This document shows positions 1-64,000 of a DNA stretch of 64,000 nucleotides, in pieces. This DNA comes from Algorimicrobium algoritergicola (lineage in GTDB: Bacteria > Bacteroidota > Bacteroidia > Flavobacteriales > Flavobacteriaceae). The position numbers and the translations under genes were made by a program. The notes under the pieces were generated by a model. That model searched no databases. It worked only from the letters and a program-made list of their open reading frames with translations, and was not told the origin of the DNA. The DNA lies in contig NZ_VSKL01000001.1 of the NCBI RefSeq assembly GCF_008086165.1, forward strand, positions 496,001 through 560,000, in the 5' to 3' direction. Within the stretch, counting starts at the first letter, position 1; each line of letters begins with the position of its first letter.

Positions 1-286
1 ACTTTCAGAGATTAAAAGACCGATCATTATTATTAATCGAAATCTACCTATTCCTCGCTTATTCGAACAATTAGTAGAAAGTAAAAACCACTTGGCTTTA
101 GTAGTAGATGAATATGGTTCTGTAAGTGGTTTAGTAACGATGGAAGATGTTATTGAAACCCTTCTAGGGTTAGAAATTATGGACGAAAGTGATGACGTTC
201 CAGATTTACAAGTTTTAGCCAGACGCGGTTGGGAAGCGCGGGCTAAAAGACTTGGCTTAATTGATAACGAAAAGCCAACTGACTAA
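1..286 (+). CDS. CBS-domain protein of the hemolysin/CorC (CNNM-like) family, 3' part only
   Basis: The reading frame is open from base 2 to a TAA at 284-286, so the gene begins before the window. The visible end holds the second half of a CBS pair: LALVVDEYGSVSGLVTMEDV followed by ETLLGLEIMDE is the typical ending of the CBS domain in HlyC/CorC/CNNM-type membrane proteins, which carry an N-terminal DUF21 membrane domain and are implicated in cation (Mg2+/Co2+) transport. The usual C-terminal CorC_HlyC domain is absent, and the protein stops about 40 residues after the CBS motif. The stop overlaps the ATG of the next gene by one base, suggesting translational coupling with ogt. The family assignment is firm; the substrate is unknown. 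Confidence 0.85.
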   Translation, partial: LSEIKRPIIIINRNLPIPRLFEQLVESKNHLALVVDEYGSVSGLVTMEDVIETLLGLEIMDESDDVPDLQVLARRGWEARAKRLGLIDNEKPTD

Positions 287-765
287 TGGAGCAAGACCGT
301 TGCATTATAAACTCACCACTCGGGTTCACCCAAATTTTGGGTGATGCTGATGGCATTTCGTCTATAACCGTTTTAAATTCCGAAGAGAAACTAACTGATA
401 TTATTCCTGAATCCCTTCAAGATTGCGTCTATCAGCTCAATGAATATTTTGAAGGAAACCGAAAACAATTCGATTTAACATTAAATCCAGAAGGCACCAT
501 TTTTCAAAAAAGCGTTTGGGATGCTTTGAGTAAAATCCCGCATGGCAAAACGGTTTCGTATTTAGAACTTTCCAAAAAACTAGGTAACGTCAAAGCCATT
601 CGAGCTGTGGCAAATGCCAATGGTAAAAATCCACTTTGGATTGTAGTTCCATGCCATCGCGTTATTGGTTCCGATGGCAGTTTAACAGGATATGCTGGTG
701 GTTTACATCGAAAAAAATGGCTGTTAGAACACGAAAGCCCTTATAAGCAACAAGCGTTGTTTTAA
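286..765 (+). CDS. ogt: Methylated-DNA--protein-cysteine S-methyltransferase
   Basis: This is a suicide repair protein that moves the alkyl group from O6-methylguanine (and O4-methylthymine) to its own cysteine. The active-site motif PCHRVIG is present with the acceptor Cys at about residue 123, preceded by the helix-turn-helix region (GKTVSYLELSKKLG ... RAVANANGKNP) and followed by the GYAGGLHRKKWLLEHE end common to Ogt/MGMT. At 159 residues it is the normal length for a stand-alone Ogt with no Ada regulatory domain. The ATG overlaps the TAA of the upstream CBS gene, so the two are probably cotranscribed. Confidence 0.95.
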   Translation: MEQDRCIINSPLGFTQILGDADGISSITVLNSEEKLTDIIPESLQDCVYQLNEYFEGNRKQFDLTLNPEGTIFQKSVWDALSKIPHGKTVSYLELSKKLGNVKAIRAVANANGKNPLWIVVPCHRVIGSDGSLTGYAGGLHRKKWLLEHESPYKQQALF

Positions 766-850
766 CTTACCATTTGGCGCTATTATAATTGTTATTACTC
801 ACAACAAGCCTCAATAAAAATTCCTATATTTATTCTCTAAATCTTACTGT

Positions 851-1999
851 ATGAAATTCCTAAAATCTATCTTAAAATGGGTCGTTATTGTTTTTGCTCT
901 ACTCATTGCAACCTTGTATATAACGGATACCGATTATCTTATAAAAGCCGTTAGAACTATCTATTTAAAGGGCTATTCCACAGCATATTTAGAGGATTAT
1001 AAAGAATTCGATAATCAAGTTATTGGAAATGGAACACCGCAACCTTGGCCAAATCATCAAGATTATAATAGCGCAATAGAAACCGAAGCCTTAAACAAAA
1101 TTAATAAAGAAAACGGCACCATTGCTTACGTTATCATTAAAAATGACAGTATTTGGTTCGAAAATTATTACGATGGTTTTGATGAAAATTCCAAATCCAA
1201 CTCATTCTCCATGGCTAAAAGTTATGTGTCAGCTATGTTAGGAAAAGCACTCATGCAAGGCCATATCAAGAGTTTGGATCAACCTGTTAGTGATTTCCTC
1301 CCAGAATTCACAGAAGGTTTAGCGGCCAAATTAACGGTTGGCGATTTATCTTCTATGGCATCAGGAACCGATTGGGAAGAAGCCTATTATTCGCCTTTAT
1401 CTATTACTACACGTGCCTATTTTGACGATGATTTAGATAAGGTTATTAACGGCTTAAAAGTCGTTAAAGAACCTGGACAATCTTACACATATTCTAGTGG
1501 TGACACGCAAATGTTAGCTATGGTTATTGAACGTGCAACTGGCAAAAAACTATATGATTATTTAACCGAATCGTTTTGGAAACCATTAGGTTCAGAAAAT
1601 GCAACGCTTTGGCAAGTAGACAGCGAAGATCACGACATGGTAAAAGCATACTGTTGTATTGCTAGTAATGCGAAAGATTTTGCACGTTTAGGTAAACTCT
1701 ATAAAGACCATGGAAAATGGCAAGGCAAGCAACTTTTAGATTCGGCCTTTGTTGCTAAATCTATTAAACCACGTTTTCCTGCTAGTCCAGAATATGGCTA
1801 TGGTTGGTGGTTGAAAAATATTGGCGATAAGGAATTTTTTATGATGCGTGGCCACTTGGGTCAGTACGTTATTGTGGAGCCTAATGACAACGTTATTATT
1901 GTAAGATTAGGACATTCTAAAGGACCAGGAGATGCACTGGCAACGTTTACGCCCGATATTTTTACGTATATTGAAGAGGCTTATAAGATGTTAGAATAA
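851..1999 (+). CDS. Serine hydrolase, beta-lactamase/PBP4-like (class C fold)
   Basis: A 382-residue protein with one N-terminal hydrophobic segment (residues 8-26) that probably anchors or exports it, followed by a beta-lactamase-type domain. The SxxK motif is SMAK (Ser120-Lys123), the YxN-like position is YSSGDT, and the third motif appears as HLG near the C-terminus. This matches Pfam Beta-lactamase (serine hydrolase) proteins, which include esterases, D-aminopeptidases and EstB-like enzymes. True beta-lactamase activity is not implied. It follows ogt after an 85-bp gap and is probably transcribed on its own. Confidence 0.88.
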   Translation: MKFLKSILKWVVIVFALLIATLYITDTDYLIKAVRTIYLKGYSTAYLEDYKEFDNQVIGNGTPQPWPNHQDYNSAIETEALNKINKENGTIAYVIIKNDSIWFENYYDGFDENSKSNSFSMAKSYVSAMLGKALMQGHIKSLDQPVSDFLPEFTEGLAAKLTVGDLSSMASGTDWEEAYYSPLSITTRAYFDDDLDKVINGLKVVKEPGQSYTYSSGDTQMLAMVIERATGKKLYDYLTESFWKPLGSENATLWQVDSEDHDMVKAYCCIASNAKDFARLGKLYKDHGKWQGKQLLDSAFVAKSIKPRFPASPEYGYGWWLKNIGDKEFFMMRGHLGQYVIVEPNDNVIIVRLGHSKGPGDALATFTPDIFTYIEEAYKMLE

Positions 2000-2086
2000 C
2001 GTTCTTAATCTTTTGTTATTTAACAAACTGTTGGGTATTCCGACCAATTTTTTAGGCTTTTTTTGGTTAACTAAAAACTACCAACC

Positions 2087-3100
2087 ATGAAATTCACATT
2101 AAATTTAATAGCTTTCATTTTTATAAAACTATTGTTCAGTCAGGAAAATGAACTAAAATTATCAATCGATATAACGTCCGATGAAAAAGTAGAGTCTGTT
2201 GTTTTTGAAAATTTAAGAGGCAATATTTTCTATAGTCTCAAAGATAAAACTAGTATTAATTTTCAAAATAAATTAATAGAAGAGTATTTTTTTACAATTA
2301 AAACGAAGGACAGCTTATATGAAGAAATGATTTGGCTTGATCAAGGAGAGTTTGATATAAGTATCTCTCTAAAATCAAAATCATTAAAAATCGATGTTGT
2401 AGGTTCTGAAATTTTTGACAAAACAGTTGAATATGAAAATGGATATAAGAATCTTACTTTGTCAAATGCGACTGATGAAGAAGTAAATAAATTTTTATTT
2501 AAAGAACTAAATAAAAACATTGAAAATCCATTTTCTTTTAAAATTGGAATAAATATTCTCTTTAAAAATCAGAGTAATCGAGAAGTGCTTTCTCAACTTA
2601 TGAGTATAATTGATTCTCAACCTGAAAGCGTAAAGAGTCACTATACTTCTGGATTAATGATTAAAACACTAAAATCAAGATTAAATAGTGGGAATATCAA
2701 TTTAGCAGATTTTACATTTTTGGACCAAAACAATCAAAATAATAAAATATTAATTGAGAACAATGAATATATTTTGCTTGACTTTTGGCATACAGCTTGT
2801 CCACCCTGTCTCAAAGATCATATAGAAATCAAAAATCTGACAGATGCTTTTAAAGCAAAGAAAACTAAAATTGTGAGTTTATCAAGTGACCAAGCAGGTA
2901 GAATTGAAATTTGGAAAAAATATTTAAAATCGAAAAATCTACCTTGGGAAAACTATCTTGAAATAGAAATAAATAGTTTGACAGATAGTTTAGAAATCCG
3001 AATATTTCCGACTTACATATTACTTGACAGGCAAAATAATGTAGTTGCATACACAAATTCATTGTCAGATATAAAAACTAAATTGGAAATAAAATATTAA
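2087..3100 (+). CDS. TlpA-like thioredoxin-fold protein
   Basis: The N-terminus is a signal peptide (residues 1-18, ending FSQ). Residues 20 to about 200 resemble the variable N-terminal DUF4369-like region of Bacteroidota TlpA proteins. From about residue 205 a thioredoxin/AhpC-TSA fold contains LLDFWHTACPPCLKDH, with the redox pair Cys238-Pro-Pro-Cys241 and the cis-Pro region IRIFPTYILLDR. The likely role is a periplasmic thiol-disulfide oxidoreductase. CPPC rather than CGPC or CPYC is common in TlpA/ResA relatives. No cytochrome-maturation genes are nearby, so the substrate is unknown. It is more AT-rich than its neighbours, which could indicate later acquisition. Confidence 0.8.
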   Translation: MKFTLNLIAFIFIKLLFSQENELKLSIDITSDEKVESVVFENLRGNIFYSLKDKTSINFQNKLIEEYFFTIKTKDSLYEEMIWLDQGEFDISISLKSKSLKIDVVGSEIFDKTVEYENGYKNLTLSNATDEEVNKFLFKELNKNIENPFSFKIGINILFKNQSNREVLSQLMSIIDSQPESVKSHYTSGLMIKTLKSRLNSGNINLADFTFLDQNNQNNKILIENNEYILLDFWHTACPPCLKDHIEIKNLTDAFKAKKTKIVSLSSDQAGRIEIWKKYLKSKNLPWENYLEIEINSLTDSLEIRIFPTYILLDRQNNVVAYTNSLSDIKTKLEIKY

Positions 3101-3306
3101 CTTAAGGTGCACTTAAAAAATAGCACAACACGTTGAAAATTAGATAGATTAACATAATTGAAAGCTGCCAAATTTTTTAAATTTGACATATTCACAAAAA
3201 TGAAATAATTAGTGAAATTTAAAAATTCGACTAGTAATTATGCGAAATATTATCGCTTATTTTTGCGGTGTTACTTTTCATCAAGATAACCATTAAAAAC
3301 TAAACC
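3101..3306 (+). promoter_or_regulatory. Intergenic region with TAnnTTTG promoter for the exonuclease gene
   Basis: This AT-rich spacer holds no gene. Near its end, TATTTTTG at 3258-3265 fits the Bacteroidota -7 consensus TAnnTTTG, 41 bp before the ATG at 3307. No clear terminator hairpin for the preceding gene was seen beyond a weak palindrome of A and T runs near 3173. Confidence 0.5.
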
Positions 3307-4020
3307 ATGATTTCTAAACTAAATCTCGAAAATATTCTATTCTTGGACATTGAAACCGTTCCAGAAGCCAGGCATTTTTCAGATTTAGATGACACCAAAC
3401 AAATGCTTTGGGATGCCAAATCCAAATACCAACGGAAAGACGAATTTACTGCGGAAGAATTTTATGATCGTGCTGGAATTTGGGCTGAATTTGGAAAAAT
3501 AGTCTGTATTTCAGTTGGATATTTTAAAATGGAAGGTGATATTAGGAAATTTCGCGTCACCTCATTTTATGGCGACGAAATAAAAATCCTAAAAGATTTT
3601 AAGAACTTAATCATTTCGCACTTTAGCGAGAACAAACACCTGCTTTGTGCGCATAATGGTAAGGAATTCGATTTTCCATACATAGCACGACGCATGATTA
3701 TTCTTAATATAGAATTGCCATATAAACTTAATTTATTTGGGAAAAAACCTTGGGAAGTTCCACATTTAGATACGCTAGAATTATGGAAATTTGGTGATTA
3801 TAAAACCTACACGTCTTTAAAATTATTGACTAATGTGTTGGGAATTCCTTCGCCTAAAGATGATATTGATGGTAGCGAAGTGTATCGCGTTTTTTATGAA
3901 GAAAACGACATAGATCGGATTATGATTTACTGCGAAAAAGATACCATAGCTGTGGCGCAAATTTTCTTACGCTTGCGAGGTGATGAACTCCTTCATGATA
4001 ATGAGATTATCCATATTTAA
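3307..4020 (+). CDS. Predicted 3'-5' exonuclease, PolB-like (DnaQ/RNase H fold)
   Basis: A 237-residue protein with the three exonuclease motifs of the DEDD superfamily: ExoI FLDIETVPE at residues 11-20, ExoII CAHNGKEFDFPYIARR near residue 115, and ExoIII with Tyr and Asp in MIYCEKDTIAVAQIFLRL at the C-terminus (the YxxxD type). This matches the stand-alone exonucleases related to the proofreading domain of family B polymerases that are widespread in Bacteroidota. It probably trims DNA 3' ends in repair. It sits alone between a promoter and a terminator. Confidence 0.85.
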   Translation: MISKLNLENILFLDIETVPEARHFSDLDDTKQMLWDAKSKYQRKDEFTAEEFYDRAGIWAEFGKIVCISVGYFKMEGDIRKFRVTSFYGDEIKILKDFKNLIISHFSENKHLLCAHNGKEFDFPYIARRMIILNIELPYKLNLFGKKPWEVPHLDTLELWKFGDYKTYTSLKLLTNVLGIPSPKDDIDGSEVYRVFYEENDIDRIMIYCEKDTIAVAQIFLRLRGDELLHDNEIIHI

Positions 4021-4025
4021 GTCTG

Positions 4026-4065
4026 CAAAAAGGATGGAGCGCGTGTTTGAAATCCTTTTTTATTT
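4026..4065 (+). terminator. Rho-independent terminator after the exonuclease gene
   Basis: AAAAAGGAT at about 4027-4035 pairs with ATCCTTTTTT around 4051-4060, with a GC-containing loop and a T-run on the plus strand, directly downstream of the stop at 4020. Confidence 0.65.
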
Positions 4066-4160
4066 TAGAAAAAAGATTGAGTAGCGAGAGCCTGGTTTTT
4101 TCTTTCAAAAAATTTGCCCAAAAACTTAAAGGCATCCATTATCTTTTTATAAAAATAGCA

Positions 4161-4196
4161 ATAAAAAAGTCCAGAGCTTTCACTCTGGACGTTTTC
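4161..4196 (-). terminator. Terminator of the M43 protease gene
   Basis: GTCCAGAG (4169-4176) and CTCTGGAC (4183-4190) form a hairpin. An A-run on the plus strand at 4163-4168 gives the T-run on the minus strand. The sequence is recognisably the same as the terminator of the neighbouring M12B protease gene (6527-6565), including the adjoining bases. Confidence 0.85.
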
Positions 4197-4215
4197 ACTT
4201 AAAATTAATTTATAA

Positions 4216-6282
4216 CTATTGCTTAATAAAGCGTTTCACTTTCGTTTTCTCACCAATATGTAATTGAATTATGTACATCCCATTATTCAATTCTGAAACA
4301 TTAATGGTTTCGGTAAATGCGCCTTTCATTACTATTTGGCCAAGCATATTAGTTACTTGATAGCTTTGAGCTTCTAATCCATTTAAAGCAATATTCAATG
4401 CTTGTTTTGTTGGGTTTGGATATAATGTAAACAAATCATCAGTAGACACTGTTACGGTTCCAAGAGCCCTAGATGCACCGCCAACACAGAAATTTGTTGT
4501 TTGCGAACTGGTAAAAGAACCACCACTTGCTAGTGTTGTTGTTCCAGCTTTTAAAGTATATGAGCCATTTCCGTAAGAGCAGCAAATACCATCACCATAA
4601 ACATCTCTAACAACTAATGCATAACAACCTGCAGGTAAATTAACATCAATGTTTAATGTAGAACGATCTGGTTGCGAACCATAAGTACCGCCAGAAGCTA
4701 CAGTAGCACCACCATCAAGGATTGCCCATGAGGTTTCTTCCGGATAATTATCAAATGTAAAGGATAATCTAACGGTTGTATCACCACCAGAATTTCCACC
4801 ATCTACAATAATTACTGTGTAATCTTCAACTTCACCATAACTAAATGTTTCACAAGATGTTGGAATAGCATTGTATTTCATAGCCACACGCATTCTTGTT
4901 TCACCTATTGTAGCAGATGTTGGAATTGTAAAACTTCCGCTTACAGGACTTGTTTTAGAAGCTGCTCGAGACCAAACTTGTTCGCCTGAATCTGTAAAAT
5001 CACCATCTTGGTTATAATCTATCCATACCGCATAACCTTCGTTATAACTAGTTCCTGTCCAGGTAGGCGTTACGGTAATTGTATAACTTTCTGCTTTTGT
5101 TAAATTAGTGGAAGTTGCAGTAAAGTCTGAATAGGATTGTGCGCCAGAAGCCTTATTAATGGTCCCTAATTGCACACGAGAAATGTACTCATCATTTACA
5201 CTGTTTCCTTGAGCGCTACAATATTGAGAACCTGTTTGACAAGGCTGACAAGAAGAACCTCCACAATCTACACCAGTTTCCGTTCCATTTTGCACACCAT
5301 CATTACAGGTTGGTGTTGTAGTACTACCACCACATTTTTCTGATAATGCTAAAGATCTTCTAGCACCACCAGCATTCAGTACAGCGCGCATTCTATTTTT
5401 TTGTCCCGTAGTAAATAAGTTCATACAAGAATCATTGGTGTAATCCATATAGTTTTGAACCATATCAATAGAACCACAAGAAACCTGTCCTGTTGGACAA
5501 CCACCATTTGACGTTTGATGTGTTGGTGTATCACTAACAAAATCATTTCCACAATTAGCGTCTCCCCAAATATGGCGAAGATTTAAATAGTGTCCCACTT
5601 CGTGCGTGGTTGTACGTCCGCCATCAAAGGGAGCGGATACATTACCAACGCGACCAAAATAATTATAAGCCATTACAACGCCATCCGTAGCAGCACTTCC
5701 ACCAGGAAATTGCGCATAGCCTAAAATTGTGCGTCCACCACTGGTCATTTTTGGGACAATCCACATATTAATATATTCAGATGTATTCCATGGGTTAACA
5801 CCTCCTTGCGATGATTTTTTCATATCATCTGTTGTTCCCCAATCTTGTCGAGTTGTTGACTTTCTGGTTATTCCAGTTGTTGCATTTCCATTAGGATCAA
5901 TAGTGGCCATACAGAATTCAATTTCTGAATCAGCTGCCTGAGACCACGTATTATCCGCATCAGGATTATTACGTCTAAAATCTTCATTTAAAACATCTAT
6001 TTGCGACTGTATCTGTGCAACACTTATGTTTTCTGTACTATTTCTGTAAAGTACGTGTACTACAACAGGAAGCGATATAATAGAACCATCAATTCTATTA
6101 TTTGACATCTGTTGAATTTGGGTTTCCGTAAAGGCTTCAATTTGAGCCATTCGCAACTCAAGACCTGGATCTTGTTGTTTTCGGTATTCTAGGTTTTCCA
6201 TAGTTGAGCAATTCCGTTCTTGGGCAAAAACAGCCATGCTAAATAGAAAACACATTAATAATAATGTAGTAGGTTTTTTCAT
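4216..6282 (-). CDS. Secreted M43-family zinc metalloprotease with GEVED domain and T9SS sorting signal
   Basis: A 688-residue exoprotein. The signal peptide ends at AVFAQ (residue 21). The catalytic domain spans about 60-310, with the zinc motif HEVGHYLNLRH (His227, Glu228, His231, His237) and a Met-turn in QNYMDYTND (about 279), as in the pappalysin/cytophagalysin family M43. A GEVED domain follows (about 355-490, ending SYGEVEDYTVII), then a domain starting FTFDNYPEETSW with DVYGDGICCSYGNGSY. The C-terminus (LYPNPTKQALNI to KRFIKQ) is a T9SS type A sorting domain, so the protein is exported across the outer membrane. Its C-terminal half is closely similar to that of the M12B protease encoded upstream on the same strand. 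The likely role is extracellular protein degradation. Confidence 0.93.
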   Translation of the reverse strand: MKKPTTLLLMCFLFSMAVFAQERNCSTMENLEYRKQQDPGLELRMAQIEAFTETQIQQMSNNRIDGSIISLPVVVHVLYRNSTENISVAQIQSQIDVLNEDFRRNNPDADNTWSQAADSEIEFCMATIDPNGNATTGITRKSTTRQDWGTTDDMKKSSQGGVNPWNTSEYINMWIVPKMTSGGRTILGYAQFPGGSAATDGVVMAYNYFGRVGNVSAPFDGGRTTTHEVGHYLNLRHIWGDANCGNDFVSDTPTHQTSNGGCPTGQVSCGSIDMVQNYMDYTNDSCMNLFTTGQKNRMRAVLNAGGARRSLALSEKCGGSTTTPTCNDGVQNGTETGVDCGGSSCQPCQTGSQYCSAQGNSVNDEYISRVQLGTINKASGAQSYSDFTATSTNLTKAESYTITVTPTWTGTSYNEGYAVWIDYNQDGDFTDSGEQVWSRAASKTSPVSGSFTIPTSATIGETRMRVAMKYNAIPTSCETFSYGEVEDYTVIIVDGGNSGGDTTVRLSFTFDNYPEETSWAILDGGATVASGGTYGSQPDRSTLNIDVNLPAGCYALVVRDVYGDGICCSYGNGSYTLKAGTTTLASGGSFTSSQTTNFCVGGASRALGTVTVSTDDLFTLYPNPTKQALNIALNGLEAQSYQVTNMLGQIVMKGAFTETINVSELNNGMYIIQLHIGEKTKVKRFIKQ

Positions 6283-6401
6283 GATAAATGTTTAAAAATT
6301 TAAGTTAATAATTGAATTATTCTATGCGAATGTATTTTAAAAATGATAATTTCAAAATATTATAGCTTAATTTTCGTTGAATAACCATTAGAAAAAATTC
6401 T

Positions 6402-6526
6402 TTACGGTTTTACCACAACAGGTTTGAAGAAAAAACTTACTTTTCATATATCTGGATACCGATAAAATTTTGCGATTACCAACTTAAAAAGTTTGTTTAC
6501 ACGAATTAAATTGAAAAGATTCTCAT
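6402..6526 (+). pseudogene. Decayed copy of the ABC-transporter gene 5' end and its upstream region
   Basis: This stretch aligns with 11023 to about 11151, the upstream region and first codons of the intact ABC ATPase gene. TTACGGTTTTACCACA is identical at 6402-6417 and 11023-11038. TTTGAAGAAAA, ACTTACTTTT, GATAAAATTTT and AACTTAAAAA then follow in the same order. The ATG is lost (the ATGCAAACAG of the intact copy reads ATCTGGATACC here), and a one-base deletion after GATAAAATTTT breaks the frame. The similarity stops at the terminator of the M12B gene. It is best read as a relic of a segmental duplication that copied a protease together with the start of the divergent ABC gene. Confidence 0.82.
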
Positions 6527-6565
6527 AAAAAAAACGTCCAGATTTTTCAATCTGGACGTTTTTAC
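6527..6565 (-). terminator. Terminator of the M12B protease gene
   Basis: AACGTCCAGATT (6533-6544) and AATCTGGACGTT (6549-6560) form a perfect 12-bp stem with a 4-nt loop. A-rich sequence at 6527-6534 gives the T-run on the minus strand. Confidence 0.92.
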
Positions 6566-6582
6566 TTGAATTTAATTTATAC

Positions 6583-9500
6583 CTATTGCTTAATAAAACG
6601 TTTCGTTACAATACCACTTTCCGTTTTAAAACGAATTTGATACAATGCCGTTTCTAAATTACTAACATCAATAGTTCCATTGTTCAACGCGCCTTTTCTG
6701 ACCATTTGACCAATACTATTGTATACTTCATACGTCACATCTTGAAAGGTTGTTTTAATATTTAAAACGTTTCCTTTTACAGGATTTGGATACAAGGTAA
6801 TGTCTTGTTCTAATTGAGGCGTATTCATGTCAACCACCTCACGCGAAGCCGATTCTATACAGAATGTCGTGGCTTCAGAAGCTGCAAAACTACCACCAGA
6901 AGCTAACGTTCCCGTAGATCCCGTTAAGGTATACGAACCATTTCCGTAAGAACAGCAAATACCATCGCCATACACATCGGTAATTGTAAATGTATATGCG
7001 CCCGAAGCTAAACCACTAAAGGTTCTGTTAACTGTTGATCCATCTGCATTTGATGACGAATATGTTGCAGATGCAACTGTAGTTCCAGATGCGTTTTTAA
7101 GCGTCCAACCTGTTTCTTCAGGATAATTATCAAAGGTTAAACTTAGGGTAACATTACCCACGTTACAGTTTCCTCCTGTTCCACCACCTCCAGTGGTTAA
7201 ACTTACAGTATCAATTGCTAAATCAGCCTGCCATGTTGTTCCAACGTTTCTATTAAAACGTAATTGAACGGTTCCACCAACATAAGCTGATAAATCCACA
7301 CTTGCCGATTGCCAAGAATTACCTTTATTTCCAGATTCATTCCAAATAGATGTCCAAGATGAACCATTATTAGTACTTGCTTCTAGATCAATGGTTCCAA
7401 AATTTGTTGAACCAAACATATGATATTGAAAATTGAATGTTGCAGCACTTTCTGCTGATAAATCAAAACAAGGTGAATTTAAAATAGCTCGTTTGTTTGG
7501 ATAATTAGGACTAGATGCTTCAACAAAAATATAATAACTGCCTTGTGCAGCACTTGATGGTCCTGTGCTACTAGAAGGTGTTCCGTTTGCATCAACTGTC
7601 CAGTTTGCATCATCAGCAGTGGATTGAGTCCAAGCTCCTAATGTGTTTTCAAAACCTTCGGAATATGGAAATGCAGAAACACTTCCTGAACAACCTGTAT
7701 TTGCAATTGGTAAGGTTGTAACGTTTACCGTATTGCTATAGCCTGAAATATTTCCAGCTGCATCTTTTGCCCGAACTCTAAACGCATAAGCTGTGTTCGC
7801 TGTTAAACCCGTTACTTGTCTGGTTGTTGCAGAAACACTAGCAATAATTGCTGAACCTTGATATACATCATACCCTGTTACACCTACATTATCGGTAGAC
7901 GTTGACCAGCTCAAACTTGTACTTGTCTGCGTTATATTAGTTGCTGATAAATTAGCTGGTACACTTGGCGCTTGCGTATCAGGCGGATTTAATGTTGTAA
8001 CATTTACCGTATTACTAGCAACGGACACATTTCCTGCGGCATCTTTAGCTCTGACACTAAATGGATATGATGTGCTGGCACTTAAACCAACAACAGCATA
8101 CGATGTTCCAGAAACGGTTGCAATAATACTAGCACCTTGATAAACATCATAAGCCGTTACTGCTACATTATCAGTAGCTGCATTCCAACTTAAATCAGTT
8201 GTTGTTTGCGTTGTATTGGATGCTGATAAATTGGTTGGTGCACTTGGTGCAACCGTATCAGGACCTTGAGATTGAATTACGATGGTATAATCTTCAACTT
8301 CACCATAATTAAATGATTCACAAGCTGTAGGAATTCCATTATATTTCATGGAAACACGCATACGCGTAGAATTTTCAACAGCACCTGCAGGAATGGTAAA
8401 ATTACCACTTACTGGTGTTGTTTTTGAAGCTGCACGCGTCCAAACTTGTTCACCTACATCACTAAAATCGCCATCACGATTGTAATCAATCCAAACAGAA
8501 TACCCTTCATTATAAGTAGTGCCTGTCCATGTTGGTGTTACTGTTATCGTGTATTGCGTACCTTTAGTTAAGGTTGTAGAAATACCTGTGAAATCTGAAT
8601 AAAATTGCGCTCCAGAGGCATTATTTATTGTGTTTAATTGTACACGACTAATATATTCATCATTTACATTCGTACTTGCTGATGCACAATAATTTAATTG
8701 CACATCCGTGGTTGTGAAGTTGATTGAACTGCTATAAGCCGAATTACTTCCACCACTACATTTACTACGAACTTGCGCTTCATACTGTGTTAAACTACTT
8801 AATCCTGAAATAGATGTTGAAATTCCAGATACATTATTTGTTGTCCAAGTTGTTGTTCCACTTTGACGGTAACGCAGATCATAAGTCGCTCCTGAAACAG
8901 CACTCCATGATACATTTGCCGAATTAGAGTTAACACCTGATGCATTTAAACCGCTTGGCACTGTAGCATTACAAACTACTTGACCAGCAATGGTGAAATT
9001 ACTATTAGAAATATCGAAGAAAATATGATTACTTCCTTTAACCATAATACGGTTTTGATTCCCTTGATTATTAGGAACAACCACATTTTGAGAGCCATCA
9101 TTTGGTACGTTGGATGCTAAAGCAATAGGATAGGTATCTCCGCCATCTGTAGATAAAAAGATATCCACATTAGTAGCATTCACGCCATTACCTGTAGTTC
9201 CGGCAACATTCCACGTTACGTTTTGCGTACTTCCTGCAGACCACGTTACATTAGAGTTTGGTGAGTTTACTACAAATGGACCAGCTGTTCCATTTACAGT
9301 AACAACCATATCATCACTATTATTAGCTGCTCCTCCAGCTTTATTGTCTCTAACCGTCATACGAAAATTTAATGTTCGCGCCACATTTGGAACCGCTTCC
9401 CACTGCCAAGATGTACTCCCTGACTTAATGGTTGATAACCTGGGAAAATACCTTTTGGTATCTGTTGTAGGACTATAAGAACGAAACGCTACACCAGACG

Positions 9501-10905
9501 TTGCTGTCGTACTTGGATACGTTGTTGATGCATTGTTTTCGTTGAACTGTTCCCAGCAATAGGTTAACACATCACCAAAATTAGCGTCAGAACCCGAACC
9601 GCTTAAAACAAAAGGTGTTCCTTTTGGAATGGTATAATTAGATCCTGCATCTGCCGTTGGAATGGCATTTCCTGTATTAGTATTTGTTTGACAACTTCTT
9701 GACTTAATATAGTCCGTAACTTGCTGAATGGAAGCCGCATGAAAATATGGGTCACTATTAGACTGTACATCAGTTGCACCAGTAATACCAGCATAACCCA
9801 TTATAGTTGATCCACTTCCTGGTTCCATTTGAACATTAGAACCTTCATTTCCATTAAATGTCCACGTATGGTTAGCACCAAATTGATGACCAATTTCATG
9901 TGCTACATAATCAATATCAAACGGATCGCCTTCCGGATCAGTTCGTGATGTAAAACCACTTCCTTTTTGTCCATTCACACAAATACAACCTATACAACCT
10001 GCATTTCCATTATTAGAAGCACGTGCAAATAAGTGGCCAACATCATAATTAGATTCGCCAATCACACTTGTTAAAGTGGATTGTAATTGACTGTTATAAT
10101 TTGAAGATGCTGTATAAGGATCACTACCAGAATTGGTATAAATAACATTCGTATTGTTTGCTATTACAACCATGGTAACGTTAAAATCATTTTCAAAAAC
10201 ACCATTTACGCGCGTCATTGTCGCGTTGATTGCAGCTAGTGCTAATGCTTTCGTTCCTCCATGATAAGCCGTATATTCGCCTGTTGTAGAAACCGCTAAT
10301 CTATATGTCCGCAATAAACCATCATCAGCATTCCGTAAAGAACTACCACTACCTGAAATATTAGTATTCATGGCATCTGTTACGGTACATTCAAAATCAT
10401 CCTGTTCTATTCTGCGGTCTTGACGATTAAACACCACATATTGACTTAAATCATTGGTATAAGCTTCAATAAAACTTGCTGGTTTATCTGGCGACAAACG
10501 CATACTCTGAAACCCTTTTGGCGACATACTAAACCGAATAACATCAGCTGGATTATCAATTCCTTGTCCAGCGTACGAACGTATATCTGGAAAACGAGCT
10601 TGTAAATCAGGATGTAAAACCGAAGCTTCTACTATACGAAAACGTTCCATTTTGCCTTGATCATTTGGAAAAGATAAAATAATTTGAGAGCTACGTCCAA
10701 TATCTTCACGTTTGGTAACGTTTTGTAGTGACTGCTTTAATGCATTAAAATCCAAAGAGAAAACCTCTGAATCTGGTAAGGCAAGTTTGTTACTTTTTAC
10801 TGTCTTTTTACTGACGGCTACTTGTTTTTCCCAAAGCTTTTTACTTTGTGCAAAGCTGACGCTCATGCTGAAAAGAACTAATAATAGGAATAGTTTTTTA
10901 ATCAT
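6583..10905 (-). CDS. Secreted reprolysin-like (M12B) zinc metalloprotease with FN3, GEVED and T9SS domains
   Basis: A 1440-residue exoprotein. The signal peptide ends at SFAQ (residue 20), and a propeptide-like region runs to about 190. The metzincin domain carries HEIGHQFGANH (His336, Glu337, His340, His346) and a Met-turn in STIMGYAG near 370. After a PKD/Ig-like stretch, three fibronectin type III repeats follow (one around 690-775, two adjacent at about 930-1105), split by a GEVED domain (about 790-915). A MAM/jelly-roll-like region comes next, then the FDNYPEETGW domain and a T9SS type A signal (LYPNPVKGNVL to KRFIKQ). The domain order supports a large surface or extracellular protease. 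It shares its C-terminal modules, terminator and upstream flank with the M43 gene next door. Confidence 0.93.
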   Translation of the reverse strand: MIKKLFLLLVLFSMSVSFAQSKKLWEKQVAVSKKTVKSNKLALPDSEVFSLDFNALKQSLQNVTKREDIGRSSQIILSFPNDQGKMERFRIVEASVLHPDLQARFPDIRSYAGQGIDNPADVIRFSMSPKGFQSMRLSPDKPASFIEAYTNDLSQYVVFNRQDRRIEQDDFECTVTDAMNTNISGSGSSLRNADDGLLRTYRLAVSTTGEYTAYHGGTKALALAAINATMTRVNGVFENDFNVTMVVIANNTNVIYTNSGSDPYTASSNYNSQLQSTLTSVIGESNYDVGHLFARASNNGNAGCIGCICVNGQKGSGFTSRTDPEGDPFDIDYVAHEIGHQFGANHTWTFNGNEGSNVQMEPGSGSTIMGYAGITGATDVQSNSDPYFHAASIQQVTDYIKSRSCQTNTNTGNAIPTADAGSNYTIPKGTPFVLSGSGSDANFGDVLTYCWEQFNENNASTTYPSTTATSGVAFRSYSPTTDTKRYFPRLSTIKSGSTSWQWEAVPNVARTLNFRMTVRDNKAGGAANNSDDMVVTVNGTAGPFVVNSPNSNVTWSAGSTQNVTWNVAGTTGNGVNATNVDIFLSTDGGDTYPIALASNVPNDGSQNVVVPNNQGNQNRIMVKGSNHIFFDISNSNFTIAGQVVCNATVPSGLNASGVNSNSANVSWSAVSGATYDLRYRQSGTTTWTTNNVSGISTSISGLSSLTQYEAQVRSKCSGGSNSAYSSSINFTTTDVQLNYCASASTNVNDEYISRVQLNTINNASGAQFYSDFTGISTTLTKGTQYTITVTPTWTGTTYNEGYSVWIDYNRDGDFSDVGEQVWTRAASKTTPVSGNFTIPAGAVENSTRMRVSMKYNGIPTACESFNYGEVEDYTIVIQSQGPDTVAPSAPTNLSASNTTQTTTDLSWNAATDNVAVTAYDVYQGASIIATVSGTSYAVVGLSASTSYPFSVRAKDAAGNVSVASNTVNVTTLNPPDTQAPSVPANLSATNITQTSTSLSWSTSTDNVGVTGYDVYQGSAIIASVSATTRQVTGLTANTAYAFRVRAKDAAGNISGYSNTVNVTTLPIANTGCSGSVSAFPYSEGFENTLGAWTQSTADDANWTVDANGTPSSSTGPSSAAQGSYYIFVEASSPNYPNKRAILNSPCFDLSAESAATFNFQYHMFGSTNFGTIDLEASTNNGSSWTSIWNESGNKGNSWQSASVDLSAYVGGTVQLRFNRNVGTTWQADLAIDTVSLTTGGGGTGGNCNVGNVTLSLTFDNYPEETGWTLKNASGTTVASATYSSSNADGSTVNRTFSGLASGAYTFTITDVYGDGICCSYGNGSYTLTGSTGTLASGGSFAASEATTFCIESASREVVDMNTPQLEQDITLYPNPVKGNVLNIKTTFQDVTYEVYNSIGQMVRKGALNNGTIDVSNLETALYQIRFKTESGIVTKRFIKQ

Positions 10906-11071
10906 AATGAATTGCTATTTATGTGATTATTTAATGAAATTTTAACGAATTTAATATAAAAATTACCTAATTGATTGTGTTATTGTTATTTATTTCACAA
11001 AATAAATACACAATTATCAACATTACGGTTTTACCACAGTCGTTTTGAAGAAAAGACTTACTTTTACATGT
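10906..11071. promoter_or_regulatory. Divergent promoter region, M12B protease / ABC ATPase
   Basis: This 166-bp AT-rich region lies between two divergent start codons. It contains TTACGGTTTTACCACA at 11023-11038, which recurs at 6402-6417 upstream of the M43 gene. A TTTTG at 11043-11047 followed by TACTTTTA at 11059-11066 resembles a degenerate Bacteroidota promoter for the ABC gene, but lies very close to the ATG at 11072. No exact TAnnTTTG was found for the protease. Confidence 0.45.
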
Positions 11072-12763
11072 ATGCAAACAGATAAAATTTTAGAGGTTAC
11101 TAACTTAAAAATTTCATTTTCAAACAATAAAATTGAAAATGAAATTATTCATGGCATCACGTATAATCTATTCCCTAATGAAATATTAGGCATTGTAGGT
11201 GAATCTGGGTCAGGGAAATCAGTTTCATCATTAGCCATTATGGGATTACTCCCTAAACATATTTCTAAAATTACTGAAGGTGCTATCCGCTTTGAAAATC
11301 GCGACTTAACACAAATTTCATCTAAAGCTTTTCAGAAAATTCGTGGAAACGATATTGCTATGATTTTTCAAGAGCCAATGAGCTCCTTAAATCCATCCAT
11401 GCGTTGCGGCGAACAGGTTCGGGAGATCCTTTTACAGCATACCAATTTATCTAAATCTGCAGCAAAAGCAGAAACTATTAAGCTTCTTGAAAAAGTAAAA
11501 CTCCCCAATCCTGAACGTGTTTTTAAAGCCTATCCTCATGAAATTTCAGGTGGCCAAAAACAACGGGTTATGATTGCCATGGCTATTGCTTGTAAACCCA
11601 AAATTTTAATTGCCGATGAACCTACAACGGCTTTAGATGTAACCGTTCAAAAAGAAATTATTTTATTACTGAAAGAACTTCAGCAAACTGAAAGCATGAG
11701 CATTTTATTCATTTCACATGATTTGTCGCTTATTTCAGAAATTTCCAATCGGGTTTTGGTTATGTATCAAGGTCATATTGTGGAACAAGGATTGGTAACT
11801 GATATTTTTAATAACCCTCAACACACGTATACCAAAGCATTAATTAATGCCAGACCAGCTTTAGATGTGCGCTACAAACGATTAGCAACCATTAAAGATT
11901 ACATGAATGACACCATTGATAAAACGGTTGTTAGTGTAGAAGACCGCGTTAAAAATCACAAAAAAATATATGCCAAACAACCACTCTTAACGGTTAACAA
12001 TTTAGATAAAATCTACTTTTCAAAGTCGGGTTGGTTTAAAAAAGACGTGGCTTTTAAAGCAGTCAATCAGGTTAGTTTTAACTTATATGAAGGCGAAACA
12101 TTGGGATTGGTTGGCGAATCCGGTTGTGGAAAATCCACATTAGCGAATGTTATTTTACAATTGGATAAAGCATCTGCAGGCCAGATTATTTATAAAGGCA
12201 ACGATATAACCACCTTACCAAAAAAGGCCATTAGAGAATTACGAAAAGACATTCAAATTATTTTTCAAGATCCGTATGCATCTTTAAATCCGAGGATCCC
12301 CGTTGGAAAAGCCATTATGGAACCTATGAAGGTTCATGGTATTGGAACTTCAGATACGGATAGAAAAATACGTGTTTTAGAACTACTGGAGAAGGTTGGT
12401 TTAGATGCCTCGTTCTTTTCGCGATATCCACATGAGTTTTCAGGTGGTCAAAGGCAACGCATTGGAATTGCGAGAACCATTGCTTTGGAACCTAAATTGA
12501 TTATTTGTGATGAATCCGTTTCAGCATTGGATATTTCTGTACAAGCGCAAGTATTGAATTTGCTGAATGATCTAAAAGAAAATTTTGGGTTTACATACAT
12601 ATTTATTTCACACGATTTAGCTGTGGTAAAATATATGTCGGATAATTTAATTGTAATGAATCAAGGAGAAATTGAAGAAATGAATGATGCAGATATTATT
12701 TACGCAAATCCACAAAAAGCGTATACTAAAAAACTTATTCATGCTATTCCAAAAGGACTATAG
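11072..12763 (+). CDS. Dipeptide/oligopeptide-type ABC transporter, fused double ATPase
   Basis: Two complete nucleotide-binding domains lie in one chain (about 563 residues), as in YejF or a DppD-DppF fusion. NBD1 has Walker A GESGSGKS, signature SGGQKQR and Walker B ILIADEPTTALDV. NBD2 has GESGCGKST, SGGQRQR and LIICDESVSALDIS, where Ser replaces the usual Pro after the catalytic Glu. Oligopeptide-type C-terminal segments follow each NBD. I chose the ATG at 11072 (MQTDKILEVTN); an in-frame TTG at 11045 would add nine residues but lies in the promoter region. No permease or binding-protein gene is adjacent, so the partner subunits must be encoded elsewhere. The start of this gene is duplicated in decayed form at 6402-6526. 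Confidence 0.92.
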   Translation: MQTDKILEVTNLKISFSNNKIENEIIHGITYNLFPNEILGIVGESGSGKSVSSLAIMGLLPKHISKITEGAIRFENRDLTQISSKAFQKIRGNDIAMIFQEPMSSLNPSMRCGEQVREILLQHTNLSKSAAKAETIKLLEKVKLPNPERVFKAYPHEISGGQKQRVMIAMAIACKPKILIADEPTTALDVTVQKEIILLLKELQQTESMSILFISHDLSLISEISNRVLVMYQGHIVEQGLVTDIFNNPQHTYTKALINARPALDVRYKRLATIKDYMNDTIDKTVVSVEDRVKNHKKIYAKQPLLTVNNLDKIYFSKSGWFKKDVAFKAVNQVSFNLYEGETLGLVGESGCGKSTLANVILQLDKASAGQIIYKGNDITTLPKKAIRELRKDIQIIFQDPYASLNPRIPVGKAIMEPMKVHGIGTSDTDRKIRVLELLEKVGLDASFFSRYPHEFSGGQRQRIGIARTIALEPKLIICDESVSALDISVQAQVLNLLNDLKENFGFTYIFISHDLAVVKYMSDNLIVMNQGEIEEMNDADIIYANPQKAYTKKLIHAIPKGL

Positions 12764-12780
12764 CATGAATAATTTCTTTG
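12735..12780 (+). terminator. Terminator overlapping the ABC gene stop codon
   Basis: TTATTCATGCTA (12735-12746) pairs perfectly with TAGCATGAATAA (12761-12772), followed by TTTCTTT. The 3' arm begins at the TAG stop codon, so the left arm lies inside the coding sequence. Confidence 0.75.
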
Positions 12781-13167
12781 TTAAATACATAAAGCTTTTA
12801 AGGAATCGCTTGGTATTTTGAATACTCAAATTCAAGCTGTTTTCATAACGTGTAGGTTGTTCAGGTAGATTTGAGGCAAAATTCATAAGTAGGTTATGTT
12901 TTTGGTAGATTTGAGTTTCTTTTGTTCATTTAAATTATAATAGATTTGGGGCAAATTATAATTCCATTTTTCAAAAGTTTCAGTTCAATTCATTGGTTAG
13001 GTTTGGGATTGCTAATATGAAATATATTTTCAAAGTACCAGTTAAAATACATTATTTTTCGATGAAATACATATTATTTTAACATTTAAGATAATTTTTG
13101 AATATTTTTCCTACAAAAAATTATATTTATCTTTATTTATTTACTTTTAAATTTTAAAATTCTACAT
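12781..13167. other. Gene-free AT-rich stretch with a degenerate repeated motif
   Basis: No convincing gene is present. A short motif recurs three times in this order: GTAGATTTGAGGCAAAATT near 12866, GTAGATTTGAG near 12915, and ATAGATTTGGGGCAAATTA near 12941. Toward 13100-13160 the sequence becomes almost pure A/T before the start codon at 13168; no exact TAnnTTTG was found there. Confidence 0.4.
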
Positions 13168-13836
13168 ATGAAAAAGTATCTACTTTATGCTTTAGGATTA
13201 TTTTGTTTTAACTGCACAATTCAATATGATGGAGACACTCGTCTTGTAGCCAATGGGCAATTGCTAGACCGAAATGCGAATCCTATTGCCAATCATGATA
13301 TTGAAATTTGGGCTTATACACATTATAACGGCTCCTATGGAAATTCTAGCGATTTAATTTCGTTAACAAAAACCAATAATTTAGGAGAATTTGAAATGGT
13401 TTTTCCGCAAGCCAAAGGGAATATTTCCTATGAAATAAAAGCCTTAGACAACACGTATACTTATCAGAATAAAACGGTTTCAAATATTAAAACTTTCAAT
13501 TTTGTTGACTATACGTTTTCGTCAACCAACTTGTTTAATTTAATTGAAACAGATGATATCATGCAGCTAACCATTCTTCTGAATCATGTAAATACTGACA
13601 ATCAAATTATAGATATTTCTATTGATGGTATTCTGGCCAATAATTATGTTTATGTGAATCCTCAAGTGGAGCCTGAACCTTATTATTACGATAGTTATTA
13701 TGAAACCGTTGCAAAAAACCAATCGCTTATTATCAATTACGATGTAAGAAATAATAGCACTCAAACCGTTTCATCGCTTCAAGAAACGCTTGATGTTAGT
13801 GATGAAGATATTTATGAATACACCTTAAATTATTAA
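13168..13836 (+). CDS. Predicted lipoprotein with carboxypeptidase-regulatory-like N-terminal half
   Basis: A 222-residue protein whose first 16 residues form a lipoprotein signal (hydrophobic stretch, then LFCFNC with the modified Cys at residue 16). Residues 25-95 (GQLLDRNANPIANHDIEIWAY ... NNLGEFEMVFP) look like the beta-sandwich of CarboxypepD_reg/SusC-plug-type domains. The rest is not recognised. It is followed after 3 bp by an outer-membrane barrel gene, so the two probably form an operon and may act together at the outer membrane. I do not know the function. Confidence 0.7.
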   Translation: MKKYLLYALGLFCFNCTIQYDGDTRLVANGQLLDRNANPIANHDIEIWAYTHYNGSYGNSSDLISLTKTNNLGEFEMVFPQAKGNISYEIKALDNTYTYQNKTVSNIKTFNFVDYTFSSTNLFNLIETDDIMQLTILLNHVNTDNQIIDISIDGILANNYVYVNPQVEPEPYYYDSYYETVAKNQSLIINYDVRNNSTQTVSSLQETLDVSDEDIYEYTLNY

Positions 13837-13839
13837 TTA

Positions 13840-14457
13840 ATGAAACATTTTTTAATAGTGGTTCTCTTGTGTCCAATTTTTGTTTTTGCACAAGAAGATC
13901 GCAGTACCGAATTTGAATCTGATTTTGAACCTAGACCTGAATTCTATATATACATGCTAAATCATAATAATTTTGGTGACAACTATCTATCAGAAGCCAA
14001 TAAACCAAATTTTTTAGGAGTTGGCCTTCAAATAAACGCGTTTAAAGCTTATAACTTTAAAATTGGTGTTGGTGGTGAGTATATAGAATATACGGTAACC
14101 AATAGAGCATTAGGTGGCAATATAAACAAGTCCTTTTATTATGCCGCATATCTTAAACTGCAATATGAAATAGATTTTAGAGACAATTGGGCTGTTGAAC
14201 CTTTAATAGGTATTGGTAGAACTAGAATCCATCAAAAAAGTGGCTCTAAAGATTTTGACGATTTTTACGGAACCGCATTTTACCTAGGAAGTAACTTACT
14301 CTATAAATTTACAGATCATATTGCTGTGTATCTAGGTGCAAATTATAACTACACCAGTTTTGATATTAAAACAGCTGCTGATTATAAAGATTTCTTCCAA
14401 AATGCCAATCAAATTCAAGTACAATTGGGTTTAATTTTTTCGATTGGCGATAATTAG
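13840..14457 (+). CDS. Outer-membrane beta-barrel protein, function unknown
   Basis: A 205-residue protein with a signal peptide (ending FVFAQ, residue 18) followed by alternating hydrophobic/polar strands and an aromatic-rich ending (VQLGLIFSIGDN), typical of small 8-stranded OmpA/OmpW-like barrels. Recognisable strands include FLGVGLQINAFKAYNFKIGVG and AVYLGANYNYTSFDI. The gene starts 3 bp after the lipoprotein gene, indicating cotranscription. It has no residues that define a specific family. Confidence 0.72.
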   Translation: MKHFLIVVLLCPIFVFAQEDRSTEFESDFEPRPEFYIYMLNHNNFGDNYLSEANKPNFLGVGLQINAFKAYNFKIGVGGEYIEYTVTNRALGGNINKSFYYAAYLKLQYEIDFRDNWAVEPLIGIGRTRIHQKSGSKDFDDFYGTAFYLGSNLLYKFTDHIAVYLGANYNYTSFDIKTAADYKDFFQNANQIQVQLGLIFSIGDN

Positions 14458-14600
14458 GTTTTGACTACCTGCTTGCGAAGACATGGCGCTCAACCTGACA
14501 GGTGTTATAATTTAGAAAATGTAGATTTTAAATATTGGACAAATGAAATTTGCTTAATTGCTCATTTAGTATGCCGTTTCTATTTTATGTTAAAGTCATG

Positions 14601-14682
14601 CTGAATTCCGCTAAAGCTCCATTTTACTTGGACATACTTATTTTGGGTTTTGGACAAATGGAATTCCGCTAAAGCTCCATTT
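14601..14682. repeat. Duplicated 22-nt 3' end of scoB
   Basis: GAATTCCGCTAAAGCTCCAT, followed by TT, occurs at about 14602-14623 and again at 14661-14682, where it encodes the last codons (MEL stop) of scoB on the minus strand. The preceding TTGGACAAATG is also repeated. This looks like a small local duplication beyond the stop codon. Confidence 0.6.
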
Positions 14683-15322
14683 CAGGGATTGTGCCTTCTA
14701 TAATTAAAGTGCCTTCAGTTGCTTTTTGAATCTCTTCAACAGAAACACCTGGCGCACGTTCTAAAAGCTTGAAGCCTTTATCTGTAACTTCTATAACCGC
14801 AAGATTCGTCACAATTTTTTTAACGCAACCAACACCAGTTAATGGCAATGAGCAACGTTTTAGTAGTTTAGATTCGCCTGCTTTGTTCGTATGCATCATA
14901 GCCACGATTATGTTTTCAGCACTTGCCACTAAATCCATAGCACCACCCATTCCTTTTACCATTTTATTTGGAATTTTCCAGTTGGCAATGTCGCCGTTTT
15001 CCGCTACTTCCATGGAACCTAGTATGGTTAAATCTACATGTTGCCCACGAATCATAGAAAAGCTCATAGCCGAATCAAAGAAACTGGCTCCTGGTAAGGT
15101 GGTAATAGTTTGCTTTCCGGCGTTTATAATATCGGCATCCTCATCGCCATCAAAAGGAAATGGTCCCATACCAAGCACGCCATTTTCACTTTGAAATTCA
15201 ACCTCTATATCGTCTCGCACATAATTAGCAACCAAGGTTGGAATCCCAATTCCTAAATTCACGTAGTAACCGTCTTGAACTTCTTGTGCTATGCGTTTTG
15301 CTATTCCGTTTTTATCTAACAT
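14669..15322 (-). CDS. scoB: 3-oxoacid/acetoacetate CoA-transferase subunit B
   Basis: A 217-residue beta subunit that, with ScoA, transfers CoA from succinyl-CoA to acetoacetate (ketone body / acetoacetate use). It shows the family's N-terminal GYYVNLGIGIPTLVANYV and the catalytic-glutamate motif EFQSENGVLGMGPFP, followed by MSFSMIRGQHVDLTILGSMEV. The length is normal. In most genomes scoA and scoB are adjacent; here a small cassette with a broken gene (15346-15735) separates them, although both lie on the same strand. Confidence 0.93.
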   Translation of the reverse strand: MLDKNGIAKRIAQEVQDGYYVNLGIGIPTLVANYVRDDIEVEFQSENGVLGMGPFPFDGDEDADIINAGKQTITTLPGASFFDSAMSFSMIRGQHVDLTILGSMEVAENGDIANWKIPNKMVKGMGGAMDLVASAENIIVAMMHTNKAGESKLLKRCSLPLTGVGCVKKIVTNLAVIEVTDKGFKLLERAPGVSVEEIQKATEGTLIIEGTIPEMEL

Positions 15323-15345
15323 GTTTTAATAATTTGAAAATTCGT

Positions 15346-15735
15346 TGATTTGAAGATTTGAAAATTAGCCTTGTTTACTACTCGATATTATTTTCGAAAT
15401 AATATTAATTATTGATTTCAAATCATCATTGATTAGTTTGTTTGGTGTTGGATAATGCTGTGATTGTTCACATAACCTTAACCAATATTGTAATTCATCT
15501 GCCTCTTAGCAGCAATTTTAAATTTGTGAATAAAATCTTTTTTACTCTCTGCATTCTGCGCTTCTGCTACATTTGCTCCTATGGATGTGCCACTTCTAAA
15601 TATTTGAGAAGCCATTTCATATTTATGATTATTTCTAATTTCTTCAGAAAAATCAATGATATTCAATGATAATTTGAAAGTTAATGTCACTATAATATTT
15701 TCCTTATCGTTCCTCATCTTCAAATCTTCAAATCA
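15346..15735. mobile_element. Inverted-repeat-flanked cassette carrying a four-helix-bundle gene
   Basis: A perfect 17-nt inverted repeat bounds the segment: TGATTTGAAGATTTGAA at 15346-15362 and its reverse complement at 15719-15735. The ATG of the enclosed gene (15717) begins one base from the right repeat, and its restored stop (15365) lies two bases from the left repeat. The cassette is therefore little more than one gene plus its ends, inserted between scoA and scoB. There is no transposase. Treating it as mobile is an inference from the structure. Confidence 0.6.
15365..15717 (-). pseudogene. Four-helix-bundle protein (23S rRNA IVS / Avd-like family), frameshifted
   Basis: The N-terminal part MRNDKENIIVTLTFKLSL ... 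SGTSIGANVAEAQNAES is the signature of the S23-type four-helix-bundle family, first known from 23S rRNA intervening sequences and related to the Avd accessory protein of diversity-generating retroelements. After FKIAAK the frame ends early in RQMNYNIG. Restoring one G at about 15508 (AAGAGG to AAGGAGG) gives KEADELQYWLRLCEQSQHYP and continues to a stop at 15365, the usual 115-120 residue length. So there is a single one-base deletion. The ATG at 15717 is preferred over an in-frame TTG two codons upstream. A sequencing error in the GG run cannot be excluded. Confidence 0.85.
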
Positions 15736-15744
15736 TCACATCGT

Positions 15745-16446
15745 TTAATCCCTTTGTCTTACTGTTCGTTGTTCAATGCGTTTTTCGTAATTTTTACCTT
15801 CAAAAATACGTTGAACAAAAATTCCTGGAATATGAATTTGGTTGGGATCTAATTCGCCGACAGGCACTAATTCTTCTACCTCAACAACCGTTATTTTGGC
15901 TGCACCACACATATTTGGATTGAAGTTTCTAGCTGTTCCTTTAAAAATCAAATTTCCTGCAGCATCACCTTTCCAAGCTTTTATAAAAGCAAAATCAGCT
16001 TTAAAGGCATGTTCTAACACATACATTTTGCCATCAAATTCTCTGGTTTCTTTACCTTCGGCCACTTCCGTTCCGTAACCAGCAGGTGTGTAAATAGCTG
16101 GAAAACCAGCTTGTGCTGCACGACAACGTTCAGCAAGCGTGCCTTGCGGAATTAATTCCACATCCAACTCACCACTTAACATTTGACGCTCAAATTCATC
16201 ATTCTCACCAACGTAAGACGAAATCATTTTTTTTATCTGGCGTTTATGTAGTAATAATCCCAATCCGAAATCGTCCACACCAGCATTATTAGAAATACAG
16301 GTTAAACCTTTAACTTCCAATTCCACCAATTTAGCGATACAGTTTTCTGGAATACCACTTAACCCAAAACCGCCCAACATAAAGGTCATATTATCGGTTA
16401 CGCCTTGTAAAGCTTCGTTAATATCTGCAACTTGTTTATTAATCAT
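15745..16446 (-). CDS. scoA: 3-oxoacid/acetoacetate CoA-transferase subunit A
   Basis: The 233-residue alpha subunit of the succinyl-CoA:3-ketoacid CoA-transferase. It carries [15 protein letters not shown] (the GGFG..G.P motif of CoA_trans subunit A) and the conserved [16 protein letters not shown] segment. The start is set at the ATG at 16446 ([13 protein letters not shown]); upstream in-frame codons would run into the terminator hairpin of the next gene. It lies upstream of scoB on the same strand and is separated from it by the four-helix-bundle cassette. Confidence 0.93.
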
Positions 16447-16481
16447 AGTGCTGTTTTTTTGCTTCGGAAAAATACGAAATA

Positions 16482-16512
16482 AAAAAGCCATTCGGAAGGG
16501 AATGGCTTTTGA
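16482..16512 (-). terminator. Terminator of the PBP1A gene
   Basis: AAAAAAGCCATTC and GAATGGCTTTT form a strong stem with a short loop. The A-run on the plus strand at 16483-16488 gives the minus-strand T-run, 22 bp beyond the stop of the penicillin-binding protein gene. Confidence 0.88.
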
Positions 16513-16533
16513 AATTTAATGGATTATTTATTA

Positions 16534-18867
16534 TTAAAAATCCAATTCATCCGGAATTTCTTCAATTGGTGTGGCTTCGTCACCTTCAGAAACGTAATCA
16601 TCACAATCTACTTGAATGGTTAAGTTTTTTGGTGCTTCAAATGCGCTTGTGGAAATTTCTAATTCTTCATCATCAATACAGCTGCGCATATACATTCCCC
16701 AAATTGGTAATGCCATAGATGCACCTTGTCCATAGGTAATGGTTTTAAAATGCGTAGCACGATCTTCTGCTCCTACCCAAACACCGGTTACCAAATTAGG
16801 AACCATAGCCATAAACCAACCATCACTTTGGTTTTGTGTGGTTCCTGTTTTCCCAGCAATGGGGTTTTTAAACTCATAAGGATATCCTGTTATAATTTCT
16901 GGGTAAACACCAGTTTTTGGCATCCAAGTTCGTCTTAATCGTGCTCCAGAACCTACTCTGGTTACACCTTCCATTAATTTAACGGTTACATAAGCGGTTT
17001 CCGCACTAATAACATCGCGCGATTCTGGTGTAAATTGGTACAGAACAGTTCCATTTTTATCTTCTATATGGGTTACCATAACCGGTTTGGTATAAACACC
17101 TTGATTCGCAAATGTGGCATAAGCGGCTACCATTTCATACACACTTAAATCCGCTGTTCCTAACCCAATAGAAGGTACAGCAGGAATATTAGATTCCACA
17201 CCTAATTTTTTAACCAAATCAATAACGGGTTGCGGACCCACTTTATCCATTAAACGTGCTGTTATGGTATTTACAGATTTCGCCAATGCCTCTTGCAGTG
17301 TTATTTCTCCCCCATAATCACCACCAGAGTTTTTGGGTGTCCAAGGCTCTGGATTACCAAACTTCATAGCCTCAATAGTTATTTGAGATTGTGGTAATTT
17401 ATAGCATGGTGATAAATGTAACTGGTCTATAGCTGTTGCATAAACAAACGGCTTAAAGGTTGATCCTACTTGACGTTTTCCTTGATACACATGATCATAT
17501 TGAAAATGTCTATAATTCATACCACCAACCCATGCTTTTACATGACCCGTTAATGGGTCCATAGACATCATTCCTGGATGTAAGAATTTCTTGTAATACC
17601 GCATAGAATCCATAGGTTTCATAATGGTATCTATTTCACCTTTCCATGAAAAAATAGACATGGATGTTGGTTTATCAAAAGAAGCTATAATTTCTTTGTC
17701 GCTTTTACCGTTCTTTTTCATAACACGCCAGCGTTCTGATTGGCGCATTCCACGATTCATTAAGGATTCAATTTCGTTTTTATCCAACGCCAAAAATGGT
17801 GCTGTTGGGTTTCGTTCTGGTGTGTTTTGATTATCAAATTCGGCCTGTAGTCTTGGCATGTGTTTTTGCACAGCTTCTTCAGCATAATTTTGCATGCGTG
17901 AATCAATTGTGGTATACACTTTTAAACCATCGCCATATAAATTATATTTCTCGCCATCTGGTTTTGGATTGTTTTTAATCCAATCTTTCATAAAACCATC
18001 TAAATACGCACGGAAATACGTGGCAATCCCATCTCTATGTGATTGTGGTGTATAACGTAAATCTAATGCTGTTTTCTGAAGCGAATCCTTAACCGTTTCA
18101 GAAATATAATCATACTTTTCTAATTGATCTAAAACTACATTTCGGCGGTTTCTTGTACCTATTGGATTTTTATGGTCTCGTGGGTTGTATAAGGACGAGT
18201 TTTTAAACATGCCCACAAGCATAGCCGATTCTTTTAAATTTAATTCATTTGGTTCTTTATCAAAATAAATACTAGCAGCAGAACGAATACCATCTGCATT
18301 ATTACCAAAATCATAAATATTAAAATACATGGCAATAATTTCTTCTTTGGTATATTGCCTTTCTAGTTTTGTGGCAATAATCCATTCCTTCACTTTTTGC
18401 GTGTATTTATCCAAGCCTTTAGACCGAACTCCAACAAACAATTGACGTGCTAATTGTTGCGAAATAGTACTTGCTCCTCCTCTAGATCCTAAATACACAA
18501 TGGCTCTTAATGTACCGCGTGCATCAATACCAGAATGTTCAAAATAGCGTGCGTCTTCCGTTGCAATTAACGCATCGACTAAATTTTGTGGTAATTCATC
18601 AAAACTAACAGGTGTTCGGTTATCATTGAAATAGAATTTTCCGAGTGTTTTGGCATCAGAAGAAATAATTTCAGTAGCTAAATTTGTTTTCGGATTTTCT
18701 AAAACGGTATAATCCGGAAGTTCTCCAAAAACACCCCAAGATGCTAATAGAAATAGCAAAACAACAGCTGAAATGCCACCTAAAAATACCGTCCAAAACC
18801 AACGTACATATTTTTGAAACCCGTTGGATGTATTTGCTTGTTTTTTTGCTTGTTTCTTTTTTGCCAT
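16534..18867 (-). CDS. Class A penicillin-binding protein (PBP1A-type transglycosylase/transpeptidase)
   Basis: A 777-residue bifunctional murein synthase. A Lys-rich cytoplasmic tail is followed by one membrane segment (about 25-45). The glycosyltransferase 51 domain has ATEDARYFEHSGIDARGTLRA and RGGASTISQQLARQL (about 95-150). The transpeptidase domain has STFKPF (SxxK), SVN and KTGTTQNQSDGWF. It polymerises and cross-links peptidoglycan in the periplasm. It is last in a run ricT, gldH, pbp on the minus strand, with a 27-bp gap to gldH and a strong terminator behind it. Confidence 0.96.
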   Translation of the reverse strand: MAKKKQAKKQANTSNGFQKYVRWFWTVFLGGISAVVLLFLLASWGVFGELPDYTVLENPKTNLATEIISSDAKTLGKFYFNDNRTPVSFDELPQNLVDALIATEDARYFEHSGIDARGTLRAIVYLGSRGGASTISQQLARQLFVGVRSKGLDKYTQKVKEWIIATKLERQYTKEEIIAMYFNIYDFGNNADGIRSAASIYFDKEPNELNLKESAMLVGMFKNSSLYNPRDHKNPIGTRNRRNVVLDQLEKYDYISETVKDSLQKTALDLRYTPQSHRDGIATYFRAYLDGFMKDWIKNNPKPDGEKYNLYGDGLKVYTTIDSRMQNYAEEAVQKHMPRLQAEFDNQNTPERNPTAPFLALDKNEIESLMNRGMRQSERWRVMKKNGKSDKEIIASFDKPTSMSIFSWKGEIDTIMKPMDSMRYYKKFLHPGMMSMDPLTGHVKAWVGGMNYRHFQYDHVYQGKRQVGSTFKPFVYATAIDQLHLSPCYKLPQSQITIEAMKFGNPEPWTPKNSGGDYGGEITLQEALAKSVNTITARLMDKVGPQPVIDLVKKLGVESNIPAVPSIGLGTADLSVYEMVAAYATFANQGVYTKPVMVTHIEDKNGTVLYQFTPESRDVISAETAYVTVKLMEGVTRVGSGARLRRTWMPKTGVYPEIITGYPYEFKNPIAGKTGTTQNQSDGWFMAMVPNLVTGVWVGAEDRATHFKTITYGQGASMALPIWGMYMRSCIDDEELEISTSAFEAPKNLTIQVDCDDYVSEGDEATPIEEIPDELDF

Positions 18868-18894
18868 TGTATAAATACTAATTGATCCTGGAAT

Positions 18895-19398
18895 TTATTG
18901 TTTTGGTACTGTTGGGTGTTCAATTCGAAAGCCAACTTCCGTTATCCCTTCTAAATTTATAACACCATTTACCTTGCCATTCTCACGCATGGCTTGTTGA
19001 ATTTTTATTTGATAGTCGCCTGATTCACTAAAAACAACGCCTTCTTTATACCACAATTTGCTTTCTTTTACATCTGTAAAACCAGTACCTAAAAGCTCGC
19101 CATTGGGCTTCGCCATTTTATATTGCAACGTATCCTTGATTACTTTTCCATTTGGAAAATCCATTTCAACAATTAAATAAAGATTATTAAATGGGTAATC
19201 GTTGTTATTACGAAGGTTTACATACAAATTATACGGGTTAATAGAGTCTGGTGCTTGAAAATTAAATTGCACTACAGAATCTTTATGCCAGGTGTTTGGA
19301 ACCGATTTATAGGTGTCGTAAACCCGATTAGAATCGCATGATGTTACAACCAAAAATGCCATAACAGCTACTAAAGTCAAAAACTTATTTGGCATCAT
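18895..19398 (-). CDS. gldH: Gliding motility lipoprotein GldH
   Basis: This protein matches GldH, an outer-membrane/periplasmic lipoprotein required for gliding in Flavobacterium. The lipoprotein signal MPNKFLTLVAVMAF ... VVTSC puts the lipidated Cys about 19 residues after the preferred start. The body (YDTYKSVPNTWHKDSVVQF, YNLYVNLRNNNDYPFNNLYL) is the conserved GldH fold. An in-frame TTG farther upstream would lie inside ricT; the ATG pair at 19398/19395, overlapping the ricT 3' end by a few codons, is the better start. Downstream is PBP1A. GldH is usually found in organisms with a T9SS, consistent with the sorting domains and sprE in this window. Confidence 0.9.
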   Translation of the reverse strand: MMPNKFLTLVAVMAFLVVTSCDSNRVYDTYKSVPNTWHKDSVVQFNFQAPDSINPYNLYVNLRNNNDYPFNNLYLIVEMDFPNGKVIKDTLQYKMAKPNGELLGTGFTDVKESKLWYKEGVVFSESGDYQIKIQQAMRENGKVNGVINLEGITEVGFRIEHPTVPKQ

Positions 19399-20737
19399 TG
19401 GAATCGTTCTTTTTACCTTGTGGTTTACGTCTTTTATTCGGCTTGTTTGGTTTATCAGCACCTGCTTTAATATTCGTATTAGCGTCCTTATTTACCGATT
19501 CTTTTCTAGGGTTAGGTTTATTTCTAGGCTTATTAGCATCTGGCTTATTTCCATCTTTAGCATGTGCATCCTTATTGGTTGCCTTGGCTTTATTTGGAGG
19601 TTTGTTGCCCTTTCGGTTATTACTTTTACGTTTTTTATTGTGTTTTGGACTATCAAAACGCGTTAAACTATCTTGTCCAACAACGTTTTCATATTCACTT
19701 TTAGTATCTTTTATTAATTCAACCGCATACTCTTCTAGGCTTGCTGGCTTTTTCTTTTCCTTATTAAGGGCAATAATTTCGTTTGCTTGAGCAGTCGTAA
19801 TTAAGTGCCAATTCATCCATTCGCCTTCATAGGCGTACCACATATGACCTTTAAAAATATCGGTTTTTTGGCAAACGGCTGTACCTTTTTCTGTGTAGAG
19901 TTTTATTTCGGTTTTCGGGAAATCTTTAAGCGCATCCAAATAGGTATCCAACTCGTAATTTAAACAACATTTTAATTTACCACACTGCCCAGCAAGTTTT
20001 AGCGGATTTAGTGATAATTGCTGATATCGCGCAGCTGATGTACTTACCGAACGGAAATCTGTTAACCACGTAGAACAACACAATTCCCGACCACAAGAAC
20101 CAATACCTCCTAAACGAGATGCTTCTTGACGGAAACCAACCTGTTTCATTTCTATACGCGTTTTGAACTCTTTAGCGAATAGTTTAATAAGCTCCCTGAA
20201 ATCCACACGCTCTTCAGCTGTGTAGTAGAACGTTGCTTTACTAGCATCACCTTGATATTCGATATCTGAAATTTTCATGTGTAATTTCAAATCGATAGCA
20301 AACTGACGTGCTTTCACCTTCATAGGCTCTTCTAAGTCACGAGCGTCAGACCAAATATCTATATCTTTTTGTGATGCTTTGCGGTATATTTTAAAAAATT
20401 CCGGATCTGTTTCCGAAACCTTTTTGCGTTTCATTTGTACACGTACTAATTCACCTGTTAGCGTAACCATGCCAATATCATGACCATATTCCCCTTGGGT
20501 TGCCACAATATCACCAATACTTAAAGTTAAATTTTCTGTATTTTTATAGTAGTGTTTTCGGCCATTTTTAAAACGTACCTCAACCCAATTAAATGGCTCT
20601 TGACCATTTGGTAATGTCATGTTTGCTAGCCAATCAAATACCGTTAATTTATTACAACTATCTGTGCCACAGGTACCATTGTTTTTACAACCTTTTGGCT
20701 GTCCATCTTTGCCTGTTGAGCAAGTGTTACAACTCAT
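19385..20737 (-). CDS. RicT-like PSP1-domain protein with basic low-complexity tail
   Basis: A 450-residue protein. The central PSP1 domain (about 60-270) has GSCGRELCCSTWL and KLKCCLNYE, the Cys motifs that in Bacillus RicT (YaaT) bind an iron-sulfur cluster in the RicA-RicF-RicT complex governing mRNA maturation. The N-terminus adds another Cys cluster (CNTCSTGKDGQPKGCKNNGTC). From about residue 360 the chain is a Lys/Asn/Pro-rich, probably disordered tail of some 90 residues. It is the first gene of the run with gldH, whose start overlaps its end. The Bacteroidota role is inferred from homology only. Two long antisense frames over the tail are composition artefacts. Confidence 0.85.
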   Translation of the reverse strand: MSCNTCSTGKDGQPKGCKNNGTCGTDSCNKLTVFDWLANMTLPNGQEPFNWVEVRFKNGRKHYYKNTENLTLSIGDIVATQGEYGHDIGMVTLTGELVRVQMKRKKVSETDPEFFKIYRKASQKDIDIWSDARDLEEPMKVKARQFAIDLKLHMKISDIEYQGDASKATFYYTAEERVDFRELIKLFAKEFKTRIEMKQVGFRQEASRLGGIGSCGRELCCSTWLTDFRSVSTSAARYQQLSLNPLKLAGQCGKLKCCLNYELDTYLDALKDFPKTEIKLYTEKGTAVCQKTDIFKGHMWYAYEGEWMNWHLITTAQANEIIALNKEKKKPASLEEYAVELIKDTKSEYENVVGQDSLTRFDSPKHNKKRKSNNRKGNKPPNKAKATNKDAHAKDGNKPDANKPRNKPNPRKESVNKDANTNIKAGADKPNKPNKRRKPQGKKNDSNDAK

Positions 20738-21007
20738 ATTATTTATGTATAGATTCTGAAAACCAAAACGCTTTCAGAAGACGATTAATAATCCTTTTAA
20801 AGATGTAAAGATAAGATTATTTATTAAGTTAAATAAAATATGATATCCGCACATTTTAAAAATAATAAACTATATTTATTAGTTGATTATCAACGAATTA
20901 AAAATTATTTTCTTGCAACAAAGTACATATTTAAGGTTTTATTTTTTGTTAATGCTCACATTTTTATTTTTTTCCGATGGTACTATAAACCTCTTAAAAC
21001 TCTAATT
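20738..21007. other. Gene-poor AT-rich spacer between ricT and the broken M23 gene
   Basis: The 270 bp between divergent genes contain no convincing coding sequence. A plus-strand frame through it (from 20840) is only the upstream extension of the pseudogene frame and has no coding character. Confidence 0.5.
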
Positions 21008-21973
21008 ATGAAATCTAATTTTACGTACGCCATTTTTATCAGCTTTGTAGTATTCGCCTCTAGCATGATTTATTCTCAAGATTTCAATTCCGGAATGGGA
21101 GATACTGAATTCACCTTTAATGAAGCCCAAATACCTTGTCTAACATTCGCACAAAGAGAACAAATTAAAAGTCAGTTACAGTATAATGTGCAGGTATTAA
21201 AACAACAAAATAACCTAGCCTATAGATGCCAATAGAGTTGGTGGTCATGCGCTAACAAGCATCTGCCTTCAACTATAATGATACGTGGGCAATTTCTGGA
21301 TACATAGATCATAATTCGACTTTCCCGAATCAATTATTAGATTATAATTGTGGCACCATAACCTATGCTGCAGCTTCGGGTTATAATCATCAAGGTTTAG
21401 ATATTTATTTGTGTCCATTTTCTTGGAAACAAATGGATGATTCTCAAACAGAAATAATTACAACTGCTGCTGGTCAAATTATTGATTAAGGCGACACTAT
21501 ATACTTAACTGCATTTTTAAGAGATCAAGTAGCAGGAACCAATTTTAATGTTCAAATTTTAAGACCTGATAATTCTGTTTTTTATAATTCTTCTTTTAAT
21601 ACAGCCACAACTAGTTCCTCTTGGTATTACTACAAGTATTTAAACTCTTTTGATGCTATTGGTGAATGGAAATGGCAAGTTACTTACGAAGGACAAACAG
21701 GTAACACATTTATTTACTATTCAAACTCTTGGTGTTGATTTAAATGAATTTCAAACCTTTTCTATTTATCCAAGCCCAACTAAAAGTTATATTAACATTT
21801 CTTCAGATTATCAAATTAAAATACAAATAGTAGATATTCAGGGTAAAATAATCAAACCAATAATTCAAACGGTATTAAAAATGTGAGTTTAGAAGGTATT
21901 TCTGATGGACTTTGTTTTTTAACCCTTGAAAGTAATACGAATCAGAGGAAAACGGTAAAGGTTATAAAAGAGT
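21008..21973 (+). pseudogene. M23-family metallopeptidase with T9SS tail, multiply disrupted
   Basis: The ATG at 21008 starts a good signal peptide and prodomain (MKSNFTYAIFISFVVFASS, SQDFN). The frame breaks near 21221, continues as DANRVGGHA in another frame, and loses several codons before ASAFNYNDTWAISGYIDHNS. SGYNHQGLDIYLCPFSWKQMDD is the first zinc-binding region of M23/LytM peptidases (NHQGLD). An in-frame TAA at 21487 follows, and the remaining catalytic core with the HxH motif is missing. The C-terminal beta domain (LRDQVAGTNFNVQILRPDN ... GEWKWQVTYEGQTGN), and a T9SS-like end (FSIYPSPTKSYINIS ... KTVKVIKE) persist with two more frame breaks. The gene is clearly dead. Confidence 0.88.
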
Positions 21974-21978
21974 GATTT

Positions 21979-22983
21979 TTAATTAAATTCAATTTCATAA
22001 TTCAACCGATTAGAAGCCGATTTTAATTCCGTTTTCGATTTGAAAATATTGCGAAACAAGAGCTTATTCCAACCAATTTTTTGGGAATAGCTATTAAAGC
22101 TTTCTTCACGCCAATTAAAGCCATCACGCCAAAATTTTTGTGGAGAAACATAGCAAAATGTATAATCGAAAATAAAGCTAGAATCGTTTACTTGATTATG
22201 ATTTGGAATCGTATCAGACGCTAAAAGTGTAATATTATTAGCTTTACAACTTGCTTTAATTTGGCTAATGATTTTTGGATAATCAACTCTTAAGGTTTCC
22301 AAATCAAAATCGTTGTATTCGGTATTTCCAATTTTCTGAATCGGGCGAATTTGAAGTATATCAAAACTTTCGCCATTAAAATGTTCAAAGAAATCGGCTA
22401 ATTCATAAAAATTATCCTTGTTGAAGGTGTAATTGATACGCACTTTAAAATCGTATTGTTTTTTCAATTTTTCGAAAGCCTTGAAAGCGGCATGAAATTT
22501 TTCATAGCTGGCCTTTTTCATAAAGTTTTCATAGCTTTCTTTATGAACACCATGAAGGGAAATGGTAAATTCATTTAAACCAGCTTTTATAAGTGCTTCA
22601 ATTTTTTCTTCATCTAATAAATTAGCATTCGTAGTTATAGAAATATAGGGAACGTTATAGGTTTTTCCCAATGCTACAACCTTTACCAAATCTTTATATA
22701 AAGTTGGTTCCGTTCCACAGCCAATTTGAAGTTTTAAGGCACGTTTAAAAATGGTTTGGGCAACCTGCTCTAACTCATCTTCTTTAAATTGGCCTTTTAA
22801 GGTTTTTACATAATCGGCATCTGTAAAATAACACATTTTACAACGCAGATTACAGGCCATAACCGGGTCTAAATTTACGGCCAAGTAGCGTTGATTAAAC
22901 GTATGCAACAAATAGAGCCCCAGAAATTTAATTCTGTGGCTTTTTATTTTTCTGTTTAATTTTAACAGCTTGTAAACGTCCAT
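21979..22983 (-). CDS. Radical SAM protein of unknown substrate
   Basis: A 334-residue radical SAM enzyme with the cluster motif Cys44-x3-Cys48-x2-Cys51 (CNLRCKMC) and the following GCGTEPTLYKD and ISITTNANLL segments (the GGEP-like SAM-binding loop is CGTEP here). The C-terminal 100 residues have only one Cys (FDYTFCYVSPQKFWRDGFNW), so no SPASM or twitch cluster motif is evident. Its ATG directly abuts the TAA of trhO, so the two genes form an operon. This could hint at tRNA or nucleotide modification, but MoaA/NifB-like and peptide-modifying radical SAM families look similar at this level. Substrate: unknown. Confidence 0.82.
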   Translation of the reverse strand: MDVYKLLKLNRKIKSHRIKFLGLYLLHTFNQRYLAVNLDPVMACNLRCKMCYFTDADYVKTLKGQFKEDELEQVAQTIFKRALKLQIGCGTEPTLYKDLVKVVALGKTYNVPYISITTNANLLDEEKIEALIKAGLNEFTISLHGVHKESYENFMKKASYEKFHAAFKAFEKLKKQYDFKVRINYTFNKDNFYELADFFEHFNGESFDILQIRPIQKIGNTEYNDFDLETLRVDYPKIISQIKASCKANNITLLASDTIPNHNQVNDSSFIFDYTFCYVSPQKFWRDGFNWREESFNSYSQKIGWNKLLFRNIFKSKTELKSASNRLNYEIEFN

Positions 22984-24054
22984 TTAATTGTTTTGGCTTA
23001 AGGTATCAAATATATTACGTAAGTCCTTTTTGAAAGGCAAATGATCGGCTCGACCCTTTTTAAAGATATCGTTACTATTTCCTTGACCTTTGCGTAAGGC
23101 TTTTTGCTCCTCAAAGGATAATTGAATAATATCCTGACAGGTAGTAGAACAGCAATTTTCCATTTTTTCTTTGCAGGATTCACACTGAATAAATAGTAAA
23201 TGACACGCTTCGTTGGCACAATTGGTGTGCAAATCAGCAGACTCACCACATTGATGACATTGTGCAATAACATCGTCAGATATACGCTCTGAACGACGTT
23301 CATCAAACACAAAGTTCTTACCAATAAATTTATTTTCTAAACCTTTTGCTTCTACTTGGCGTACATAATTAATGATACCACCTTCTAATTGATACACATT
23401 TTTAAAACCTTTGTGTTTGTAATACGCACTCGCTTTTTCACAACGAATACCACCTGTACAATACATAACCAGTTTTTTATCCTCTTTATGGTCTCGTAAA
23501 TCAGCTTCAATAATATCTAAAGACTCCCGAAACGTATCAACATCTGGTTTTACAGCATTTATAAAATGACCTATTTCACTTTCATAATGATTTCGCATAT
23601 CTACCAAAACCACGTTTGGATCGTCAATAAGCTGATTGAATTGTTCGGCTTCAACGTGAATCCCTTTGTTGGTTACATCAAACGTGTCATCGTTTAAACC
23701 ATCGGCTACAATTTTATCACGCACCTTCACTTTTAATTTTAAAAATGAAAAATTATCGTGCTCAATAGCGATATTTAATCGCACATTTTCTAAAAACGAA
23801 ATGGTATCTAAATGATTTTTAAACAGATTGAAATTATCTGCTGGTACGGAAAGTTGGGCGTTTATGCCTTCATTGGCCACATAAATACGTCCTAAAACGT
23901 CTAGGTTGTTCCAGTTTAGAAATAGGTGATCTCTAAAAATGTTTGGATTGTCAATTTTCGCGTATTTGTAGAAAGAAATAGTCAAGCGTTCTTTTCCCGC
24001 TTGCTCAATAAGTTCAGTTCTTTCTTTTGCGCTTAAGGTATTGTACAGTTGCAT
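22984..24054 (-). CDS. trhO: tRNA uridine(34) 5-hydroxylase, rhodanese-type
   Basis: The 356-residue TrhO (YceA-like) protein makes 5-hydroxyuridine at tRNA wobble position 34. Domains: an N-terminal acylphosphatase-like/UPF0176 part (FYKYAKIDNPNIFRDHLF), a rhodanese domain (VLVDMRNHYESEIGHF, then VMYCTGGIRCEKAS with catalytic Cys199 and the TGGIR loop), and a Cys-rich C-terminal tail (CHQCGESADLHTNC, CESCKEKMENCC) that probably binds zinc. The length matches the longer Bacteroidota/Bacillus form. It is cotranscribed with the radical SAM gene that follows without a gap. Confidence 0.92.
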   Translation of the reverse strand: MQLYNTLSAKERTELIEQAGKERLTISFYKYAKIDNPNIFRDHLFLNWNNLDVLGRIYVANEGINAQLSVPADNFNLFKNHLDTISFLENVRLNIAIEHDNFSFLKLKVKVRDKIVADGLNDDTFDVTNKGIHVEAEQFNQLIDDPNVVLVDMRNHYESEIGHFINAVKPDVDTFRESLDIIEADLRDHKEDKKLVMYCTGGIRCEKASAYYKHKGFKNVYQLEGGIINYVRQVEAKGLENKFIGKNFVFDERRSERISDDVIAQCHQCGESADLHTNCANEACHLLFIQCESCKEKMENCCSTTCQDIIQLSFEEQKALRKGQGNSNDIFKKGRADHLPFKKDLRNIFDTLSQNN

Positions 24055-24093
24055 GCTATACTAATTGTTTAAGGTTAAAGAATATTTTAGCTG

Positions 24094-24101
24094 CAAATGT
24101 A
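24094..24101 (-). promoter_or_regulatory. TACATTTG promoter element for trhO
   Basis: On the minus strand TACATTTG fits the TAnnTTTG consensus, 40 bp before the trhO ATG. No well-spaced TTG was found upstream, so the -33 half is weak. Confidence 0.6.
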
Positions 24102-24132
24102 CTATTTTTTGAGTGAATCGGAATTTTCACCA

Positions 24133-24169
24133 AACAAAAAGCACTTTATAATGGTTTATAAAGTGCTTT
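24133..24169 (-). terminator. Strong terminator behind the 30-codon gene
   Basis: A 14-bp stem (24138-24151 with 24156-24169, loop TGGT) is followed on the minus strand by TTTTTGTTT. It lies downstream of the small ORF and upstream of the trhO promoter, so on the minus strand it separates two transcripts. It could also work weakly on the plus strand. Confidence 0.85.
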
Positions 24170-24225
24170 AAGTAGACTAACTCGTTATTACTATTTTTTT
24201 TAATTCAAAAAAATAACAATCCGAG

Positions 24226-24318
24226 CTAACCGCCATCGGCTTTGCAGCTTCCGTTTATAAATACGGATACTGAAACGCCTGTTTCTCCTATTAATAATAT
24301 TTTTCTAATAAATCTCAT
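24226..24318 (-). CDS. 30-residue small protein gene, unknown function
   Basis: The ATG at 24318 opens a 30-codon frame ending at TAG 24226. It begins MRFIRKILLIGETGVSVSVF and ends INGSCKADGG: a basic start, a hydrophobic middle and a short polar end with one Cys. I do not recognise it. Evidence that it is real is contextual: an ECF-like promoter motif lies upstream on the same strand (24345-24373) and a strong terminator lies downstream (24133-24169), giving a compact unit of about 200 nt between recA and trhO. Alternatives are a small RNA or a leader peptide. The 386-bp stretch 24055-24440 otherwise contains only the trhO and recA upstream regions. Confidence 0.5.
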   Translation of the reverse strand: MRFIRKILLIGETGVSVSVFINGSCKADGG

Positions 24319-24344
24319 ATCAAAAGTTTCCCAGCTTTATTAAG

Positions 24345-24373
24345 TAGATGCAAAAACATCAAAAAGGTTGCGT
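24345..24373 (-). promoter_or_regulatory. ECF-type promoter motif upstream of the small gene
   Basis: On the minus strand ACGCAACC (24373-24366) and GCATCTA (24351-24345) are separated by 14 nt. The same two elements with the same spacing stand before the ECF sigma operon at 25484-25512. GCAACC resembles the -35 and CATCTA the -10 of ECF promoters. The small ORF's ATG lies 26 bp downstream. Confidence 0.7.
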
Positions 24374-24440
24374 CATAAAATGGTAAAGTGAAAAAAGAGT
24401 GGTATTTTAGCAACACTTTTACAAGATAAAAAATACAGAA

Positions 24441-25442
24441 ATGAGCAACGAAAAAGAAGCTAAATTAAAAGCGCTACAACTTACTTTAGACAAACTAGAT
24501 AAAGCGTACGGCAAAGGAACGGTAATGAAAATGAGTGATCAAGCTGTTGTTGATGTCGAGGCTATTTCCTCGGGTTCTTTAGGATTAGATATTGCACTAG
24601 GTGTTAATGGATATCCAAGAGGTCGTGTTATAGAAATATACGGTCCAGAATCTTCTGGTAAAACAACGTTAACATTACATGCTATTGCTGAAGCTCAAAA
24701 AGCTGGTGGTATTGCGGCTTTTATTGATGCAGAACATGCTTTTGATAGAACTTACGCAGAAAAATTAGGCGTAGATATTGATAATTTAATTATTTCGCAA
24801 CCAGATAATGGTGAACAAGCTTTAGAAATTGCCGATAATTTAATTCGTTCTGGTGCCATTGATATTGTTGTTATTGACTCGGTAGCTGCTTTAACACCAA
24901 AAAGTGAAATTGAAGGTGAAATGGGTGATTCTAAAATGGGATTACATGCGCGTTTAATGTCTCAAGCCTTACGTAAATTAACAGCATCTATTAGTAAAAC
25001 CAATTGTACGGTAATTTTCATTAACCAATTACGTGAAAAAATTGGGGTTATGTTTGGAAACCCAGAAACAACAACTGGTGGTAATGCATTAAAATTTTAT
25101 GCTTCGGTACGTTTAGATATTAGACGTTCAACACAAATAAAAGACACAGACGGAAATGTGCAAGGAAATAAAACCAGAGTTAAAGTGGTTAAAAATAAAG
25201 TAGCACCACCTTTTAGATTGGCAGAATTTGATATTATGTATGGCGAAGGTATTTCCAAAGTAGGTGAAATATTGGATATTGCTGTAGAATTTGAAGTTAT
25301 TAAAAAAGCCGGATCGTGGTTTAGTTATGGCGACACCAAATTAGGACAAGGTCGTGATGCGGTTAAAGCGCTTATTAAAGATAATCCCGAACTCATGGAT
25401 GAGTTAGAAGTAAAAATAAAAGAGCTTATAAAATCAGCTTAA
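24441..25442 (+). CDS. recA: Recombinase A
   Basis: The 333-residue RecA forms the ATP-dependent filament on single-stranded DNA for homologous recombination and the LexA/SOS response. Visible motifs: Walker [10 protein letters not shown] (about 68-76), Walker [13 protein letters not shown]-like loop region [25 protein letters not shown] (loop L1/L2 area, shown here as separate parts of one segment), [21 protein letters not shown], and a C-terminal domain [16 protein letters not shown]. The length is typical. It is a single-gene unit with a clear terminator; no recX is adjacent. Confidence 0.98.
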
Positions 25443-25446
25443 AATA

Positions 25447-25478
25447 AAAAAATCCCAATAAATTGGGATTTTTTTATA
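25447..25478 (+). terminator. recA terminator
   Basis: AAAATCCCAAT and ATTGGGATTTTTTT form a stem with a short loop directly after the recA stop, ending in a T-run. Confidence 0.92.
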
Positions 25479-25483
25479 TCCCA

Positions 25484-25512
25484 ACGCAACCTTTTGGCCT
25501 TTAGTGCATCTA
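25484..25512 (+). promoter_or_regulatory. ECF-type promoter motif of the sigma operon
   Basis: ACGCAACC (25484-25491), 14 nt, GCATCTA (25506-25512). It is identical in both blocks and spacing to the site before the small minus-strand gene at 24345-24373. It lies 37 bp before the first ATG of an operon encoding an ECF sigma factor, which fits autoregulation. A small hairpin ATAGTG/CACTAT (about 25513-25529) follows in the leader. Confidence 0.72.
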
Positions 25513-25549
25513 TATAGTGAAACACACTATTTAAGGTTTGCCTCGAATT

Positions 25550-25963
25550 ATGAAAAAATTGTTTGTTTGCCTGTTTGCCCTTGCATCATTAGCCTGTAGT
25601 GTTAATGATGAAGATATCCAGTCAAGCACTGTAATGATGTTACCAGTAGAAAGTGCTATTGTTCCTAATGAATTTGTTAGTGGTCAAGAATATGAAATTT
25701 TCATAACCTACAAGCGACCAACAGAATGCCATGTTTTTAAAGACATTTATTCTCAAACACAATCAGATGGATTGATGATAGCCATAATGTCTACCGTTTT
25801 TAATGAAAATAATGATTGTCCTCCAAGTAGCGAAACGGTAGAAAAATCATTTAAATTCAAACCGAGTAGAGATGAAAATACGTATGTATTTAAATTTTGG
25901 CATGGTAGCAATGGATCAGGAGAAGATGAATTTATCATTTTTGAAGTTCCAGTAGTCGATTAA
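25550..25963 (+). CDS. Predicted lipoprotein, first gene of the ECF sigma operon
   Basis: A 137-residue protein with a lipoprotein signal (MKKLFVCLFALASLAC, lipidated Cys at residue 16), followed by acidic and polar residues (SVNDEDIQ). The mature part contains three Cys (CHVF, DCPP and the lipid Cys) and no family motif I recognise. The ATG at 25550 is chosen over an in-frame TTG at 25538. It is 17 bp from the sigma gene and behind the ECF-type promoter, so it is probably part of the regulatory operon. It could be a sensor or accessory lipoprotein, but this is inference. Confidence 0.75.
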   Translation: MKKLFVCLFALASLACSVNDEDIQSSTVMMLPVESAIVPNEFVSGQEYEIFITYKRPTECHVFKDIYSQTQSDGLMIAIMSTVFNENNDCPPSSETVEKSFKFKPSRDENTYVFKFWHGSNGSGEDEFIIFEVPVVD

Positions 25964-25980
25964 TTAATGTTTAACTAAAT

Positions 25981-26532
25981 GTGTTTCATGTGAGTTTAAA
26001 CCAACTCATACAAAAATGTAGTAATCATGATACTCAAGCACAAAGCGAATTATACCAGCTCTTTTCGAGCAAATTGTTTTCGGTTTGTTTAAAGTATTCA
26101 AGGAATTACGCCGAAGCGGAAGACAATCTGCAGGACGCGTTTTTGACTATTTTTAAAAAAATTAGTCAGTTTAATAATAAAGGTTCTTTTGAAGGTTGGT
26201 TGAAACGCATTGCTATTAATACGGCGTTACAACGCTATAGAGGTCAAGGCGTTTTTGAAATAATAAATGAAGATTTCATAGCAGATGAAGACATAGAAAT
26301 TGATGATGAAGACATTTCACTCGATTTTCTGCTGAAAATTATTCAAGAGCTACCAGATCGGTATAGATTGGTGTTTAACATGTATGTTTTAGATGGTTAT
26401 TCGCATAAAGAAATAGCTGATTTATTGAGCATTTCAGATGGCACATCAAAATCGAATTTGGCAAGAGCACGAAAAATATTAAAAGATAAAATTGAAGCAT
26501 ATAAAGCGGGTTTTAACGCGCAATCTTTATAA
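25981..26532 (+). CDS. RNA polymerase ECF-type sigma-70 factor
   Basis: A 183-residue sigma factor with region 2 (FSVCLKYSRNYAEAEDNLQDAFLTIFKKI, here quoted only as landmarks SRNYAEAEDNLQDAF and GSFEGWLKRIAINTA) and region 4 (LPDRYRLVFNMYVLDGYSHK followed by EIADLLSISDGTSKSNLARA, the helix-turn-helix). Regions 1 and 3 are absent, as expected for an ECF factor. There is no in-frame ATG; the start is a GTG at 25981 or 25990. Its TAA overlaps the ATG of the downstream anti-sigma gene, so sigma and partner are translationally coupled. The upstream ECF-like promoter suggests that it transcribes its own operon. Confidence 0.92.
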   Translation: MFHVSLNQLIQKCSNHDTQAQSELYQLFSSKLFSVCLKYSRNYAEAEDNLQDAFLTIFKKISQFNNKGSFEGWLKRIAINTALQRYRGQGVFEIINEDFIADEDIEIDDEDISLDFLLKIIQELPDRYRLVFNMYVLDGYSHKEIADLLSISDGTSKSNLARARKILKDKIEAYKAGFNAQSL

Positions 26533-28442
26533 TGAGTAATAAAAAACACATCGACAGAATTTTCCAAGAATCCTTCAAGGATTTTGAGGCGAAGCCCAAT
26601 CCTGAATTGTGGTCTAAAATTCAAAACGAGATGGCATTAGAAACGGAAAAGCCTAAAGCTTTCCCAATCTGGATGAGTATAGCAAGTATTGCAGCCGTTT
26701 TAGCCGTATTAGTCACTATTGGTTCAGTAGTATTTACTGGCACCAACAATCCTGCTGCTACAGATAAAAAAATTGTAGATACCCAAACAAGATCTAGTGA
26801 TGATGTATTAAATTCTAACAAAACAACTGGTGCTTCTGAAAAAAATTCAACAAACAAAAACAATATAGTTGTTGATGATCCGAAAGCGACTTCAAATAAT
26901 CCTTCAGAATTTAACAATGAAAGCATTGCGAATACGGATATAGATAGTAATGGTAATCCAATAGCTAGTGAAAATTCTGAAAGGGATTCTATTACAAATT
27001 CTGATAAATTAAATAATGCTACCGCATCTTCAAGCAGAAATACAGCAGTTGCCAACTCTGAAAATAGAAATACTAAAAATGCTAACAGTAATTACGCCAA
27101 TAAGCCTAACACAATAAAAAACAGCAACAGCCTTAATAATCAAAATAACAAGACTATTAATAACGGAATTGCTAGTCAAGATAACACATCAAATCCTAAC
27201 AAAAATGGATTGGTAAACGAATCGAATACCACGAGTAATTCGGTAAATAATACTATTGAAGCTACAAATAATGTTGTGGTTCAAGAATCTGAAGCTTCAG
27301 AAAACGCAATTAATAATTCAGTAAACAGAACAGGTATTGCAGCAAATTCAGTTTCAAATAATAGTTCTGAAACTGATAAATTAAACGCTATTACTACCAA
27401 TGAAACAGTTAATAACACAAATAAAACGATACAGAATAATAACAATAATACGGTAGCTTCAACTATCAACAGCGCGAACCAAAGTAATAAAACGGCATCT
27501 GATGTACAGCGTGCCGTTTCTACTTCGGAAACCGATAATCTGTTGAAAGAAACAAGCGCGCAAAATGCTATTGCTTGGAATGCTAAGACAAGCAACACAC
27601 CTCAAAATGAAAAAGAAAAAGAGGAAAACTTAATGGTTGGTGATTCGCTAGTTAGTGAATCACCTTCAATTGAGGAAGCTATTGCTCAAGCCGAAGAAAC
27701 CAGTGAAAAGGAAGAAGATGAAAAACTAGTAAATAGGTGGCAAGTTCAAGCAAACATTGCGCCTGTTTACTACAATTCGTTAGGGAAAGGCTCGCATATT
27801 GATGACGAGTTTGTATCCAATTCTAAAAGTGGTGAAACCAATACCAGCTATGGTGTAAATGTAAGTTATGCTATTAGTAAAAAATTAGCTATTCGCTCCG
27901 GTATTAGCTCCTTAAATTTAAGTTACGATACGGATAATGTTATTTTATACAATTCGCCAATTACTAATACGCCTGACAATACAAACCCACTGCGCAACAT
28001 TAATTTAGAACCTGGAAGTACCACGCTGAATGCTTTTAGTGGTGATAATTTAGGTTTTCAGCAAATTAATAATGAGTTATATAATGCAGCCATTAGTCAA
28101 CGATTAAGTTATTATGAAGTTCCTGTAGAACTGGAATACAAATTAGTAAATAATCGCTTTGGCGTAAATATTATCGGTGGAATGAGTACCTTCTTTTTAA
28201 ATGATAACGAAGTGTATTCGGAATTTGAAGAATATAAAACCTATATAGGTGAAGCAAACAATGTAAATAGTGTCAGTTTTAGTACCAATTTAGGAATTGG
28301 ATTGAATTATAAATTCACAGATAAACTCCTATTTAATTTTGAACCAACCTTTAAATACCAATTAAATGGTTTTGATAATACCTCTGGTGATTTCAGACCT
28401 TATATTATAGGTGTTTATACAGGTTTTAGTTATAAGTTTTAA
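26532..28442 (+). CDS. Putative dual-membrane anti-sigma factor: TM segment, Asn-rich linker, outer-membrane barrel
   Basis: A 636-residue protein coupled to the ECF sigma gene by TAATG overlap. Residues 1-44 (MSNKKHIDRIFQESFKDFEA ... LWSKIQNEM) are a cytoplasmic anti-sigma-like segment. Residues 45-69 are one membrane helix. About 75-385 is a linker very rich in Asn, Ser and Thr, then acidic (EEAIAQAEETSEKEEDEK). From about 400 to the end the sequence (WQVQANIAPVYYN, GVNVSYAISKKLAIRSGISS, YYEVPVELEYKL, FGVNIIGGMSTFF, IIGVYTGFSYKF) is an 8-strand-type outer-membrane barrel. One chain would thus cross both membranes. This matches the dual-membrane-spanning anti-sigma (Dma) type described in Bacteroides. 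Function as an envelope sensor is inferred. Confidence 0.82.
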   Translation: MSNKKHIDRIFQESFKDFEAKPNPELWSKIQNEMALETEKPKAFPIWMSIASIAAVLAVLVTIGSVVFTGTNNPAATDKKIVDTQTRSSDDVLNSNKTTGASEKNSTNKNNIVVDDPKATSNNPSEFNNESIANTDIDSNGNPIASENSERDSITNSDKLNNATASSSRNTAVANSENRNTKNANSNYANKPNTIKNSNSLNNQNNKTINNGIASQDNTSNPNKNGLVNESNTTSNSVNNTIEATNNVVVQESEASENAINNSVNRTGIAANSVSNNSSETDKLNAITTNETVNNTNKTIQNNNNNTVASTINSANQSNKTASDVQRAVSTSETDNLLKETSAQNAIAWNAKTSNTPQNEKEKEENLMVGDSLVSESPSIEEAIAQAEETSEKEEDEKLVNRWQVQANIAPVYYNSLGKGSHIDDEFVSNSKSGETNTSYGVNVSYAISKKLAIRSGISSLNLSYDTDNVILYNSPITNTPDNTNPLRNINLEPGSTTLNAFSGDNLGFQQINNELYNAAISQRLSYYEVPVELEYKLVNNRFGVNIIGGMSTFFLNDNEVYSEFEEYKTYIGEANNVNSVSFSTNLGIGLNYKFTDKLLFNFEPTFKYQLNGFDNTSGDFRPYIIGVYTGFSYKF

Positions 28443-28498
28443 TTTTTAGTTGGTTAGATTGATGCTGTTTTAAAAAATTGAAACAGCATGATAAGTAA

Positions 28499-28535
28499 GA
28501 AAGCTATTCTGTGCCAAGAGTAGCTTTTTTTTGTT
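28499..28535 (+). terminator. Terminator of the ECF sigma operon
   Basis: AAAGCTA and TAGCTTT pair around a 13-nt loop and are followed by a run of Ts (to 28532). The site is 57 bp beyond the stop of the anti-sigma gene. Confidence 0.75.
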
Positions 28536-29267
28536 TTAATTGGATTGCAAAGCGTTTAGAATAAGTGAACGTGTTTCTTTATTTAAGTCCTTCGTATCGG
28601 CAACATGTAAACCTTTAGTTGGAATAAATGGAAATCCAATAGCGCGCATTTTTCCGGGACTTCCGCTAAAAAAAGTAAAAGGAAACCGTTTCTTATTATC
28701 TAAAAATACGATAGGCACAATAGGAATTTGATGATTAATAGCTAACCTGAAAGCCCCATCTTTAAATTCGTCTAAAATTACATCCTCAGCTGGCACACCA
28801 CCTTCTGGAAAGATACAAATACTCAACCCTTGTTTTAATCGTCGTTGGGCCCTTAAGAATACAGCTTTTCGACTTTTTTCAGAACTTCTATCTACCAAAA
28901 TACAGGTGCGTTTATAGAAGAAACCGAATAAAGGAATTTTAGCTAGCTCTTTTTTACCAACAAATACAAATGGGTTTTTTGATACCACTAACATCAACAT
29001 AATATCAGCCATAGAGGTATGATTGCCAATAAACATATAACTGGCTTTGCGTTTTGGTTTTTCGGCTAAAGTAATGTGTGTATTAAAACCCATACCTATT
29101 AAAATAAAACGTGCCCAAATTCGCGCCAATCTGTAAAAATAAGGATACCAGGACTCTTTAAGTATGGAAACTAGTAGCAATGGTAACATAATAAGAATAG
29201 GTACTGCAACGAGTACGTAAAACCAAATGCGATAAAATACCCAGAAAATATATTTAAAAACCGTCAT
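28536..29267 (-). CDS. plsC: 1-acyl-sn-glycerol-3-phosphate acyltransferase
   Basis: A 243-residue PlsC-type acyltransferase that adds the second fatty acid to lysophosphatidic acid at the inner membrane. The two catalytic motifs are NHTSMAD (NHx4D) and FPEGGVP. One or two hydrophobic segments lie at the N-terminus (FKYIFWVFYRIWFYVLVAVP, LIMLPLLLVSIL). The ATG at 29267 is preferred over an in-frame TTG three codons upstream. It is divergent from trpS. Other PlsC-like acyltransferases in lipid modification are possible. Confidence 0.9.
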   Translation of the reverse strand: MTVFKYIFWVFYRIWFYVLVAVPILIMLPLLLVSILKESWYPYFYRLARIWARFILIGMGFNTHITLAEKPKRKASYMFIGNHTSMADIMLMLVVSKNPFVFVGKKELAKIPLFGFFYKRTCILVDRSSEKSRKAVFLRAQRRLKQGLSICIFPEGGVPAEDVILDEFKDGAFRLAINHQIPIVPIVFLDNKKRFPFTFFSGSPGKMRAIGFPFIPTKGLHVADTKDLNKETRSLILNALQSN

Positions 29268-29291
29268 GGAGACCAAAACTACTTAAATAAA

Positions 29292-29322
29292 TTGAGCTTT
29301 TGTGCTAAAAAAATTACCTTTG
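29292..29322 (+). promoter_or_regulatory. trpS promoter
   Basis: TTG at 29292-29294, 20 nt, then TACCTTTG at 29315-29322 fits the Bacteroidota consensus TTG-N19-21-TAnnTTTG, 57 bp before the trpS ATG. Confidence 0.8.
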
Positions 29323-29356
29323 ACATATTAAAACAAATTTGAACTTAAAACAAGAC

Positions 29357-29372
29357 TCCCATTTGCATGGGA
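29357..29372 (+). promoter_or_regulatory. Leader hairpin just upstream of the trpS start
   Basis: TCCCAT-TTGC-ATGGGA is a perfect 6-bp hairpin 7 bp before the ATG. Its 3' arm includes the purine-rich GGGAAG that would be the ribosome-binding region, so pairing could limit translation. No Trp-rich leader peptide is visible. Confidence 0.5.
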
Positions 29373-29379
29373 AGTGAGC

Positions 29380-30348
29380 ATGGCAAGAATACTAACAGGC
29401 ATACAAAGCACAGGAACACCACATTTAGGAAATATTTTAGGCGCTATTTTACCAGCTGTAAACATGGCAAATAAACCAGAAAACGATTCGTTTTTGTTTA
29501 TAGCCAATTTACATACCCTAACCCAAATTAAAGATGCTGAATTATTAAGACACAACACCTATTCTACGGCTGCAACCTGGTTGGCTTTTGGTTTAGATAT
29601 TGAAAAAACCGTGTTTTATAGACAGAGTGATGTACCTCAAGTGACGGAGTTGTCATGGTATTTAAGCTGTTTCTTTCCGTTTCAGCGTTTAACGTTAGCG
29701 CATAGTTTTAAGGACAAAGCCGACAGACTAGAAGATGTAAATGCTGGGTTATTTAACTACCCTATGCTAATGGCTGCGGATATTTTGGCTTATGATGCTG
29801 AAATTATTCCTGTTGGAAAAGACCAAATGCAACACATAGAAATCACACGTGATGTGGCATCTCGTTTTCATGCACAAATGGGTGAAACGTTTGTGTTACC
29901 AACTGGAAAAGTTGCAGACAATACCATGTTAATTCCTGGAACAGATGGCGAAAAGATGAGTAAAAGTCGCGGAAATTTTATCAATATTTTTCTAGATGAT
30001 AAAAAACTCCGGAAGCAAATCATGTCTATCCAAACAGATAGTACCGCTCTCGAAGATCCTAAAGATTGGGCAACCTGTAACTGTTTTGCTTTATATAATT
30101 TATTAGCTTCAGATACTGAAATAGCGACCATGAAATCTAATTACGACCGTGGGAATTATGGGTACGGCCACGCCAAGCAAGCCTTGTTTGAATTGATTGT
30201 AGAAAAATTTGCTGAACCTCGTGAACGCTATCATCATTATATGAATAACCTACACGAAATTGATGACGCTTTAAAAGTTGGTGCTGAAAAAGCGAGTCAT
30301 GTTGCAAATGCGGTTATTGCACGTGTTAGAGGGAAGGTTGGGTATTAA
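29380..30348 (+). CDS. trpS: Tryptophanyl-tRNA synthetase
   Basis: The 322-residue class I synthetase charges tRNA-Trp. The HIGH-like motif is TPHLGN near residue 14, and the KMSKS motif is exact in DGEKMSKSRGNF. The tryptophan-pocket region (FNYPMLMAADILAYDAEIIP, VGKDQMQHIEITRDVA) is typical. An in-frame GTG at 29374 is two codons upstream; the ATG at 29380 (MARILTGIQ) is the usual family start. It has its own promoter and a leader hairpin. Confidence 0.97.
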   Translation: MARILTGIQSTGTPHLGNILGAILPAVNMANKPENDSFLFIANLHTLTQIKDAELLRHNTYSTAATWLAFGLDIEKTVFYRQSDVPQVTELSWYLSCFFPFQRLTLAHSFKDKADRLEDVNAGLFNYPMLMAADILAYDAEIIPVGKDQMQHIEITRDVASRFHAQMGETFVLPTGKVADNTMLIPGTDGEKMSKSRGNFINIFLDDKKLRKQIMSIQTDSTALEDPKDWATCNCFALYNLLASDTEIATMKSNYDRGNYGYGHAKQALFELIVEKFAEPRERYHHYMNNLHEIDDALKVGAEKASHVANAVIARVRGKVGY

Positions 30349-30350
30349 AT

Positions 30351-30824
30351 TTAATCATTTTTATTAAACATTAATTGCATACCATTCTGTTTATAGTAGA
30401 GCATGAACTTTAGGCTGAATGTCTCTTGATTCCATAGTATGAAGGTTGGTTTATCATCTAAACTGCCTTCTTTTAAAGAATATGTGCGTTTTGTTGTTTG
30501 CTGTTTGAAGTTTGCTTCACTGCTATTACTAATATCTTCAGTCAGCAAAATATCTTTTACCTTCATATGATTTGGAACGCCATATTGAGAAATGATGTTA
30601 TTTAAATCTGGTTGATTTAATAGTCTCTGAAAATTAATGTACACCGATTTAATCCTATTATCATCTGTTACATCAATAGATATCTGGTTGTAGATCATTC
30701 CAAAGAAATGATATTCGAAACGTAATTTAAAAGTTTTTGAAACTTTGTCATTTTCAAAATCAAGGACCAACTCTTTGATATATTCTAAAGGTTTCCCTAA
30801 AATGGTTTCTAGTTTTAAATTCAT
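30351..30824 (-). CDS. Hypothetical protein downstream of dprA
   Basis: A 157-residue soluble protein without signal or membrane segments. It begins MNLKLETILGKPLEYIKELV; the ATG at 30824 is preferred over an in-frame TTG at 30851 inside dprA. It has alternating beta-like segments (IYNQISIDVTDDNRIKSVYI, SLKFMLYYKQNGMQLMF). The pattern (repeated short strands, KPTFILWN) is reminiscent of small immunity-type or SMI1-like cytoplasmic proteins, but I do not recognise the family. It is 13 bp from the end of dprA and on the same strand, so it is probably cotranscribed. Confidence 0.6.
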   Translation of the reverse strand: MNLKLETILGKPLEYIKELVLDFENDKVSKTFKLRFEYHFFGMIYNQISIDVTDDNRIKSVYINFQRLLNQPDLNNIISQYGVPNHMKVKDILLTEDISNSSEANFKQQTTKRTYSLKEGSLDDKPTFILWNQETFSLKFMLYYKQNGMQLMFNKND

Positions 30825-30837
30825 AAATAATAATTCT

Positions 30838-31950
30838 TTAAATAATCTCAAATAACTTTCCAGGCAAGGGTCTAATAACCCCTTTTAATTCCATGTTTAG
30901 TAATAAACTGGCCACTTTATAAGTTGGTAGATCACAGTCAATGGCAATACTATCTAATTCTTCTTTAGATTTAGTTTGTAGATAATTATAAATTTTCTGC
31001 TCGTCTGGTTCCAACTCCACAAACAATTGCTTCTGAATAGTTGGTTTTTGCTTGGTTTCCAGTTCCCAATTTAACATATATGGAATGTCCAACGGATTGG
31101 ATAATAAGTGCGCTTTCTGAAATTTTATGAGATTATTACAACCGACACTTTGGCTATCCGTTGTGCGCCCTGGAACAGCAAAAACATCGCGATTGTAGGA
31201 ATTGGCAATATCTGCGGTTACCAAACTCCCTCCTTTTTCAGCCGATTCTATAACAATAGTCGCCTGACTCACACCAGCAATCACGCGATTTCGTTTTAAA
31301 AAATTATTTCTATCAAAGGGATCCGAACTCCAAAAATCGGTGAAAAATCCGCCATTTTTCTCTACATCAACCATATACTTTTTATGTGTTTTTGGATAAA
31401 TCTGATTTAAGCCATGGGCCAAACACCCTATGGTTTGCAAACCGTGTTTTATAGCTGCTTTTTGTGCCGTAATATCCGTTCCGTAGGCGAAACCGGAAAC
31501 TATAACGGGATTAAAAGGTACGAGTTCTTCAATTAACTTATTGCAAAAGGCAATCCCAGAAGTCGTAATTTTTCTAGCACCTACAATACTAATAATACGT
31601 TGATTTTCTAAATTCACATTTCCCACTTGGAATAACAAAATAGGACTATCTATACATTGGTTTAATCGTTGTGGATAGCCGTCATCCATAAAATACAAAC
31701 ACTGAATTTTGTTTTCAGAAATAAATTGCATTTCCGCTTCGGCTGCTTTAAAATGACTTTTATTATATAAATCGCGAATCACATGGGTGCCAATCCCATC
31801 AATTTGAAGGAGATGGTGTTTTTTCTCTTTAAAAATAGCTTCAACAGAACCACAATGATTAATCAGCTTTTTAGCCGTAATATCACCTATAAACGGGACA
31901 TGTTGCAGTGCCAAAATATGTAATAAGCGATTATCGGTCATGGTAGTCAT
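30838..31950 (-). CDS. dprA: DNA-processing protein DprA (Smf)
   Basis: A 370-residue DprA that binds incoming single-stranded DNA and loads RecA during transformation. An N-terminal helix-hairpin-helix-like/SAM part (PFIGDITAKKLINHCGSVEA) precedes the Rossmann-like core, with IVGARKITTSGIAFC, VSGFAYGTDITAQKAAI, FLKRNRVIAGVSQATIVIES and GGSLVTADIANSYNRDVFAVPG. The C-terminus is a winged-helix-like DML1 region (EQKIYNYLQTKSKEELDSIA). An alternative start three codons in (MTDNRLLH) is possible. It implies competence capability but says nothing about the rest of the machinery. Confidence 0.96.
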   Translation of the reverse strand: MTTMTDNRLLHILALQHVPFIGDITAKKLINHCGSVEAIFKEKKHHLLQIDGIGTHVIRDLYNKSHFKAAEAEMQFISENKIQCLYFMDDGYPQRLNQCIDSPILLFQVGNVNLENQRIISIVGARKITTSGIAFCNKLIEELVPFNPVIVSGFAYGTDITAQKAAIKHGLQTIGCLAHGLNQIYPKTHKKYMVDVEKNGGFFTDFWSSDPFDRNNFLKRNRVIAGVSQATIVIESAEKGGSLVTADIANSYNRDVFAVPGRTTDSQSVGCNNLIKFQKAHLLSNPLDIPYMLNWELETKQKPTIQKQLFVELEPDEQKIYNYLQTKSKEELDSIAIDCDLPTYKVASLLLNMELKGVIRPLPGKLFEII

Positions 31951-32011
31951 TTGATTTTCAACTTACAAGTAAAGAAATTTTAAGATGTTAATAAATTGTT
32001 AGCAAGATTTT

Positions 32012-32040
32012 TTGTTCATGTTCAAAAATTCCTAACTTTG
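32012..32040 (+). promoter_or_regulatory. Promoter of the HU/SPOR gene, almost touching its start codon
   Basis: TTG at 32012-32014, 18 nt, then TAACTTTG at 32033-32040. The ATG follows after only 5 bp (32046), so a transcript from this promoter would be leaderless or nearly so. Confidence 0.7.
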
Positions 32041-32045
32041 TTTAT

Positions 32046-32987
32046 ATGCAATTAGAACCTTACATAAGCGATTTACTCTACCGTTACGAATGTGTGACTG
32101 TCCCTGAATTCGGCTCGTTTTTAACGCGAAGAACTTCAGCTACAATTCATGAAACCACTCATGCTTTTTATCCACCAAAAAAGGTGTTATCTTTTAATGA
32201 GCAAATTCAAGAAAATGATGGCTTATTAGCCCGTTACATTGCTGATGTTGAGAAAATCCCTTACGAAGAAGCCTCTAAAAAAATTAAAAAACGCGTAAAA
32301 TACTTAAAATCCTATTTAGTTGAAGGTGAAACTATTGCTTTTGAAAACATTGGTAGTTTATCCTTAAACAACGAAGGAAATATGTTATTTGAACCGTCTT
32401 ATAGTTTCAACTATTTGACTGATGCTTTTGGTTTATCACAATTTACTTCGCCTGAAGTTACGCGTGAAACTTATAAAGAAACCGCAGAAGCTATTGAAAA
32501 AGTAGTACCTATTGCTGTAACACCACAAAGGCGCCAATCTCGTGGCTATTTAAAATACGCTGCTGTTGGTTTAATTGCTTTAACTATTGGCGGTTTTGCA
32601 GCTTCTAATTATTATGTGAATCAGATTGAAACACATAACCAATTAGCGCAAGAAGAAGCCAATTCGCAATTGGAAAGCAAAATTCAAGAAGCTACATTTG
32701 TCATTAGTAACCCGTTACCTGCTGTTACGTTAAACGTGAAAAAGCAGTATGGTAATTATCATATTATTGCTGGTGCTTTCCGTGTGGAAGAAAACAGCGA
32801 TAAAAAAGTGGATCAACTGAAAGACTTGGGTTATGCAGCTCGTAAAATCGGTACGAATAAATACGGTTTACACGAAGTGGTTTATGCAAGTTATGAAGAC
32901 CGACTAGAAGCGCTTCAAGCCTTGCGTGACGTTAAAAAAACGCACAATAAAGACGCTTGGTTATTGGTGAAAGTGATTGAGGAGTAG
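32046..32987 (+). CDS. HU-like N-terminal / SPOR C-terminal inner-membrane protein
   Basis: A 313-residue protein of a Bacteroidota-specific type. Residues 1-75 are an HU-CCDC81-like domain (LEPYISDLLYRYECVTVPEF, GSFLTRRTSA); 80-130 hold the second half (GETIAFENIGSLSLNNEGNM). A membrane helix lies at about 168-188 (YAAVGLIALTIGGFAAS), a linker follows, and residues 235-313 form a SPOR domain (YGNYHIIAGAFRVEENSDKK ... AWLLVKVIEE) that binds denuded glycan strands at the septum. A DNA-binding-like domain in the cytoplasm joined to a peptidoglycan-binding domain in the periplasm suggests a division-site link. Its promoter implies a leaderless mRNA. Confidence 0.85.
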   Translation: MQLEPYISDLLYRYECVTVPEFGSFLTRRTSATIHETTHAFYPPKKVLSFNEQIQENDGLLARYIADVEKIPYEEASKKIKKRVKYLKSYLVEGETIAFENIGSLSLNNEGNMLFEPSYSFNYLTDAFGLSQFTSPEVTRETYKETAEAIEKVVPIAVTPQRRQSRGYLKYAAVGLIALTIGGFAASNYYVNQIETHNQLAQEEANSQLESKIQEATFVISNPLPAVTLNVKKQYGNYHIIAGAFRVEENSDKKVDQLKDLGYAARKIGTNKYGLHEVVYASYEDRLEALQALRDVKKTHNKDAWLLVKVIEE

Positions 32988-32993
32988 GTTATT

Positions 32994-33204
32994 GTTCTCG
33001 TTCTCGATACATTCATTTTGAGCTATGCTCAAATGAACACTCGAACTGACGTGGATAACATTAAAACTAGATACCCTTAATTTAAAAGAAACGTCACTTC
33101 GAGTGATTTCGAGGAACGAGAAATTGTATCGAGAAGAATGTCACTTCGCCTGCCTGTCGGCAGACAGGAGTGTCTCGACTTTTTTGTCGGGATGTATCGA
33201 GAAG
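32994..33204. repeat. Long palindromic repeat, copy A (left of the GIY-YIG gene)
   Basis: About 210 bp beginning TTCTCGATACA (33001-33011) and ending in its inverse TGTATCGAGAA (about 33193-33203), with CACTCGAACTGACG and CGTCACTTCGAGTG as a second, near-perfect inverted pair inside. It is a direct repeat of 33510-33681. Copy A also carries an inserted palindrome CCTGTCGGCAGACAGG (about 33156-33171) that copy B lacks. Confidence 0.85.
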
Positions 33205-33218
33205 CCAAATATTTAAAT

Positions 33219-33509
33219 GTGAAATTATCATACGTCTACATATTACATTGTGCCGACGATTCCTATTACACAGGCGTTACTTCCAATATAGAAAAACGCT
33301 TTTTAGAACACCAATCAGGGAAACATACAGACAGTTATACGTTTAAAAGACGACCATTGACGCTCGCTTTTTATGCAGAATTCACAGATATTCGATTAGC
33401 AATTCAAAGTGAAAAGCAAATCAAAAAATGGTCGCGATTAAAGAAAGAAGCTTTAATAAATGATGAATTTGAAAAACTACCAAATTTAGCTAAAAAGAAA
33501 TTTAATTGA
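33219..33509 (+). CDS. GIY-YIG family nuclease, repeat-embedded
   Basis: A single-domain GIY-YIG protein of about 96 residues (UvrC-N-terminal/YhbQ-like). The motif is YVYILHCADDSYYTGVTSNI with Arg and Glu in KRFLEHQSGKHTDSYT. The C-terminal AIQSEKQIKKWSRLKKEALI is typical of the small bacterial forms. No ATG starts at the domain; the GTG at 33219 (MKLSYVYIL) fits family starts, while the in-frame ATG at 33192 lies within repeat copy A. The gene fills the space between two long palindromic direct repeats with almost no extra sequence. It is a candidate homing or repeat-propagating nuclease; DNA repair is the alternative. Confidence 0.88.
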   Translation: MKLSYVYILHCADDSYYTGVTSNIEKRFLEHQSGKHTDSYTFKRRPLTLAFYAEFTDIRLAIQSEKQIKKWSRLKKEALINDEFEKLPNLAKKKFN

Positions 33510-33681
33510 GTTCTTGTTCTCGATACATTCATTTTGAGCTATGCTCAAATGAACACTCGAACTGACGGAAACATCATTAAAATACCAACGTCACTTCGAG
33601 TGATCTCGAGGCACGAAAGATTGTATCGAGAAGAACGTCACTTCGAGTGTCACGACTTTTTTGTCGGGATGTATCGAGAAG
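33510..33681. repeat. Long palindromic repeat, copy B (right of the GIY-YIG gene)
   Basis: About 170 bp in the same orientation as copy A, from GTTCTTGTTCTCGATACA to TGTATCGAGAAG. Blocks CATTCATTTTGAGCTATGCT, CACTCGAACTGACG, CGTCACTTCGAGTGAT and CGACTTTTTTGTCGGGATGT are shared with copy A in the same order. It starts one base after the GIY-YIG stop codon. Confidence 0.85.
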
Positions 33682-33717
33682 TATCATTTCCAAACCTATA
33701 ATTTCACTTTTTCAACT

Positions 33718-33725
33718 TACCTTTG
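33718..33725 (+). promoter_or_regulatory. TACCTTTG promoter element of the thioesterase gene
   Basis: An exact TAnnTTTG match 24 bp before the ATG at 33749, immediately beyond repeat copy B. Confidence 0.65.
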
Positions 33726-33748
33726 CAGCGCAATTTAAATGCGGTATT

Positions 33749-34258
33749 ATGACACCAAAAACACCAGAACAATCCAAAACCATTATGACCGACTTGGTAC
33801 TGCCAAGCGAAACCAATCCACTTAATAATTTATTTGGAGGCGAACTATTAGCGCGTATGGATCGTGCTGCTAGTATTGCTGCTAGGCGTCATAGTCGCCG
33901 CATTGTAGTTACCGCTTCTGTAAATCATGTAGCATTTAACCGTTCCGTACCTTTAGGAAGTGTGGTAACAGTTGAAGCTAAAGTATCCCGTGCGTTTAAA
34001 ACCTCTATGGAAGTATTCTTGGACGTTTGGGTTGAAGACCGTGAATCTGGCTTACGAGACCGCGCTAATGAAGCTATTTACACTTTTGTAGCTGTTGATG
34101 AAACCGGAAGACCGATACAAGTACCCGAAATTACACCTGAAACCGATTTAGAAAAAGAGCGTTATGATGCCGCTTTAAGACGTAAACAATTGAGTTTGGT
34201 TTTAGCTGGAAAAATGAAACCGAATGAAGCTACTGAATTGAAGGCTTTGTTTCAGTAG
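33749..34258 (+). CDS. Acyl-CoA thioesterase, hotdog fold (YciA/BACH-like)
   Basis: A 169-residue hotdog-fold thioesterase that hydrolyses acyl-CoA to fatty acid and CoA. Landmarks: LPSETNPLNNLFGGELLARM, the Asp of MDRAAS, VTASVNHVAFNRSVPLGSVV and the strand TSMEVFLDVWVED. The ATG at 33749 (MTPKTPEQS) is preferred because upstream in-frame codons run through the repeat and promoter. A C-terminal helical tail (EKERYDAALRRKQLSLVLAG) follows the hotdog domain. Confidence 0.9.
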   Translation: MTPKTPEQSKTIMTDLVLPSETNPLNNLFGGELLARMDRAASIAARRHSRRIVVTASVNHVAFNRSVPLGSVVTVEAKVSRAFKTSMEVFLDVWVEDRESGLRDRANEAIYTFVAVDETGRPIQVPEITPETDLEKERYDAALRRKQLSLVLAGKMKPNEATELKALFQ

Positions 34259-34266
34259 ATTTATAA

Positions 34267-34299
34267 AGACCTCACAGGTTTTAAAAACCTGTGAGGTCT
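34267..34299. repeat. Palindrome AGACCTCACAGG... downstream of the thioesterase gene
   Basis: A 15-bp perfect stem, AGACCTCACAGGTTT with AAACCTGTGAGGTCT around a 3-nt loop. It could terminate transcription of the thioesterase gene, though the T-run is weak. A related palindrome lies at 43042-43074. Confidence 0.75.
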
Positions 34300-34340
34300 G
34301 AAAAGTATAATTCTAAATTGAAATGCAATAATAATAAATA

Positions 34341-35126
34341 TTACTCTTGGTATGTGTAGGTTACTTGTGCTGTTAAAGTACCACTTTGTGAATACTCATT
34401 TGATGTCAACGGATAACCTCTTTCATTATATGTATATTCAATAGTAGTATCAATGGTCGCACCACTACTATCATTAGAATAATAACTTTTAGTTACATTA
34501 TTTAAATTAATGCCATCTACTTTTCCTATTTCTTGATTTTCAAAAATTTCGTACTGCGGATTATTTTTATTATCAAATTCATATGTATAGCCTTTAATAC
34601 CACCATCATCTCTTTCAAAATAAGTGCTTTCAATATTCCCATCGGTAAAGAAAGTTATATCTGTTGTAGCAGCTAATATGTTATCTGCATTGAAATGTTC
34701 TTTGCTAATTAATTGGTTACTTGTATTATAATCATATAAAGCTCTTAAAATATCTCCATTATTTCGGTATCTATAGGACGAAGTAATTAATCCATTATTA
34801 AATGTAAATTCTGTATAATCAATACTTCCATTATACTCTGTTGTAGATTTCCATATTTGATTATTAGAATTATATGCAAATGAAGTGATATATTCTGCTT
34901 CTCCATTAGAATTAACTGCCTTAGAATGTAGTTTTGAAACTCTTCCGTTTGAATTAAAAAAATATGAAGCCGTTGTATTGGTTTCTGAAAAGACTTGATA
35001 AACTTCCACTTTTATTAAAGCTCCACTTGGTGCATTGTCTTGAGATGAATTATCTGTATTGGAATCATCATCACTACTACAAGATGCGAACAAAATACAT
35101 ACAGCAATTACTAGATATTTTTTCAT
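34341..35126 (-). CDS. YD-repeat-like lipoprotein, paralog 2
   Basis: A 261-residue lipoprotein (MKKYLVIAVCILFASC, Cys at residue 16; then acidic SSDDDSNTDN). The mature part consists of repeating short strands such as SYFFNSNGRVSKL, FAYNSNNQIWKS, YDYNTSNQLISKE and YTYNERGYPLTSNEY, similar to RHS/YD repeats. It ends TAQVTYTYQE. It is a clear paralog of the gene immediately upstream on the same strand (35169-35897), which ends almost identically. Function unknown; such proteins are surface or periplasmic. Confidence 0.75.
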   Translation of the reverse strand: MKKYLVIAVCILFASCSSDDDSNTDNSSQDNAPSGALIKVEVYQVFSETNTTASYFFNSNGRVSKLHSKAVNSNGEAEYITSFAYNSNNQIWKSTTEYNGSIDYTEFTFNNGLITSSYRYRNNGDILRALYDYNTSNQLISKEHFNADNILAATTDITFFTDGNIESTYFERDDGGIKGYTYEFDNKNNPQYEIFENQEIGKVDGINLNNVTKSYYSNDSSGATIDTTIEYTYNERGYPLTSNEYSQSGTLTAQVTYTYQE

Positions 35127-35168
35127 GTTATAAATTTGGAGTTAATGATTTTGTTTCAGTAAGAAAAT

Positions 35169-35897
35169 TTAATAGGAATAAGCTGTTTGTCCAACTAAAT
35201 TACCATTTTCATACTCTTTAGAAGTTAATGGCAAATTAGAGGAATTATAAGTATACTCATGCGTATATACTGTTTGAGAACTACCGATACTTTTTGTTCT
35301 ATTCATGAAATTATTTGGGTTAATTTCTAGAACTTTGGCAATCTCTTGATTTGCATAAACATTGAAGTAAGGATTTGGATTATTATCATATTCATAAACA
35401 TGAATATAATTGCTGTTTCCACTCACTTCTCTACTTAAAATATTATTTTGTTCATCATATAAATAATCATATTCGTAATTTATATCTCCATCATCACCAT
35501 ATATTTCTTGTTTAATTAACCTATCCGAACTATCATAAATATATAAGGTTGACGTCATATTAGGCATATTCATTGAAGAAACTATTAACCCATTAGAAAA
35601 TGTGAATTCTGTATTAAAACCATTAGGCTTAATCACTTTCCAAATTTGCCCTTCGGAATTATATTCATAAGTTTCTGAATTGTTAGATGTACCTGATGAG
35701 TTAATTGTTTGCGTATTTAAAGATTCTATTCTGCCTATATTGTCGTATTTATAATCTATAGAATAATTAACGTCCATAGAAGGAAAATAAGCTTCTGTTT
35801 TTTTTAAATTCCCGTTTGAGTTATTATTTGAGTCCGAGTCGTCATTACTACATGTAAATAATAGCATACTGAAAGCTATGAGTATTATGTTTTTCAT
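35169..35897 (-). CDS. YD-repeat-like lipoprotein, paralog 1
   Basis: A 242-residue lipoprotein (MKNIILIAFSMLLFTC, Cys at residue 16, followed by SNDDSDSNNNSNGN). Repeated motifs YKYDNIGRIESLN, YEYNSEGQIWKV, YIYDSSDRLIKQE, YLYDEQNNILSRE and YTYNSSNLPLTSKEY match those of the downstream paralog in order, pointing to a tandem duplication. The gap between the genes is 42 bp, so they probably share a transcript. I do not recognise a function. Confidence 0.75.
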   Translation of the reverse strand: MKNIILIAFSMLLFTCSNDDSDSNNNSNGNLKKTEAYFPSMDVNYSIDYKYDNIGRIESLNTQTINSSGTSNNSETYEYNSEGQIWKVIKPNGFNTEFTFSNGLIVSSMNMPNMTSTLYIYDSSDRLIKQEIYGDDGDINYEYDYLYDEQNNILSREVSGNSNYIHVYEYDNNPNPYFNVYANQEIAKVLEINPNNFMNRTKSIGSSQTVYTHEYTYNSSNLPLTSKEYENGNLVGQTAYSY

Positions 35898-35950
35898 ATA
35901 AAAAAATGAGTTAATTGTTATGCAATAATAGTTTGATATTGAGATTCCTT

Positions 35951-35966
35951 CCCGATAGCTATCGGG
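35951..35966. repeat. Perfect 16-nt palindrome CCCGATAGCTATCGGG
   Basis: It lies between the EnvC-like gene (stop 35983, minus strand) and the YD lipoprotein genes, and is extended by an outer ATTCCT/AGGAAT pair. It may be a terminator or a small intergenic repeat; no clear T-run is seen. Confidence 0.65.
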
Positions 35967-35982
35967 ATCTGCAGGAATTTAG

Positions 35983-37209
35983 TTACATCCTATAAATCCA
36001 TTCCGCAGGATTCACCGTTTTTGTTTCTTTAAAAACACTAAAACTCAAAATGGTTTCACCATTGGCTGGATTGGTAAATACTTCACCAACGGGTTGCTTG
36101 GTACTTACCTTATCACCCTTTTTTACATATATTTTGGCCATGTTAGAATAGGCTGTAATATAATTACCATGCTGGATTAATAAGGTTGGATTGCCGTTTT
36201 TGGAGGAAATAACACGCAATACTTCACCATTAAAAACAGCACGTACTTGGGCGTTTTTTTCGGTGGCAATACGGACGCCTGTGCTTTGAATCATAACACT
36301 TGGCACCAATGGAGACGGTTGTTTTCCATAACGGACTTTAACAACACCTTTTTCAACTGGCCATAATAATTTTCCTTTATTAGAAACAAAATCTTTGGCC
36401 AATGCCGCTGCTTCTGGTGTTAAAGCAAAACTGCTGGATGACGTTGTTGTTTTTCCCGCTTTTTTGTTGGATGCTGCAATAGCTTCGCGAATAATTTTTT
36501 CTATCTCACGATCTATTTTATCTGCTTCACTTTGCTTTTTACGTATTTGAGCTGTGTAATTTGTTAGGTTTTTAGTAATGGAAGCCATTAATTCCCTATG
36601 TTGAATAAGCTCCTTTTCTAGTTCGCGTTGTGCCACACGGTTTTCATCTATCAGCTTCTGTTTATCGGCCTTTTGCCTTAATAAATCGGTATTGGTAACT
36701 TGAAGTTCGGCTGTTTTGGTTTTAATAGATTCGCCTTGCTCCTTCTGGTAATTCGCATACTGATTTAAATACTGAACACGTTTATAGGCTTGCTTGAAGT
36801 TGGTAGATGATAATAAAAACATCACGCGACTTTGCTCACTTTTGCTTTTATAGGATGTTTCAATCATCTTGGCGTAACTAGCTTTTAATGTTTTTAGTTC
36901 ATCACGTAATTCGGTAATTTTATTTTGATTGTCGTTTATTTCTCGCGTTAATAAATTGGCTTGCTGATTGGTAACCTGAATGAGATTTTTACGCACATTT
37001 ACGCGGTAATTCACATCTTCAATCAACGATATTTGCGATTTCTGCTTGGTTTTATCCTTAAACAATAACTCGTTAATTTGTTTAATTTCGGTACGTAAAG
37101 CTTGCCTACGCTCTTCTAATTCCTGTTGCTTTTTACTTTGCGAAAAGCCTAAAACAGACATCAAAAGAAATCCTAATACTAGAGAATATGTATGCGTTGG
37201 TTTTATCAT
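35983..37209 (-). CDS. EnvC-like murein hydrolase activator with degenerate LytM domain
   Basis: A 408-residue protein with a signal peptide (ending LGFSQ, residue 24), a long coiled coil (about 25-250, Gln/Lys/Glu-rich) and a C-terminal LytM/M23-fold domain (about 285-408). The zinc ligands of active M23 enzymes are missing: the region expected to hold HxxxD reads STGVRIAT, and the HxH position reads AYSNMA. This matches EnvC/NlpD-type proteins, which activate amidases at the division septum. It is the last gene of the run with the DUF4292 lipoprotein (2-bp gap). Confidence 0.88.
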   Translation of the reverse strand: MIKPTHTYSLVLGFLLMSVLGFSQSKKQQELEERRQALRTEIKQINELLFKDKTKQKSQISLIEDVNYRVNVRKNLIQVTNQQANLLTREINDNQNKITELRDELKTLKASYAKMIETSYKSKSEQSRVMFLLSSTNFKQAYKRVQYLNQYANYQKEQGESIKTKTAELQVTNTDLLRQKADKQKLIDENRVAQRELEKELIQHRELMASITKNLTNYTAQIRKKQSEADKIDREIEKIIREAIAASNKKAGKTTTSSSSFALTPEAAALAKDFVSNKGKLLWPVEKGVVKVRYGKQPSPLVPSVMIQSTGVRIATEKNAQVRAVFNGEVLRVISSKNGNPTLLIQHGNYITAYSNMAKIYVKKGDKVSTKQPVGEVFTNPANGETILSFSVFKETKTVNPAEWIYRM

Positions 37210-37211
37210 GA

Positions 37212-37988
37212 TTACTTTAAATCAATTTTATCAAATCCTGAAGGAATTTTAAACGGAAATCGTACTTCTTCATTCAAACTAACCGATTTTATTTCCAATT
37301 CAATGATGGTTTCATCATCACCTTCCAAAGCTATTATTTTTAATTGTTCTGGTAAACTTTGTTTATCAATAATTTGATAATTTAAATAATCGACTTGCAA
37401 AAAACGTGATTCACTTGGTTGCTGCAGCTGTTGCGAATTCATTTTAAAATGAGATGCATTAACAATATAAAACAACTCGAAAAGTGCAACTTGTTCTTTC
37501 GGTTGAAACAAATAGGCATCCTCATAAACCGACATATTATAGGTGTTTTTATCCAATTCGAAAATAGCATTTCCTAATAATAAATTTTGGACTTTGGTAT
37601 AATCCAATTCTGTACCTAACAAATCACTTAAATAACTAAAATCGCCATCAAAATACGTGTTGTCTAGTTTGTTGTAAAACTGCACTTTTTCTGGCGTTAT
37701 CATCACACGAATTAAATTTAAAGCAGAATTTATCCAAATGGCTTTATCCGTTTCCATACGCAAGGTTACTGTATGCGTTTGCGACTTGGTGCCTTCCGTG
37801 TAAACCACACGAACTTTGGCTTGCATGGTTTTAAAATCTGGCGAACTTTTATGGTGTGCTTTTAAAACCTCTTTTTTGGAAAGTGTTAAATTGGTTTCAC
37901 CAGACGATAGTGTGGCTGTTGACTTACAACTCATAACTACCAAAAACAAGAGCGTTACGAGCCATGAAATATGACGTGTTTTATTCAT
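37212..37988 (-). CDS. DUF4292 lipoprotein
   Basis: A 258-residue lipoprotein (SWLVTLLFLVVMSC, lipidated Cys near residue 21) of the Bacteroidota DUF4292 family, which has a LolA/LolB-like half-barrel fold. Landmarks include FKTMQAKVRVVYTEGTKSQT and VTLRMETDKAIWINSALNLI. The start overlaps the TPR gene's stop by one base, and its stop is 2 bp from the EnvC-like gene, so the three are tightly coupled. A role in outer-membrane lipoprotein or lipid handling is plausible from the fold, but not shown here. Confidence 0.8.
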   Translation of the reverse strand: MNKTRHISWLVTLLFLVVMSCKSTATLSSGETNLTLSKKEVLKAHHKSSPDFKTMQAKVRVVYTEGTKSQTHTVTLRMETDKAIWINSALNLIRVMITPEKVQFYNKLDNTYFDGDFSYLSDLLGTELDYTKVQNLLLGNAIFELDKNTYNMSVYEDAYLFQPKEQVALFELFYIVNASHFKMNSQQLQQPSESRFLQVDYLNYQIIDKQSLPEQLKIIALEGDDETIIELEIKSVSLNEEVRFPFKIPSGFDKIDLK

Positions 37989-39349
37989 TAATTGGAGGAC
38001 TCTAATTGTTGGGCTTTATCTATAAACGTTTTTGCCTTGTTTGTATTGTTTAATTGGGTGTGTGCTATGCTCAATTGTTTGTAGAAATCGGCTTGCATTT
38101 TGGTGTCATCAATAATATAATCCAGTCCAATTTCTAGCGTATCAACAGCTTCTTTAGGTTTTTTAAGTGCGTTTAAAGCCACACCATTTACCAAATAGAA
38201 GATGGGTTGCGACGGATATTTGTTTAATGCCGAGGCACTCATAGCTTGCGCTTTTTCATAATCTTTTAAATCAATGAGAAGCAATAATATATTTCTAGTA
38301 ATACCGAAGTTATCAGAATCCTTTTCCAATGCTTTTTGGTAATACGATAAAGCTTTGTCTTTCTCCCCTTTTTTGAGATAATATTGGGCAACTTCCACAG
38401 AGGATGTTCCTTTTTTATCTTCCGTAACAAGTGATGTGGCTTCAATTAAATCGGCTTCGTATTCTGGATTTTCCGAAACAAAATTCACGAAATCTGATAA
38501 AACCATCATTTTTGCTTCTGGTTTTATTTGTGGACTCTGAATTACAATTTTCATGGAAGCAATAGCAGCTTCAGCATTCTTTTCTTCCACATAAAACTTA
38601 TAAAGTGCCAAATGTGCTAATTGCGAATTTGGTTTAACCTCTAATAACTTTTTAGCGGTTTCAAAGGCTTTATCTTTCTCGTTATTCTCACTGTAACGAT
38701 AAATTAACGCTAGGTAATTGGTTTCTTCATCTGGATTATCTTCTACACGATCTTCCAAATTCTCTATTTGTTCTTCCTTTTTACCGGTAATTTCATAGAT
38801 CTGATTTCTTATTAGATCTCTGGTCATGGAAATACCGAGTTCGGCATCCATTTCATCCAAGACTTTTAAAGCATTTTTATAGTTTTTGGTTTTAACGTAT
38901 AAGGTTGCCAGATCTTCCTTATAATCTGGATGATATTGCACCAGTTGCTTCACGACTTTTATGGCTTTATCATAATCGTCTTGTTGCGCGTAAACTTCAT
39001 AAAGTTCGTCCAAATACCACTCGTTATCAGGAGCCATTTTAACGGCATCTTTAAGGGCATCTTCTGCAGCACCAAAATTTTTAAGTTTGTTATAATTTTT
39101 ACCTAATTCGTAATAATAAACCGATTTAGAATCGTCTAATTCAATACACTTAAGTAGCGCTTTTGCCGCACGATCATAGTTTTCAATCCCTTTTTGTTTT
39201 AAGGCTTCAAAGAAATACTCCTGCTGTAAATCTTCTACATCACCTAAATCGTCTTGGTTGATTTTATTGTAATCTATTTGCGCATAATTTGTCTGCGGTA
39301 TGCACAACATTCCGCAGAAAAAGAAAACTATTTTTAACTTTTGTTTCAT
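37988..39349 (-). CDS. Periplasmic tetratricopeptide-repeat protein
   Basis: A 453-residue protein with a signal peptide (ending TNYAQ, residue 24) and tandem TPR helices through its whole length: AAKALLKCIELDDSKSVYYY, FGAAEDALKDAVKMAPDNEW, YDKAIKVVKQLVQYHPDYKE, AFETAKKLLEVKPNSQLAHL and DKALSYYQKALEKDSDNFGI. No enzymatic domain is present. It is probably a scaffold at the envelope, in one transcription unit with the DUF4292 lipoprotein and the EnvC-like activator. Confidence 0.85.
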   Translation of the reverse strand: MKQKLKIVFFFCGMLCIPQTNYAQIDYNKINQDDLGDVEDLQQEYFFEALKQKGIENYDRAAKALLKCIELDDSKSVYYYELGKNYNKLKNFGAAEDALKDAVKMAPDNEWYLDELYEVYAQQDDYDKAIKVVKQLVQYHPDYKEDLATLYVKTKNYKNALKVLDEMDAELGISMTRDLIRNQIYEITGKKEEQIENLEDRVEDNPDEETNYLALIYRYSENNEKDKAFETAKKLLEVKPNSQLAHLALYKFYVEEKNAEAAIASMKIVIQSPQIKPEAKMMVLSDFVNFVSENPEYEADLIEATSLVTEDKKGTSSVEVAQYYLKKGEKDKALSYYQKALEKDSDNFGITRNILLLLIDLKDYEKAQAMSASALNKYPSQPIFYLVNGVALNALKKPKEAVDTLEIGLDYIIDDTKMQADFYKQLSIAHTQLNNTNKAKTFIDKAQQLESSN

Positions 39350-39390
39350 TTGTGAGATTCTTCACTATGTTCAGAATGACAATTCAAAAT

Positions 39391-40407
39391 TTACTCCAAA
39401 ACCGAATAATCACCGATACTTATTTTGCTGAATTCGCCATTAAAAGTCACATGATTTCCAATCATAGCTTCGTCTAAATTAGCGTTTTTTATAGAGGTAT
39501 GATTCTGAATTAAGCTATTTTTAACGGTTGATGCTTCAATAGTACAATTATTTCCAATAGATACATTTGGACCAATTGTAGAATCCTTAAGCACGACATT
39601 TTCACCAATAAAACAGGGTTGAATGATTTTAGAGTTTTGAATTTTTAAATCGGATGCTATTAATTCTTCGCCATCTTTTTCTAAAAATCCAAGCATTCGT
39701 GCGTTTGTTTCAACGGTAACCGCTTTATTTCCGCAGTCCATCCACTCATCCACTTGACCTGTTTTAAAGACCTTTCCATCTGCCATCATACGCTTAATAC
39801 CATCGTTAATTTGGTATTCGCCACCATTAACAATATTATTATCCAACACGTATTGCAAGGCTTCTTTTAAAACGCTGACTTCTTTAAAGTAGTATATGCC
39901 AATTACGGCTAAATCGCTCACAAAGAATTTCGGTTTTTCAACCAGCTCAACGATTTCTTTATTATCATTCAATTTTACAACGCCAAACGCTTCAGGTTTA
40001 TCCACTTTTTTAACCCAAATAACGGAATCTGCTTCTTGATCTAGTTTAAAATCGGCACGAATTAAGGTATCGGCATACGCAATAACGGTTGGCCCAGATA
40101 GGGAGTCTTTGGCACACATAATAGCGTGTCCTGTTCCTAATGGTTCATCTTGACGGTAAATAGATGCTTTGGCGCCTAACGATGTGGCTAAAGCTTTTAA
40201 ACTACTTACAACATCATCACCAAACCATGCAGCATCACCTAATACAAAGGCAATTTCTTCAACGGGTTGATTTAAAACTTTTACAATATCCTTTACCAAT
40301 CTGTGAACAATAGGTTCACCAGCAACGGGTATTAATGGTTTTGGTACTGTTAAACTATGTGGACGCAAACGAGAACCTCGTCCTGCCATGGGTACTATTA
40401 TTTTCAT
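39391..40407 (-). CDS. Sugar nucleotidyltransferase (GlmU/RmlA-like) with left-handed beta-helix end
   Basis: A 338-residue enzyme. The N-terminal nucleotidyltransferase carries IIVPMAGRGSRLRPHSLTVP (the G-x-G-x-R-x-x-P-x-T-x-x-x-P-K motif) with the conserved PKPLIPVAGEP, and a catalytic metal site in IAYADTLIRADF. From about residue 255 hexapeptide repeats (IIQPCFIGENVVLKDSTIGP, NVSIGNNCTIEASTVKNSLI) form a short left-handed beta helix. It activates a sugar phosphate to an NDP-sugar; the neighbouring flippase suggests a surface polysaccharide pathway. The specific sugar cannot be read from the sequence. Confidence 0.9.
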   Translation of the reverse strand: MKIIVPMAGRGSRLRPHSLTVPKPLIPVAGEPIVHRLVKDIVKVLNQPVEEIAFVLGDAAWFGDDVVSSLKALATSLGAKASIYRQDEPLGTGHAIMCAKDSLSGPTVIAYADTLIRADFKLDQEADSVIWVKKVDKPEAFGVVKLNDNKEIVELVEKPKFFVSDLAVIGIYYFKEVSVLKEALQYVLDNNIVNGGEYQINDGIKRMMADGKVFKTGQVDEWMDCGNKAVTVETNARMLGFLEKDGEELIASDLKIQNSKIIQPCFIGENVVLKDSTIGPNVSIGNNCTIEASTVKNSLIQNHTSIKNANLDEAMIGNHVTFNGEFSKISIGDYSVLE

Positions 40408-40541
40408 AATTAAGCCTAAACCACTCTAATGAAGTGGGGATTTTTATTAAAAATTTGTTATTATAACTGCCTTTCGCCCTAAAAGCGATAAGTTATTATG
40501 TCTTTCTGTTTTAACTCCCTCTTGGGAGCATCATGGTGGGC

Positions 40542-40976
40542 TTATTTAGTCCCTGTACTCCCAAAACCACCTGCTCCTCTATCGGTTTCAGATAATTCTT
40601 CAACTGCCATCCATTCTGCACGTTCGTGTTTGGCTATAACTAATTGCGCTATACGTTCGCCATTTTCTATGGTGAAATCTTCGTTTGAAAGATTGACAAG
40701 AATCACGCCAATTTCGCCACGATAATCGGCATCAATAGTTCCTGGTGCATTTAAAACGGTAATTCCTTTTTTAGCTGCTAACCCGCTACGTGGTCGCACT
40801 TGGGCTTCAATACCCACTGGCAATTCTATAAAAAGACCAGTGCCAACAATGCTTCGCTCTAAAGGTTTCAAAACTCTAGACTCTGATAAATTAGCTCGTA
40901 AGTCCATTCCTGCGGATGCTATGGTTTCATAGTGTGGTAACGCGTGACTAGATTTATTGATTATGTTAATAGTCAT
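40542..40976 (-). CDS. dut: Deoxyuridine 5'-triphosphate nucleotidohydrolase
   Basis: A 144-residue trimeric dUTPase that converts dUTP to dUMP. All motifs are present: AGMDLRA (I), [10 protein letters not shown] (II), [15 protein letters not shown] (III, with catalytic Asp), [11 protein letters not shown] (IV) and [11 protein letters not shown] (V, the mobile C-terminal arm). The length is standard. It starts 1 bp after the flippase gene ends, so the two are coupled. Confidence 0.98.
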
Positions 40977-40977
40977 A

Positions 40978-42405
40978 TTATAATTTTAATAATTGTTTAA
41001 TGTCTTTTCGCTCTGATATATAAACGATTCCCAAAAATACTAAAACTAAAATAGTACTCACATAGTAATTCTCATTAAATCTATAATACGAAACAGCAGA
41101 AATTGCGGTTGATAGCACTAAATAACTACCAATCCTCATAATATCATACGGAACAGGATAGTGTTTTTTTCCTATTTGATAGGAGATTAGCATCATACTT
41201 CCATAGGCTGCTAATGTTGCCCAAGCCGATGCCATAAAGCCAATACGCGGAATCATTATATAGTTAAAAGCAATAGTTATAACAGCACCTATTAGTGAAA
41301 AATACATACCATATCGTGTTTTATCAGTAAGCTTATACCAAATGGCTAAATTGAAATAAATACCTAAACATAAGTTTGCCAAAAGTACGATGGGAACAAT
41401 ATCTATAGCAATCCAATAGGACGGATCACTAACAATGAGCTCCTTAAAAATATTAAGAAAGGCAACCGTAAACACAAACATTGAGCTCCCACAAATAACA
41501 AAGTACTTCATGATTCTAGCATAAGTTTCCTTGGCATTTAATTCTTTGGCATGATTAAAGAAAAAAGGTTCAGCTCCTAATCGGAATGCTTGAATAAAAA
41601 TAGTCATGAATACGGCAATTTTATAACAACCGCTATAGGCTCCATTTATAGATTTACCAAGAAGTTCTGGCAACAGCCATTTATCAAAATTCTCATTTAT
41701 GACATAGGCTAACCCAGCTACCATAATAGGCCAACTATAATTGAGCATTTGCTTGAAAATAGTTTTACTGAATTGAAGCTTTGTTTTAAAGAAGTATGGT
41801 GCTAATAATAGTAGTGTTGTTATACTTGCACATAAATTAGCAATGAAAATGTATTGAACTAAATCATCCTTATTATAACCAGGAAAGTCTAAATTAAATT
41901 TAGGAATTGCCCAAAGGAAAAAATAATTTAAAACCACGTAAACGGCAATATTGGATAGCTTAATGGCCGTAAACTTAATAGGCCTTCCAGTAGCTCTTAA
42001 ATATGCAAATGGCGCAACAACAAGCGCATCTAAAGCTAACACGCCAATTAATAAATTAAAATACGTTTGGTTTAAATTGACCAAGTCTGCCAATGGCTCA
42101 TTAAAAACAACCACAGCAATTAAAAACAAAACAGTGGTTACCGTTAAACTAATTAGGGTTGTTGAAAATACTTTATCTTTTTCTTTACTTAAATTAAAAA
42201 ACCTAAAAAAAGCAGTTTCCATCCCGTATGTCAATAATACGTTGAAAAAAGCGGCATAAACATAAAAGGTTGTATTGTCAGAATAACTAGATGTAACTAA
42301 CTTACCCGTGTGAAGTGGCACTAAAATAAAATTCATGAGTCTGGGCAGGACTGTTGCCAAACCATAAATAATTGTATCCTTAAAGAAGGTTTTTATAGTA
42401 CCCAA
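40978..42405 (-). CDS. Polysaccharide/lipid-linked oligosaccharide flippase (MOP superfamily)
   Basis: A 475-residue membrane protein with about 12-14 hydrophobic helices, starting with the conserved [20 protein letters not shown] that marks Wzx/RfbX-like transporters of Flavobacteriia. It would move lipid-linked sugar units across the inner membrane. No ATG is available: the in-frame stop is seven codons upstream, so the start is the TTG at 42405. It is first in the run with dut, the nucleotidyltransferase, the TPR protein, DUF4292 and the EnvC-like gene. The specific substrate is unknown. Confidence 0.88.
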
Positions 42406-42496
42406 GTTTCCATATTTGAAGTGCTAAATATAGCATTTTAATACCCGACATGCAATGCGTTCATTACTCCATATTCCTAGATGCGTTTGGATAAAC

Positions 42497-42982
42497 TTAC
42501 AGTTCCTTTTTTTGCATCTGATTGTATTTATAATACTGGACTTGCTCTTTTTCTACATACTTGATAAGACAGGTGTTTTCACCAAAATCAAATTTGGTAT
42601 TTAATAGTGTTTTAGGTGAATTTCCATATTCCTCACCATCGTTATTACTCATAATCAAATCTTCCTTCTGACTTGAAGATGTTTGGATTGTAGCAAAATA
42701 TTCCATCTTACCGACAACAATTTTTCCTGCAAAACCTTTATAATAGATACTATCGAAATGTACATGATTCCTGTTTTCAGCAATTGAAATATATACATGA
42801 TAGCCAGAGCCTTCGCTGGGAATATCTGAAATCCAAGGTTGAAACTGAATGGCTTCAACTACAAATGAAGCTTTTTCTTGAAGCACTAAATCAGTATCTA
42901 AAACTTTAGATTTTGAACCGGAGCAACTTGCCATTAAAATAGCACATAAAATCACAAATGCAATAAGGTAGCGTGTCATCAT
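42497..42982 (-). CDS. Hypothetical lipoprotein
   Basis: A 161-residue lipoprotein (MMTRYLIAFVILCAILMASC, lipidated Cys at residue 20). The mature part (VVEAIQFQPWISDIPSEGSG, YYKGFAGKIVVGKMEYFATI) is beta-rich, with charged stretches and a Lys/Gln-rich end. No family is recognised. It stands alone between the flippase gene and the DUF1566-type lipoprotein; a palindrome (43042-43074) lies upstream of it. Confidence 0.65.
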   Translation of the reverse strand: MMTRYLIAFVILCAILMASCSGSKSKVLDTDLVLQEKASFVVEAIQFQPWISDIPSEGSGYHVYISIAENRNHVHFDSIYYKGFAGKIVVGKMEYFATIQTSSSQKEDLIMSNNDGEEYGNSPKTLLNTKFDFGENTCLIKYVEKEQVQYYKYNQMQKKEL

Positions 42983-43041
42983 GAATTTGATGTTAAGTTT
43001 TAATAATCAAATATATAAAATAAAATATGGTGCCATAAAAA

Positions 43042-43074
43042 AAGACCTTTCAGGTTTAAAACTTGAAAGGTCTT
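43042..43074. repeat. Palindrome AGACCTTTCAGG... related to 34267-34299
   Basis: AAGACCTTTCAGGTTT pairs with AAACTTGAAAGGTCTT (one mismatch). The core AGACCT-N-TCAGGTTT resembles the 34267 palindrome, so the two may be members of one dispersed family. Confidence 0.65.
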
Positions 43075-43144
43075 GTATGTTTCTAATTTAGAAGACTGCT
43101 TCCGTATTCAATTGACTTTCCAAATTTTATTCTCAAGCATAAAA

Positions 43145-43178
43145 AAACCTCATCTATAATTACATACATGAGGTTTAA
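43145..43178 (-). terminator. Terminator of the DUF1566-type lipoprotein gene
   Basis: AAACCTCAT and ATGAGGTTT form the stem; the A-run before it on the plus strand gives the minus-strand T-run, 18 bp beyond the stop. Confidence 0.8.
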
Positions 43179-43195
43179 TAAATGACGCTATAAAA

Positions 43196-44344
43196 TTAAT
43201 ACTTTCTTATAGGAAGATATGTAAAGGTGTTATTTTTAGAACTCGAATGAGATGTAATATTTCCACTTCCACTTGAATACAAAATATAATAAGCATTTGT
43301 AGCATTCACTTCAGTAGATGTCCAATGGTACACGTTTGTCAACGCATTTAAATCTGATAAACTTCTCATTGTAATTATGGCTTCTAAACGGGATGGCAAA
43401 AACCAATCTGAATAACCATTATAACTGTAATTAAAAGCTGTTTTAGCCGCAAAGCTACTTGCATTACAATTACTAGTTATTTGTCCTGTATTGCTCCATC
43501 CAGTTCCAACATCTTCATAGGTATTTGAAATAAATGTATCTCTACATCCCCAAACATTATTAAAGTTCGATTGTTGTGGAGATGCTTCTAAATAACGCCA
43601 ACCTTCCGTTGTTTCACCTTTATCAAAAACCACGTAACCACTAGCTGGTCCGAAATAACCTGTCGTTCTAAAACTTTGTTCAACACCATACACATATTCA
43701 CCATTAACGCGAGCGTAAGGTCTTGCATAATACGTTGTGTTAGGATTCAGGTTTGAAATTTGACCACCATATTCGCCAGTACCATAACCTCCATCTATTG
43801 AAACATCATCAATAGTAGGATTTACTGCAGTATCTATAACAAAACCTCTAGAACTAACGGAAACGCCTGGTGCATCTGAAATTGTAGCATTTAAATCTAC
43901 ACGAGTTGTAATTATATTTCTAGGAATATCTGTGATAAAATTGACAATATCTCCTGTTGTAAAGGTTATATTATTTCCATATGCTAAATCGCTATAATTG
44001 TTGCTAGCATAAGCTCTTACGTGATAGGTTGTATTAGCTTCTAATCCATTAACACTTACTGAAAATGTTCCTAAACCACTTCCGTCGGAAGATTGAGACC
44101 TATCAGAAAGGGTTGGGTTTGCATTTAAACTCCAACAAACGCCTCTAGAAACTACAGTTGAACTCCCTTCACTTGTAACAGTACCACCTAAAACAACGGC
44201 TGTTCCAAATATATCGGTTGGTGCATTAGTGGTTAAAGTTGGTATAGCACCATTATTATCATTAAAACCGACAGTATCATCCTTTTCACATGATATAGTA
44301 ATACATAAAATGAAAACGGCTGCAATAAGTTTTGTTAACTTCAT
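43196..44344 (-). CDS. Lipoprotein with FN3-like repeats and a C-terminal DUF1566 (Lcl) domain
   Basis: A 382-residue lipoprotein (MKLTKLIAAVFILCITISC; ATG at 44344 preferred over an in-frame upstream start). Two to three Bacteroidota fibronectin-like repeats follow (TNAPTDIFGTAVVLGGTVTS ... ANTTYHVRAYASNNYSDLAY, and NPNTTYYARPYARVNGEYVY). From about residue 245 a DUF1566/Lcl-like domain is recognisable by GYSDWFLPSRLEAI and HWTSTEVNA. These proteins are usually surface-exposed and of unknown function. It is not obviously linked to its neighbours. Confidence 0.8.
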   Translation of the reverse strand: MKLTKLIAAVFILCITISCEKDDTVGFNDNNGAIPTLTTNAPTDIFGTAVVLGGTVTSEGSSTVVSRGVCWSLNANPTLSDRSQSSDGSGLGTFSVSVNGLEANTTYHVRAYASNNYSDLAYGNNITFTTGDIVNFITDIPRNIITTRVDLNATISDAPGVSVSSRGFVIDTAVNPTIDDVSIDGGYGTGEYGGQISNLNPNTTYYARPYARVNGEYVYGVEQSFRTTGYFGPASGYVVFDKGETTEGWRYLEASPQQSNFNNVWGCRDTFISNTYEDVGTGWSNTGQITSNCNASSFAAKTAFNYSYNGYSDWFLPSRLEAIITMRSLSDLNALTNVYHWTSTEVNATNAYYILYSSGSGNITSHSSSKNNTFTYLPIRKY

Positions 44345-44387
44345 TTGAATTATTTTTTTGAGTGGCAAATATAAATTTTTTATAAGC

Positions 44388-44411
44388 AAAAAACCTTACA
44401 TAAATGTAAGG
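44388..44411 (-). terminator. Terminator of the atp operon
   Basis: CCTTACAT and ATGTAAGG form an 8-bp stem with an AA loop; the A-run on the plus strand before it gives TTTTTT on the minus strand. It lies about 75 bp after the atpG stop. Confidence 0.8.
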
Positions 44412-44486
44412 CTTTCTGTTATATGATTGTTTTCTAATTACTTAAATAAAAAATTATAATTAAATGAAACTTTACTAACATTTTAT

Positions 44487-45347
44487 CTAATTATTTAAAG
44501 CTTCTGCTCCACCTACAATCTCCAAGATCTCGTTAGTAATAGAGGCTTGACGTGCTTTGTTATACGTTAATTTTAATTGATCACGTAATTCGGTTGCGTT
44601 ATCCGTTGCTTTATGCATAGCCGTCATACGAGCGCCATGTTCAGAAGCAAAAGAATCTCTAATACCCTTATACAATTGTGTTTTTAGAGACTTCGGAATC
44701 AATTCCTCAACGATTTCAATTTTTGAAGGTTCAAAAATATACTCTAATGTTGCATTGGCATCTTTTTCAATAGGTACAATTGGTAAAAATTGTTCCACAA
44801 TGATTTCTTGAGTCGCTGCGTTTTTAAACTTGTTATAAACGATTTCAATTTTATCAAACTCGCCTTCAGTAAACATTTCCATCAAACGTTTTGCAACATC
44901 TGCAACGTTATCAAAAGTTAAATCGTCATACAATTCACTGTAATTACCAATAACAATCTGTTTTTTAGAAAATGCATCATTTCCCTTTTTCCCAATTGCT
45001 AAAACAGATACTTTTTTACCTGCATACACATTGGAAATTAAGTTTTGTGTTTGCTTAATAATATTAGAATTAAAAGCACCACACAAACCTCTGTTTGAAG
45101 TAATAGCTACAATAAGTACCTTTTTCACCTCACGTTGTTCTGAAAACTTACTTCCAGAATCTACATCTAAAGTCGCACTTAAATCTTGTAAAAGTTCCGT
45201 TAACTTATCTGCATAAGGACGCATTGCCGTAATAGCATCTTGTGCCTTCTTTAATTTTGCAGCCGATACCATTTTCATAGCACTGGTAATCTGCATCGTT
45301 GAAGATACTGATGATATTCTGTTACGTATTTCTTTTAAGTTTGCCAT
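44487..45347 (-). CDS. atpG: ATP synthase F1 gamma subunit
   Basis: The 286-residue rotor stalk of F1. The N-terminal helix MANLKEIRNRISSVSSTMQI and TSAMKMVSAAKLKKAQ, the SNRGLCGAFNSN segment and the C-terminal helix (RMTAMHKATDNATELRDQLK, TNEILEIVGGAEAL) are diagnostic. It ends the cluster; atpD and atpC (beta and epsilon) do not follow, as is usual in Bacteroidota, where they form a separate operon. The 102-bp gap to atpA contains a hairpin. Confidence 0.98.
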   Translation of the reverse strand: MANLKEIRNRISSVSSTMQITSAMKMVSAAKLKKAQDAITAMRPYADKLTELLQDLSATLDVDSGSKFSEQREVKKVLIVAITSNRGLCGAFNSNIIKQTQNLISNVYAGKKVSVLAIGKKGNDAFSKKQIVIGNYSELYDDLTFDNVADVAKRLMEMFTEGEFDKIEIVYNKFKNAATQEIIVEQFLPIVPIEKDANATLEYIFEPSKIEIVEELIPKSLKTQLYKGIRDSFASEHGARMTAMHKATDNATELRDQLKLTYNKARQASITNEILEIVGGAEALNN

Positions 45348-45402
45348 TTTTTCCGCTCCTAACCTCTCAAATGGAGAGGGATTGATTAGTTAAACTATAT
45401 GA

Positions 45403-45432
45403 TAATTCGCTAATCCTTCTCTTTAATAAAGA
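45403..45432. repeat. Hairpin between atpA and atpG
   Basis: AATCCTTCTCTTTA and TAAAGAGAAGGATT form a nearly perfect stem, followed on the plus strand by a T-run. A second small palindrome (CCTCTC/GAGAGG) lies at 45363-45380. On the atp-coding minus strand there is no T-run after the hairpin, so it is more likely an mRNA stability or processing element than a terminator. Confidence 0.55.
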
Positions 45433-45449
45433 GAAGGATTGGAATTTTT

Positions 45450-47030
45450 TTATTTTCTGTACTTCGCTGATAAATCTTTAGCTACCGCTGTTAGGGTATC
45501 TGTAACTTCATCCGTTAATTTTCCAGCTTTTAAACTTGCTAACACATCACTATGTTTTGCGCCTAAAAATTCTAAATAATCACGTTCAAATTCTTTTACT
45601 TTTTCAACAGGAACGTCTCTTAATAAGTTTTTAGATCCAGCATAAATAATAGCTACTTGATCTTCCACTTTAAAAGGATCGTTTTGTGCTTGCTTTAAAA
45701 TTTCAACGTTACGTTTACCTTTATTAATTACATTTAAAGTAACGGCATCTAAATCAGATCCAAATTTAGCAAACGCCTCTAATTCACGGTATTGCGCTTG
45801 ATCTAATTTTAACGTACCAGATACTTTTTTCATGGATTTAATCTGTGCATTACCACCAACACGAGATACTGAAATACCTACGTTAATTGCTGGACGAACA
45901 CCAGAGTTAAATAAATCTCCATCTAAGAAGATTTGACCATCTGTAATAGAAATTACGTTTGTTGGAATATATGCCGAAACGTCACCGGCTTGTGTTTCAA
46001 TAATTGGCAATGCTGTTAAAGAACCACCACCTTTTACGATTGGCTTTAATGAATCTGGTAAATCATTCATTTCTTTTGCAATAGCATCATTATTAATGAT
46101 TTTTGCAGAACGCTCTAATAATCTTGAGTGTAAGTAGAAAACGTCACCTGGATACGCCTCACGTCCTGGAGGACGACGTAATAATAAAGATACTTCACGG
46201 TATGCAACTGCTTGTTTTGACAAATCATCAAATACAATTAAAGCTGGTCTACCAGTATCTCTAAAGTATTCTCCAATAGATGCTCCTGTAAAAGGTGCAT
46301 ATACTTGCATGGCTGCAGGATCTGATGCATTTGCAGCAACTATAGTCGTATAAGCTAAAGCGCCTTTTTCTTCTAAAGTTTTAGCAATAAGTGCTACTGT
46401 TGAAGCCTTTTGACCTACAGCAACATATATACAATATACAGGTTCACCTGCCTCGTAAAATTCTTTTTGATTTAAGATAGCATCAATACAAACGGCGGTC
46501 TTACCTGTTTGTCTGTCACCAATAACCAACTCACGTTGACCTCTTCCAACTGGAATCATAGCATCAATTGCTTTAATTCCTGTTTGTAATGGTTCTGTTA
46601 CTGGCTCTCTGTAGATAACACCTGGTGCTTTACGCTCCAAAGGCATTTCATAAGTTTCACCTGTAATAGGTCCTTTTCCATCAATAGGATTTCCTAAAGT
46701 ATCTACAACACGACCAACAATACCTTCACCTACTTTAACAGATGCGATACGTTCTGTACGTTTTACTGTAGAACCTTCTCTAACGCCTACTGAAGTTCCT
46801 AATAATACGATACCTACGTTATCTTCTTCAAGATTTAGTACAATACCTTCTAATCCACCTTCGAATTCTACTAATTCTCCGTATTGCGCATTTGAAAGTC
46901 CGTAAGCACGTACAATACCATCACCTACTGTTAATACAGTTCCTACTTCGTCTAATGATGCACCTGCATCAAAATTTGAAAGTTGTTGTTTTAAGATTGC
47001 TGATATTTCAGCTGGTTTTACTTCTGCCAT
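45450..47030 (-). CDS. atpA: ATP synthase F1 alpha subunit
   Basis: The 526-residue non-catalytic nucleotide-binding subunit. It has Walker [10 protein letters not shown], Walker [14 protein letters not shown], the alpha signature [20 protein letters not shown] and the N-terminal delta-binding segment ([14 protein letters not shown]). The length is normal. It lies 63 bp after an extra gene (47094-47606) that separates it from atpH. Confidence 0.99.
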
Positions 47031-47093
47031 CTTTATTTAGATATTAGACGTTGGATTGTTAAGATGTTGCCATCTATTCCAACGCTGCTTAAT

Positions 47094-47606
47094 TTAATTT
47101 CCTATTTTAATATTTATTCCAGAGCCACTATTACTAGACTCTTCCTTAATTATCACTGTATTTGTTGATGCATTTAATCTGTCTGAATATGGTGTTCCAT
47201 ATTTTTCAACTAAACGTTCTACTTTTTCCGAATTTAAAGAACCATCTTCATTTACCACATTTCCTTTATAAATATCTGAAATGATATTTTTCTGTGTTCT
47301 TTTTCCAATTTCGTATTTCTTGTCTTCTCCTAAAAATATAACTTCAACATAGATTAACTTCCCTTCTGGATTAGAAGCTGTAATTGGTTCAGCTCCCTTT
47401 ATATAGACCGTTTTTAAAAAGATAATCTCTTCTTCATTATCATTATACAAAGAACAAACAGAATCAAAAGTTCCGCAATCAACATACGTTAACCAAACAA
47501 CTTTATCAATTAATACATCTCCGTTTTTTAGCTTGACCTTTTGCGCATTAGCATGGAAGCCAATAAAGATACATGATAAAAATAGAATTGTTTTAAGTCC
47601 TTTCAT
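47094..47606 (-). CDS. Hypothetical secreted protein inside the atp operon
   Basis: A 170-residue protein with a signal peptide (MKGLKTILFLSCIFIGFHAN, AQ). The mature part starts KVKLKNGDVLIDKVVWLTYV, which is reminiscent of short beta-sheet modules of Bacteroidota periplasmic proteins; two Cys (VDCGTFDSVC) may form a disulfide. The end is Asn/Ser-rich (NSGSGINIKIGN). It is unrelated in sequence to any F1Fo subunit but sits 6 bp from atpH and 63 bp from atpA on the same strand, so it must be cotranscribed. Function unknown; a recent insertion is likely. Confidence 0.75.
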   Translation of the reverse strand: MKGLKTILFLSCIFIGFHANAQKVKLKNGDVLIDKVVWLTYVDCGTFDSVCSLYNDNEEEIIFLKTVYIKGAEPITASNPEGKLIYVEVIFLGEDKKYEIGKRTQKNIISDIYKGNVVNEDGSLNSEKVERLVEKYGTPYSDRLNASTNTVIIKEESSNSGSGINIKIGN

Positions 47607-47612
47607 CAGTTG

Positions 47613-48149
47613 TTAGTTAATTGTAAATTCTCTTTTTAATTTATTCAATTTACTGGCAACACTAGCATTGTATTGAATATCGCCAACACGTAAAATGAAA
47701 CCACCTAAAATGCTTTCATCTACTATATTTTTAACAGTTACAGCTTTGTTAGATAATTCTTTAATTTTAGCTAACACTTTTAATTCAATATCTTCAGTAA
47801 TTGGTACTGCAGTTGTTACGGTTGCAGACTCTTTATTATTTTGAATATCGAATAAATCAGTATACTTATCGGCTACAGCCTCCATTAAATCTAAACGTTT
47901 ATTAGCGTCTAATACTTTAAAAAGCTCTTGCGTAATTGTATTTGCATCTGGAAATACCTGTGATAAAATTGCTTTCTTATCTTCAGATTTAACAACGGCA
48001 TTTCTAATAACCTCATCCAGATTTTGATTATCCTTAATGGTTTTAGAAATTAAAACCATATCTGCATTAATAGCATCAGCCACCTGTTTTTCAGTTGCTA
48101 AACTTAATACTGCTTTTGCGTAACGTATTGCTGCTCTTGTTCCTGCCAT
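47613..48149 (-). CDS. atpH: ATP synthase F1 delta subunit
   Basis: A 178-residue OSCP/delta subunit joining F1 to the peripheral stalk. Landmarks: N-terminal AGTRAAIRYAKAVLSLA, the helix QNLDEVIRNAVVKSEDKKAI and the C-terminal ESILGGFILRVGDIQYNAS. The ATG at 48149 (MAGTRAAIRY) is chosen over an in-frame start four codons upstream. The downstream neighbour is a foreign-looking secreted protein rather than atpA. Confidence 0.96.
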   Translation of the reverse strand: MAGTRAAIRYAKAVLSLATEKQVADAINADMVLISKTIKDNQNLDEVIRNAVVKSEDKKAILSQVFPDANTITQELFKVLDANKRLDLMEAVADKYTDLFDIQNNKESATVTTAVPITEDIELKVLAKIKELSNKAVTVKNIVDESILGGFILRVGDIQYNASVASKLNKLKREFTIN

Positions 48150-48225
48150 TTTTATGCCCACGAAAGTGGGTAACTTTTAATTATACTTATCTAACTAGAC
48201 ACATAAATTATGCGCTGTGTACGAA

Positions 48226-48726
48226 TTAGTTTAACGTTGCTTCAACTAACATAGACTCAACCAATTTCATTTGTTTGTCTTTGTTAGATAATTCTTCACG
48301 AACCACTTTTTCAGCGATTTCAATTGATAACGTAGCAACTTGCATTTTTAATTCTGCAATGGCTGCTTTCTTTTCATTTTCAATAGCTACTTGTGCACTT
48401 ACAACTAACTTACTTGCTTCCGTTTGAGCTTCAGTTTTCGCGTCTTCAATCATTTTCGATTTAATTTCACGCGCTTCTTTAAGCATCAATTCACGCTCTA
48501 AACGTGCTTCTTGCAATAATTTTTCGTTATTAGCTTGAAGATTTTGCATTTCAAGTTTTGCATTTTCAGCGGATTCTAAAGCTGTTTTAATACCATCTTC
48601 TCTAGTTTGAAGAGCGTCTAGAATTGGCTTCCAAGCAAATTTTCTCATTAATACAATTAATATTAATAAGATAAAGGCTTGCATAAAAAATAAGCCTACT
48701 GAAAAATCATTTAATAAAGATTCCAT
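48226..48726 (-). CDS. atpF: ATP synthase Fo b subunit
   Basis: A 166-residue peripheral stalk protein: one N-terminal membrane helix (VGLFFMQAFILLILIVLM), then a long charged helix (EDGIKTALESAENAKLEMQN, AKTEAQTEASKLVVSAQVAI) to the C-terminus. The length is typical. It lies between atpE and atpH. Confidence 0.96.
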   Translation of the reverse strand: MESLLNDFSVGLFFMQAFILLILIVLMRKFAWKPILDALQTREDGIKTALESAENAKLEMQNLQANNEKLLQEARLERELMLKEAREIKSKMIEDAKTEAQTEASKLVVSAQVAIENEKKAAIAELKMQVATLSIEIAEKVVREELSNKDKQMKLVESMLVEATLN

Positions 48727-48818
48727 ACTATATAGATTACTTAAATTCTCTTTTGTTTAATTTAAAACAGTTTCTGCAACCAACCGTTGCAGAAACTTGT
48801 TTTTTACTTTTTAGGAAA

Positions 48819-49055
<237 letters not shown>

Positions 49056-50165
49056 TTAATGAGCGTCGTGCTCTTCAACAGCCATACCAATAAATAAAGC
49101 TGATAACATGGTGAAAATAAACGCTTGTAAAAACGCTACTAAAACTTCAATCACCATAATAAATAACGTTAATGCTAAAGACATTCCCGTAGAAACTACT
49201 GGTCCGAAAGAAGCTTTTAAAGTTATCATTAATGCAATTAAGCTCATTACAATAAAATGGCCTGCAGTAATATTTGCAAACAAACGCACTAATAATGAAA
49301 ACGGCTTAATTATAACAAAACCAACAAGCTCTATTACGGCTAAAATTGGTCTTAAAACATAAGGTACCCCTGGCATCCATAAGGTATGTGCCCAGAAATC
49401 TTTACTACCACTAAACAAATAAATAATCATGGTAAAAATAGCTAAACACGCTGTAACAGCTATTTGTCCAGTTACGTTAAATCCTAAAGGCGTTAAGCCT
49501 AACATATTTAATATCCAGATAAAGAAAAATACCGTTAATAAAAAGCCCATAAACTTGCGGTACTTTTTCTCACCAATGTTTGGACGTGCTATTTCATCAC
49601 GAACATAAATAACTAAAGGCTCTAAAACTCTAGATACTCCTTTTGGAATACCATTGCCTTTTTTATAACCTCTGGCTAAACCACCAAAAAGTAATAACAT
49701 GATTATTCCTGTTATGATCATTCCGAAAACACTTTTAGTAATAGAGAAATCGATTACTTTGCTAGCATTTGTTGGGTGGTGCTTATCATCAAAATTTAGT
49801 GCTGTTGCACCATTTTCTAATTCGTAAATTTTGGAGTGGTATTTTACAAGTTGTGCATCACCTTTATCAACAATAACGGTTCCGTTATCATCATGATGAA
49901 ATGCTGAAGACATAAATGTTTTAAGTCCATTACTAGTCCAAACAATTACCGGTAACGGCATACTATAATGCGTTCCAGAACTATTATCTGTAAATAAATG
50001 AAAATCGTGAGAATCCTTTAAGTGATGAGCAATATAGTCACTGATTTCTTTAGGTGAATCAATTAAATTATTTGCGACTTCGTCATTTTGGGCGGATACC
50101 GAAAACGACGTTAATGCTAAAATGAATACTACTAATAACTTGATAGAATTTTTTGCTACCATCAT
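49056..50165 (-). CDS. atpB: ATP synthase Fo a subunit with periplasmic N-terminal extension
   Basis: A 369-residue a subunit. A signal-like N-terminus (MMVAKNSIKLLVVFILALTS, FSVSAQ) and about 100 periplasmic residues precede the membrane domain, a form common in Bacteroidota. The essential Arg is in SLLVRLFANITAGHF, and the last helices (ALTLFIMVIEVLVAFLQAFI) carry the Glu/Gln partner residues. It is preceded by its own TAnnTTTG promoter (50208-50236). Confidence 0.97.
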   Translation of the reverse strand: MMVAKNSIKLLVVFILALTSFSVSAQNDEVANNLIDSPKEISDYIAHHLKDSHDFHLFTDNSSGTHYSMPLPVIVWTSNGLKTFMSSAFHHDDNGTVIVDKGDAQLVKYHSKIYELENGATALNFDDKHHPTNASKVIDFSITKSVFGMIITGIIMLLLFGGLARGYKKGNGIPKGVSRVLEPLVIYVRDEIARPNIGEKKYRKFMGFLLTVFFFIWILNMLGLTPLGFNVTGQIAVTACLAIFTMIIYLFSGSKDFWAHTLWMPGVPYVLRPILAVIELVGFVIIKPFSLLVRLFANITAGHFIVMSLIALMITLKASFGPVVSTGMSLALTLFIMVIEVLVAFLQAFIFTMLSALFIGMAVEEHDAH

Positions 50166-50207
50166 ATTTTTTCTAACTAATGAAATTTATCCTTCGTAAA
50201 TTTTGTG

Positions 50208-50236
50208 CAAATGTACGGAATAATTTAAAAAACCAA
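50208..50236 (-). promoter_or_regulatory. Promoter upstream of atpB
   Basis: On the minus strand TTG (50236-50234), 18 nt, TACATTTG (50215-50208) matches the Bacteroidota consensus, 42 bp before the atpB ATG. It would start the main atp transcript within the larger gene run. Confidence 0.82.
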
Positions 50237-50302
50237 ACCCTTTTTTAGTTTAGTTTTTTTAGGATACTTTAAAACAGAAAAAAGCAGGTTTTTACTTAAT
50301 AA

Positions 50303-50674
50303 CTATTTGCTATTTAACAACTTTGCAACAACGGCTGCCTCTGCTATTAAAAAAAGAAATAATGGGATTACCAAAGCAAAGCGTTCTGTTTGTGTTAAAG
50401 CATCGTTTTCAAAAACAGAAGATTGAAATATAAGTACAAATGCACCTATCTTAAAAAACACGAGCATGAGGTAGGAATAGCCTGCTTGGCTTGGTAGTTT
50501 TTCTGCAACTATTTCTACAATTGTGTAAATAATAACGACCGAAATTACATGAAATATATACACATTGAATAACGAGAAGCTTAATTCCGAATTTAATAAA
50601 TTGCTATGAATACCAAAACTTAATCCAAATACAGCAAGGACCAAAATAATTACTAATACAATACGCTTAATCAT
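50303..50674 (-). CDS. Small membrane protein upstream of atpB (DUF6168-like)
   Basis: A 123-residue protein with four hydrophobic helices (IVLVIILVLAVFGLSFGI, FNVYIFHVISVVIIYTIVEI, YLMLVFFKIGAFVLIF, LVIPLFLFLIAEAAVVAKLL). It sits between the AtpZ-like gene, which overlaps its start, and atpB, as is usual in Flavobacteriaceae. The position resembles AtpI, the c-ring assembly factor; whether it has that role is inference. Confidence 0.75.
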   Translation of the reverse strand: MIKRIVLVIILVLAVFGLSFGIHSNLLNSELSFSLFNVYIFHVISVVIIYTIVEIVAEKLPSQAGYSYLMLVFFKIGAFVLIFQSSVFENDALTQTERFALVIPLFLFLIAEAAVVAKLLNSK

Positions 50675-50918
50675 CAGAATTCTTGTTGGTTATTTTTATG
50701 ACTTGATAAATAACCGAAAACATGGCTACAGCAACGGATATCAAGGTAATAATTTTATAATATAATTGATCGGGATTTTCAAATTTAACGTCTAACCATG
50801 TACCTAGTAAACTACCTAAATAAATAATTAAACCCATTTGTATAGCAATGGTAGTAAACCGAATATACTTATTAAGCGGTTTGTTAGGCTTTTTGTTTTG
50901 TGGTTTTTTCGCGCTCAC
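50667..50918 (-). CDS. AtpZ/AtpI-family protein
   Basis: An 83-residue protein with two membrane helices (TTIAIQMGLIIYLGSLLGTW and YYKIITLISVAVAMFSVIYQ) and a basic N-terminal tail. It matches AtpZ-type proteins encoded ahead of Fo genes, implicated in Mg2+ supply or c-ring assembly. The start is a GTG (50918) lying inside the bactofilin gene, giving a 35-bp overlap; its end overlaps the next gene by 8 bp. Confidence 0.85.
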   Translation of the reverse strand: MSAKKPQNKKPNKPLNKYIRFTTIAIQMGLIIYLGSLLGTWLDVKFENPDQLYYKIITLISVAVAMFSVIYQVIKITNKNSDD

Positions 50919-51297
50919 TATTTTGCATGTCTTTTGTTGCTCCTTTCATGGCGCAATTAACGTTAAATGTAGCTCCTGGCTCAACGGCTAACTTACCTAA
51001 AGTTACATCGCCTTCAATGTGCGCTGTACTTTTTAAAGTTAGTGTACCTGAAAGTGATAATGTCCCTGAAAATTTTCCTTCAAAATAAGCATCAGTTCCC
51101 GTAATATTACCATTTACAAAACCTGATTTCCCAACAACAATTTTTCCGGGCGTTTTGATACTGCCTTCTACGGTTCCATCAATCCTGAAATCGCCTTCAC
51201 TTTCTAAATCACCAACCATAGTAGTACCTTGGGCTATTAAGTTTTGACTGGATGTGATTTCGAGATTTGATTTACTTTTTTTATTCTCTGAAAACAT
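50884..51297 (-). CDS. Bactofilin (polymer-forming cytoskeletal protein)
   Basis: A 137-residue protein with the bactofilin beta-helix (SQNLIAQGTTMVGDLESEGD, FRIDGTVEGSIKTPGKIVVG, SGTLSLSGTLTLKSTAHIEG), which polymerises without nucleotide into filaments. The N-terminus is polar and may bind membranes. It lies between sprE (21 bp) and the AtpZ-like gene (overlap), a linkage of cytoskeleton, T9SS/gliding and ATP synthase genes. Confidence 0.93.
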   Translation of the reverse strand: MFSENKKSKSNLEITSSQNLIAQGTTMVGDLESEGDFRIDGTVEGSIKTPGKIVVGKSGFVNGNITGTDAYFEGKFSGTLSLSGTLTLKSTAHIEGDVTLGKLAVEPGATFNVNCAMKGATKDMQNSEREKTTKQKA

Positions 51298-51318
51298 GAT
51301 TATTTATTTTTTTGGGGT

Positions 51319-53880
51319 TTAATTCACTGCTAAATATGCATCCATATTTTTATGGATTTGTAGGGTTGCATAATTGGTTGACGAAATAGCAAAATGTTGG
51401 TGTCGTATTTTGTCTTTTTTCTTTTCTTCTAATGATGCTGCATAACCTAAAGCGCCTTCCTTGCTTGTTAAACCGTGAATAATAACATACGTTGTTTCAG
51501 GATTATAGACATCAACCGAAACGGATAAATCAAAAACATTGACTTGATCTGTTTCTTTTTTAAGTTTGGTAACAAATTCTGAAATTGCTTTTTCCTCTGT
51601 AGCATTAAAATAATACACGACTTTATAATTGGTTTCGTCAGGATTTTCAACAAAATCAGTACTGCTTATTTTTGGCAACAAATTATCGACAATGTCTTGT
51701 GCTTGAGCACCTTCTTCCGTATTTGCATAATTATAAGCTACAAAATTCATAGCTTTACTGTAGGCTTCATATCCATATAAACGCCCTGTTGCTCGCGCCT
51801 TTAAGAGCTCGAATTTAGGCACTAAAGCTTCACCTTCAAATATTGAAATATAGCGATCTGTTTCACTAATAACCTCTTGATATTGGTGGTTTTCTAAAGC
51901 TGCATACAGATTTTCATAAACACTTTCTGGACTACTATCATCTTTTGCTAAAGCGGACTCTGGGTTTTTTAAAATGGTAGCATATCGCGACTCTGGATAA
52001 TTAGCAATAATATCATTTTTAGCTATTTCAGCTTCACCATTCTGGCCTTCCAACATATAAATCTTATACAGGTTATATTTACTAGGAACCACTAATTTTT
52101 CGTCTGGATTAAAGGTTAAAAGCGTTTGGAATTTATCTTTAGACAAACCATATTCCTTAAATTTCTCTTTATAAATAAGTCCTAATTGGTAGTATGCACG
52201 GTTGCGCTCTTTGGTAATACTATCAATTGCTTTTTCATCTGTTGGTATTTGCGTTAAATAGAATTCTGGATTGAATAATTCATTTTCGACTTCATTTTCA
52301 ACTAAATCATTAAAAACCTCATTGGTTTTAGATTTGTTGATACTAGACCAACGCCAATTATCTTTTAATTCGCGATCTCCCCAATTTTTTCTAAATTCAT
52401 TTTTACCATAAGAAACGGTTGTAGGGTTATAGAAATAAAATTCAACTGGTCCGCCTGCTGCTGGTCCACCAGCTTGTTTTACCATTGAACTTCCTGCGGC
52501 AAAGCTATTATTAGTATTCACTTGAATTAAGCCTTGATTACGTTCCCGCTCTTCCTCGAGAGCTTTTTCGGCTTCAGCCTTCAACTTCAACTCTTGTGTA
52601 TAGGTTTCAAAATAAGCCGTTCTTTCGTCTGCTGACATGGCAACTAAACCAAGAATACTATCGTTAGCAACGGCAACATCTTCATAATAAATAACGTCTT
52701 CTAAATTATCGCGTTTGCGTTTGATGATTCGGTATGGCTTACTATTCATTTTCATGTTTAGCATGGTGCTATCAAAATAGGCGCCTGCAATCTTATATTC
52801 GGTGTAATCGAAAAAGATATCACCTAAATTTTCATAGTCTTTAGAAACTAGTATTTTATCAGATGGATTAGTACGTAAGGACTTGTTATAAAACTCAACT
52901 GCCAATGAATCAGCACCATTTTTTAAATGATATTCGCCAATTTGATAATAAATTTTACTTAAAAATGGTCGGTTTTCACGATCATCCTCTAGCTCATAAA
53001 GCAGTTCAATTAAAGCTTGTTTATCACCTTCTGTGAAATCGAAATTACGTGCTTTCCCAACATAAGCCGCAATGCGGTACGGTCTTGGCGTTTTTCTATT
53101 AAGTTCAATAACCCGATCAAAAGCAATATTTGCACTATCGGTTTTATTAAGTCTATTGTATAATTGGGCTTGAATAAACCGGTAACGACCGCGTTCATCG
53201 TTGTTTTTTGTGTTCTGTGCAGCTATATCTATTTGCCAAACCGCACTATCTAAAGATTTCGTGTTAATATAGGCTTGGGCTAACATGGACGTGGCATCCG
53301 CTAAATCCTGACCTTCCAAATCCACTTGGTACATTAAGCGTTTTAAATTGGTAATAGCCAGTTCTTCATTTTCTAAACGAATGTTGGTTTTTTCACGCCA
53401 TATTCTGGCTTGATTAATTTTATCACTCGCCGGATATTTATAGAGAATGTAGTTGAAAGCTTCCAATGCTGGTATAAAGCGTTGATCAAAATAACGCGCT
53501 TTTCCCAATAGTAAATACGCTTCATCAATCTGTGGATTTTTTTCTTTTCCGCCAATATTCATTCCATGTTTCTGAACGGCTTTAATTGCTTTTTCTTCAG
53601 CACGTTCAAAATCTTGATTTTTACTTTGACCAGGGAGCAGAATTTCTTCCGAAACCTGCATGCGTTCTATAGGTAGAATTTCCCAAAAATTATCTTCATA
53701 GGAATCGTTTACACCTTTCTGTCCACTTTCTAATGCTAAATACCCGTTGTAAAGGATGTTGTATTTTGTGGACATGGCATGCATGTTCCTACTCACAAAA
53801 GAATCTTTCTTGCGTGAACAACTAGTAAGCACTAACGTAATACTAAAGAGAAATAGGATGATTCTGAAAGAGGTCTTCAA
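51319..53880 (-). CDS. sprE: Gliding motility/T9SS lipoprotein SprE (PorW-like)
   Basis: An 853-residue TPR lipoprotein. The lipobox is LVLTSC (Cys at about residue 21), then SRKKDSFVSRNMHAMSTKYN leads into the conserved YNILYNGYLALESG. Multiple TPR-like helix pairs follow (DEAYLLLGKARYFDQRFIPA, AYVGKARNFDFTEGDKQALI), and a C-terminal repeat region ends ATLQIHKNMDAYLAVN. SprE/PorW is needed for T9SS secretion and links the motor to the outer-membrane parts. The start is TTG at 53880: there is no in-frame ATG between it and the upstream stop. It explains how the two T9SS-tagged proteases here could be exported. Confidence 0.9.
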   Translation of the reverse strand: MKTSFRIILFLFSITLVLTSCSRKKDSFVSRNMHAMSTKYNILYNGYLALESGQKGVNDSYEDNFWEILPIERMQVSEEILLPGQSKNQDFERAEEKAIKAVQKHGMNIGGKEKNPQIDEAYLLLGKARYFDQRFIPALEAFNYILYKYPASDKINQARIWREKTNIRLENEELAITNLKRLMYQVDLEGQDLADATSMLAQAYINTKSLDSAVWQIDIAAQNTKNNDERGRYRFIQAQLYNRLNKTDSANIAFDRVIELNRKTPRPYRIAAYVGKARNFDFTEGDKQALIELLYELEDDRENRPFLSKIYYQIGEYHLKNGADSLAVEFYNKSLRTNPSDKILVSKDYENLGDIFFDYTEYKIAGAYFDSTMLNMKMNSKPYRIIKRKRDNLEDVIYYEDVAVANDSILGLVAMSADERTAYFETYTQELKLKAEAEKALEEERERNQGLIQVNTNNSFAAGSSMVKQAGGPAAGGPVEFYFYNPTTVSYGKNEFRKNWGDRELKDNWRWSSINKSKTNEVFNDLVENEVENELFNPEFYLTQIPTDEKAIDSITKERNRAYYQLGLIYKEKFKEYGLSKDKFQTLLTFNPDEKLVVPSKYNLYKIYMLEGQNGEAEIAKNDIIANYPESRYATILKNPESALAKDDSSPESVYENLYAALENHQYQEVISETDRYISIFEGEALVPKFELLKARATGRLYGYEAYSKAMNFVAYNYANTEEGAQAQDIVDNLLPKISSTDFVENPDETNYKVVYYFNATEEKAISEFVTKLKKETDQVNVFDLSVSVDVYNPETTYVIIHGLTSKEGALGYAASLEEKKKDKIRHQHFAISSTNYATLQIHKNMDAYLAVN

Positions 53881-53984
53881 CGTTGGTCGTGTTTAATTAT
53901 ACATAACTAAAAGTAGCTATATATATTATGTATTGCCGTAAAAATAAGCATCTTTTTGAATAATTATAAAAAAAGAGCAGACTT

Positions 53985-54692
53985 TTAAACAGTTTCTGTT
54001 CCAGCAAAGTGCACTTCTAGTTCTTTTAAGGTAGCTGCACTGGTTTTTAAATCCTTTACAACTTCACCTTTTTCTAGTACCACAATTCGTTCACAAACAT
54101 CGGTTACGTGCATTAAATCGTGACTAGAAATTAATACGGTAACGCCTTTAGTTTCGGCTAAATCTTTAATAATTCCTTTTAAACGAATTTGAGTTGTTGG
54201 ATCTAAATTAGCAAACGGTTCATCTAAAATAATGACTTCAGGATTTCCAATTAAAGCCGCAACAATACCTGCTTTTTTCTGATTTCCTTTACTCAAATCG
54301 CGTAAATATTTTTTCTGATTTAATATTTCACCGTGAAAAAAATCTTCAAATTGAGATACTAATGCATCCACATCCGATTTATTCTGACCGCGTAATTCGC
54401 CAATAAAATAGAAATATTCTTCCGCTGTTAAATAGCCTATTAAAAAGGTTTCATCAATGAAGGCTGATGTGAATGGTTTCCAATCTTCGCTTTCATTAAC
54501 TAACACATCATTGTTTTTAATATATCCTGTTGTTGGTTGAATTAAATCTAGTAGCAAACTGAAATAGGTGGTTTTTCCAGCACCATTATTTCCGACTAAA
54601 CCAAAACTTTGACCTTTTGGAATTTCCAACGATTCTATATGAAGAACCTGAATATCATTATATTTTTTTGAAAGATTTGATGTAACTATCAT
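53985..54692 (-). CDS. ABC transporter ATP-binding protein
   Basis: A 235-residue ATPase with Walker A GNNGAGKTT, signature LSKGNQKKAG, Walker B VIILDEPFANLD and the H-loop LISSHDLMH. The signature is degenerate (LSKGN for LSGGQ), as in several exporter ATPases. It is 24 bp downstream of the DUF5687 permease, with which it forms a two-component exporter. Confidence 0.95.
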   Translation of the reverse strand: MIVTSNLSKKYNDIQVLHIESLEIPKGQSFGLVGNNGAGKTTYFSLLLDLIQPTTGYIKNNDVLVNESEDWKPFTSAFIDETFLIGYLTAEEYFYFIGELRGQNKSDVDALVSQFEDFFHGEILNQKKYLRDLSKGNQKKAGIVAALIGNPEVIILDEPFANLDPTTQIRLKGIIKDLAETKGVTVLISSHDLMHVTDVCERIVVLEKGEVVKDLKTSAATLKELEVHFAGTETV

Positions 54693-54716
54693 GGGTAAAT
54701 GTAATTAAAAGATTGA

Positions 54717-56192
54717 TTATTTTTTTTCACTAAAAGCTGCTATCGTTTTATATTTTCCTTTTTGATAAACGTGCTCAATTTTATTTAAGAAAAAGTTTTT
54801 AAATAACATTCCTATAACACCAGACAATGCTAATGCTAAAAGTCCTGCATTAAAGCTTATAAAGTGATATGGTATAAAAAATATTATTATTGGTAACACC
54901 ATTTTTGGCAACGCTATAAGCAATTGTGTTGGGTTAAAACCATTGGTATTACTAAAGGCTTTTGCTTTTGTGTCTAATTCTATTGGGACTCTGTTTAAGG
55001 CACCTCCAAATAAAGTGATAAATGTGTTTAATCCGATATTAAATAATGCTCCAGCTGCTATTATTAAATAAATATCCACGCCAAAATACAAGTATGGTGT
55101 ACTTAATATAAATGCCACAATTACTGCAAAAACCATTAAATACCATTTGGATTCTAAATATTGTCTGTACGGAATATTTTGACTCATTAAAAGTTTATAA
55201 TACTCACTATCCCAAGAAGGTACTAATTGACCAAAACTTAAAAGAAATCCACCAGTAATAAATATTGAAGCAAAACCTAATAAATAAGGCATTTCTTCAA
55301 TGTACACTTTTTGAGTAAAAAAGAATAGACCATAAAATAAGAAGAAAAATGACATCATTACGACTTGTTTTGGTCTGGCATTACGTGTAATCATTTTTAT
55401 ATCATTCTTTAAAAAAGGAGCAACGCTTCCAAAACGATCCATCCAAGATAAATCCGTAGCATTTACTTCCTTTACTTTCTTGGAAATTGCACCATCCAAA
55501 TAGAATCCTTTTCTAATAAAACTAAAATTTGCTTTATATAACGCCAACATTGTCAACAATGGGATAATTGCTAAATATGGCTGATTATATAATCCATTAA
55601 ATATTTTTCCAACAGGTTCGGTTATATCAAATATGTTAAAATACCGCAATACTACAATAGCAATCACTGCAGTTGCCATGCTGTAAAAAACTGTATTGCT
55701 TTTATTGATTAGAAAATTCAGAAAGTTAATAGACATGGTAATACACATTAAAGCAAAAAACCATAAAACTACATTAACTATTGGGTAGCTTTGAAATAAT
55801 AACACAATTGAAAATGGAAGGAATAATAAAAATGAAATAAAATTGAAAAACGAAATTGTTGTTTTTCCTAATAAATAATGAATTACAGAATTTCGTTTTA
55901 TTGGAATAACCATTAATGGCTTAATGTTCATTACAGGTAGTTGCTGCATAAAATACCTAATCATTAACTCAAATAATATCCAATATATTAAATAATTGTT
56001 TACCATAACAATTGGATCTATATCTGGAAATGTTTTTTTTAGCCCAAAGAACATAACACCCCCAATAAAAATTGCAATTCCTCCAAAATATAAAACTGCG
56101 AGAAATAATAAAATTTTAATAGCTAATCCCTTTTGAAAATAGGATGCCCTTTTAAACTGTTTCCACTCGAGACTTAAAAATTGTTTAATCAT
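54717..56192 (-). CDS. DUF5687 ABC-type permease
   Basis: A 491-residue protein with about 10-12 hydrophobic helices, of the Bacteroidota DUF5687 family paired with ABC ATPases. It starts MIKQFLSLEWKQFKRASYFQ, and a central loop MDRFGSVAPFLKNDIKMITR connects two membrane halves. The substrate is unknown. Its ATPase follows; the upstream gene is a DUF2059-like secreted protein. Confidence 0.85.
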   Translation of the reverse strand: MIKQFLSLEWKQFKRASYFQKGLAIKILLFLAVLYFGGIAIFIGGVMFFGLKKTFPDIDPIVMVNNYLIYWILFELMIRYFMQQLPVMNIKPLMVIPIKRNSVIHYLLGKTTISFFNFISFLLFLPFSIVLLFQSYPIVNVVLWFFALMCITMSINFLNFLINKSNTVFYSMATAVIAIVVLRYFNIFDITEPVGKIFNGLYNQPYLAIIPLLTMLALYKANFSFIRKGFYLDGAISKKVKEVNATDLSWMDRFGSVAPFLKNDIKMITRNARPKQVVMMSFFFLFYGLFFFTQKVYIEEMPYLLGFASIFITGGFLLSFGQLVPSWDSEYYKLLMSQNIPYRQYLESKWYLMVFAVIVAFILSTPYLYFGVDIYLIIAAGALFNIGLNTFITLFGGALNRVPIELDTKAKAFSNTNGFNPTQLLIALPKMVLPIIIFFIPYHFISFNAGLLALALSGVIGMLFKNFFLNKIEHVYQKGKYKTIAAFSEKK

Positions 56193-56219
56193 TTTTATTA
56201 GTTTGTTGAAACGTGATTT

Positions 56220-56624
56220 TTAATTGGTGTGCTTTTGTGCAATCTGTCCGACTTCCATTCCCCAACTCTGACCTAACATCATACCTTTTTGAGTAAGTAG
56301 ACTTTGTTTGGATGCTAGTTTTTTGCCTAAATCGGTTTTATAGAAAGCGACTAATTCTTTAATTTCATCTTGGGTAAATTCCTCCATGTACACCTCTGCT
56401 AATTGGCCATACAACTTATCAAGCGTGCCATTTGCTTCTTTTGTAAAAGCGGCTTTGTTTGCTTCTGGAACCATAGCTCCTATTTGAGCAATGGCATCAC
56501 CAAAAGCACCTGTGGCTCCTGTTAGTCCAATAAACTCCATAGTTTGTTTTTTAAATTCCGTTGGCTCTTGAGCCGAAATAGAAAGGGTTAAAAATAAGAC
56601 TAGAACTGAAAATAGTGTTTTCAT
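56220..56624 (-). CDS. DUF2059-family periplasmic protein
   Basis: A 134-residue protein with a signal peptide (MKTLFSVLVLFLTLSISAQ), followed by a helical domain (ANGTLDKLYGQLAEVYMEEF, TQDEIKELVAFYKTDLGKKL ... LTQKGMMLGQSWGMEVGQ) typical of DUF2059. Function unknown. It lies between the membrane-protein pair and the ABC genes on the same strand. Confidence 0.85.
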   Translation of the reverse strand: MKTLFSVLVLFLTLSISAQEPTEFKKQTMEFIGLTGATGAFGDAIAQIGAMVPEANKAAFTKEANGTLDKLYGQLAEVYMEEFTQDEIKELVAFYKTDLGKKLASKQSLLTQKGMMLGQSWGMEVGQIAQKHTN

Positions 56625-56670
56625 AAAAATTGGTGTTGGTTAATTATAAGTAGCAAAAAAATACAATTTG

Positions 56671-57354
56671 TTACATAGAATATTCAGGATAGGTTTCTTG
56701 AAGATGAAAAGTAGCATTTTTTGGTAAAATAATAGCGGTTATGTATGTATAAATTATAATAACTGTGAAAGCACTTGCACATATTAAAGGCATATAACCT
56801 CTAAAACTGTCAGTAAGATTAATTAATTGAAACATTTGAGGGCCTAAAATCAACGTTCCTATGGATGCATTGTTGTAAATCATATCTTCTAAAAGCCATA
56901 ATTTCTCCTTGGCTTTCCGCTTCCTTTTTATTTCCCTATTAATGGCAATGGTTTTAATAAATAAAAACAAACAAAGGACTAGATAGGAAGCGATAAAAAT
57001 ATAACTACCAATTTCAGTAGAGAAAACCGTGTAAAGCAACACAAAAATTGCGGTTGTTATTATAATTTGTGGCAATCTGAACCAGTCTTTGGCGTAATTC
57101 CAAAGTAGTTTCATATAAATTTTAGACATGGATTTTTGGCGTTGCTCCACGACATCCATAAATCCAAAAACACCAAATTTTTTAAACGATGCATCGCGTG
57201 CTTCATCAAATGACATCTTTGGATTTTCAGTCAAAATAACTTCAATATCGTTTGCCATGTGGTCTACTAATTCCGTTTGTAAATCGTAATATTCAACAAA
57301 ATGCTTTCTGGTAAATACGTATAGGTTTTCAATATGGGATTCGGTTAATGGCAT
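56671..57354 (-). CDS. HAAS-like membrane protein of the PadR module (2)
   Basis: A 227-residue protein. The first 75 residues (YDLQTELVDHMANDIEVILT, MSFDEARDASFKKFGVFGFM) form a cytoplasmic helical domain resembling HAAS domains that accompany PadR regulators. Four membrane helices follow (PQIIITTAIFVLLYTVFSTE, IFIASYLVLCLFLFIKTIAI, LILGPQMFQLINLTD, LICASAFTVIIIYTYITAII). It begins 3 bp after the related gene upstream. Confidence 0.75.
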   Translation of the reverse strand: MPLTESHIENLYVFTRKHFVEYYDLQTELVDHMANDIEVILTENPKMSFDEARDASFKKFGVFGFMDVVEQRQKSMSKIYMKLLWNYAKDWFRLPQIIITTAIFVLLYTVFSTEIGSYIFIASYLVLCLFLFIKTIAINREIKRKRKAKEKLWLLEDMIYNNASIGTLILGPQMFQLINLTDSFRGYMPLICASAFTVIIIYTYITAIILPKNATFHLQETYPEYSM

Positions 57355-57357
57355 AAA

Positions 57358-58008
57358 TTATATAACGTGTTTGTATTTTAAAAGGTAAAATGATCGTAAT
57401 TTAAATGCACTAACAACCAACAATAAAAATAGCCATAAAATAACAGTCGTAAAAAATACTATAAGTAAAGTTGGACTATTTTCAATAGTTTGACTCGAGT
57501 TGTAACTCGTATAAATTGTATTTAATACATGAAAGAGAATCACGAAATAAAAGCCAAGACGTTCTAACAACGAAAAGCGCTCTTTTTCAATTCTAGAAAA
57601 AACAAAATAAATTACACCCAAAACAAAGAATAATGTCATTGGTGCATATTTGAGAATGGTATGCGCAAAATCTGGTTCCAAATAATTTCTAACAGATATA
57701 AAAAGCAAACCCAAGCCTATAAATGATACAATCCCGAAAAAAGAAGTCGCCATTTTAATCAAGGCTTTAATGTTACTTTTATCTGCAATTTTATAATAGC
57801 CATCACTTCGTTGTAATAAATGGCGTTTGTTTTCAACCATATAATCTTTAAAAATAAGATAGAAATCTCGCGCATCATTCTCTTGCAAGCGTGCCTCAAT
57901 TTCCGAAGCAACATAATCTACCATTTCCAAACGAATATCCACAAAAACAACACCCGAATTTTTCAGATAGGTTTCAATAAAACAAATTTCATCCTCGGTT
58001 AATGCCAT
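57358..58008 (-). CDS. HAAS-like membrane protein of the PadR module (1)
   Basis: A 216-residue protein with the same plan: a helical N-terminal domain (FVDIRLEMVDYVASEIEARL) and four membrane helices from about residue 85 (MATSFFGIVSFIGLGLLFIS, YAPMTLFFVLGVIYFVF, GFYFVILFHVLNTIYT, TLLIVFFTTVILWLFLLLVV). It is a distant paralog of its downstream neighbour, and starts 3 bp after the PadR gene ends. Confidence 0.75.
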   Translation of the reverse strand: MALTEDEICFIETYLKNSGVVFVDIRLEMVDYVASEIEARLQENDARDFYLIFKDYMVENKRHLLQRSDGYYKIADKSNIKALIKMATSFFGIVSFIGLGLLFISVRNYLEPDFAHTILKYAPMTLFFVLGVIYFVFSRIEKERFSLLERLGFYFVILFHVLNTIYTSYNSSQTIENSPTLLIVFFTTVILWLFLLLVVSAFKLRSFYLLKYKHVI

Positions 58009-58011
58009 AAG

Positions 58012-58347
58012 TTAATAACTCAATTTAGGGTTTATCAATGCTTGAAGTGTTGCAATATATTGTTCCAATTCCGTTAATTTATGGGCTGTTTCGGCGGTTC
58101 CTTTTTCAGTAAGTTTATAATATTTACGCAACCTGTTATCTACTTTTGCTACCTCAACATCCAGCAACCCTTCGGCTTCAAGTTTATGAAGCGATGGATA
58201 CAAAGCACCTTCGGTAATTTGCAATTCGCCTTTAGTGAGTGCTTTTACTTTCTGCGTAATTTCATAACCATACATTTTATCATGCTCACTTAAAAGCTTT
58301 AAAATGATGGTGGTTAAACTGCCTTTATACAAATTAGAATTCGCCAT
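58012..58347 (-). CDS. PadR-family transcriptional regulator
   Basis: A 111-residue winged-helix regulator: LYKGSLTTIILKLLSEHDKM, YGYEITQKVKALTKGELQIT (recognition region), EGALYPSLHKLEAEGLLDVE (wing) and the dimerisation helix. The ATG at 58347 (MANSNLYKGS) is the usual family start. It opens a six-gene minus-strand run (PadR, two membrane proteins, DUF2059, permease, ATPase) and probably controls it. The inducing signal is unknown. Confidence 0.93.
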   Translation of the reverse strand: MANSNLYKGSLTTIILKLLSEHDKMYGYEITQKVKALTKGELQITEGALYPSLHKLEAEGLLDVEVAKVDNRLRKYYKLTEKGTAETAHKLTELEQYIATLQALINPKLSY

Positions 58348-58456
58348 ACAAATCAAATATATACATAATTTTCTTATGCATATAAATTTTTAAATAATTA
58401 TCAGCAATTATATGCTAAAAAACAAAGGCTTCACTATTTTTGTAAAAAATCATTAT

Positions 58457-59515
58457 ATGTCACACTTTCATACACTTTCGGTAAAAGAGCTTCACAGAGA
58501 AACGGATAAATCAGTTACCATTAGTTTTCAGGTTCCTGCCGACTTAAAATCGGTTTACGAATTTCAAGCTGGTCAATATATTACATTGAAAACAAACTTG
58601 AATGGTCAGGAAGTCCGTCGTGATTATTCCTTGTGTTCCTCACCAAAAAGTAGCGAATTAAAAGTAGCTGTCAAAGAAGTTCAGGACGGAACCTTTTCAG
58701 CTTATGCCAATAATGATTTAAAAGCTGGAGACACGCTAGAAGTGGCTCCACCAAAAGGTCGTTTTGTTTTTACACCTAATGATAAGCAAACAAAGAACAT
58801 AGCCTTGTTTGCAGCAGGTAGTGGAATTACACCTGTTTTAAGTATTGTGAAATGTGCTTTAGAAGAAGAAATTCACAGCAAAGTGATTTTGGTTTACGGA
58901 AACAAAACCACTCAAGACACGATGTTTTTACAAGAGCTTTTAGATTTACAACATACCTATAAAGAACGTTTCACCATACAATTTGTATTCAGCCAAGCCG
59001 ATGAAACCGACGCTATTTTTGGTCGCATTGAAAAAAGTACTGTCAATTATGTCATGAAAAACAAGCACAAAAATATTGAGGTAGATGCCTTTTATTTATG
59101 TGGACCTGAAGCTATGATTCATGCTGTAAAAGATGTTTTAACGGAACATGACATTCCAAAAGAACGTGTTCACTTTGAATTATTTAAGGCGGCAAAACCT
59201 GCTGAAAACACTACGTCAGGTGTTATACCAGACGGAAAAACGCAAATTACGGTTGTAGTTGATGATGAAGAAACAACGTTTGAAATGAGCCAGAAACAAA
59301 CCGTTTTAGAAGCCGCTTTAGATGAAGATTTAGATGCACCATATTCCTGCCAAGGTGGTATTTGCAGTAGTTGTTTAGCCCGAATTACCGAAGGTGAAGC
59401 AACCATGCGCCAGAATAATATTTTAACCGATAGTGAAGTTGCCGAAGGCTTAATTTTAACCTGTCAAGCACATCCTACCACGCCGACTTTAAAGGTGGAT
59501 TATGATGATATATAA
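58457..59515 (+). CDS. PaaE-type NAD(P)H-dependent ferredoxin reductase with C-terminal 2Fe-2S domain
   Basis: A 352-residue flavin and iron-sulfur oxidoreductase. The FAD domain has RRDYSLCSSP, the NAD(P)H domain has GSGITPVLSIVKCAL and FYLCGPEAMI, and the C-terminal plant-type 2Fe-2S domain has PYSCQGGICSSCLARITEGE with the last ligand in ILTCQAHP (Cys-x4-Cys-x2-Cys ... Cys). It resembles PaaE/Hcr reductases, which feed electrons to oxygenases. No phenylacetate genes are nearby, so the partner is not known. The ATG at 58457 (MSHFHTLSV) is preferred to one 15 codons upstream. Confidence 0.92.
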   Translation: MSHFHTLSVKELHRETDKSVTISFQVPADLKSVYEFQAGQYITLKTNLNGQEVRRDYSLCSSPKSSELKVAVKEVQDGTFSAYANNDLKAGDTLEVAPPKGRFVFTPNDKQTKNIALFAAGSGITPVLSIVKCALEEEIHSKVILVYGNKTTQDTMFLQELLDLQHTYKERFTIQFVFSQADETDAIFGRIEKSTVNYVMKNKHKNIEVDAFYLCGPEAMIHAVKDVLTEHDIPKERVHFELFKAAKPAENTTSGVIPDGKTQITVVVDDEETTFEMSQKQTVLEAALDEDLDAPYSCQGGICSSCLARITEGEATMRQNNILTDSEVAEGLILTCQAHPTTPTLKVDYDDI

Positions 59516-59717
59516 AAAAGCCCACTCTGTCCTTTGGACATCTCTCCCAAAGGGAGAGAACACATAGATATATAAATTAAATATCAAATTTCTCTGTGTA
59601 ACGCTGTGAATCTTTATGTAACTCTGTGAAATAAATTAGTTTTCATTTGAAAAACAATCACAAACTACCCTAAAACAGCCCTAATTTTATACATAACCAT
59701 TGTATTCAAGTTAAAAA
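59516..59717. other. Gene-free spacer with a short palindrome
   Basis: 202 bp without a gene. CTCTCCC and GGGAGAG flank an AAA near 59542-59559, a small palindrome that may be a dispersed element or a terminator stem. The rest contains imperfect direct repeats (TCTGTGTAACGCTGTGAA, TGTAACTCTGTGAA). Confidence 0.45.
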
Positions 59718-60443
59718 ATGAACTACATAAAAAACAAAATAGAACTTGAAGAAAATGGATATTCTATTTTATCTGATTTGTATTCGGATAACGAAATAAT
59801 TCAAATTTTATCTTGTATAGAAAATGCTGTTGATAATGGAAGTTCGTTTATGAAAACAAAGGATTTGTTTGCTATTCGACAACTAATTAAGAATGTTCCT
59901 GAATTATCTAATTTATTGTTTAACGAAAAACTGACAGAATTAATTTCTAACCTTTCTCCATCTGAATATTTCCTAACAAAAGCCATTTATTTTGATAAAC
60001 CAAGCGAATCGAATTGGTTTGTAGCTTACCATCAAGACTTGAGTATTTCGATTGACAAAAAAGCTGATTTAGAAAATTATGTGAATTGGACTTTTAAAAA
60101 AGGTCAACACGGAGTTCAACCACCAATTAAGATCCTGCAAGACACAATAACAGTCCGAATTCATTTAGATAAAACGGATAAAAATAATGGTGCTTTAAAA
60201 ATAATCCCGAAATCTCACTCAAAAGGCATAATTCGTACGGAATCAAAAGATTGGGAAATTGAAAATGAATTTATCTGTGAAGTAGAAAAAGGTGGTGTCA
60301 TGTTAATGAAACCTTTGACTTTACACGCCTCTAACCGAACCACAAACGGAATGAAAAGGCGAGTCATACATTTGGAATTTAACCACCATAATCTGGCTAA
60401 ACCGCTAACTTGGTTGGAATATTATAAAATAAAAAAGCAGTAA
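59718..60443 (+). CDS. Phytanoyl-CoA dioxygenase family protein
   Basis: A 241-residue Fe(II)/2-oxoglutarate-type oxygenase. The metal site His-x-Asp is in VAYHQDLSI, the distal His in MKPLTLHASN and the 2-oxoglutarate Arg in NGMKRRVIHLEF. The jelly-roll segment LDKTDKNNGALKIIPKSHSK is characteristic. Substrate unknown. It is AT-rich like the neighbouring hypothetical gene and may be a late acquisition. Confidence 0.87.
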   Translation: MNYIKNKIELEENGYSILSDLYSDNEIIQILSCIENAVDNGSSFMKTKDLFAIRQLIKNVPELSNLLFNEKLTELISNLSPSEYFLTKAIYFDKPSESNWFVAYHQDLSISIDKKADLENYVNWTFKKGQHGVQPPIKILQDTITVRIHLDKTDKNNGALKIIPKSHSKGIIRTESKDWEIENEFICEVEKGGVMLMKPLTLHASNRTTNGMKRRVIHLEFNHHNLAKPLTWLEYYKIKKQ

Positions 60444-60572
60444 ACAAAAACGCAAATAATTAATTACTTCGGTAATTTCACTTGCTAAAATCCTTGCAAA
60501 TTTTATATTCAATTTTTATTATTTAAATTACCAACACGTTTTGTACTTACCGTTTCACAGCATATTATAATT

Positions 60573-60998
60573 ATGGATTTTGAAATAAAAAGAATTATAA
60601 CAGTCGAATTTCCAAATAACTTTTTAAAAGTTAATTTGAATGATTTAGAAAGTTTTATCTCTGAAAATTTGTCTGAAAAAGATTATGGAAAGTCCGTAGT
60701 AAAATATTTCTGGGGTTTTGAATTATTCAAATTTGATGGCGGGTTTGCACAATTTTTTAAAAATGACATTGAAAGTTGGAAACATTCTGTAAAGTGGTTT
60801 GTCACCAATTCAAATTTTGATTGGAATATTATAAAAGATTTAACGGAATTTCAAACACTAGATTTAATAAAAAAAGAAATTCTTTTATCAGTTGATCGGA
60901 TAAATAGTATGAAAAGAAAACCCAAAGATTTTGATTGTGAAAAGTTCAGTCAAGACCTTGAATCAATTTTAAATAATTTTATAGAAAACAAACATTAA
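60573..60998 (+). CDS. Hypothetical protein
   Basis: A 141-residue soluble protein with alternating charged and aromatic residues (MDFEIKRIITVEFPNNFLKV, YFWGFELFKFDGGFAQFFKN, SWKHSVKWFVTNSNFDW). No signal peptide, membrane segment or family motif is seen. Its stop directly abuts the end of the convergent glycosyltransferase gene (60999). Confidence 0.6.
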   Translation: MDFEIKRIITVEFPNNFLKVNLNDLESFISENLSEKDYGKSVVKYFWGFELFKFDGGFAQFFKNDIESWKHSVKWFVTNSNFDWNIIKDLTEFQTLDLIKKEILLSVDRINSMKRKPKDFDCEKFSQDLESILNNFIENKH

Positions 60999-62018
60999 TC
61001 AACCTAAAACAGCCCTAACTTTTTCAACAACCCTTTCAACCGGAACACTCCCAGCAGCATCTTTATAATCTTCTGGATATTTGTTGCCATAAATAGATGT
61101 TGGGATTTTTGGGTATTGGTTTCTATCCGCTACCAAGGCATAATCAGCTGGTTGATTAAAAGGTGCAAAGCCAGCAAATGGATGCGTAACTCCCCAAATA
61201 GTCACGACTTTTACGCCAAGCATAGCTGCTAAATGCGCATTTCCAGAATCCATGGAAATCATGACATCTAAATTGGAAATAACATCCAACTCTTCACTAA
61301 ATGATAATTTTCCAGCCATATTTATAATACCATCTGCTTCAGATTCGAAGTAATTTAAAATCTGAACTTCCTTTTTTCCGCCTCCAAATAATAAAACCTG
61401 ATAGTTTTTAGACAATTCTTTAATGACCTGCTCCATGAGTTCCAATGGATATTTTTTTCCATTATGAGCCGCAAAAGGTGCAATACCAATGCGTTTCTTA
61501 TTTGAACCTCCTATTAATTTGGAAATATTAGGGTTTAAAGCTGCTGGAATTGGGTAATTGGGTTTGGTTAAATCTAACGGAAAACCGAGTGTTTCAAACA
61601 CATCTGCATAGCGTTGATGTGTGGTTTTTAATTGTTCGAAGATTTTGCCTTTGGTGAGTTGCTTTTTGTCTTTTCGGCCTTTATCAATGGTAGCTACTTT
61701 TCGCGCACCAATTAATGGTTTTAATACTTTGGTTCGTAACACCTTGTGTAAATCTGCAATAGCATCACAGTTTTCTATTTTTAATTCTCGGGACAATTTA
61801 TACAAACCCATCAAGCCTTTATGTTTGCCTTTTACATCTGCCGGAAATACCGTTACGTTTTTTAAATCGCGGAACAATGGCGCAAAAAAAGCACGTGTTA
61901 AAACGGTGATTTTTACACTGGGATATTGTTGTGTAAACGCACGAATCACAGGAACTGTCATAGCCACATCTCCCATTGCAGAGAGTCGGATAACGAGTAT
62001 GTGTTTGGGTTTGGACAT
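60999..62018 (-). CDS. Glycosyltransferase family 9 (heptosyltransferase-like)
   Basis: A 339-residue GT9 enzyme. N-terminal ILVIRLSAMGDVAMTVPVIR is the family's Rossmann start; the C-terminal donor site contains ISMDSGNAHLAAMLGVKVVT and IWGVTHPFAGFAPF. It adds a sugar, typically a heptose, to the lipopolysaccharide core on the cytoplasmic side. The ATG at 62018 is chosen over an in-frame TTG. It follows the DUF4254 gene by 35 bp, with a hairpin between. Confidence 0.92.
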   Translation of the reverse strand: MSKPKHILVIRLSAMGDVAMTVPVIRAFTQQYPSVKITVLTRAFFAPLFRDLKNVTVFPADVKGKHKGLMGLYKLSRELKIENCDAIADLHKVLRTKVLKPLIGARKVATIDKGRKDKKQLTKGKIFEQLKTTHQRYADVFETLGFPLDLTKPNYPIPAALNPNISKLIGGSNKKRIGIAPFAAHNGKKYPLELMEQVIKELSKNYQVLLFGGGKKEVQILNYFESEADGIINMAGKLSFSEELDVISNLDVMISMDSGNAHLAAMLGVKVVTIWGVTHPFAGFAPFNQPADYALVADRNQYPKIPTSIYGNKYPEDYKDAAGSVPVERVVEKVRAVLG

Positions 62019-62033
62019 CAAAGATGAAAGAGA

Positions 62034-62051
62034 TTCCTGCCTTCGCAGGAA
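62034..62051. repeat. Hairpin TTCCTGC-CTTC-GCAGGAA between DUF4254 and GT9
   Basis: A perfect 7-bp stem with a CTTC loop in the 35-bp gap of the two-gene operon. Without a T-run it is more likely an mRNA processing element or a dispersed palindrome than a terminator. Confidence 0.7.
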
Positions 62052-62053
62052 GT

Positions 62054-62662
62054 TTACTTTTGAGAACGCAATACCGGATTTAGTTCATCATCATTGTACA
62101 TCTTCATTTGCTTATACACTTTCATGTATTTATCGCCTTTTTCAATATCTGCTAATAAGGTATCTATAGCAGTAGAAAGATCTACGCGTTGTTCCAGTAA
62201 CACATTTAGCTTGGTTTGGCAAGCAGCCAAATGCGCATCAGTAGCATCGGTACGTGTTGCTTCTTCATGCATATGATACACTTTAAGCGCTAAAATGGAC
62301 AATCTATCAACACCCCAAGCAGGACTTTCCGTATTGATTGTTGCTCCAGTTTTTGGTGTTACATTTTTATATTTTTTAAGAAAATAGCTATCAATATATT
62401 CTACCATATCAGTTCTATCTTGATTGGAAGCATCAATTTGACGTTTCAATTTTAAAGCAGCAACTGGGTCAATTTGTGGATCGCGAATAATATCTTCATA
62501 ATGCCATTGCACAGTGTCTATCCAGCTTTTTCTGTATAATAAATGTTCTAAAGTCTGAGAATCTTTATCATACGGGTTACTAAAAGGTTGATCGACCGAA
62601 TTAATAACGTGATACTTTGCTATAACGCCTTGAAATATTTTATTAGCTTTTTCTGAAAACAT
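62054..62662 (-). CDS. DUF4254 protein
   Basis: A 202-residue soluble helical protein of the Bacteroidota DUF4254 family, usually next to GT9/LPS genes. Landmarks: QHWHYEDIIRDPQ-like VQWHYEDIIRDPQIDP, LKLKRQIDASNQDRTDMVEY and ESPAWGVDRLSILALKVYHM. The ATG at 62662 (MFSEKANKIF) is chosen; an in-frame GTG seven codons upstream lies within the promoter element. Function unknown. Confidence 0.88.
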   Translation of the reverse strand: MFSEKANKIFQGVIAKYHVINSVDQPFSNPYDKDSQTLEHLLYRKSWIDTVQWHYEDIIRDPQIDPVAALKLKRQIDASNQDRTDMVEYIDSYFLKKYKNVTPKTGATINTESPAWGVDRLSILALKVYHMHEEATRTDATDAHLAACQTKLNVLLEQRVDLSTAIDTLLADIEKGDKYMKVYKQMKMYNDDELNPVLRSQK

Positions 62663-62682
62663 AATATAAAAATTTTGAAACA

Positions 62683-62690
62683 CAAATATA
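62683..62690 (-). promoter_or_regulatory. TATATTTG promoter element for DUF4254-GT9
   Basis: An exact TAnnTTTG match on the minus strand, 20 bp before the ATG at 62662. Confidence 0.6.
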
Positions 62691-62734
62691 AACCTATTTA
62701 TTAACTTTACAGTTCAAAACAAATCCAAAACACG

Positions 62735-63394
62735 ATGCATATCCATAATATTTCGCTTGAAAATTCTATTTTAAATACCTTTATTTCAGAAATGCGTGAT
62801 ATTGACATTCAAAAAGATCCCATGCGTTTTAGACGTAACATTGAACGTACAGGCGAAATTTTAGGCTATGAATTAAGTAAATCTTTAAATTATAAATCGG
62901 TCAATGTTCAAACGCCATTAGGTACTGCAGCCGAATTTATATCCACTGATGATATTGTATTATGTTCCATTTTACGAGCAGGTGTTCCGCTTCATAACGG
63001 TTTATTAAATTACTTTGATAAAGCTGAAAATGCTTTTATTTCGGCTTACAGACATCATAAAAATAAACCTGAAAGTTTTGAAATTATTGTAGAGTATTTG
63101 GCCTGCCCTAGTTTAGAAGGCAAAACACTTATATTGGCTGACCCAATGTTAGCAACTGGTCAATCCATGGTGGCAACCTTTGAAGCTTTAAAGCCATTTG
63201 GAAAACCTAAAGCTGTGCATTTGGTAAGCGTTATTGGTGCTCAAGAAGGTTTAGATTATGTGTCCAATCATTTTGATGCAGACGCACATTTATGGATTGC
63301 AACCGTAGATGAAAAACTAACAGACAAAGGCTATATTATGCCTGGATTAGGTGATGCTGGCGATTTAGCCTTTGGCGAAAAGCTACAGAACTAA
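62735..63394 (+). CDS. upp: Uracil phosphoribosyltransferase
   Basis: A 219-residue enzyme making UMP from uracil and PRPP. The PRPP loop is LILADPMLATGQSMVATFEA, and the uracil-binding end is GYIMPGLGDAGDLAFG. N-terminal FRRNIERTGEILGYELSKSL is also typical. A TAACTTTA at 62702-62709 may be its promoter. Its 3' end overlaps that of the convergent membrane-protein gene by 12 bp. Confidence 0.97.
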   Translation: MHIHNISLENSILNTFISEMRDIDIQKDPMRFRRNIERTGEILGYELSKSLNYKSVNVQTPLGTAAEFISTDDIVLCSILRAGVPLHNGLLNYFDKAENAFISAYRHHKNKPESFEIIVEYLACPSLEGKTLILADPMLATGQSMVATFEALKPFGKPKAVHLVSVIGAQEGLDYVSNHFDADAHLWIATVDEKLTDKGYIMPGLGDAGDLAFGEKLQN

Positions 63395-64000
63395 ACTGGC
63401 AAGGAGCCCAACAATTAAAAGCCATATTAAGACTTCACGAAACCATCTTTCAGGAACTAATTCAATATAATTAGTAACAATAAGTGCCAAAGGTGCTATT
63501 AAGAAAATAAACTCGGCTCCAGATTTTTCTGGTGAAATAATAATAATCACAAGTGCTATAAAAGCCGTAAAAAGAATGAGCAAATACGACGGTCTATAGC
63601 TTTTAGATTGGTTTTTAATTGTTCTTAAATAATAAAACAAAGACCAAATAAAATAAGAGAAGTATATGGTTGCCGCAATGATAATTTGACGATTATTCAA
63701 CATGCTGAAATCGAAATTTTTCCCACTTTCAAACCGATCTACATAATCCCAAAAATCGATATTAAACACTATTAACACAGCATAGGTTAGTATAGCTACT
63801 AAAAGCACACCAATAAAAGGAATTATCCAATTCTTAACATCTGTTATACCATATAAAAAAAGCGCCGCAAAAAGCACGATAAAAAATAACGAACTCCAAA
63901 AAAAGAGAAGGGTTGCTAAAGAAATCCAAATAGTAGCATCCAGAATTTTTTTCTTATTTTCTTTCTTAGAACGCAGACTCACAATGCGCCGTAATGCTAA
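63383..64000 (-). CDS. Membrane protein of the DUF6427 family, N-terminus outside the window
   Basis: The frame is open to the right edge, so the start is beyond base 64000. At least 205 residues with about six hydrophobic helices are visible (ATIWISLATLLFFWSSLFFI, WIIPFIGVLLVAILTYAVLI, IIIAATIYFSYFIWSLFYYL, YLLILFTAFIALVIIII, FIFLIAPLALIVTNYIELV, WLLIVGLLASLVL). The arrangement suits DUF6427, often found next to upp in Flavobacteriaceae. Function unknown. Confidence 0.72.
   Translation of the reverse strand, partial: LALRRIVSLRSKKENKKKILDATIWISLATLLFFWSSLFFIVLFAALFLYGITDVKNWIIPFIGVLLVAILTYAVLIVFNIDFWDYVDRFESGKNFDFSMLNNRQIIIAATIYFSYFIWSLFYYLRTIKNQSKSYRPSYLLILFTAFIALVIIIISPEKSGAEFIFLIAPLALIVTNYIELVPERWFREVLIWLLIVGLLASLVL

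Follow-up and report, generated by a model that had tools for sequence, protein, structure and literature searches.

An ECF sigma operon beside recA in Algorimicrobium algoritergicola encoding a probable Dma-type anti-sigma protein with a predicted outer-membrane barrel

Layout of the locus

The window, the whole stretch of 64,000 nucleotides that was analysed, contains an operon at positions 25485-28442 in the order promoter-like site, lipoprotein-like gene, ECF sigma gene and gene for a 636-residue protein. The features of the operon and of the region beyond recA were as follows.

24130..24338, minus strand: putative short transcript with hairpin 1 (overlapping the ORF), hairpin 2 and a terminator-like hairpin (fold z, covariation)
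24226..24318, minus strand: putative 30-residue peptide ORF, MRFIRKILLIGETGVSVSVFINGSCKADGG (kin in 36/62 loci; codon pattern)
24345..24372, minus strand: second promoter-like site, CGCAACCTTTT-N10-GCATCTA, pointing away from recA
24441..25442, plus strand: recA, a conserved neighbour outside the system
25485..25512, plus strand: operon promoter-like site, CGCAACCTTTT-N10-GCATCTA (conserved dyad upstream of the operon)
25550..25963, plus strand: lipoprotein-like first gene, 137 aa, ATG start
25990..26532, plus strand: ECF sigma factor, 180 aa, GTG start (Pfam sigma regions)
26532..28442, plus strand: probable Dma-type anti-sigma gene, 636 aa (homology, AF2 model, fold search), comprising N-terminal segment 1-45, membrane helix 46-68, linker 69-402 and eight-stranded barrel 403-636
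28500..28533, plus strand: candidate terminator-like hairpin 3' of the operon (by eye)

The gene at 24441..25442 was recognised as recA from its translation. It lay upstream of the operon in 78/80 Flavobacteriaceae-type loci, which were picked via the Dma-type protein, and the sigma gene adjoined the Dma gene in all 80. The sigma gene ends and the 636-residue gene starts at 26532, so that the TAATG overlap described in an earlier note on this DNA was confirmed.

The lipoprotein-like gene was present in 77/80 loci. In an alignment of the window protein with 22 of these 77 (A8), Cys 16, 60 and 90 were invariant; the motif LACS was read by eye as a lipobox, with its Cys conserved in 23/23 rows. 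The 137-aa protein had no Pfam family above cut-off and no solved relative at E 1, and the NigD model was absent from the Pfam matches of the 23 rows. Assignment to DUF4943 was rejected because the alignment covered the signal peptide only. The extra first gene proposed earlier is real and conserved, but it is less singular than had been suggested, since a lipoprotein-like gene, DUF4943, is likewise part of the Dma2-type operon.

Anatomy and homology of the 636-residue protein

AF2 was run on the full-length protein using a 77-row alignment, which comprised the window protein and 76 of the 80 loci (A4; L126, L129, L142 and L144 omitted). The model contained two short N-terminal helices, predicted to be cytoplasmic, at 7-14 and 24-34, followed by a membrane helix at 46-68, the sole long hydrophobic helix, which matches the short N-terminus and single helix (45-69) of the earlier note. 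Between residues 70 and 375, 270 residues had a pLDDT below 50. The linker, previously put at about 300 Asn/Ser/Thr-rich residues, comprised 334 (22.2% Asn, 13.5% Ser, 11.1% Thr), is probably disordered according to the model, and varied from 170 to 353 residues across the 77 rows. A helix at 380-393 preceded the barrel, whose eight strands of at least 12 residues each fell within 403-635; pLDDT there was mostly at least 90, with the exception of the loop region 471-520. Residues 400-636 were thus predicted to hold the C-terminal eight-strand barrel with a final Phe that had been read from the sequence, and the last residue was F in 77/77 rows. The 45 residues ahead of the membrane helix were well conserved in the alignment of the window protein and its relatives, the linker sequence was poorly conserved, and the 471-520 loop region was variable among orthologues. 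Alignment A1 comprised the window protein and 32 of 40 fetched relatives, omitting L032 (a run of N) and L063-L069 (paralogue-like).

A fold search with the AF2 model, in which rows below a Z of approximately 8 were disregarded, placed the barrel with the OmpA/OprF/OmpW type (Z up to 18.6). The matches included OprF (4rlc; Z 18.6, rmsd 2.0 over 130), OmpW (8qxp; Z 17.6) and OmpA (1qjp; Z 16.6). The window protein had no Pfam match; at E of 0.01 or below, Pfam OMP_b-brl was matched by 52/77 orthologue rows, the window protein not among them, and by 24/25 rows of the Bacteroides-type Dma plan. An NCBIfam anti-sigma match of the window protein was sub-threshold (E 0.02, 14.9 of 100 bits).

Profile comparison was made with 25 Dma-plan proteins of the Bacteroides-type family (A3: 25 of 30 loci, four fusions and L193 omitted). 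Homology was found at the N-terminus (prob 99.0, E 3.1e-18) and at the barrel (prob 99.5, E 1.1e-22), and the set includes the Dma2-type protein of a das2-dma2-DUF4943 operon. One Dma2-type sequence compared singly with the profile of the Flavobacteriaceae protein gave a weak match (prob 30). The features shared with the Dma family are therefore the homologous anti-sigma N-terminus, the single transmembrane helix, the disordered tether, the barrel and the adjoining ECF sigma gene. Together these make it very probable that the protein is a Dma-type anti-sigma factor, and the idea of a Flavobacteriaceae version of this family gained support from both ends of the chain. The N-terminal profile also matched proteins of approximately 250 aa, too short for the Dma plan, so the anti-sigma segment can exist without a barrel.

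By its nearest named loci the window belongs to Flavobacteriaceae, a family of the Bacteroidota, to which the Dma family is described as being restricted. The barrel was present in 33/37 genomes of the same family (the source genome included), versus 2/23 genomes from other families of the order, which speaks against a chance feature; within the source genome, the barrel search gave one further match, at E 0.1. Nineteen other sigma-region matches were found in this genome, and 18 neighbourhoods in 18 stretches were inspected by eye from the N-terminal 110 and C-terminal 12 residues encoded by the following genes (C23:250169 in stretch L072 omitted). None of the 18 showed the membrane helix-linker-barrel plan. 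At two ECF loci, L078 and L084, a barrel-less anti-sigma gene was followed by a separate barrel-like gene; their reading as a split Dma found no support in profile comparison (prob 0.9 and 5.1, one single sequence each).

Sigma factor, promoter-like sites and the divergent small gene

In Pfam, the sigma factor matched sigma region 2 at E 1.4e-15 and sigma region 4 at E 6e-17. A second GTG in frame, at 25981, is likewise open, and the start at 25990 was favoured because most orthologues listed begin MSL. The sigmas of the Dma family are of group ECF21. In a quick tree of 110 rows, from which 7 near-copies or fragments were excluded, 100 rows formed one starred set, which held the window sigma, Dma2-type sigmas and also four sigmas from this genome whose partners are not Dma. 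Alignment A6 comprised 21 in-frame loci and 28 of 59 sigma-only loci.

Contact between sigma and the N-terminus was modelled by reading a Lacinutrix sigma and Dma residues 1-72 as one chain across the stop codon, an arrangement that forces nearness. Dma residues 9-28 were modelled at pLDDT 91-93; for comparison, blocks 11-20 and 21-30 of the window protein modelled without sigma stood at 64 and 76. The model held two strands only, sigma linker 103-105 and Dma 4-6 (blocks at pLDDT about 70), which are predicted to pair because there are no others. The modelled sigma best matched a sigma held by an anti-sigma, SigW/RsiW (5wuq; Z 13.9 over 150), and also matched CnrH/CnrY (4cxf; Z 12.0 over 149). 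Polymerase-bound sigma H and L, with most of sigma aligned, fitted no better than an rmsd of 21-28. SigG1 (7qh5), solved without an anti-sigma, also matched well (Z 12.2). The interface between sigma and the N-terminal residues proposed earlier is thus partly upheld: packing is predicted with fair confidence, but from a single read-through chain of another species and not from a true two-chain model.

Upstream of the operon the conserved promoter form was GCAACCTTTT-N10-GCATCTA, and the dyad GCAAC-17-ATCT was found in 67/76 upstream regions. A matching, outward-facing promoter lay on the far side of recA in 61/78 loci. Only three perfect matches occurred in the genome, the third preceding a lipoprotein-like gene for a 199-aa protein without a match in an NCBIfam search at E 0.1. 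Strict matches in 40 genomes included several with no fitting gene behind them (e.g. L248, L253, L255 and L265); not every promoter match is a promoter. Upstream of Bacteroides-type sigmas, TGCA-18-CGTC, with equal spacing, was found in 5/15 regions, and the dyad was missing from the other 10, some of which were cut short. The operon is probably autoregulated by its sigma from the site at 25485..25512.

The stretch beyond the second site was compared in 62 loci. A peptide ending CK-x-D-GG was found in 36, a shorter form without the peptide in 12, and 14 fitted neither pattern; a scripted search found a terminator in 41. The putative transcript had a fold z of -5.67. Rfam gave 0 matches at gathering score over the whole window and 13 sub-threshold matches within 24040-24460, all well under cut-offs. 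The one NCBIfam match of the peptide was also sub-threshold (PtrA N-terminal domain, E 0.076, 13 of 31 bits), and we found no description of the small gene that lies across recA from the operon. The stretch may act purely as RNA or purely through the peptide. The hairpin covaries and was retained, by eye, in the five of 31 rows whose frame is broken (alignment A7, 31 of the 62 loci chosen by sequence pattern); the codon pattern of the ORF looks coding. A radical SAM gene next to TrhO was present in 12/80 loci and in 10 of the 35 peptide loci checked, counts held down in part by loci that end early, and a reading of the peptide as a RiPP paired with this gene was not supported.

In enterobacteria, sigma-E works with small RNAs. 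It may tentatively be proposed that the Dma-held sigma drives an undescribed structured small gene (RNA plus 30-residue CKADGG peptide) from a promoter mirrored across recA. This gene would be the effector arm of a Flavobacteriaceae outer-membrane stress circuit that parallels, independently, sigma-E and its small RNAs, with a single chain from sigma to the outer membrane as its sensor. What the analysis adds is the conserved promoter, the divergent gene and the third site; the protein itself very probably joins the known Dma family.

Proposed working, alternatives and known systems

The best overall explanation is a Dma-family anti-sigma factor with barrel insertion as its sensor (probability about 0.68); anatomy and homology are shown computationally, and binding, topology and localisation are predicted. 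Residues 1 to approximately 45 would hold the co-encoded sigma at the inner membrane, the chain would cross that membrane once and run disordered through the periplasm, and the C-terminus would form an OmpA-size eight-stranded barrel within the outer membrane. The barrel would sense by being itself an outer-membrane client. Once inserted, it would keep Dma stable and sigma held; on insertion failure or outer-membrane disturbance, the periplasmic chain would be cut, the anti-sigma segment lost and sigma freed. Freed sigma would then switch on transcription of the lipoprotein-sigma-Dma operon itself, of the divergent gene for the small RNA/peptide and of the further lipoprotein-like gene. It is plausible, as the earlier note suggested, that the chain couples the state of the outer membrane directly to sigma. 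Loss of the barrel is the likeliest trigger of sigma release that we can infer, at somewhat less than even odds.

The long loop at about 475-518 might instead bind a ligand at the barrel surface and pass the change down the chain, for which FecA-FecR signalling, here within one polypeptide, is a parallel. The loop region is long, of lower confidence and variable, like many ligand-facing loops, but a disordered linker of 170-353 residues could hardly transmit a conformational change alone, and a receptor is unlikely. That same linker has at least 170 residues in 77/77 rows, enough to span the periplasm when extended, and its poor conservation would suit a mechanical tether that gauges inter-membrane distance or slack, with stretching freeing sigma or exposing a cleavage site. 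A two-fold range in length is odd for a ruler, however, and a coil that long should exert little force; a tether is slightly more doubtful than a receptor. Slightly less credible again is constitutive cleavage that yields a conventional anti-sigma in the inner membrane and a free barrel in the outer one. Low-complexity linkers are readily cleaved and relatives too short for a barrel exist, but the one-chain form is kept in 80 loci and in the Bacteroides-type family, which is unexpected if the halves worked apart; split losses would go unseen among these 80 because of how the loci were picked. It is very improbable that the protein is no anti-sigma at all but a barrel of the outer membrane whose signal sequence is unusual and whose place in the sigma operon is incidental. 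The missing Pfam match and sub-threshold NCBIfam match would agree with this; the homology of the 45 conserved pre-helix residues to Dma-plan N-termini and the coupling to sigma in 80/80 loci speak against it.

Because the orthologue sits at a fixed place in the majority of genomes of a second family, its promoter signature is sharp and its predicted regulon is tiny (three perfect sites), the signal of a two-membrane anti-sigma is testable here with few parts, and the divergent small gene is a direct readout and candidate effector.

In CnrH/CnrY and SigW/RsiW, too, a membrane protein holds an ECF sigma through a short cytoplasmic stretch; the modelled sigma resembles their structures (Z 12.0 and 13.9), and the anti-sigma helices presumably resemble CnrY. 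To our knowledge these systems have no barrel. The OmpA/OprF/OmpW barrels share the fold, and we know of none tethered to an inner-membrane anti-sigma. Dma proteins are known from Bacteroides, where losing two of them raises vesicle output. The Dma plan is given as anti-sigma segment, transmembrane helix, disordered tether and C-terminal barrel, and the dma2 phenotype of B. thetaiotaomicron (Dma2/Das2, BT_1558/BT_1559) requires das2 (PMC13088901); this dependence fits Dma as a brake. Dma2/Das2 shares with the present system the plan, the adjoining ECF sigma and homology at both ends; Dma2-type loci also share a lipoprotein-like gene in the operon and a promoter dyad of equal spacing. The differences are length (636 aa versus about 350-370 aa in five Dma2-type rows), a lipoprotein-like gene that comes first and differs from DUF4943, the anchoring beside recA, the divergent small gene, and the final residue, which is Phe in 77/77 rows here and Tyr in 11/25 Bacteroides-type rows. 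Dma1/Das1 belongs to the same family by its description, Dma1 acting through NigD1 (PMC13088901). Dma3-type proteins are described there as sigma-Dma fusions (PMC13088901), with like modules in one frame, whereas sigma and Dma are two overlapping genes here. At L195, L198, L201 and L202, sigma and barrel were found in a single frame of 564-573 aa.

Locus layout and conservation

The source genome is a 3.54-Mb draft, in which the window corresponds to G000:C11:496001-560000. The genes were placed as follows.

24441-25442: recA, the upstream neighbour of the operon
25550-25963: lipoprotein-like gene, the first gene downstream of recA
25990-26532: ECF sigma gene, after the lipoprotein-like gene
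26532-28442: gene for the 636-residue Dma-type (dual-membrane-spanning anti-sigma) protein, in TAATG overlap with the ECF sigma gene

Translation and AF2 prediction bore out the anatomy described in the earlier note: gene order, TAATG overlap, membrane helix, linker and eight-stranded barrel. The nearest kin were Bizionia, and the same neighbourhood was present in five same-genus genomes. A barrel search matched 35 of 60 related genomes, comprising 33 of 37 from the same family (own genome included) versus 2 of 23 from other families. Of 561 relatives confirmed in named genomes, the best 80 were kept, a set biased to near kin and headed by Bizionia myxarmorum and B. argentinensis. Across these best 80 of 561, sigma adjoined the Dma gene in all 80 loci; 77 carried a lipoprotein homologue upstream of sigma, and 78 had recA upstream, the remaining two stopping at contig or locus ends. 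At L061, from an order-level relative, the lipoprotein homologue was placed after the Dma gene instead. Architecture, homology, the conserved operon, the promoter-like site and its mirrored counterpart are established at the computed level.

Protein fold and relation to the Dma family

The AF2 input alignment comprised 77 rows (the window protein plus 76 of the 80 named loci; best 80 of 561). Two short N-terminal helices (7-14 and 24-34), a membrane helix (46-68) and a barrel of eight strands, each of at least 12 residues, between 403 and 635 were predicted, the barrel with pLDDT mostly >90. Residues 70-375 had pLDDT <50 at 270 of 306 positions. Whole-chain scores (mean pLDDT 63.1, pTM 0.48) were as expected for a chain of which half is disordered. 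The tether measured 334 residues in the window protein and 170-353 over the 77 rows, and Phe was the C-terminal residue in 77/77 (both from the best 80 of 561). Among solved structures the barrel best matched OprF (4rlc; Z 18.6, rmsd 2.0 over 130 residues), followed by OmpW (8qxp; Z 17.6), NspA (Z 17.3) and OmpA (1qjp; Z 16.6). The window protein searched alone gave no Pfam match; OMP_b-brl was matched at E ≤0.01 by 52 of the 77 rows (best 80 of 561).

According to PMC13088901, the Dma plan comprises an anti-sigma domain, TM helix, disordered tether and C-terminal barrel with an adjacent ECF21 sigma, and Dma2 of Bacteroides thetaiotaomicron shares an operon with das2 and BT_1557 (PMC13088901, 2026). 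The window protein has the same module order, also beside an ECF sigma. Dma2-type relatives were sought through DUF4943 (PF16301), which was matched in 3 of 296 phylum genomes; two of these, of one genus, have their genes arranged as sigma, barrel protein, DUF4943, and the third does not. Treatment of family f25 as Bacteroidaceae, and of its loci as 'Dma2-type', rests on synteny and a DUF4943 match in the control Bacteroides ihuae. Kin were found in 35 of 61 genomes of this putative Bacteroidaceae family.

From these kin a Bacteroides-type set of 25 rows was assembled, with five Dma2-type proteins and 20 others counted as Dma by their plan. Profile-profile comparison with this set matched both the barrel (prob 99.5, E 1.1e-22) and the N-terminal segment (prob 99.0, E 3.1e-18); one Dma2-type sequence scored lower when compared with the window-family profile (prob 30, E 5e-4). 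In a quick sigma tree, the window sigma, Bacteroides-type sigmas and Dma3-like fusions fell together in a starred set that takes in 100 of the 110 rows, among them four other sigmas of the window genome; long branches were flagged. The N-terminal profile had matches in 85 of 296 phylum genomes, some of them in frames only ~250 aa long, so the anti-sigma segment is a wider module and Dma a combination of that module with tether and barrel. The window protein is a further member of the Dma family already known. No prior mention of a Flavobacteriaceae Dma was found in the literature searched, largely outside subscription journals; a 2024 Dma paper may list members from Flavobacteriaceae.

Natural sigma-Dma fusions of 564-573 aa, Dma3-like, were observed in the Bacteroides-type family (L195, L198, L201, L202). 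Two further ECF loci of the window genome (L078:2908-5354 and L084:2917-5329) encode an anti-sigma that lacks a barrel; the separate gene that follows has an N-terminus of helical appearance and a C-terminus resembling a barrel. Profile comparison gave no support for a split Dma arrangement at either locus.

Predicted sigma contact and proposed mechanism

The topology and sigma contact of the Dma-type protein are predicted. For the contact, sigma and Dma were joined at the 21 loci where both are in frame by reading the stop as Gly, sigma-only rows were added, and the Lacinutrix pair L104 was modelled as one chain of 254 residues (mean pLDDT 83.5, pTM 0.75). Dma residues 9-28 had pLDDT 91-93; the nearest blocks in the window protein folded without sigma had 64 and 76. 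The model holds two strands only, sigma linker 103-105 and Dma 4-6 (block confidence about 70), which must therefore pair with each other. The best structural matches of the L104 sigma were sigmas from anti-sigma complexes, SigW/RsiW (Z 13.9 over 150) and CnrH/CnrY (Z 12.0 over 149). SigG1, solved without anti-sigma, was also similar (Z 12.2), and polymerase-bound sigma H and L aligned over most of the L104 sigma only at rmsd 21-28. As a single chain with a forced link, from another species, the model supports, short of proof, an inhibitory contact between N-terminus and sigma.

The Dma-type protein would exert negative control on sigma, which would autoregulate its own operon. Release of sigma may follow loss of the inserted barrel. 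This trigger is one choice among rivals, favoured because the barrel fold is ordinary, because so loose and variable a linker would transmit shape changes poorly, and because the dma2 phenotype in B. thetaiotaomicron requires its sigma (PMC13088901).

Promoter-like sites and the divergent stretch

GCAAC-17-ATCT lay upstream of the lipoprotein gene in 67 of 76 regions (window included; from the best 80 of 561), usually as CGCAACCTTTT-N10-GCATCTA. GCAACC-N14-16-CATCT occurred twice in the window versus 0.03 expected. Genome-wide, the 28-base form gave 3 perfect sites and 9 with ≤3 mismatches (reversed control, 0), and a shorter form 5 versus 3 for the control. In 40 related genomes a CCTTT-containing form gave 63 sites in 23 genomes (control, 4). 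Upstream of Bacteroides-type sigmas, a TGCA-18-CGTC dyad was present in 5 of 15 regions and the Flavobacteriaceae-form pattern in 1 of 15; L171, L176, L177 and L178 carry GCAGC or GCAAC, then 16 bases and CGTC, a spacing equal to that of the window. In Flavobacterium psychrophilum an ECF motif has been mapped that has a CGT -10 box and whose genes include YceA and an ECF sigma/anti-sigma pair (PMC9723704); it may belong to the same sigma or to another. Promoter-like sites with 3 mismatches at G000:C11:676824-676851 and 678747-678774 lie near another ECF sigma (L073) and near a gene that is Spy-like by eye. Two of the perfect sites, and the stretch behind one of them, are as follows.

24345-24372, minus strand: mirror promoter-like site, directed away from recA
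24130-24372, minus strand: the mirror site together with the short stretch behind it, which diverges from recA and carries a covarying hairpin and a conserved CKADGG peptide of 30 residues
G000:C22:376706-376733: third perfect promoter copy, 16 bases ahead of a 199-aa lipoprotein-like gene (L236:885-1526)

The mirror site was matched by pattern in 61 of 78 loci (best 80 of 561) and was off by one base in L123, L156 and L157. A short stretch separates it from trhO, with a terminator behind the site in 41 of 62 loci by script (best 80 of 561). The window's 209-nt divergent stretch had a fold z of -5.67. Two non-terminator hairpins were 96.1% paired over 31 aligned rows (slid controls, only 12.9-48.3%). 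Cells changed on both sides numbered 33 versus 9.7 in shuffles (0/500 as high). By a weaker measure, 7 pairs had both-side change versus 4.7 (18/500), six of them in hairpin 1. Some of the excess is built in, because the rows were picked by sequence pattern and the structure was derived from those same rows.

A peptide ending C-K/R-x-D-G/D-G, of the type M(K/R)(F/Y)..K..LGVSVxVxVN(S/G)(N/S)CKADGG, was encoded in 36 of 62 loci, with exactly 30 residues in 28 (best 80 of 561). Its frame ran unbroken to the same stop in 26 of 31 rows, and at seven invariant residues all changes fell in the third base, which speaks for translation. Five rows with broken frames still held hairpin 1 by eye. With an E cut-off of 0.01, a covariance model gave matches in 37 of 80 genomes, although the weak ones are probably for the most part due to chance. 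Strong matches (E <1e-6) occurred once each in 19 genomes, some being rows of the model itself, and lay ≤6 kb from the Dma gene in all 15 genomes where that gene was located. No Rfam family matched the divergent stretch at gathering score, and among the literature text matches listed for the promoter string or peptide end, only the DNA string appeared, in papers on unrelated subjects. A short divergent form without the peptide (12 of 62 loci, including L127, L134, L147, L155 and L158) has a single ACTAACTC stretch ahead of the terminator. A radical SAM gene (21979-22983, minus strand) directly follows trhO; it was not tied to the peptide because it is present in just 12 of 80 loci (best 80 of 561).

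The 199-aa protein behind the third site gave no family match. Some further promoter-like sites in other genera were without a fitting gene. The same 199-aa gene stood behind a site in L252, L254 and L272 (three of five same-genus genomes; three read), and in other genera sites lay, by eye, ahead of small lipoprotein-like genes at L256, L259, L261, L263, L269 and L270.
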